From assembly GCA_022566355.1 (NCBI GenBank), contig JADFJB010000058.1, forward strand, positions 1 to 27,075: a DNA stretch of 27,075 nt. Direction: 5' to 3'. How positions within the stretch are numbered: the stretch's first letter is position 1; each line of letters starts with the position of its first letter. The position numbers and the translations under genes are program-made. A model generated the notes under the pieces. That model was not told the origin of the DNA, ran no database searches, and saw only the letters and a program-made list of their open reading frames with translations. The DNA is from a candidate division KSB1 bacterium (GTDB lineage Bacteria > Zhuqueibacterota > JdFR-76 > DREG01). Below, one piece after another: positions 1 to 27,075 of the stretch.

Positions 1-70
1 CTCCTAACCTCCCCTTATCAAGGGGAGGAATTTCCCCTCCTTGTTTAAGGAGGGGGTAGGGGAGGTTTAA
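1..70. repeat. C/G-rich compound hairpin repeat, cut by the window edge
   Basis: Two perfect 9-bp stems follow each other: CCTCCCCTT/AAGGGGAGG with a 3-nt loop, then CCCCTCCTT/AAGGAGGGG with a 4-nt loop. The outer arms AACCTCCCC and GGGGAGGTT can also pair. The reverse complement of the right half matches the element at about 8834-8872, so this is a dispersed repeat present in both orientations. It lies upstream of the EamA gene. Similar C-rich hairpins are common as interspersed repeats in FCB-group genomes (general knowledge). There is no coding potential. Confidence 0.75.
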
Positions 71-134
71 TAATATTGATAAGTACAATTTTAATACGTT
101 ACAGTAATTATGTTTTTATATACTTAGAAACATT

Positions 135-1088
135 ATGAACAGGCAAGAAACTATAAAAGCATACTTAGCGTTAGCAGCTGTTTGCTTCTTTTGGGGTACA
201 ACCTATCTCGCTATCAGGATTGGTGTAGAAGTTATGCCCCCGGCCCTGTTTGCCGGAATTCGATTTTTTGTTGCCGGGCTAATCTTCATTCCAATTCTGC
301 GGGTTTTTGGTCATGCAATGCCGTCAAAAAATGATTGGCGAATCATCATTATGATATCAATTGCACTTTTGGTGGTAGCGAATGGAATTGTGGTTTGGGC
401 TGAACAATGGGTGCCAAGCGGATTAGCGGCTTTGATCGTATCAACACTGCCATTCTGGATGGTGGGGATCGAGGCCATGCTACCGAGAGGTGAAAGTTTA
501 TCCCTGCAAAAAATTACCGGTTTGGTGATAGGGTTCAGTGGTCTCTTGATTTTACTTTGGCCGGATTTGCATAGCGCTATAAATCGTGAATACCTGGTTG
601 GTATTGGGGCGATTGCGTTCGCAGCAATATCCTGGGCTGCGGGGTCAGTCTATTCAAAACATCGAAAAGTAAGCGCCAAACCGCTTATGTCCTCAGCTTT
701 TCAGATGCTCATCGCAGGAACAATCTTAATTTTTATAGGCATTATTAACGACGAACTCAGTAAGCTAACTTTCACTTCCCAGGGAGTTTTGTCCTTAGTA
801 TATTTAATAATCTTCGGCTCTATCGTTGGTTACGGTTCTTTTGTTTACGCTTTAAATAAGCTTCCTTCGTCTATAGTATCCATGTATGCATTTATCAACC
901 CGATCGTAGCTGTTATTTTGGGGTGGTTGATTCTGGATGAACGCCTGGACTGGAGAGTAGCAATTGCCACGGCGATTATCCTGTTTGGTGTTGTAGTGGT
1001 TAAAAAATCCTCTACTCATAAAACAGTAGAACAAATTAGTACAAAGAAGCACCTATTTATCGGTGTAGTCGAAGATGATGTGGTTTAA
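135..1088 (+). CDS. EamA/DMT-family drug/metabolite transporter
   Basis: This 317-aa, very hydrophobic protein should form about ten transmembrane helices in the inner membrane, arranged as two EamA repeats. The family signature is visible in the first helix (FFWGTTYLAIRIGVE), in the helix-2 segment PALFAGIRFFVAGLIF, and at the end of the second repeat (SMYAFINPIVAVILGWLILDE). The length is normal for the family of about 300 aa, which exports amino acids, metabolites or drugs; the substrate cannot be read from the sequence. The ribosome binding site before the ATG is weak (AGAAA). The gene is monocistronic as far as can be seen, with 220 bases before the next gene. Confidence 0.9.
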   Translation: MNRQETIKAYLALAAVCFFWGTTYLAIRIGVEVMPPALFAGIRFFVAGLIFIPILRVFGHAMPSKNDWRIIIMISIALLVVANGIVVWAEQWVPSGLAALIVSTLPFWMVGIEAMLPRGESLSLQKITGLVIGFSGLLILLWPDLHSAINREYLVGIGAIAFAAISWAAGSVYSKHRKVSAKPLMSSAFQMLIAGTILIFIGIINDELSKLTFTSQGVLSLVYLIIFGSIVGYGSFVYALNKLPSSIVSMYAFINPIVAVILGWLILDERLDWRVAIATAIILFGVVVVKKSSTHKTVEQISTKKHLFIGVVEDDVV

Positions 1089-1320
1089 TTTTCTAGGGGC
1101 CTAAAGTTCTTATGTAAAACTTTGCCGAGCTGTTTACTTATTTAACCTTTGCGTTCTCGATGACCTCTGGGTGAATGTTTCAGATTTATTTAGTCACACT
1201 TAAAACCTCTTTTATAAATATTTATTTTCCCAATCGTCAAGATTATTCTCAAACGAATCGATAATAAAGTATTAATGAAAATCATTTACTGTTTTTGATT
1301 TTCAAAAAAAAGTGATTGTA

Positions 1321-1728
1321 ATGAGAGAATATATACGCCATCCATCAAGTATTCCGATTGAATACGAAATAAAAGGTTTTGTAGATCCCAAGAAAGAAAA
1401 TCTGTCAAATGTTAGCGCTGGGGGTCTTTGTTTTCAATCGAACAATTTTATTGATGATGGTTTGGAACTTATGATCAGGATCCCCACCATTAAACCACCC
1501 TTTGCAGCAGATAGTGTAGTCGTTTGGTGTCAAGAGAACGACAACCATTTTAATGTGGGGGTGAAATTCAACGATAAAGAAACAGAATTCCGTGTTCGAA
1601 TGGTAGAGCAAATCTGCCATATTGAGGAATATAGAAATAATATTTTAGAAGCCGGAACTCGCACACTTTCCTTAGAAGAAGCCACATTTGAATGGATTGA
1701 TAAGTACGCAAAAGATTTTGGTTATTAA
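1321..1728 (+). CDS. PilZ-domain protein, probable c-di-GMP receptor
   Basis: A single-domain protein of about 135 aa. Two PilZ hallmarks are present: RxxxR at the extreme N-terminus (REYIR) and a (D/N)xSxxG-like motif (NVSAGG) about 30 residues later, followed by beta-strand segments (LMIRIPT, SVVVWCQE, FNVGVKF). Established knowledge: these two motifs bind cyclic di-GMP. The usual first residue of the second motif, Asp, is Asn here, which is tolerated in some members. The C-terminal 35 residues are an extra helical tail. A GTG at 1312 gives three more residues; neither start has a good ribosome binding site, so the ATG next to the RxxxR motif was preferred. No cyclase or flagellar gene is adjacent. 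Confidence 0.82.
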   Translation: MREYIRHPSSIPIEYEIKGFVDPKKENLSNVSAGGLCFQSNNFIDDGLELMIRIPTIKPPFAADSVVVWCQENDNHFNVGVKFNDKETEFRVRMVEQICHIEEYRNNILEAGTRTLSLEEATFEWIDKYAKDFGY

Positions 1729-1874
1729 CCTAGAAAACCGTAATAACGACTCTCTCTTAAACTCTTTCATCATTCTTTTTAATATCCAGTATATCAATAT
1801 AATAATTTTAGCATTTTCGAAATTTTCAAATAGTTTATAGCCATCATATATTGTTAATTATTTGAAGAAGTATC

Positions 1875-3389
1875 ATGATGGAACTCCAAAGATCCAGTGG
1901 ACTATTATTACATCCAACCTCCCTTCCTGGCGAATATGGCATCGGCGAAATTGGTGATTCTGCTTATCATTGGATTGATTTTCTTTTAGAATCAAAACAA
2001 TCTGTTTGGCAAATTTTACCCCTGGGTCCGACAAGCTACGGTGACTCTCCATACCAGGTCACTTCTGTTTTCGCAGGAAATCCTTTGTTAATTGATTTAA
2101 AAAGTCTGGCCAAATCAGGATATATTTCGCCGAATGATCTCAAAAAGTCTCCGGAATTTTTGGAAGATTGTGTCGATTTTAAATCCGTTATCGAGTGGAA
2201 AATGCCATTGTTGGAGGAAGCATTCAACCGCTTTTCCGAAATCGCATTAGAAAGTGATATTGAAGGATTTGCCCATTTTTGTAGTACCTATGACGATATA
2301 TGGTTGGCTGAATTCGCACTTTTTATGGCTATAAAAAATCAATTTGACAAAAGAGCATGGTGTGAATGGCCTGTAGAATTGAAATTACGGGATGCAGATT
2401 CTTTAGCTGAAATGAGAAATCAACTTAAGCATGAAATCCAGGCTCAGAAATTTTTCCAATATCAATTTTTTAAACAATGGACCAATTTGAAAAACTATGC
2501 CAACCAACAGGGCATTCGAATTTTAGGCGATATTCCAATTTATGTTTCTCATGATAGCGCGGACCTGTGGGCAAACCAGGATAAATTTTGTTTGGATGAT
2601 GAGGGCAATCTGCTTGTGGTTGCGGGCGTCCCGCCTGATTATTTTAGCGAAACCGGTCAGTTGTGGGGAAATCCTATATATAAATGGGATGTTATGGAGA
2701 AAAATGGATTTCGCTGGTGGATTGAACGGGTGCGAACAACTCTTCAATATGTAGATGTGATCCGGATTGATCATTTCAGAGGATTTGAAGCGTACTGGGA
2801 AGTTGCATACGGTGAGGAAACTGCAATCAATGGTAGATGGGTAAAAGGACCCGGCCACGTTTTTTTTGATAAACTGATGGAAGCGTTACCACAAATCCCG
2901 ATCATTGCCGAAGATCTCGGTGTAATTACTCCTGAAGTTACTGCATTACGCGATCGGTATGGATTTCCTGGCATGAAAATTCTGCAATTCGCATTTTCAG
3001 GCGACGCCTCTAATCGTGATTTACCACATAATTATAACACAGCGTGTGTGGTTTATTCCGGCACTCATGACAATGACACGACTCATGGCTGGTTTAAAAC
3101 CATTTCCGAAAAGGAACGAGAATATTGTATCCGACATCTTGGCAAGAAACCCAAAAATATTTCGTGGGATTTAATGCGTCTGGCTTGTGCTTCCACTGCA
3201 GACGTTGCCATTTATCCCATACAGGATGTTCTAGGTTTAGGTAGTGAAGCAAGGATGAACTATCCGGGCAGAGCTTCCGGAAATTGGACATGGAGACTAA
3301 AACCAGGTCAACTGAGTCGAAAATATACTAAGAAATTGGCGGAAATGACTGAGATTTATGGAAGGTCTAATCCAGTATTGCAGATTTAA
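1875..3389 (+). CDS. malQ: 4-alpha-glucanotransferase (amylomaltase, GH77)
   Basis: This 504-aa protein is of typical bacterial MalQ length. It transfers alpha-1,4-glucan segments between maltodextrins in glycogen/maltodextrin metabolism in the cytoplasm. The N-terminal signature SSGLLLHPTSLPG(E)YGIG and GPTSYGDSPYQ are GH77-specific. The three catalytic acids sit in their expected motifs: nucleophile D299 in RIDHFRG, acid/base E346 in AEDLG, and D399 in THDNDT. GDIPIYVSHDSADLWA forms part of the acceptor site. Two ATG codons occur in tandem (1875 and 1878) after a GAAG-type ribosome binding site. The gene stands alone and is followed by a hairpin terminator. It probably works with the GlgC/GlgD-like pair near 15-17 kb, though it is not linked to them. 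Confidence 0.97.
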   Translation: MMELQRSSGLLLHPTSLPGEYGIGEIGDSAYHWIDFLLESKQSVWQILPLGPTSYGDSPYQVTSVFAGNPLLIDLKSLAKSGYISPNDLKKSPEFLEDCVDFKSVIEWKMPLLEEAFNRFSEIALESDIEGFAHFCSTYDDIWLAEFALFMAIKNQFDKRAWCEWPVELKLRDADSLAEMRNQLKHEIQAQKFFQYQFFKQWTNLKNYANQQGIRILGDIPIYVSHDSADLWANQDKFCLDDEGNLLVVAGVPPDYFSETGQLWGNPIYKWDVMEKNGFRWWIERVRTTLQYVDVIRIDHFRGFEAYWEVAYGEETAINGRWVKGPGHVFFDKLMEALPQIPIIAEDLGVITPEVTALRDRYGFPGMKILQFAFSGDASNRDLPHNYNTACVVYSGTHDNDTTHGWFKTISEKEREYCIRHLGKKPKNISWDLMRLACASTADVAIYPIQDVLGLGSEARMNYPGRASGNWTWRLKPGQLSRKYTKKLAEMTEIYGRSNPVLQI

Positions 3390-3443
3390 AAAATTTAAAT
3401 TTATTTAATCTGGTTAATTCACAATGCAAAAATTTAAGCGTTA

Positions 3444-3490
3444 AAAGCCTTCAAAGCTGTCATGTTATTAAACCAGAAGGCTTTGTTTTT
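3444..3490 (+). terminator. Probable rho-independent terminator of malQ
   Basis: The arms AAAGCCTTC (3444-3452) and GAAGGCTTT (3476-3484) are a perfect 9-bp inverted repeat, followed by GTTTTT. The 23-nt loop is long for a classical terminator. It lies 55 bases after the malQ stop and before a gene on the opposite strand, which fits transcription termination. Confidence 0.55.
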
Positions 3491-3592
3491 ACAGCAAAGT
3501 TTACTATTTGTTTGCGACCTTGAACAGCTCAATGAATAATACAGGTTAATATAAATAATTGGAGTAATTTAAGTATTTGGGAAATTAGAATT

Positions 3593-3931
3593 TTAGGCAA
3601 TTACATTAATTTTAGCCCCTTGATTTATTACCAACCCAGTAGCCCGCCCACTCTCATTATAAATTTTTAAATTCCTTTGTTCTGTATTTAGCTTATCGTT
3701 AGTTTTTTCTTCATTCTTCAAAATTTTCTCATCGACTGATTTTTTCTTTGCAATTATTCCATTTTTGAATTGCTTTACTTGGGATGGGGTAACATCAAAT
3801 GTCAGGTTGGGGCGTGTTTCTTTAATTGTTGGTATATTTTCATCGGTGGCATCTAAAACAATTTTACTAACTTTAGAAAGGTGAGAGTATAGATTCAGTG
3901 AAACACCGCCATCAGTTAATCCGATGTGCAT
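3593..3931 (-). CDS. Conserved-looking hypothetical protein, 112 aa
   Basis: I do not recognise this protein. It is supported as a gene by a strong Shine-Dalgarno sequence (AAGGAG, 7 bases before the ATG) and by protein-like composition. It is soluble, with no signal peptide and no membrane segment. The N-terminal third is mixed alpha/beta, the middle (residues 55-95) is Lys/Glu/Asn-rich and probably helical or coiled-coil, and the C-terminus ends in a short hydrophobic stretch (GLVINQGAKINVIA). It is convergent with malQ and is separated from the thioesterase operon by 380 bases, so it is probably transcribed alone. No function is proposed. Confidence 0.7.
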   Translation of the reverse strand: MHIGLTDGGVSLNLYSHLSKVSKIVLDATDENIPTIKETRPNLTFDVTPSQVKQFKNGIIAKKKSVDEKILKNEEKTNDKLNTEQRNLKIYNESGRATGLVINQGAKINVIA

Positions 3932-4311
3932 TCTGGAACTCCTTAAATAAATAGAGTGTTTTTGATTTCAAAATTGACCCTTTTCGGGTCTTATTTAGGT
4001 TATCGGAAAATAATTATAAACCTTTAGTTAATTTTTTATACTTTGTGCCAATCTCAATAAAAATGCAGGCAAAACAATTTTATTCAACTATTACACTTTT
4101 GAAATCACATATTTGGTAAGTGATAAAATTGATATAAACACACCAACATATTGGATTAAGAAATTGTATAACGCTACTGAAATGATGAATGAGACAAAAC
4201 CATTTCTATAAGGACATGCTATTTATTTAGGGTTTTTGAATACGTCCTTCAGGAAGGTAAATTATGTTTTTTTGATCCCTGACTATCCGCGTTAATCCAT
4301 GTCTATTGATT
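3932..4311. other. Non-coding interval with two small hairpins
   Basis: No gene is seen in these 380 bases. There are two short palindromes: GACCC-TTTTC-GGGTC (3977-3991), about 45 bases upstream of the 112-aa gene and thus possibly in its leader, and CCTTC-AG-GAAGG (4246-4257), which lies downstream of the thioesterase gene. Neither has a T-tract on the minus strand, so I do not call them terminators. The promoter of the 112-aa gene should be here but no clear -35/-10 pair was found. Confidence 0.5.
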
Positions 4312-4806
4312 TCAAACAGCCCCTTTATTCAAGATTTGTTTCCTACGAGCTTCGCGTCTCTGTTTGGCTTCCTGGTAGCGTCTCTTTTCATCGTCAGATT
4401 CAGGGACAACCTGCTCAACCTTCGTGGGTTTTCCATTCTCATCGAGGGCAACGAACACCAGGTGCGCCACCGTTGTTTTTATCCTTTCACCGGTTAGTGG
4501 ATTTTCGGAAAAAACCTCAACGCCAATCTCCATGGATGTTATTCCGACATATTCCACTTGCGCATAAAGAACTACAATGTGTCCCATTTTTATGGGTTTT
4601 TTAAAATCAAGTTGGTCGATGTTAACCGTATTTACCGGTTTTCGGCAATGGCGTAAAGCAGCCACACTTGCAGCAATGTCTATAAGCTGCATCACCTTGC
4701 CGCCAAAGATATTTCCCTGGGAATTGGTATCTCCGGGAAGAACCATTTCCGTCATTTCGACCTTGGAATTACTCATGGGTTTACTTTTATAGTTATTTGA
4801 ACTCAT
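4312..4806 (-). CDS. Acyl-CoA thioesterase (hotdog fold, YciA/ACOT-like)
   Basis: A 164-aa single hotdog domain that hydrolyses acyl-CoA to free acid and CoA. The family motif NSQGNIFGGKVMQLIDIAA (residues 28-46) carries the expected catalytic pair, N28 and D43 by comparison with ACOT/YciA enzymes. The second conserved block, TVNIDQLDFKKPIKMGHIV, follows. The C-terminal 35 residues are a highly charged helix typical of this family. The ATG overlaps the truD stop codon (ATGA), which fixes the start and suggests translational coupling. Why a thioesterase sits in a tRNA-modification operon is not evident. The substrate chain length cannot be read from the sequence. Confidence 0.93.
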   Translation of the reverse strand: MSSNNYKSKPMSNSKVEMTEMVLPGDTNSQGNIFGGKVMQLIDIAASVAALRHCRKPVNTVNIDQLDFKKPIKMGHIVVLYAQVEYVGITSMEIGVEVFSENPLTGERIKTTVAHLVFVALDENGKPTKVEQVVPESDDEKRRYQEAKQRREARRKQILNKGAV

Positions 4807-6038
4807 GCAATCTCCATCGTTTTGGATTCAAATTTTGGCTTTATTACTTCTATTTCCGGAAAATTGTCTTTCATTAATTCTCTTACAACAGAAGTTGCAT
4901 AACTTCCACTGGGTAAATCAAACTTCAAAAATAGATCCGTATTTTCCTGTTTAAAGGAATAGTTCATTAATGGCACTCGGTAGCTCCTTCTTTGTCCCTC
5001 CAATCTTAATCTTTGCATGGAATGGTTTAACTGTACGGGTTCTACTCCCACTTCCTGCAGTACTTCCTTTTCAAGCAATAATTCTCGTTCATTTGGTAAA
5101 ATCATTTTATGGCCCCATAACGGACCGGAAGGGCTGATTTCAAATTTGTCCACCCGGCGCTGTTCGGCTGATTCATCTTCAACTTTGAATACGGCGCCAT
5201 TTTTGTGAAGATAGGCCAAATCACCTCGCCAAATTTTATTGATATCAGGAAGCCTTCGAACCAAAGAAGCATTGAACCAATAAGATTGTAAAGCATTCAG
5301 GTAAAATAGTGTAATATGCTTTGGCATCCTTTTCCCGGCTTCCTCAAGATTATCTTTATACTTCAACAAAACCTGTGCTGCAGATCGGGAATTGTTGGAA
5401 ATATTTGAATTCATCATTTTGTGAAGCATGTCATCCGGAAAACAATTGTCTTCCTCGATTGGGGAATTTATACCAAGAATAAGTAAAAAGGCTTCTTTCC
5501 AATTGCTTTGTAAAATTGCAGACCCAATCAAAGCATTATCTCCGTGCATTCCGAATCTTTGATGCCCAAAATAATTTGGTATTCCTATCGTTGCCAACCT
5601 GGTTAAAATCGTGATGGTTATTGTTTCACTATTTCCTGGTACGTTTCGAATGATAATCTGAAACCGGTTACCGTGCAAATGTCCGAGGCGAAGTTTGTTT
5701 TTGTGGAATTCCATTTTGATGATTTTTATACCGGGAACTTGTAGTTTTTCAACTTCAGCCTTTTTCACATTTGATATAGAAATCCACTGGCGAGTGATTC
5801 CGATCTTGTCTTTTTTCCCAGCGTAACCGATGCGTTTGATCGAAATTTGCAGGTGTTTCATCACCCGCTGAATTAATTGATCCGTTGTGATGCCGGTCTT
5901 TTCTATAAACAGATAGAGGTGCTCACCGCTGCCGACGGGTAAATAAAGCGGAATTTCTTCCACAATAAAATCTTCCGGCTTGCTTTTAAATTGACCTGAA
6001 AACTTTAACCCTGGATCTGTTAAAAACGGCCAATTCAT
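4803..6038 (-). CDS. truD: tRNA pseudouridine(13) synthase TruD
   Basis: A 411-aa TruD-family enzyme that isomerises U13 of some tRNAs to pseudouridine. The catalytic block GYAGKKDKIGITRQW holds the catalytic Asp (D77 from the ATG). NRFQIIIRNV and PNYFGHQRFG (about 154-163) are further TruD signatures; the TRUD insertion domain follows. Length is slightly above E. coli TruD (about 350 aa). The ATG at 6038 is preferred over an in-frame TTG at 6056: it overlaps the upstream trmB stop as ATGA, has AGAAGAG upstream, and mirrors the ATGA junction with the thioesterase downstream. It is the middle gene of a three-gene minus-strand operon. Confidence 0.95.
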   Translation of the reverse strand: MNWPFLTDPGLKFSGQFKSKPEDFIVEEIPLYLPVGSGEHLYLFIEKTGITTDQLIQRVMKHLQISIKRIGYAGKKDKIGITRQWISISNVKKAEVEKLQVPGIKIIKMEFHKNKLRLGHLHGNRFQIIIRNVPGNSETITITILTRLATIGIPNYFGHQRFGMHGDNALIGSAILQSNWKEAFLLILGINSPIEEDNCFPDDMLHKMMNSNISNNSRSAAQVLLKYKDNLEEAGKRMPKHITLFYLNALQSYWFNASLVRRLPDINKIWRGDLAYLHKNGAVFKVEDESAEQRRVDKFEISPSGPLWGHKMILPNERELLLEKEVLQEVGVEPVQLNHSMQRLRLEGQRRSYRVPLMNYSFKQENTDLFLKFDLPSGSYATSVVRELMKDNFPEIEVIKPKFESKTMEIA

Positions 6039-7090
6039 GAATCGCTCTTCTGCCAACTGGCTTCAAAAATTTGACTTCCTTCCTGCCATTTTTTAATTTC
6101 GAAATTCGACCGACCCGGCGGAGGTGATCCTCCTGGTTTGTAAATTTTCTCATGAATGAAATTTAACCGGGTAAAATCCCGGACCCTGTCTTTTGCTGTA
6201 AATAGAAGCTCCTCAACATCGGTAGCTAACGCTAAAACGCCATCTTTGATCAGGGTATTTTCCAGGTTTTTTAAAAACATTTGAGTAAATATTTTGTGCT
6301 TTTCATGCTTCTTCTTCCACCATGGATCCGGGTAATAAATATGGAATTTCGTTATGGTATCTATGGGGATCCACTCCGCCAAAATTAGGCGGGCATCCGC
6401 TTGCAATAATCTGAAGTTATTAAGGTTTAAACTTGGGATTCGTTCCTTAATGGATTTGAGATATCTTGGCGACCATTCAATAGCCAGGAAGTTCTTCCCC
6501 GGATTGGTTTCCGCTTCATTCAAAATAAATTTTCCTTTCCCGGAGCCAATTTCGATTTCCACGGGGTTTGAGTTTTGGAATATTTCAGACCATTCAAATG
6601 GTGGCGTCTTTCCATCCAGGGATAAGGTGTATTGTGTGGCTTTCGTTCTCCGTTCCGCTGCCCGTAAATAAGAGCCAAGCTTCCCCCTTAAATATTGCAA
6701 AGCCGTAGATTGTTGGGTTGCCTCAGCGCTGAAAAAATCAAAATAAGATTTCAAATTGCCGGTTTCAATTGCCGCATCCGGATCAAATGCTGCGATTGTT
6801 CTAGCCAAAAAAGCCAGGCTTAAACGAACACCAGCCGTTTTATTAACATTTGCCATGGGATCGATTCGTAAAAGAATTTTGGAGAGATTTTTTTGGCAAA
6901 GTTGAATATAAAATTTTTGTTTATAAAAGGGTTCTATGACCAGACAAGGAAGTAAAGCATCCTCTGTGATTGTATGAATATATCCCTTGTAAACCTTAAT
7001 GACAATATCTTCTACAATTAAAGTCTCTTCCTTGAGTTTTTGAATTAATTCCGAAACTAAAAGTTGAGTTTTTACAAAAGCATGAGGCAT
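6035..7090 (-). CDS. trmB: tRNA (guanine46-N7)-methyltransferase TrmB with long N-terminal extension
   Basis: The C-terminal half is a TrmB enzyme that methylates G46 of the tRNA variable loop with SAM. Counting from the ATG at 7090 (351 aa), the SAM motif EIEIGSGKGKF lies near residues 178-188, AIEWSPRYLKSI near 203-214, the TrmB hallmark YYPDPWWKKKHEKHK near 252-266, and the tRNA-binding RSNFE motif at 327-331. Usual TrmB length is about 210-240 aa, so roughly 150 N-terminal residues are extra. That segment is mixed alpha/beta with no match I recognise. An upstream in-frame TTG at 7120 would add ten residues, but the ATG is more plausible. It is the first gene of the trmB-truD-thioesterase operon. 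Confidence 0.93.
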   Translation of the reverse strand: MPHAFVKTQLLVSELIQKLKEETLIVEDIVIKVYKGYIHTITEDALLPCLVIEPFYKQKFYIQLCQKNLSKILLRIDPMANVNKTAGVRLSLAFLARTIAAFDPDAAIETGNLKSYFDFFSAEATQQSTALQYLRGKLGSYLRAAERRTKATQYTLSLDGKTPPFEWSEIFQNSNPVEIEIGSGKGKFILNEAETNPGKNFLAIEWSPRYLKSIKERIPSLNLNNFRLLQADARLILAEWIPIDTITKFHIYYPDPWWKKKHEKHKIFTQMFLKNLENTLIKDGVLALATDVEELLFTAKDRVRDFTRLNFIHEKIYKPGGSPPPGRSNFEIKKWQEGSQIFEASWQKSDS

Positions 7091-7317
7091 ATTGGCTCTA
7101 TAAGAATTTTCAAATAACAATAAACAAATGACAAATAAAATTCAAATTCTAAAAAACAAATTTAAACCAGTTCAAATCTATTATCCATCATTCTGATCCT
7201 GCCTAGGCTGGGGAATAATCTATTGTTTTTATTGAGTTTATTACATTCTAGAGATCCTTCGTTAGCAATTAGGATGACCCTTTTACTATCTGTTTGGATC
7301 AGTTCTGCAACATTCTG

Positions 7318-7340
7318 CCTTATGATAAATTCTCATAAGG
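7318..7340. repeat. REP-like hairpin CCTTATGA/TCATAAGG
   Basis: A perfect 8-bp inverted repeat with a 7-nt loop, followed on the plus strand by TTTTATC. It looks like a terminator on the plus strand, but no plus-strand gene lies upstream, so it is listed as part of the hairpin cluster. Confidence 0.55.
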
Positions 7341-7387
7341 TTTTATCACACAAAACCCCAAGTTGTAGAGACTGTGTGAAAACAGGA

Positions 7388-7411
7388 TTTCAATGAAAAA
7401 AACCATTGAAA
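7388..7411. repeat. REP-like hairpin TTTCAATG/CATTGAAA
   Basis: A perfect 8-bp inverted repeat around an A-rich 8-nt loop. It belongs to the same intergenic cluster of hairpins. Confidence 0.5.
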
Positions 7412-7445
7412 TGGTTACCTAATTAATTATAGAATTCATTTCACA

Positions 7446-7525
7446 CCCACAACTAAAGTTGTGGGCTTCTATCTTAATAATTAACAAAGGCTTATAATGG
7501 TGAAGCCCACGAATTCATTCGTGGG
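7446..7525. repeat. Inverted pair of CCCAC...GTGGG hairpins (REP doublet)
   Basis: Hairpin one (7446-7465) has a 9-bp stem CCCACAACT/AGTTGTGGG; hairpin two (7506-7525) has a 9-bp stem CCCACGAAT/ATTCGTGGG. Both have a 2-nt centre. The outer arm of the first is followed by CTTC and that of the second is preceded by GAAG, so the two units are inverted copies sharing CCCAC...GTGGGCTTC, 40 bases apart. The stems differ in sequence but keep complementarity, which indicates compensatory change and therefore a selected or transposition-required structure. The arrangement resembles REP doublets moved by REP-associated tyrosine transposases (established knowledge); no such transposase is in the window. 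Confidence 0.75.
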
Positions 7526-7549
7526 AAGAAGCAAATCCTAAAAGAATCT

Positions 7550-7565
7550 AACCGTTTTAACGGTT
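7550..7565. repeat. REP-like hairpin AACCGTT/AACGGTT
   Basis: A perfect 7-bp inverted repeat with a 2-nt centre. A partial copy of one arm (AACGGTTT) recurs at about 7627-7634. It is part of the hairpin cluster. Confidence 0.5.
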
Positions 7566-7665
7566 TCCCAACTCATTTCAAACAACCTCTGTATTGTAAG
7601 ACTACAACTCAATAAAATAATTATGCAACGGTTTGATTAAAATCAAATTTGGGAAAAAAGGAGTC

Positions 7666-7956
7666 CTATGTAATGGTATCAAAAACTTTATCAATTTTCT
7701 TTGCCAGTTGAAAATCAATTTCAGTCAGCTCCCCCTGGCTGTGGGTGGTCAGGTGTATTGTCACGCGATTCCAATTACTGATCAGAATATCCGGATGGTG
7801 ATTAATGTCTTCCGCTTCTTTTGCCAATCGATTAACAAACTCGACAGCACTAAGAAAATTCTTACATTCGAATCGCTTCCAAATTTGTTTACCTTCCAAC
7901 GACCAGCCCTCTAGTTGGGCAAGTTGTTCCTTGATAGCTTGATCGGTTAATTTCAT
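7666..7956 (-). CDS. Pterin-4a-carbinolamine dehydratase
   Basis: A small cytoplasmic enzyme of 96 aa that dehydrates 4a-hydroxytetrahydrobiopterin in pterin recycling. The family signature is clear: AEDINHHPDILISNWNRV followed by IHLTTHSQGELTEIDFQLA; the paired His and the later His of TTH are the catalytic histidines. The ATG at 7956 follows a strong GGAGG sequence; an in-frame TTG at 7968 lies within that ribosome binding site and is rejected. No aromatic amino acid hydroxylase gene is nearby, so the physiological partner is unknown; bacterial homologues without a hydroxylase are common. Confidence 0.94.
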   Translation of the reverse strand: MKLTDQAIKEQLAQLEGWSLEGKQIWKRFECKNFLSAVEFVNRLAKEAEDINHHPDILISNWNRVTIHLTTHSQGELTEIDFQLAKKIDKVFDTIT

Positions 7957-8239
7957 TCTTCCTCCCAATCATATATATAGTCAATATTCAATCGTATTAA
8001 TAGTGGATTTTTTAAGTTTGAAAAAGAGGGTAGCAATGATATGAAATAGTTACCTCAAAGCTAATTCAGTTTAGACCATTTACAAAAATTTGGGCATTAA
8101 TGTATAATAAAAAGCAGCTAATAACAATATTATATTTCAAATTTTAACAATTGAAATTGCCATTAATCTGAATAAAAAGTATTGCTTTTAATGAAAAGCT
8201 AAAAGAAATTATGGTCGTATCTTACCAAGGTAAACAAAA

Positions 8240-8584
8240 ATGGGTTTTTGGCAGACGATCTGGCAAAAGAAAAAATATTATCCGCCGATACAAAAATTAG
8301 ATGAAGCTGAACCGGATCTTCCCGATGCGATAATTGTAACGGATGTATTGGATTTACATGGATTTTTTCCAGAGCAAATCCCGGAGATGTTACATGAATT
8401 CATTCACAATGCACAGAGGTTAAACCTGCTAACGCTTCGAATCATTCATGGAAAAGGAAAAAGTAAATTAAAATGGACCGTTTTGCGAGAATTGGAAAAA
8501 CATTCGCAAGTTCAATCTTTTCGCGATGCACCGGCCGAACTTGGCGGCTGGGGAGCAACGTTGGTGTATTTAAAAAATAATTAA
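8240..8584 (+). CDS. Stand-alone Smr-domain protein
   Basis: A 114-aa protein made almost wholly of one Smr (small MutS-related) domain. The motifs LDLHG (residues 37-41), IIHGKG (68-73) and the C-terminal GGWGAT (102-107) are all present and correctly spaced. Established knowledge: Smr domains are nucleases or nucleic-acid-binding modules, found at the end of MutS2 or alone; stand-alone bacterial forms include ribosome-collision endonucleases such as SmrB. This one lacks a MutS2 body and has only a 35-residue basic/aromatic N-terminal extension. It is divergent from the dehydratase gene and has AAGG before the ATG. Confidence 0.92.
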   Translation: MGFWQTIWQKKKYYPPIQKLDEAEPDLPDAIIVTDVLDLHGFFPEQIPEMLHEFIHNAQRLNLLTLRIIHGKGKSKLKWTVLRELEKHSQVQSFRDAPAELGGWGATLVYLKNN

Positions 8585-8963
8585 TTAGCATTCTTAGATG
8601 ACTATTCAGATTGTAATAAAATCAATCAGTTTGGAAAATCAGATTTTTGAAACACTAATTCCGAAACAAATTCGAAATCACAAATAAGATTTTATCAATA
8701 AAGTAAATCACATTAAAAAAATTATAACTGAGTTAAGTTCTAAAACGATCAGGTCAAGCAGGTTACTTTCACCAAGTAAAGTATGTAAAAACATAATTAT
8801 TGTAACCTATTAAAATTGTATTTATCAATATTATTAAACCTCCTCTACCCCCTCCTTAAAAATAAGGAGGGGTAATTGAAATAAATAAAATTACTACTAG
8901 CTCTATTGCACCATTTAAAAATACGTCACGGAATTTATGAAACAGACCACTAAGGATCAAATC
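8585..8963. other. 379-base AT-rich non-coding interval
   Basis: No gene is seen. It is very AT-rich apart from the C/G-rich hairpin at 8834-8872, annotated separately. The promoter for the serine hydrolase gene is expected in the last 90 bases, but no convincing -35/-10 pair was recognised. Confidence 0.55.
8834..8872. repeat. Second copy of the C/G-rich hairpin repeat, inverted
   Basis: The stem CCCCTCCTTA (8849-8858) pairs perfectly with TAAGGAGGGG (8863-8872) across AAAA. The preceding ATTAAACCTCCTCTACC matches the reverse complement of bases 48-66 with one difference, so it is the inverted sister of the element at the window start. It is shorter, lacking the second stem. There is no T-tract, so it is not a simple terminator. 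Confidence 0.75.
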
Positions 8964-10211
8964 ATGAAGGTTAAAAAATACTTTTACTTTTTAGTAACCG
9001 CCGTTCTCTTTTTCTCAACAAAGAATACCCTACCTCAATCGTTGCCTGTAGCCAAACCTGCTGAAGTCGAAATGTCTGCGGAGAGGTTGGAAAAAGCCGA
9101 TCCGGTCATAGAGCATGCGATAAAGGAAGGATATATTCCCGGCGCAGTTCTGCTGGTAGCAAGAAAGGGTAAAGTAGTTCTTCGCAAAGCATACGGGTAT
9201 GCCCAGTTGACGCCAACCAAAAAGAAGATGAAGCCTGAAATGATATTCGATCTGGCTTCCATCACTAAACCCATGGCAACGGCAACTTCGATAATGATTC
9301 TGGTTGAGAACGGTAAAATTCGTTTGCAGGACCATGTAACAGAGTTTGTTCCTGATTTTACCGCTTATCGTGCAACCGATGGAGCCTCAAATAACAGTTC
9401 TCGGCTATATCACCTGATGACCCACACTTCCGGACTGCCACCCTATTATAATGCCGACAGCCTGCAAATCAAGTATGGCTATGTTTGTTCAATCGATTCT
9501 GCAGCTACTTTTATGGGTACACTTAATAAAAGCAATGCTCCTGGAGACGAATTCCATTATAGTTGTCTTGGCTTTATTACCCAGGCAAAGATTATCAAAC
9601 AAGTCAGCAGCATGGATATTACCCAGTTTAGCAGAAAACATATTTTTGAACCACTGGGATTACAACACACCGGATTTATAAAACAGATCGATGAAACCAC
9701 CCCTGATCCGCAAAATCATTTAATCAAGGCTTATTCCGATTTGATTGTGCCGACAGAACTCTTTAAAGGTAAGCCACTTAGCGGAACGGTTCATGATCCT
9801 TTGGCTCGAACTCTGGGCGGTATTTCCGGTAATGCCGGTTTGTTTTCCAACGCGGATGATATGGTCATTTTCGCACAGATGTTCCTGAATGGTGGGACCT
9901 ATAATGGCGTTCGCATCCTGAGTCGATTGAGCGTTGAAATGATGACTTCAATATACCCTGCGACAAAGGAAGCGGGTCGCGGCCTTGGCTGGGATATTTC
10001 ATCAGAATACTCATCCAATGGCGGCGATCTTTTTCCCCTGGGAGGATTTGGGCATACCGGCTATACCGGCACATCGATCTGGATTAGCCCGGCAACCGAA
10101 ACAATTGTGATCTTATTAACTAACCGGGTTCATCCCAAGGACGAGCATGGATCGGCTGTTGTTCGACTAAGAAGCCAAATCGCCAACATTGTAGCTAGCT
10201 CTATTCTGTAG
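8964..10211 (+). CDS. Exported serine hydrolase, beta-lactamase/penicillin-binding family (PF00144-like)
   Basis: A 415-aa protein of the class C beta-lactamase-related family (esterases, D-aminopeptidases, beta-lactamases). The N-terminus is a signal peptide (KVKK, then a hydrophobic core YFYFLVTAVLFF), so it acts in the periplasm or outside. Catalytic elements are SxxK at S99 (SITK), the tyrosine motif YSC at Y199 in place of the usual YSN/YAN, and HTG at 364-366 in place of KTG, the normal variant in esterase-type members. The substrate cannot be predicted. The ATG at 8964 has AAGGA 8 bases upstream; the earlier ATG at 8937 has no good site and would place residues before the signal peptide. 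The DUF2520 gene follows 62 bases later. Confidence 0.92.
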   Translation: MKVKKYFYFLVTAVLFFSTKNTLPQSLPVAKPAEVEMSAERLEKADPVIEHAIKEGYIPGAVLLVARKGKVVLRKAYGYAQLTPTKKKMKPEMIFDLASITKPMATATSIMILVENGKIRLQDHVTEFVPDFTAYRATDGASNNSSRLYHLMTHTSGLPPYYNADSLQIKYGYVCSIDSAATFMGTLNKSNAPGDEFHYSCLGFITQAKIIKQVSSMDITQFSRKHIFEPLGLQHTGFIKQIDETTPDPQNHLIKAYSDLIVPTELFKGKPLSGTVHDPLARTLGGISGNAGLFSNADDMVIFAQMFLNGGTYNGVRILSRLSVEMMTSIYPATKEAGRGLGWDISSEYSSNGGDLFPLGGFGHTGYTGTSIWISPATETIVILLTNRVHPKDEHGSAVVRLRSQIANIVASSIL

Positions 10212-10273
10212 AAAATCGTAATGTGTAATCACACCCCTTTCAAGAACGAAAATCAAAAAGCAAGGATAACCCA

Positions 10274-11152
10274 ATGAAATGCGGGATCATAGGATGTGGA
10301 CGGTTAGGCCGGGCGTTAGCAGTAGCTTTAACAAACTCCGGAATCGATTTGGTGCTTTTGGTTGACAATAACCGTAAACTGCTATTTACCATGCAGCGAA
10401 TGTTTCCTAAAGTAAAGCTAACCTGGCAATTGAGTGATTGGCCGCCAATGGATATTTTATTTATTACTGTAAATGACGATGAGATCAACCCGGTAGCCAA
10501 AGAAATCTTCGGAAGTGCAATTGATTTATCGGGTGTTATTGCTGTGCATACCAGCGGTGCACTTTCCTCAACCGAATTATCCCCATTGAAAGAGAAAGGC
10601 GCACTCCTTGCTTCCATGCATCCTGTACAAACGTTTTCCGGAACCAGCAAAGATGCTATGAGTATTCGTAAATGTTATTTTGCTTTGGAGGGTGAAACAA
10701 AAGCGCTGCCGGTTATGAAAACATTAATTGAGAAAATGGGCGCCAATTGGTTTGAATTGAAACCGGAACATAAATCCAATCATCATCTTGCCTGCATCCT
10801 CGCTTCGAATTATGTGATTGCCTTGATGAAAATGGCAACCGATTTACTTGAACCTATCGGACTGCCGCGCAGTGAAGCAAAAAAAATACTTTTGCCACTA
10901 ATGAGTAGTGCCGTCGAAAATATTTCGAACCAGAGTCTTGCTATGGCGTTAACCGGGCCTGTAGCTCGTGGGGATGCGAAAACCGTACTTCATCATATCA
11001 ATTTGCTTAAAAAACAGCATCCCGGTTTGATTGAACTGTATACCTCTTTAGCGAGAACTGCATTGGAACTGGCCAAAGAATTACCCGATGCGAAATTGCC
11101 AGACCTTGAAAAGATTGAAGGATTGTTGGAGAAGGCAGGTAAACCCAAATGA
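10274..11152 (+). CDS. Rossmann-fold protein with DUF2520 domain
   Basis: A 292-aa putative NAD(P)-dependent oxidoreductase. The N-terminal dinucleotide-binding motif GIIGCGRLGRAL (GxGxxG) opens a Rossmann domain of about 120 residues, with VHTSGALSS and ASMHPVQTFSG as conserved turns. The C-terminal helical half (residues about 125-255), with HKSNHHLACILASNYVIAL and GPVARGD, is the DUF2520 region, which resembles the dimerisation domain of 6-phosphogluconate dehydrogenase-like enzymes. The substrate of this family is not established. AAGGA precedes the ATG. It follows the serine hydrolase gene by 62 bases and may be cotranscribed with it. Confidence 0.93.
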   Translation: MKCGIIGCGRLGRALAVALTNSGIDLVLLVDNNRKLLFTMQRMFPKVKLTWQLSDWPPMDILFITVNDDEINPVAKEIFGSAIDLSGVIAVHTSGALSSTELSPLKEKGALLASMHPVQTFSGTSKDAMSIRKCYFALEGETKALPVMKTLIEKMGANWFELKPEHKSNHHLACILASNYVIALMKMATDLLEPIGLPRSEAKKILLPLMSSAVENISNQSLAMALTGPVARGDAKTVLHHINLLKKQHPGLIELYTSLARTALELAKELPDAKLPDLEKIEGLLEKAGKPK

Positions 11153-11616
11153 TGGAATCTCAAATTATTTTTCTTTCGTTTTCCAATTGAATATTTCACA
11201 GATTGACAAAGGCACAAAGTAGCAAAGGCATTTATTGGTGGGCATTGATACCAATAAAAAAAACCATTAGTCCTGTCAAGGACGAATGAAAACATATGAC
11301 TAATTCCTGACATTTCTCTGGTCACATATGTGCACATTAGGTTAAACTTAAGTAAGTTACCGGGAATCTTGTTAATCTTGTCTTAATATTTTCGAGGAAT
11401 AAGTTAAGTATGAATTATATTGATGTAACCAAAATATTTATGCACTTTCCCAAAATGCATTTCACCCAACATACATTGCTTAAGATTTGCTTCAAACATA
11501 CATTTTTGTTAATATTTTGTTATATTCTATTTGCTTTTTTAATTTTGAATCTTTATATTGGCAACACAAGTCTAAAATTCCCGTCTTTTGTTGATTATTG
11601 AATTTGATGAGATTAT
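11153..11616. other. 464-base non-coding interval
   Basis: No gene is convincingly supported. A 63-codon ORF at 11410-11601 has one hydrophobic stretch but a poorly placed ribosome binding site. Small palindromes occur: GTCCT/AGGAC within 11271-11284 and the perfect CACATATGTG at 11323-11332. Short inverted segments ATTAGT and ACTAAT flank the first of these. No known RNA was recognised. Confidence 0.45.
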
Positions 11617-12312
11617 TTGAAAGGATTGGATCTGAATTATTCTCCCAGACAGCCGGAACCAGAGTTTTCCAGGTTAAGTATTGAATCAAAGAAAAAGTTA
11701 AACTATCTAAAAATAATTATTTTTTTGGGGCTGGCATTTTTTAGCTACCTGGTTTACTATTTTCAGCTTTTGCCAAGAGAGCAGCATGAGCTTTTCAGTT
11801 TTTTCCTTATAATGAGTATCTCCTGTAATTTAATACCCATCCCAACCTACCCAATAATTCTGTACATTTCACATGATTACTCACTGTGGCTAATCGTGTT
11901 GGTTGGTACCATTGGCGCTACAATATCCGCTTTGTTTGAATATAACATTGTGGATTTCATCATGAAATTTGATCGCGTTGCCCGCTTAACAGAATCCAGG
12001 AGATATCAAAAATTTGCGCGTTATTTCGATCGATTTTCATTTACCAGCATTATGGTTGCCTCATCAATTCCCCTGCCTTTGGATTTCATTCGAATCATGG
12101 CAATAACCCGAAGGTATCCCAAAATTAAATTTCTTCTCGCCACTATGCTTGGCCGGATCCCCAGGTTTACAATAGTTGTATTTTTAGGCATGCAATTAGC
12201 GCATCCTAGAGTAATAGCCGGTTTATTAATCGGAATAACGCTTGCGTTAGAATTAACTCGCCGCTTGATTAAATTGTTACAAAGAGTGCCGGCAGCAGAA
12301 CGCAGCACTTGA
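11617..12312 (+). CDS. VTT/DedA-like (SNARE-associated family) membrane protein
   Basis: A 231-aa inner-membrane protein with about five hydrophobic segments. The central region resembles the VTT domain of the DedA/YqaA families: a re-entrant, proline-bearing segment (NLIPIPTYPIILY), a Gly-rich helix (VLVGTIGATISALFEY), an amphipathic stretch (RYFDRFSF), a second proline-bearing segment (ASSIPLPLDFIRI), and LGRIPRFTIVVFLG. Established members are lipid scramblases or undecaprenyl-phosphate flippases; the role here is unknown. The start is uncertain: an in-frame stop lies at 11608, the TTG at 11617 is the first possible codon and has only a weak GATGAG upstream. DUF2851 begins 38 bases after the stop, so the two may be cotranscribed. 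Confidence 0.72.
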   Translation: MKGLDLNYSPRQPEPEFSRLSIESKKKLNYLKIIIFLGLAFFSYLVYYFQLLPREQHELFSFFLIMSISCNLIPIPTYPIILYISHDYSLWLIVLVGTIGATISALFEYNIVDFIMKFDRVARLTESRRYQKFARYFDRFSFTSIMVASSIPLPLDFIRIMAITRRYPKIKFLLATMLGRIPRFTIVVFLGMQLAHPRVIAGLLIGITLALELTRRLIKLLQRVPAAERST

Positions 12313-12350
12313 ACAAGTACTAATTTCCATTAAACGATTCGGGGGTAATA

Positions 12351-13790
12351 TTGGATCAACCATTTGACAACTTAAGCGAAAATTTCCTTTACCATATTTG
12401 GGATGGACTTCATTTAAGACTTAAAGAACTGATGACCATGGATGGCCGGCGCATCGAGATCATCCATCGCGGCAAATGGAATATGGATTCGGGCCCCGAT
12501 TTTCTCGGCGCCATACTAAAATTTAATGAATCGTTAATCAAAGGGGATGTTGAAATCCATATCCGGGTTAGTGACTGGTTTAATCATAACCATCAGAATG
12601 ATGCTGCCTATAATAATGTAATCTTACATGCAGTCCTTCAAAAACCTGCAAAACCAACACCGGCGGTGACTGAATCCGGTAGAATTCCTCAGACACTTAT
12701 CCTCGGTGATTTCCTGGATGAATCACTTTCCAGGTTGAGAGCTCGCGTTGATAAAATACAAGCGGAACCGCCGAAAAGCTGGCCGGATATATGTCTCCTT
12801 AGCGGTAAAGAAAACCCTAAAATCTTACAGCGTCTGGAATTTTGGGGACTTGAGCGGCTAAATCAAAAAAAACAAAGATTTTTGGAAGAACGTTCCTATT
12901 TTCAATTTAATGATCTTTTTTACCAGGGATTATGTGAAGCGCTGGGGTATAGCAAGAATCAAAATCCGTTTCTTAAGTTGGCGCTGTTGTTAAGCCTGGA
13001 TAAAATTTGGACTTTGCTATCTCATAACGATCATGAATCGATGTTAGAAAAGTTACAGGGTGTTTTATTTGGGGCCGCCGGTTTTTTGGAGCAGACGAAT
13101 GAAAAAAAAGAAAGTTATCCCGAATCGACCCGAAAATTTGTGAATGGTTTATGTTCTCATTGGGTTGAATTTAAAAAGCAATATTCCATGACCAATCTGG
13201 ATAAAAGCGAATGGCGATTTTTACGGCTTCGACCGAGCAATTTTCCGACGGTTCGCCTTGCGGGTCTTTGCCGATTACTTTTGCTTAAACGGTCAACTGG
13301 ATTTATGGAACCGGTTCTGTCCATATTTCGTGATTTAAAAAATAAGCCGCAAAAAATATTCAACCAGTTGCAGCGGCAATTTATTGTACCGGGTTATGGA
13401 TTTTGGCAGGATCATGTTCGCTTTGAAGAAGCTGAGTTTTCTTCTAAGAAACCATTGACATTGATCGGTACCAGCAAGGCACGGGAAATTGTGATTAATG
13501 TGGTCTTGCCGGTTGTCTCCGGTTATGCGGAAGAAACCGAAGATTATGAACTCTTATCACTCGTCAAGCAAACCTATCTCATAGCGCCAAAAAACCAAAG
13601 CAATGAACTTACCCGCAAAATGGACAAACAGGTATTCAAAAACAAATCCAAAGAAATCACCCCTGCACTGTCTGCCTGCCACCAGCAAGGATTTATTTAT
13701 TTGGCAAAATTAATGTGTCCGAATTGGCATTGTTATGAATGTATACATCCCAAACATGAAATAGATTCGCCCCCCAGCCATAATGAATGA
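12351..13790 (+). CDS. DUF2851 family protein
   Basis: A 479-aa cytoplasmic protein of unknown function, of a family typical of Bacteroidota/Chlorobiota relatives. The N-terminal block is highly characteristic: FLYHIWDG, GKWNMDSGPDFLGA (41-54), GDVEIHIRVSDWFNH (65-79), HQNDAAYNNVILHAV. The conserved Asn, Asp, Glu and His residues suggest an enzyme, but no reaction is known. The C-terminus has HQQGFIYLAK and then a Cys cluster, C456-x4-C461-x2-C464 with H466 and H469, which may bind metal. The TTG start is needed to include the conserved N-terminus and has GGGGG five bases upstream. Its last 230 bases are duplicated 1,071 bases downstream, beyond a toxin-antitoxin module. Confidence 0.93.
   Translation: MDQPFDNLSENFLYHIWDGLHLRLKELMTMDGRRIEIIHRGKWNMDSGPDFLGAILKFNESLIKGDVEIHIRVSDWFNHNHQNDAAYNNVILHAVLQKPAKPTPAVTESGRIPQTLILGDFLDESLSRLRARVDKIQAEPPKSWPDICLLSGKENPKILQRLEFWGLERLNQKKQRFLEERSYFQFNDLFYQGLCEALGYSKNQNPFLKLALLLSLDKIWTLLSHNDHESMLEKLQGVLFGAAGFLEQTNEKKESYPESTRKFVNGLCSHWVEFKKQYSMTNLDKSEWRFLRLRPSNFPTVRLAGLCRLLLLKRSTGFMEPVLSIFRDLKNKPQKIFNQLQRQFIVPGYGFWQDHVRFEEAEFSSKKPLTLIGTSKAREIVINVVLPVVSGYAEETEDYELLSLVKQTYLIAPKNQSNELTRKMDKQVFKNKSKEITPALSACHQQGFIYLAKLMCPNWHCYECIHPKHEIDSPPSHNE
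13545..13757 (+). repeat. Direct repeat, copy 1 (within the 3' end of DUF2851)
   Basis: These 213 bases match 14616-14828 without gaps. By hand alignment there are 11 mismatches, 8 of them at third codon positions. Copy 1 is in frame within the intact DUF2851 gene. Confidence 0.92.
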
Positions 13791-13862
13791 TAACAAAATG
13801 ATTGATTAGATTACCTTTTCCATATATCTTGTTGATGAAAGAAAATAGGGAGTTTTTGCGAA

Positions 13863-14093
13863 ATGACTTTATCAATTGAGTTGCCAGACATTAAGCCCTT
13901 AAAAGGAATAGGTGATCAGTATCTTAGGGAATTGCTGGTTGTTTCACTTTATAACATTGGCAAAATTTCCGCGAAGGAAGCCGGGCAAATCCTATCTATT
14001 GGCCGGAGAGAATTTGAAGAGTTACTTCCTCGATTTGGGTATTCAATTCTAAATGATTCCGAAGATAATATTGAAATAGAATTGAATGCATAG
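13863..14093 (+). CDS. UPF0175 family antitoxin-like protein
   Basis: A 76-aa small helical DNA-binding-type protein. The UPF0175 core is visible: VVSLYNIGKISAKEAGQILSIGRREFEELLPRFGYSI, in which the segment KEAGQILSIGRREFEELL forms a helix-turn-helix-like unit. Established knowledge: UPF0175 genes usually sit directly upstream of DUF3368 PIN-domain toxins and act as their antitoxins. Here the stop is followed five bases later by the ATG of such a toxin gene, so the pair was an operon. GGGAG lies 10 bases before the ATG. The antitoxin frame is intact, whereas the toxin is broken. An autoregulatory role is expected but no operator was identified. Confidence 0.88.
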   Translation: MTLSIELPDIKPLKGIGDQYLRELLVVSLYNIGKISAKEAGQILSIGRREFEELLPRFGYSILNDSEDNIEIELNA

Positions 14094-14098
14094 TAAGA

Positions 14099-14589
14099 AT
14101 GAAACGAATAATTGTAAGTGATACAGGGCCGATTACTTCTCTTGAGAAACTTATTGAAGGATTCGATTTCATCCGCCGTTAATATGATGAGATTTTAGTA
14201 CCACCTTCTGTTCTTGAAGAGCTGTGTCAAAACCAATTTCAATCAGGCGAGCGTATTTGGAAGCATTTGGGATTAAAGGTTTTATAAAAGTTACAAAATG
14301 TAATAGAATTGCTGACTTACCAGATATTCTCCGTTTAGATCAAGGAGAGATGGAGGCAATAACCCTAGCCTATCAATTAAAATTTCCTCTCCTAATCGAA
14401 GAAACTATTGGAAGACAAATTGCACAGAATGCAGGTCTGAAAATATCGGGCATAGCCGGACAAATCATCAAGGCCAAACGTGAAGGTGTGATTGGTACAG
14501 AAGATGCTGAGAAGAAGCTGAAAGAATTATTCAACCATGGAAGAATTAACAGCAAAATATTTAAAGCATTAATATCCTCATTAAAATAA
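14099..14589 (+). pseudogene. DUF3368 PIN-domain toxin, broken by a stop and a frameshift
   Basis: The first frame from the ATG reads MKRIIVSDTGPITSLEKL, the conserved DUF3368/PIN start with D8 as the first metal-binding Asp. It then meets an in-frame TAA at codon 28 (14180-14182), continues as YDEILVPPSVLEEL in the same frame, and is lost at 14285. The rest of the domain continues in another frame (open from 14224): LDQGEMEAITLAYQLKFPLLI, then GRQIAQNAGLKISGIAGQIIKAKREGVI, the family's C-terminal half, ending at 14589. A net one-base loss between about 14224 and 14287 explains the shift. Within LLIEE the usual Asp of the family is Glu. The family acts as an RNase toxin; this copy should be inactive unless the sequence contains errors. 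Confidence 0.85.
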
Positions 14590-14846
14590 AGTCAGGATCT
14601 AACCAGGCGAAGCTTTATGAACTCTCTTCGCTAGTCAAACAAACCTACCTCATAGCGCCAAAAAACCAAAGCAATGAACTCACCCGCAAAATGGACAAAC
14701 AGGTATTCAAAAACAAATCCAAAGAAATCACTTCTGCACTGTCTGCCTGCCACCAGCAAGGTTTTATTTATTTGGCAAAATTAATGTGTCCGAATTGGCA
14801 TTGTTATGAATGTGTACATCCCAAACATCCGCAGGAACCACAGTGA
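14590..14846 (+). pseudogene. Displaced second copy of the DUF2851 C-terminus
   Basis: The reading frame starting just after the toxin stop codon encodes SGSNQAKLYELSSLVKQTYL and continues to the DUF2851 C-terminus, including the Cys cluster (CPNWHCYECVHPKH) and its own stop at 14844-14846 after a different tail (PQEPQ). Bases 14616-14828 match 13545-13757 at about 95%. Most differences are silent, so this segment diverged while still part of a functional gene. It has no start codon or upstream half of its own. Read as the former 3' end of this locus, separated from the gene body by the inserted toxin-antitoxin segment, or as the end of an incoming allele. Confidence 0.9.
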
Positions 14847-15094
14847 GTTTTACACCATGCATCCTGAGATGGCAACCCAATACTTTAACCCTCTCACTAA
14901 AAATCAGCCATAAAGCACACAATCAAATTCATTTGTTTCACTCAAAAAGTTAATGCTTTTTGCTTCGTTGTTTTCAAGCCCCCAATAAAATCTCCAAAGG
15001 AACTCCCGGTTTTGTCTTGCGTATATGGTGTTTTGCCAATAGATTAAATTTTCAATTTCGGTTTAATTTTTATTCACTTAAATCCAATTAATCC

Positions 15095-16273
15095 ATGCAT
15101 AGAGTCGTCGCGTTAATATTGGCGGGCGGACGGGTAGACGAGCTTCATCCCTTTACCAAGTATCGCCCCAAATCAGCCGTTCCGTTTGGCGGGGTATATC
15201 GCATCATTGATTTTTCTCTTAGTAATCTCATGCATTCCAGGGTTTCGGTCGTCGGTTTGTTATCACAATACCGCTCATCGCCGCTGATCAACCATATCCT
15301 GGACGGCAGCTCCTGGGATTTGTCGGGCAAAAAAAGATCCTTAACTCTATTACCGCCATTTCTTGGTGAAAAAGAAAATGATTGGTATGATGGCACAGTA
15401 GACGCCGTGAACCAAAACCTTAATTTTATTCAGATGGCTGATCCTGAGATGGTGCTGATTTTATCCGGGGATCATATTTACAAAATGAATTACCAGGATA
15501 TTATTGATTATCATGTCAAAAAGAATGCGGATTTAACCATCGGGTTTATTCGCAATGAACCCAGTCAGTCTTATCGTTTTGGTGTTGCAGATATCGATAA
15601 TGAAGATGGCATTACTGGCGGCAAAGTACTGGAATATTATGAAAAGCCCGCAGAAAAGTCTTTTAATTGGGCTTCCATGACGGTTTTCGTTTTTAACACA
15701 AAATTTCTTTACAAATGCCTGGAAGAGTTTATCCCGGTTGATCGATCTCCCGAAACAATAGAATTTGGCCGGAATATTATCCCAAAACTTGTGAACAATC
15801 CCGGTAGATCTGATAAAATATATGGCTACAAATTTAAAGGCTATTGGGCGTATACACGTACACTTTCGGAATATTGGCACTCGAATATGGATGTTTTGTA
15901 TAACCGCTTCATCGACCTCGAGTTCTGGCAAGTGCGCACAAATTTAAAACACCGCGGAATTGATAGCCGGGTACCCGCAATTTTTAAACAAGGTTCAGGA
16001 GTAAAAAACAGTTTGGTTTGTAAAGGATGTATCATTCATGGAAAGGTTGAGAATAGTATTCTTTCACCTGGAGTGGTTGTGGGTAAAGGCTCTGAAATTT
16101 ACAACTCAATTATCATGTTCGACAGTAAGATTGGCGATAATGTATTTTTAAACAACTCGATTATCGATGTAGATGTAACGATTTCATCAGGATTGGAATT
16201 TGGCAACCAATCGAACCTGGAAGCAAATCCGAAAGAATTAAAGGCCATATCAGAAGGTGAGAAAAGGGATTGA
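15095..16273 (+). CDS. ADP-glucose pyrophosphorylase homologue lacking catalytic residues (GlgD-like)
   Basis: A 392-aa protein with the nucleotidyltransferase domain (1-~270) and the left-handed beta-helix C-terminal domain (IIHGKVENSILSPGVVVGKGSEIYNSII) of GlgC proteins. Key residues differ from active GlgC. The phosphate-loop Arg of GxGxRL is E16 (GGRVDEL), the Asp of KMDY is N132, and the metal-binding Asp of YWRDVGT is Y253 (GYWAYTRT). K26 and the GDH motif (D126) are kept. This pattern matches non-catalytic regulatory subunits such as Firmicute GlgD. It lies nine bases upstream of an intact glgC, so the two probably form a heteromeric enzyme for ADP-glucose synthesis in glycogen formation. 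No strong ribosome binding site precedes the ATG. Confidence 0.88.
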   Translation: MHRVVALILAGGRVDELHPFTKYRPKSAVPFGGVYRIIDFSLSNLMHSRVSVVGLLSQYRSSPLINHILDGSSWDLSGKKRSLTLLPPFLGEKENDWYDGTVDAVNQNLNFIQMADPEMVLILSGDHIYKMNYQDIIDYHVKKNADLTIGFIRNEPSQSYRFGVADIDNEDGITGGKVLEYYEKPAEKSFNWASMTVFVFNTKFLYKCLEEFIPVDRSPETIEFGRNIIPKLVNNPGRSDKIYGYKFKGYWAYTRTLSEYWHSNMDVLYNRFIDLEFWQVRTNLKHRGIDSRVPAIFKQGSGVKNSLVCKGCIIHGKVENSILSPGVVVGKGSEIYNSIIMFDSKIGDNVFLNNSIIDVDVTISSGLEFGNQSNLEANPKELKAISEGEKRD

Positions 16274-16282
16274 ACCCATAGA

Positions 16283-17515
16283 ATGAGTCAAACATTAGCA
16301 ATGATCCTGGCGGGAGGGGTCGGTAAGCGATTGAGTATATTATCCAAACTGCGGGCCAAGCCGGCTGTGCCGTTTGGCGGAATTTACCGGATTATCGATT
16401 TTACACTCAGTAATGTCATGAATTCAGGTGTTAATGACGTGGCCGTTCTACCTCAATATCGCCCCCTTTCTTTGGTTGAACATATTGGTATCGGTGTTCC
16501 CTGGGATTTTAACGGAAGAACACGGAGCATCAGCATTTTATCGCCCAGCACCGGCAAAAAGGATTCGGACTGGTACCGCGGTACGGCGGACGCTTTACGG
16601 CAAAATTTAGATCATATTCAACATTTCGGATCAAAATATGTCCTGTTGCTTTCCGGCGATCATATTTACAAAATGGATTATGGCGAGATCATAAATTATC
16701 ATAAAGATAAGGACGCAGATGTGACGGTTGCCATGATCGATGTACCATTGGGTGAAGCACATCAGTATGGTATCGGAACCCTGGATTCGAATGGAAAGAT
16801 CGATCAGTGGTTTGAAAAACCGAAAGATCCCCCGGGTAATTTGGCTTCTATGGGCGTTTATGTTTTTTCGACAAATTTTTTAATTGAACAGTTACAAAAG
16901 CTTTCCGGCGATGATTTTGGCCATGATTTGATCCCGGTCTTCGTGGAAAGATACAACGCTTTTGGCTTCGTATTTAAGGGGTATTGGCGCGATGTGGGAA
17001 CCGTAAAAGCCTATTGGGAAACCAATATGGATATTCTACATGATAGCTCCGGGTTGAATTTGAAAGAATGGGACGTCGCAACGAACTTTGACGAAGAGGG
17101 ACGGGTTGGGGATCGTCCGCCGGCTTTTATTTCCTCAGTGGCTGAAATCAGCAATTCGATGCTTGCCCAGGGTTGTAAAATTATGGGTACGGTTGAAAAT
17201 TCAATTATATCCCCCGGGGTCTTTGTCGGTGCAGACACAGTGATTCGTAATTCCATTATTTTACATGATACTCACATTAAGAATGGTTCACAATTAGATT
17301 ATTGTATCATTGATAAAGATGTAGAAATTGGCAATAGCTGTATTCTTGGGGATATAGCTGCAAACCCGGATAACCTCTGCTTAATTGGAAAACATTCCTT
17401 CATTCCGGATAATGTAAAGATTGGAAAATTCTGTAAAGTTTACCCGCGCACCGATCTCAGCAAACAAGCCACACTTGAGTACAAAGAATACCAGGAAATT
17501 GGAACTCCAATCTAG
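16283..17515 (+). CDS. glgC: Glucose-1-phosphate adenylyltransferase (ADP-glucose pyrophosphorylase)
   Basis: A 410-aa enzyme making ADP-glucose from glucose-1-phosphate and ATP, the committed step of bacterial glycogen synthesis. All main catalytic elements are present: GGVGKRL with R16, RAKPAVPFGG with K26, GDHIYKMDY with D126 and D132, WFEKP (substrate-binding Glu/Lys), and GYWRDVGT with D237. The C-terminal beta-helix shows hexapeptide-like repeats (GTVENSIISPGVFVGADTVIRNSII). It follows the GlgD-like gene by nine bases, so an operon is clear. No glgA or glgB gene is in the window. The allosteric effector cannot be inferred. Confidence 0.95.
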   Translation: MSQTLAMILAGGVGKRLSILSKLRAKPAVPFGGIYRIIDFTLSNVMNSGVNDVAVLPQYRPLSLVEHIGIGVPWDFNGRTRSISILSPSTGKKDSDWYRGTADALRQNLDHIQHFGSKYVLLLSGDHIYKMDYGEIINYHKDKDADVTVAMIDVPLGEAHQYGIGTLDSNGKIDQWFEKPKDPPGNLASMGVYVFSTNFLIEQLQKLSGDDFGHDLIPVFVERYNAFGFVFKGYWRDVGTVKAYWETNMDILHDSSGLNLKEWDVATNFDEEGRVGDRPPAFISSVAEISNSMLAQGCKIMGTVENSIISPGVFVGADTVIRNSIILHDTHIKNGSQLDYCIIDKDVEIGNSCILGDIAANPDNLCLIGKHSFIPDNVKIGKFCKVYPRTDLSKQATLEYKEYQEIGTPI

Positions 17516-17896
17516 TTTTCACAATACCGTCAACGTTATCGCTGCATTGTTTCAACGCCCGTGAACGTGCCTTCTTTATTTCTTAACACACATTACACTT
17601 ATACCTAATACCCACCACACTTTAGTCTGAACCATGATTAAAAGGATACTCTACCTGATTTATTCCCTTCAGTCCGGAATCTTGATATCCGGTATCCGGC
17701 ATCATGCATCCAGAATCCAGAATCCAGAATCCAGAATCCAGCCTCCAGCATCCAGCATCCAGAATCTGCCTTCACTATACTTTATTTTTTGCAATCCAAA
17801 TTTCTGCTTGACTTTTAGGTTTCTGTCACCCATTTTTATACCTATATATTTTATTACTGTATTATTCATTTTATTATTGTAAAATGTGGAGGTAGT
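17516..17896. other. 381-base non-coding interval with a heptamer repeat
   Basis: No gene is supported; an 82-codon ORF here is created by the tandem repeat. It carries the heptamer array at 17707-17762 and then an AT-rich stretch which must contain the promoter and leader of the first LVIVD gene, ending in a strong GGAGG. Confidence 0.6.
17707..17762. repeat. Heptanucleotide tandem repeat (consensus AATCCAG), 8 units
   Basis: Eight adjacent 7-base units occur: CATCCAG, four AATCCAG, CCTCCAG and two CATCCAG. Related units with GG in place of AG (ATCCGGT, ATCCGGC) precede them near 17688-17700. The array ends 134 bases before the ATG of the first LVIVD gene. Short arrays of this kind arise by slippage. 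Confidence 0.9.
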
Positions 17897-19966
17897 ATGA
17901 AATTTCGAAGCTTTATCGCAGTTCTGGCAATTGTGCTATTCATTCTTCCCATTTCCCTGTGGTCACAGGAAGACATGAAATTTAAATTTATTCCTGATTC
18001 TTTAACACTCAACGTTGGTGATACAACAGAAGTAGAGATAACATTAGTTAACGAACAAGGCGAAGTTCAGGAAATTCCATTTCTGGTTTTTTCCCGGGGT
18101 CGAAGATCCGTTCAGGTTACACCCAGAAGCAGTGATGAAAGCGGTCGACTTACTGCGAAAGTGATTGCACATAAACCCGGCAGCTTTGCCCTAGTTGCAA
18201 GAACTGTTGCTCCCCGAGACGAACGAGTTCAGGGCCGTATGAATATTGAAATACCCTACCCTCCTCTTGAAAAGATCACATTTGTTAATCCAAGAACGAA
18301 ATTATATGCCAACACTACTGTCGCCTATAAGACTAAAGTTTTTGATGAAGCAAAACTCGAGCGTGAAAAAGTTGACGTTACCATAACCAGCAGTAATCCG
18401 GAAGTCGCTTCGTTCGATGGATTTTTGAACCTGACAGCCCATAAGAAAGGCAAAGTTTCATTAATTGCTAAAATTGAAAATATTGAAGAAAAATTGAATA
18501 TTCAGGTTATTCCGAATCCAGTGACCCACCTGGAATTGAAAAGTGATAAAAATGAAGCGCGAACAGGTGACGTCTTTCACTTTGAAGCCATCGCTTCAGA
18601 TAAAAACGGCAACACCGTCGAAGATGCCCCGGTGCATTATTCCGTGATTGCTAAACCACTGGATAATCTTGCACCTGCAGCCACGGGCCAGGTTGCACAA
18701 GATGGCCGTTTTGTGGCAGAAACGCCCGGGTTGTATACGATCCTAGCTAAATCCGGCAACCATGTCAGCCAATTAACTGTCAGCATTTCTCCACGTAATA
18801 TAAAACAAAAAATAGAAGTAGTAGGACACGGCCCTGTGACTGAGGTTTTTACTTCTGACCTTTGGGTCTGGGAAGGAGTTGACGGAAAAGACTATGCCGT
18901 GACCGGTACCTGGGGATCCAATGGTGAAGCCTATTTTTGGGATGTGACCGATCCATCTAATATGACGATTATAGACACAATTACCGTAGATGCCCGAACC
19001 GTTAACGACGTGAAAGTTTCGGAAGATGGCAGGATTTGTGTAATCAGCCGGGAAGGTGCATCTGACCGCAAAAATGGATTGGTTATTCTTGATGTTTCCA
19101 ATCCTCATGATGTTAAAATTCTTTCAGAATATAGTGATGAATTAACCGGCGGCGTCCATAATATTTTCGTCTACAAAGAACATATATATGCAGTCAATAA
19201 CGGACGCAGGTACGATGTAATCAGCATCAAAGATCCTAAGAATCCTCGACGCGTGAGTCGTTTTGAGTTAAACACACCTGGGCACTCCATTCATGATGTC
19301 TGGATCGAAGATGGTATCGCCTATTCATCAAACTGGGGGGATGGTTTGCAATTGGTAGACGTTGGCAGCGGAACCGGCGGCACATTCCAAAAATATGTCG
19401 AGACCCCAATGCCTGAGATTAAGAGCCCATTTTATGCAGGTGGTTCCCCGGAAAATCCGGTTCAATTTGCCAGCTATGCCTATCCCTCTGGTCGGAATCA
19501 TGCAGCTTTTCCATTTCATAGCAAATCTACCAATAAATTCTATGTTCTGGCGGGAGACGAATCGTTCCCTTATGGATTAAACATCAGGCAAAAGAAGCCG
19601 ACAAAAGCAGCCGGGTGGATCCACTTTGTAGATTTTACTGATCCAGGCAACCCGGATGAAGTTGCCCGCTATGAGGTACCTGAAGCTGGTTCACATAACT
19701 TATGGATCGAAGACGATATCCTTTATGCCGCTTTCTACAACGGTGGTTTACGGGTTGTGGATATTTCCGGTGAATTGATGGGTGACCTTTATCGCCAGGG
19801 CCGGGAAATAGCCTGGTATCTGCCCATGCATTCAGAAGGATTGATTCCAAACGCACCTATGGTTTGGGGTCCTCAACCTTATAAAGGAAATATCTTCTTT
19901 TCTGATTTGCACAGCGGTTTGTGGTGTGTCCGCCTGGTTCCAAGAAGTAATAGTGGAACTAACTGA
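17897..19966 (+). CDS. Secreted Ig-like/LVIVD beta-propeller protein, paralogue 1
   Basis: A 689-aa exported protein. Residues 1-23 are a signal peptide (basic start, hydrophobic core, cleavage near LWSQ). About 30-300 holds three Ig-like (Big_2-type) units, e.g. PDSLTLNVGDTTEVEITL, SSNPEVASFDGFLNLTAHKKG and GRFVAETPGLYTILAKSG. About 305-685 is a beta-propeller of LVIVD type, with repeats such as LVILDVSNPHDVKIL, GLQLVDVG and LRVVDISG. Histidines recur at the start of successive blades: H421, H466, H535 and H600. There is no C-terminal sorting domain and no lipobox, so it is periplasmic or released. GGAGG lies five bases before the ATG. It is closest to paralogue 3. Function is unknown. Confidence 0.9.
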   Translation: MKFRSFIAVLAIVLFILPISLWSQEDMKFKFIPDSLTLNVGDTTEVEITLVNEQGEVQEIPFLVFSRGRRSVQVTPRSSDESGRLTAKVIAHKPGSFALVARTVAPRDERVQGRMNIEIPYPPLEKITFVNPRTKLYANTTVAYKTKVFDEAKLEREKVDVTITSSNPEVASFDGFLNLTAHKKGKVSLIAKIENIEEKLNIQVIPNPVTHLELKSDKNEARTGDVFHFEAIASDKNGNTVEDAPVHYSVIAKPLDNLAPAATGQVAQDGRFVAETPGLYTILAKSGNHVSQLTVSISPRNIKQKIEVVGHGPVTEVFTSDLWVWEGVDGKDYAVTGTWGSNGEAYFWDVTDPSNMTIIDTITVDARTVNDVKVSEDGRICVISREGASDRKNGLVILDVSNPHDVKILSEYSDELTGGVHNIFVYKEHIYAVNNGRRYDVISIKDPKNPRRVSRFELNTPGHSIHDVWIEDGIAYSSNWGDGLQLVDVGSGTGGTFQKYVETPMPEIKSPFYAGGSPENPVQFASYAYPSGRNHAAFPFHSKSTNKFYVLAGDESFPYGLNIRQKKPTKAAGWIHFVDFTDPGNPDEVARYEVPEAGSHNLWIEDDILYAAFYNGGLRVVDISGELMGDLYRQGREIAWYLPMHSEGLIPNAPMVWGPQPYKGNIFFSDLHSGLWCVRLVPRSNSGTN

Positions 19967-20178
19967 TACCAATTAGGCATGCAATTTTTTAATATTTTAG
20001 CAATGGCATTAATATAAATTTTTGAATTAAGAGTCTGGAAGCCTTTGAAAAATAATAATAAACTGTCATTTCTAATCAACGTTCTTGGGAAAAGTGAAGT
20101 GAAATATTCAGGACGAATCGAAATGACAAGGCAGTAACTGTACTGCAAAGTCTATAAACTTAAAAAACGGAGGAAGCT

Positions 20179-22308
20179 ATGGATTGTGCCAGAAAAAGAT
20201 TGGTATCTTACTGCACAGTTGGCATCACATTCTTATTATTGGTCTCATCCTCATGGGCGCAAGATCCGCAAGAAGCCGACAGTACATTTCATTTTAAATT
20301 TAGCCCGGATTCATTATTTCTCAACGTCGGTGATGAAGTAGATGTGACAATCCAATATCTGGATGATGAAAATAATGTTCAGCCTATGTCTTTTTTCCTT
20401 TATTCCCGAGGTTCGGATAGGCAAGCCAGAAGAGCTTTAAAGATTACCCCGCGAAGAAGTGATCCGACCGGTAGTGTTACGGCTAAAGTAAAAGCTTATT
20501 TGCCCGGTTCCTTTACTTTAACGGCCAGAACAGTTGCACCCAGAGATGAAAGAATGCAAGCTGGCATTCCAGTGACAGTTGCGTTTCCACCGCTTGATAG
20601 AATTACCTTTATCAATCCGCAAGAGAAACTTTACACCGGCACAACTTTTGCTTACCGTACAAAAGTATTTGATACCGCCAACCTGGAACGCAAGGAGGTG
20701 GACGTTCAATTAACCAGCTCTAAGCCTGAAATTGCATCACTTGATCCCTTTGGAAATCTCACAGCCCATAAATCCGGAACTGTTTCTTTGATTGCCAAAT
20801 GTGAAGGTTTGGAGTCCAGGTTAGACATTCAGGTAAAATCCGACCCGGTAAAAAGCCTTGAGTTAAGCAGTGATTTGTTGGAAGCCCGAACCGGCGATGT
20901 CATCCACTTTAAAGCTGTAGCTAAAAATAAACGTGGAGAAACAGTTACAGACGCCCTGATACATTATGCCTTTGTTGCCAAACCTATGGATAACCTGGCT
21001 CCAGCAGCTTCAGGCCAGATAGAAGACGATGGCCGTTTCGTGGCGGAAACACCGGGATTGTATACAATTATGGCAAATTCCGGTTCTCATATGCAAAAGA
21101 CTACCGTCCGCATCGTTCCACGAAATGTCAGGCAAAAGATTGAAATTGTTGGTCATGGGGCGGTATTAAAGGTTAGAACATCTGACTTATGGGTTTGGGA
21201 AGGAGTTGACGGACGTGATTATGCAATTACCGGCACCTGGAATGCGAATGGCGAAGCCTATTTCTGGGATGTGACCGATCCCTCGAAAATGACCATTATA
21301 GACACGATAACTGTGGATGCCCGCACCGTAAATGATGTGAAAGTATCCGAAGATGGCCGAATTGCCGTGATCAGCCGGGAAGGGGCATCCAACCGGCGCA
21401 ATGGCATTGTGATCCTTGATATCTCAAATCCATATGATGTAAAAATTCTGTCGACCTACGATGATGAACTCACCGGTGGTGTTCACAATTTATTTATCTA
21501 TGCGAATCATGTGTACGCTGTCAATAATGGTCGTCGTTATGATATAATAAATATTGAGGACCCAACGAACCCACACAGAGTTGGACGCTTTGAACTGGAT
21601 ACACCCGGACACAGCGTACACGATGTCTGGATCCAGGATGGAATCGCTTATTCATCCAACTGGCAAGATGGACTACAACTAGTAGACATCGGTACTGCTG
21701 CCACTGGCGGGCCGTTTAAAAAGTACGAAGAAGTCCCGATGCCGGAGTTAAATAGCCCATTTTTTGCAAACGGCTCCCCTTCAAATCCGGTGCAATTTGC
21801 CAACTATGAATACCCGAGTGGTTGGAATCATGCGGCATTCCCCTTTTATAGTAAGTCAACAAATAAATTTTACGTGCTCGCCGGTGATGAAGCCAGACCC
21901 AGCGAGAACATTTATGCTAAAGGTTTGCGTGACCGAATTCCAGGAACCATGACTGGTTGGATCCATTTTGTTGATTTTACCGATCCTAAAAATTCACATG
22001 AAGCCGCCAGGTACCAGGTCCCAAATGGCGGCTCTCACAATTATTGGGTAGAAGATGATATTTTATATGCGGCATTCTACCAGGGTGGGTTCCGGGTTGT
22101 AGATTTATCCGGTGAGTTAATGGGGGATCTGTATCGACAAGGACGAGAAATTGCATCGTTTTTACCAACACATGCTGATGGATTTATTCCAAATGCACCC
22201 ATGGTTTGGGGGCCACAGCCACACAAAGGAACTATTTTTTTAGCTGATATGAATAGTGGTCTATGGGCCGTACGTCTTATTCCAAATAATGAAGGAGGAA
22301 CTAATTAA
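20179..22308 (+). CDS. Secreted Ig-like/LVIVD beta-propeller protein, paralogue 2
   Basis: A 709-aa paralogue with the same architecture: signal peptide (cleavage near SSWAQ), three Ig-like units, and a propeller starting near residue 325. It is the most divergent of the three: FFANGSPSNP, GSHNYWVEDD and ASFLPTHADGF replace the forms shared by paralogues 1 and 3, and it carries a longer loop after LAGDEA (ARPSENIYAKGLRDRIPG). The blade histidines are kept (H436, H481, H551, H620). CGGAGG precedes the ATG. Its TAA shares one base with the ATG of the downstream lipoprotein, so these two genes are translationally coupled and their products may act together. The 212 bases upstream contain no other gene. 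Confidence 0.9.
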   Translation: MDCARKRLVSYCTVGITFLLLVSSSWAQDPQEADSTFHFKFSPDSLFLNVGDEVDVTIQYLDDENNVQPMSFFLYSRGSDRQARRALKITPRRSDPTGSVTAKVKAYLPGSFTLTARTVAPRDERMQAGIPVTVAFPPLDRITFINPQEKLYTGTTFAYRTKVFDTANLERKEVDVQLTSSKPEIASLDPFGNLTAHKSGTVSLIAKCEGLESRLDIQVKSDPVKSLELSSDLLEARTGDVIHFKAVAKNKRGETVTDALIHYAFVAKPMDNLAPAASGQIEDDGRFVAETPGLYTIMANSGSHMQKTTVRIVPRNVRQKIEIVGHGAVLKVRTSDLWVWEGVDGRDYAITGTWNANGEAYFWDVTDPSKMTIIDTITVDARTVNDVKVSEDGRIAVISREGASNRRNGIVILDISNPYDVKILSTYDDELTGGVHNLFIYANHVYAVNNGRRYDIINIEDPTNPHRVGRFELDTPGHSVHDVWIQDGIAYSSNWQDGLQLVDIGTAATGGPFKKYEEVPMPELNSPFFANGSPSNPVQFANYEYPSGWNHAAFPFYSKSTNKFYVLAGDEARPSENIYAKGLRDRIPGTMTGWIHFVDFTDPKNSHEAARYQVPNGGSHNYWVEDDILYAAFYQGGFRVVDLSGELMGDLYRQGREIASFLPTHADGFIPNAPMVWGPQPHKGTIFLADMNSGLWAVRLIPNNEGGTN

Positions 22309-23450
22309 TGTTTCGAAGAATTTTTTTGATCGTTTTTTGCCTGGTTATTTTAGGGAGTTTAATATCATGTGCCTCTTCCTCTGTGTCGATCGTACCCGAA
22401 TCATCAATTGTATATTATGTTTATGTAACTGCTGAATCCGAAGACGAAGTTTCTTTGATCAGTTTTGATGGAAAAACAACTACAGTTGTAAAAAACATTC
22501 CGGTTGGTGTTTGGCCAGTGGAGATCGAAGGTCCACACGGTATTACCGTTAGTCCGGATGGAAAGTATTGGTATCTTTCCATGGCCCATGGTTTTCCCTA
22601 CGGACATGTTTATAAATTCGCCACGGGTACTGATGAAATGCTTGGCCGGGTTGAATTGGACTTGTTCCCTGCAACTATGCAGATCTCACCGGCAACCGGC
22701 TTACTATATGTTGTAAATTTTAATCTTCATGGCGACCATGTTCCCAGCTCGGTATCCATCGTCGATCCGGAAACTCTCGAAGAAATCGACCGGGTAACGA
22801 CCGGTGTAATGCCCCATGGTTCACGAATTTCACCGGATGGATTGTATCATTATTCAGTTGCAATGATGGACGACAAACTCTTCGAAATCGATGTGGTATC
22901 CTTCGAAATCAGTCGAACCCTCAACCTGAACAAAGACGGAATGGGAGAGATGCAATCGCATGCCGGAATGCAGCACGATATGAAATCAGGAATTAAACAC
23001 AAACCGATATCCAAACCGACCTGGGTTTATCCTCATCCCAGCAAACCATTTGTTTACGTTGCCAACAATGGCTCGGCGGAAATCGCAGAAGTGGATTTAA
23101 ACGAATGGAAAGTAACCCGCCGATTTCAAACCGATAAAGGACCCTACAACCTGGAAGTAACCCAGGATGGCAAATTACTTGTGGTCAGCTACAAATCTGT
23201 TGGCGCAACTGGAATTTGGGATTTGGAAAGCGGCAAAGAGTTGGCCAAGCTTCCAAACAGCCGCAAGGTTACCCATGGGGTTACAATTTCCCCGGATAGC
23301 CGTTATGCGTTTGTGTCTGCTGAAGGGATAGGCGCCGAAGCCGGTGTTGTCGATATCTTTGATTTAAAAACACTAAAGCATGTTGGCACGGCAGAAATTG
23401 GCAAGCAAGCGGGTGGTATCATCTTTTGGAAAATGGAATCATCTGAATAA
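22308..23450 (+). CDS. YVTN-type beta-propeller lipoprotein with Met/His-rich loop
   Basis: A 380-aa protein. The signal peptide ends in a lipobox, LISC, with C21 the expected lipidated residue, so it is membrane-anchored in the envelope. The rest is a YVTN/YncE-like beta-propeller with repeats such as GITVSPDGKYWYLS, SRISPDGLYHYSV, PSKPFVYVANNG and GVTISPDSRYAFVSAEG. His-Gly turns recur before the blades: H77, H94, H141, H170 and H323. An inserted loop at about 212-231 is rich in Met and His (GMGEMQSHAGMQHDM, then KHK), resembling copper-binding segments; metal binding is inference. GGAGG within the end of the upstream gene serves as the ribosome binding site; the ATG overlaps the stop of paralogue 2. 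Confidence 0.9.
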   Translation: MFRRIFLIVFCLVILGSLISCASSSVSIVPESSIVYYVYVTAESEDEVSLISFDGKTTTVVKNIPVGVWPVEIEGPHGITVSPDGKYWYLSMAHGFPYGHVYKFATGTDEMLGRVELDLFPATMQISPATGLLYVVNFNLHGDHVPSSVSIVDPETLEEIDRVTTGVMPHGSRISPDGLYHYSVAMMDDKLFEIDVVSFEISRTLNLNKDGMGEMQSHAGMQHDMKSGIKHKPISKPTWVYPHPSKPFVYVANNGSAEIAEVDLNEWKVTRRFQTDKGPYNLEVTQDGKLLVVSYKSVGATGIWDLESGKELAKLPNSRKVTHGVTISPDSRYAFVSAEGIGAEAGVVDIFDLKTLKHVGTAEIGKQAGGIIFWKMESSE

Positions 23451-23553
23451 TTTTTGCTGCTAAAAGTTTAATAAATGAAAGGAGTTACTGATAGTTACTT
23501 CTTTTGATAAATCATACAGATACTGGATACTGGTTTCTTGATGCTATAGCATA

Positions 23554-23622
23554 TGTCACTCCTTCGGAGTGTTACATTCTCTTGTTGCGTTTGGCTATAA
23601 ACATTTCATCCTTACAGGATTT
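23554..23622. repeat. Direct repeat with CTCC..GGAG palindrome, copy A
   Basis: This copy starts with the palindrome CACTCCTTCGGAGTG and runs through GTTACATTCTCTTGTTG to CGTTTGGCTATAAACATTTC and ATCCTTACAGGATT. It matches 23837-23906 closely apart from a few substitutions and one indel. The final ATCC..GGAT is a second short palindrome. It resembles dispersed repeats found in metagenomic FCB genomes. Confidence 0.85.
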
Positions 23623-23773
23623 TCCCCACGAAACTGAAAAAAAGGGTTTACATGCGGAGAATACAAATATTAATCCGAAATGTTTAAGGGTTCTATATGA
23701 TTGGAATCATAAAACATACGGTTCTCTTCAACTCCTATGAGTGCAATGTTTATAGAATGGGAGCTAAATAATA

Positions 23774-23800
23774 ATACAAAACTCCGTAGGAGTTGTATAT
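23774..23800. repeat. Palindrome AACTCCGTAGGAGTT
   Basis: A near-perfect palindrome flanked by ATACAA on the left and GTATAT on the right, so the stem can extend. The arms match, in inverted orientation, the CTCCTACGGAGTT at the start of repeat copy B about 50 bases further on. Confidence 0.7.
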
Positions 23801-23836
23801 AGTTTCTGGTATGAAGATTCTAAAATGGCAAACACT

Positions 23837-23906
23837 TGTCGCTCCTACGGAGTTTTACATTCTCTGGTTGACGTTTGGCTATAAACATTTCATCCTTACA
23901 GGATTC
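23837..23906. repeat. Direct repeat with CTCC..GGAG palindrome, copy B
   Basis: The second copy of the 23554-23622 element, in the same orientation, 283 bases apart. Its leading palindrome is CTCCTACGGAG instead of CTCCTTCGGAG. The block GACGTTTGGCTATAAACATT and the following CATCCTTACAGGATT are essentially identical to copy A. Confidence 0.85.
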
Positions 23907-24099
23907 TACATAAGTTTAGTTCAGATTATGATAATAAATGTTTGAAAGACACAAATAATTGGAAAACATTTCAACACTATCTCGACTTATTCGGGATTCC
24001 ACTTAGGCGTGTCACATTCCTTCAAAAACTCATTTCGAAGGCGTTCAACATAGTAGTCATTTTGAAAAAATTCTATGAACAACCATCCCGGAGGCTTAA

Positions 24100-26181
24100 A
24101 TGAAAAGGTCAATTCCATCCATTATTATCGTTTGCTTCGCAATTTCAATCCTATTTTCACAAACACTATTTGCCCAGGAAGCAGAAGAATCTGATTCGTT
24201 ATTCTTTAAATTCGATCAAGACTCACTTCAGCTTGATATTGGCGACACGGTACGATTAAAGATTGATTTGATTAATGAAGCCGGGGAATTACAAACCAAC
24301 CCATTTTTTGTGTTTTCCAGGGGAAAAAATGCACGAAGATCGGTAACCGTAACCCCACGCAGAAGTGATTCCACCGGAACACTTATAGCAAATATTATCG
24401 CTCATAAACCTGGCTTTTTTCGGATTGCGGCTAGATCGATTAGTCCGGGCAATAGAGTCAGGTCAGAAATTCCGGTTAAAGTAAACTTCCCACCGCTTGC
24501 AAAAGTTGAATTTCAGAATCCAAAAGAAAAGATTTATGCAAGAACCACAACCTCCTTTAAAACCAAAGTCATCGATGCGGCAGGTTTTGATAGGAAGAAT
24601 GTTCAGGTTAGTTTAACCAGTAGTCATCCGAAAATAGCTTCATTGGATGGTTATGGAAATTTAACGGCTCACAAATCCGGAAAGATAACATTGACGGCTC
24701 AGACCGGCAATATTGTAGAATCATTAGAAATACAAATTGTCAAAAATCCGGTTACAAGAGTGGAGCTGAATTCGGATATGGAAGAAGGCCGCACCGGGGA
24801 CGTATTTCATTTCAGCGCGATGGCTTTTGATAAAAAAGGAAAAGACGTTTCCGATGCGCCGATCCGATATTATGTCAACGCAAATCCGGAGGACAATCTG
24901 GGTCCCTCTGCAACCGGACAAATCGAACAGGATGGCCGCTTCGTAGCAGAAACACCTGGATTGTATACCATCGCCGCCCAGTCCGGACCCTTTATCGATC
25001 AACTCACGGTTCGCATCACCAAAAGGAATGTTCGGAAGAAATTGGAATTGGTGGGTCATGGTGCGGTGGAGGATGTTTATACCTCTGATTTATGGGTTTG
25101 GGAGGGAGTTGACGGCAGGGATTACGCAATTACCGGTACCTGGGGCGCTAACGGTGAAGCCTATTTCTGGGATGTTACCGATCCTGCGAATATGACGATT
25201 ATCGATACCATTACTGTGGATGCTCGTACCGTCAATGATGTAAAGGTTTCTGAAGACGGAAGAATTGCCGTGATCAGCCGTGAGGGCGCATCCAATCGCC
25301 GCAACGGTATCCTGATTCTGGATGTTACCAATCCTCACGATGTTAAAATTCTTTCCCGCTACGATGATGAACTGACCGGCGGCGTCCACAATGTGTTCAT
25401 CTATAAAGAACATGTTTATGCAGTCAATAATGGCCGCCGTTTCGATGTCATCAATATTGAAGACCCAACAAATCCTCATAGAGTTGGCCGTTTTGAGTTA
25501 AACACGCCGGGACATAGTATCCATGATGTCTGGATCGAAGACGGAATTGCCTATTCTTCAAACTGGGGGGATGGCATTCAGTTAATCGATGTGGGCAGTG
25601 GAACCGGCGGCCAATTCCAAAAGTACGTGGAAACCCCAATGCCTGAGGTCAAGAGTCCGTTTTATGCCGGCGGATCACCGCAAAATCCAAAGAATTTTGG
25701 CAGTTACGAAGATCCCAGCGGTCGGAACCATGCGGCATTTCCGTTCCATAGTAAATCCACCGGCAAGTTCTATGTCCTGGCCGGAGATGAAGCTTTTCCT
25801 TACGGCGACGGCGCCAGCCAGTTTAAACCCACAATCGCAGCAGGTTGGATCCATTTTATCGATTTTACCAATCCTGCCAGTCCCAAAGAAACAGCGCGCT
25901 ATGAAGTCCCCGAGGCCGGCTCCCATAACCTATGGGTCGAAGATGATATTTTATACGCAGCCTTCTATAATGGCGGTTTGCGGGTAGTGGATATTTCAGG
26001 AGAACTCATGGGTGACTTATACAAACAGGGCCGGGAGATTGCCTGGTATTTGCCATACCACCCCAAGGGTCTCATCCCCAACTCGCCCATGGTCTGGGGA
26101 CCACAGCCCTACAAAGGCCTGATTTACTTCTCCGATTTTGACAGCGGTTTGTGGGCAGTTAAGTTGGTGGATGAGGAGTAG
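24100..26181 (+). CDS. Secreted Ig-like/LVIVD beta-propeller protein, paralogue 3
   Basis: A 693-aa paralogue. The signal peptide ends near TLFAQ; Ig-like units follow (e.g. SSHPKIASLDGYGNLTAHKSG, GRFVAETPGLYTIAAQSG) and then the LVIVD propeller from about residue 315. It shares with paralogue 1 the forms YVETPMPEVKSPFYAGGSP and GSHNLWVEDDILYAAFYNGG. The blade histidines are H430, H475, H544 and H609. It ends within the last propeller strand (GLWAVKLVDEE), without a sorting tail. GGAGG precedes the ATG. It is separated from the lipoprotein gene by a repeat-bearing 649-base interval, so it is probably its own transcription unit. It is convergent with the ImmA-like pseudogene. Confidence 0.9.
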   Translation: MKRSIPSIIIVCFAISILFSQTLFAQEAEESDSLFFKFDQDSLQLDIGDTVRLKIDLINEAGELQTNPFFVFSRGKNARRSVTVTPRRSDSTGTLIANIIAHKPGFFRIAARSISPGNRVRSEIPVKVNFPPLAKVEFQNPKEKIYARTTTSFKTKVIDAAGFDRKNVQVSLTSSHPKIASLDGYGNLTAHKSGKITLTAQTGNIVESLEIQIVKNPVTRVELNSDMEEGRTGDVFHFSAMAFDKKGKDVSDAPIRYYVNANPEDNLGPSATGQIEQDGRFVAETPGLYTIAAQSGPFIDQLTVRITKRNVRKKLELVGHGAVEDVYTSDLWVWEGVDGRDYAITGTWGANGEAYFWDVTDPANMTIIDTITVDARTVNDVKVSEDGRIAVISREGASNRRNGILILDVTNPHDVKILSRYDDELTGGVHNVFIYKEHVYAVNNGRRFDVINIEDPTNPHRVGRFELNTPGHSIHDVWIEDGIAYSSNWGDGIQLIDVGSGTGGQFQKYVETPMPEVKSPFYAGGSPQNPKNFGSYEDPSGRNHAAFPFHSKSTGKFYVLAGDEAFPYGDGASQFKPTIAAGWIHFIDFTNPASPKETARYEVPEAGSHNLWVEDDILYAAFYNGGLRVVDISGELMGDLYKQGREIAWYLPYHPKGLIPNSPMVWGPQPYKGLIYFSDFDSGLWAVKLVDEE

Positions 26182-26212
26182 AAAGAAGCAATCTGTTGGA
26201 ATTCTCGCGGTG

Positions 26213-26914
26213 TTAGATTAAGAGCTTAACGGACTTGCGCTTGTTAGGTTTTCTTCCTCTCTGGTCATTTAGTAATCCTAACATCTGAAGCCTAAGTGTC
26301 ACGGCTGAATGCGAAACATCGAAGACTTTCTTCAGCACACTAGTAATACTCATGTAGGTGGAAGTATTAACCGGTTGATCATCTACGAATAAATACCCGA
26401 ATCCATGATCTTTCAAATCATGTTCTACTAGTAATCGTGCAAATAAATCGAGAAGGGGTTCTCGAGGAAGAATTAAGCAGGAAGCAAAATAGTTAGCCTG
26501 CCATTCCATCCTCGCAATTTCCTTAATCCCTCCGGAGATGGCATCTAATGGGGTATAGTCGGATTCTTCACAATATTCCCCACTCATGAATTCAGCATGT
26601 CCAAGATAAAAGTGACCTAATTCATGAGCTAAAGTGAATTTTTGCCTAGTTTGTGATTTCTGATCTTTAAAAATTTTAATTATTGTTGGTAAGAAGCTGA
26701 TTGTACCTAAATGATCGTTCGTATCATCTTCCATAACACGATCCTCTAATGATTAGGTATCAACCTCCTTTTGATAGATTGATTCAAGTAATAATGGTCC
26801 TTCTTTGTATCCAATTCTCTCTAAAAGAATTTTGCATTTAGCTTCGATTTGGTCTTTTCTAAGAAAAGGCACAGTACATTTATATGAATCTTTAGGAACA
26901 ATGATCTGTTGGAC
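26213..26914 (-). pseudogene. ImmA/IrrE-family metallopeptidase, interrupted
   Basis: The C-terminal part (ATG at 26734, 173 codons, stop at 26213) holds the zinc motif HELGH (TLAHELGHFYLGH, H37-E38-H41) and the third-ligand region MEWQANYFASCLILPRE with E77, both typical of ImmA/IrrE (DUF955) proteases. Immediately upstream, in the same frame, is an in-frame TAA (26755-26753). The frame stays open further upstream and encodes VPFLRKDQIEAKCKILLERI, which looks like the usual N-terminal part of these proteins. No ATG precedes that part; it runs into the left end of an IS3-like element. So the gene appears cut at its 5' end and split by a nonsense codon. Translation from 26734 alone is possible (GAGGA upstream). 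Such proteases cleave phage or stress repressors; the partner regulator is not in the window. Confidence 0.75.
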
Positions 26915-27075
26915 GTACTGTTTCCGTAGAAAACAGACAAATTAAATATTTTAGTTAAGTGCATGTATGAATACATTAAGACAAAAGAAAGGAGCATCAA
27001 TCCATGCTAAGGAAGAAATATTCATCGAGTTATAAAGTTCGAACAGTTTTAGAAGGTCTGAAATTGCCTGAAGGT
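26915..27075 (+). mobile_element. Left end of an IS3-family insertion sequence, truncated by the window
   Basis: The element is inferred from the orfA-like start at 27004. The likely left inverted repeat is about 26915-26939, GTACTGTTTCCGTAGAAAAC followed by AGACA, which has the general form of IS3-family ends; the exact boundary cannot be set without the right end. It lies against the broken 5' end of the ImmA-like gene. Confidence 0.55.
27004..27075 (+). CDS. IS3-family transposase OrfA, N-terminal fragment
   Basis: Only 24 codons are inside the window. The peptide begins MLRKKYSSSYKVRTVLEGL, matching the usual start of IS3/IS150-type OrfA proteins (basic residues, YS-x-EFK-like, V-x-LEGL), which form the helix-turn-helix DNA-binding part of the transposase. 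GGAG lies nine bases before the ATG. The rest of OrfA, and OrfB with the DDE domain, would lie beyond the window. Confidence 0.7.
   Translation, partial: MLRKKYSSSYKVRTVLEGLKLPEG

Follow-up and report, generated by a model that had tools for sequence, protein, structure and literature searches.

Three Ig-bearing LVIVD propeller paralogues of a candidate division KSB1 bacterium, with a candidate metal site on blades 3 to 6 and a linked YncE-like propeller

Introduction

What is the role of an exported propeller protein kept in three copies at one locus, with histidines recurring at the openings of successive blades? The question is raised by contig JADFJB010000058.1 of a candidate division KSB1 bacterium (assembly GCA_022566355.1), of which positions 1 to 27,075 of the forward strand, 27,075 nucleotides in all, form the window analysed here. 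To our knowledge no function is assigned to the widespread choice-of-anchor B and LVIVD proteins, to which these copies are related, and our literature search turned up no proposal of a metal site in either of them.

Gene layout and domain architecture

All features described here lie on the forward strand (+). Paralogue 1 (P0001; 17897..19966, 689 aa) has a signal peptide, Ig-like units at about residues 28-300 and a seven-bladed propeller at about 302-685; the propeller domain (18800..19951) is delimited by the AlphaFold2 strands and by the VIA structural match to PDB entry 5hrm, which covers model residues 302-685. Paralogue 2 (P0002; 20179..22308, 709 aa) and paralogue 3 (P0003; 24100..26181, 693 aa) follow. 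The first-pass annotation had counted three paralogues between 17897 and 26181; the three open reading frames are real, but a fourth gene was overlooked. This gene (P0004; 22308..23450, 380 aa), situated between copies 2 and 3, encodes a YncE-like seven-bladed propeller, apparently a lipoprotein (LISC lipobox), and its ATG overlaps the stop codon of paralogue 2 by one base, the last of that codon. The three paralogues are 68-70% identical over their full length and 75-82% identical in the propeller, so that the N-terminal Ig part is indeed the more variable, as had been remarked from the sequence. The genome holds no further full copy; a fragment lying at one end of contig C129 agrees with the C-terminus of paralogue 3 in 41 of 42 residues. 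An Rfam search gave 0 matches, and the numbers of predicted promoters and terminators were about those expected by chance.

The architecture first proposed, Ig-like units followed by a propeller, is borne out. All three paralogues pass the gathering cut-off of Pfam LVIVD (PF08309; 26.6, 20.4 and 21.9 bits against 20.2); bacterial Ig matches in Pfam are sub-threshold in all three, and a full-length paralogue profile searched against the PDB matches Ig domains. The AlphaFold2 model of the paralogue, built on a 106-sequence alignment (pLDDT 90, pTM 0.83), has seven blades that by strand count span residues ~305-681, the ring being closed by the strand at 305-312.

Histidines on the inner strands of blades 3 to 6

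Four histidines stand in the contexts GGVHN, S(I/V)HDVW, (R/W)NHAAF and GSHNxW in each copy, and the first-pass annotation had placed all 12 correctly. In paralogue 1 they are H421 (19157..19159), H466 (19292..19294), H535 (19499..19501) and H600 (19694..19696). The equivalents, in the same order, are H436 (21484..21486), H481 (21619..21621), H551 (21829..21831) and H620 (22036..22038) in paralogue 2, and H430 (25387..25389), H475 (25522..25524), H544 (25729..25731) and H609 (25924..25926) in paralogue 3. In the model the innermost strand runs from 420 to 426 in blade 3, 464 to 471 in blade 4, 534 to 542 in blade 5 and 599 to 605 in blade 6, and each of the four histidines is residue 2 or 3 of its strand. 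The recurrence blade by blade that had been claimed thus holds for blades 3-6, four of the seven, but not for every blade. Because the four hold equivalent blade positions, they would be expected to converge in the channel of the predicted propeller. By our own estimate, which takes histidine as ~3% of propeller residues, the chance that four of the seven blades share it at one equivalent position is ~3e-5, or ~1e-3 when the choice of position is allowed for. In blade 1 the equivalent position is taken by S320 and in blade 2 by N370, each followed by an invariant aspartate (D321 and D371).

Regularity of this kind could also mean that the four histidines are structural, forming hydrogen bonds within their blades like the repeat residues of WD40 proteins, and that the protein is a metal-free binding scaffold. 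The residue after the histidine is Asp or Asn in blades 3, 4 and 6, the third position is Trp or Phe in all four, and blades 1 and 2 keep a repeat-like pattern in which Ser and Asn replace the histidine. It counts against such a role, however, that the pattern persists in those two blades with the histidine gone, that the four histidines and E555 pair with the His and Glu of a metalloenzyme (see below), and that the invariant charged residues R385, E386, E555 and R619 fit an active site better. We consider a purely structural role unlikely.

Conservation across homologues

One scan of species genomes yielded 79 loci, to which two loci of the same phylum were added; the conservation set consists of 108 full homologues and the three window copies (n=111), and the homologues come from eight phyla: Calditrichota, Fidelibacterota, Balneolota, Rhodothermota, Bacteroidota, Planctomycetota, Gemmatimonadota and Acidobacteriota. 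Gracilimonas and Algoriphagus are among the cultured bacteria that have such genes. An alignment of homologues had been suggested as a check on the four histidines, and H421, H466, H535 and H600 are 100% invariant in it. Two more, H463 and H429, are kept in 95% and 94% of the sequences, while other histidines show no such constraint (H541 4%, H672 4% and H404 7%). In the 106-sequence alignment the further invariant columns include D321, D371, K373, R385, E386, D554, E555, Y614, R619, R636 and E637. A fifth histidine, H576, which the first-pass annotation did not name, is as invariant as the four (100%, n=111).

In the tree the window copies group with a Calditrichota relative and with two genomes of their own phylum. 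Tandem duplication has happened repeatedly, a locus holding between one and four copies. A search of 59 genomes, almost all from this phylum, found full paralogues in three only (G000, G033 and G056).

Likeness to a binuclear-metal phosphotriesterase

The best PDB match of the paralogue model in the VIA search is 5hrm (Z 34.3, 331 aligned residues, 19% identity), the phosphotriesterase of Sphingobium sp. TCM1 (Sb-PTE); the next match has Z 32.6 over 293 aligned residues at 10% identity. The title of the Sb-PTE structure paper, as given in a reference list (PMC11656708), names a binuclear metal centre within a seven-bladed propeller. For the joint alignments Sb-PTE was represented by a nearly identical protein encoded on a Sphingobium plasmid, together with a Novosphingobium homologue of 49% identity. 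The metal ligands of Sb-PTE we take to be E201, H258, H389, E407 and H475, and the residue letters at these positions fit the sequence. Three MAFFT modes agree in pairing H421 with H258, H466 with H317, H535 with H389, H600 with H475, and E555 (19559..19561; invariant, where the second strand of blade 5 ends) with E407; they also pair D321 with D130, R619 with R498 and D622 with D501. E201 falls opposite D360 in a poorly aligned region, with D371 as an alternative candidate.

Direct sequence comparison is weaker. PDB searches with the paralogue profiles returned only Ig domains or weak matches, 5hrm itself being matched at E 0.21, and hhalign of the paralogue profile against the Sb-PTE pair gives 91% with a one-blade shift in the first half. 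The last blade of Sb-PTE also carries a histidine (MSHVRY), and a one-blade shift would therefore still pair His with His. Since the direct hhalign comparison is weaker and slips by one blade, the blade register rests on the full-length structural match and on a bridge through the choice-of-anchor B family (NCBIfam TIGR04312). Choice-of-anchor B domains were taken from this genome and its relatives, and the three that were re-scanned all scored above the cut-off. Their profile aligns with the paralogues at 99.9% (hhalign, E 3e-31) and, keeping the blade register, with the Sb-PTE pair at 97% (E 1.7e-11), and it finds 5hrm by sequence (E 1.4e-6). The paralogues themselves score 67.4, 60.8 and 69.8 bits against TIGR04312, below its curated cut-off of 100; the genome carries four more choice-of-anchor B proteins. 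In seven aligned choice-of-anchor B domains the residues H, H, H, E and H are invariant and in the order seen in the paralogues, and the shared set comprises the four histidines, D321, D371, K373, E555, Y614 and R619. Judged by these alignments, the histidine ladder is a mark of the whole choice-of-anchor B family and not of these paralogues only, because its members carry the same histidines and glutamate.

The putative active or metal site of the first-pass annotation is well supported by the predicted inner-strand placement on blades 3-6, by the invariance and by the pairing with the Sb-PTE histidines. We judge it likely that the four histidines mark a metal or active site. Because of the homology to the Sphingobium phosphotriesterase we read it as of hydrolase type, and by this analogy a binuclear centre is probably the best single mechanism.

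A linked YncE-like partner

Of the 79 fetched loci, 67 carry a homologue of P0004 adjoining the paralogue gene or genes, mostly directly downstream, and so do the two relatives from the same phylum; such pairs occur in eight phyla. Loci without it are mostly cut by contig ends; it appears to be absent beside the gene in a Fidelibacterota subgroup (L027, L038, L046, L057) and in two other loci (L048, L054), so that the linkage is strong but not absolute. The full partner occurs in the same three of the 59 genomes, nearly all of one phylum, as the full paralogues. Across many phyla no other conserved neighbours were found, further shared genes being mostly lineage-specific.

The partner has five histidines of its own. 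H77 (22536..22538), H94 (22587..22589), H141 (22728..22730) and H170 (22815..22817) are invariant, and H323 (23274..23276) is present in 69 of 70 partner sequences, the other having a gap; M168, M186 and M187 are at 99% in the same 70. The partner model (pLDDT 91) places H77 on the inner strand of blade 2, H170 on that of blade 4 and H323 on that of blade 7; H94 comes just past the second strand of blade 2, and H141 just past that of blade 3. From this strand topology all five are predicted to lie on the same face. Homology between partner and paralogues was considered and rejected, as nothing beyond the fold is shared (hhalign 5%). Six related propellers from the phylum, some of them with a CxxCH-containing N-terminal region, share H77, H170 and H323 but not H94 and H141.

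A possible redox metal in the channel

The channel might instead hold a redox metal, copper or iron, making the protein an oxidoreductase like N2O reductase, thiocyanate dehydrogenase, SELENBP1 or the four-His iron propellers. Several propellers with channel histidines are indeed copper enzymes (PMC11573801, PMC9456337, PMC10362175), and the full length of the partner model can be aligned with N2O reductase at Z 35.6 and with thiocyanate dehydrogenase at Z 34.8, although generic propellers rank above both. N2O reductase, which had been cited as the precedent, is like the paralogues a seven-bladed propeller with several hub histidines, but its CuZ histidines are on blades II (two), III, V, VI, VII and I (PMC11573801) and those of the paralogues on 3, 4, 5 and 6; because the ligand blades differ, the analogy is unsupported. 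The paralogues moreover have no CuA domain and no sequence match to it. In the partner, inner-strand histidines occur on blades 2, 4 and 7 only and are missing at four CuZ blade positions, so the CuZ set is incomplete there too. An N2O-reductase-like copper site in paralogues and partner was thus rejected on the positions of the histidines.

P0004 scores 60 bits against the clade III lactonase-type N2O reductase model (NF052460), whose cut-off is 700, and the same search gives matches in seven control genomes. We regard its L-NosZ and hydrazine synthase matches, both far below their cut-offs, as generic propeller similarity. No NosZ above cut-off was found in the three genomes of the phylum that hold the pair, and no cytochrome, cupredoxin or copper gene was found conserved beside it. 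Among the VIA matches listed for the paralogue model there is no carotenoid-oxygenase-like four-His iron propeller, which by itself excludes nothing. On balance a redox centre seems to us quite improbable, and we return to the hydrolase-type metal site.

Proposed mechanism and significance

Each paralogue would be an exported protein in which Ig-like units carry a seven-bladed propeller. At the mouth of its channel a metal centre, probably binuclear, would be held by H421, H466, H535, H600 and E555, with the invariant D371 and D321 perhaps assisting. A metal-activated water would then most likely hydrolyse an ester-type bond (a phosphoester, a lactone or similar), and the paralogue may act together with the co-encoded YncE-like lipoprotein, whose five near-invariant histidines are predicted to be on one face. 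This whole explanation, an Ig-propeller metalloenzyme, probably a binuclear hydrolase, acting with a partner, is the one we favour, with moderate confidence. More tentatively, and as a possibility that we rate below even, the whole choice-of-anchor B family might be a large unrecognised group of exported binuclear-metal propeller hydrolases, the Ig branch and its YncE-like partner making up a two-propeller, two-metal-site system in eight phyla.

A binuclear-metal propeller hydrolase is known already; what is new is a branch bearing Ig units, a candidate site that takes in the choice-of-anchor B proteins as well, and a second histidine-rich propeller as linked companion. Through the alignment with a binuclear-metal enzyme of known structure, particular residues can be chosen for mutation and metal and hydrolase assays suggest themselves, and the linkage supplies a candidate partner.

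Comparison with known systems

Pfam LVIVD, whose gathering score all three paralogues reach, describes a repeat and carries no functional assignment. Among YncE-like propellers, P0004 has the same fold and passes the Pfam YNCE cut-off (PF21783; 37.4 against 27.1); it differs from them in its five near-invariant histidines, two of which (H94 and H141) are missing from its nearest relatives in the phylum. The choice-of-anchor B proteins have the same propeller as the paralogues, with the same four histidines, Glu, Asp, Arg and Tyr, and to this the paralogues add the N-terminal Ig units, H576, H463 and H429, and the linked partner gene. Sb-PTE (5hrm/5ioj), a haloalkylphosphorus hydrolase, differs from the paralogues, at ~19% identity, in having no Ig domains, an extra histidine in the last blade, a presumed ligand, E201, that has no clear counterpart in them, and no partner propeller gene within the plasmid stretch seen. 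It is, like the paralogues, a seven-bladed propeller with LVIVD-like repeats, and its inner-strand histidines of blades 3-6 and the glutamate after the second strand of blade 5 correspond to theirs one to one.

Downstream of the pair (the paralogue-type gene or genes with the adjoining partner propeller gene), 21 loci have a gene for a ZIP-family transporter (Pfam Zip), nearly all of them from Balneolota (within L011-L074; for example L031:9768-10517, a Balneolota locus). This placement hints at a metal but is lineage-specific. Proline racemase family genes adjoin the pair at one Planctomycetota and one Acidobacteriota locus (L071:1674-2711, minus strand; L080:289-1338, plus strand). In Fidelibacterota and Flammeovirgaceae, the paralogue-type gene or genes have as neighbours members of the class-V aminotransferase family whose N-terminus resembles a leader (L027:87-1379, minus strand; L077:13767-15026 and L079:13093-14352, both plus strand). 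Directly upstream of the paralogue genes in the window (15095-17515) are two tandem predicted sugar-nucleotide genes, glucose-1-phosphate adenylyltransferase-like by sequence.

In the tree of homologues, the paralogue copy of L014, on a contig labelled as a Pelagibacteraceae MAG, groups within the Fidelibacterota clade; the label is probably a binning error. The source genome itself holds, at the start of another contig (C129:3-134, locus L145), a C-terminal fragment with 41/42 identity to paralogue 3; it is either one more copy or a variant due to assembly or to strain differences.

Among phylum relatives (L121-L127), YncE-like propellers have three of the partner's channel histidines in common, and some of them carry a CxxCH-containing region at the N-terminus.
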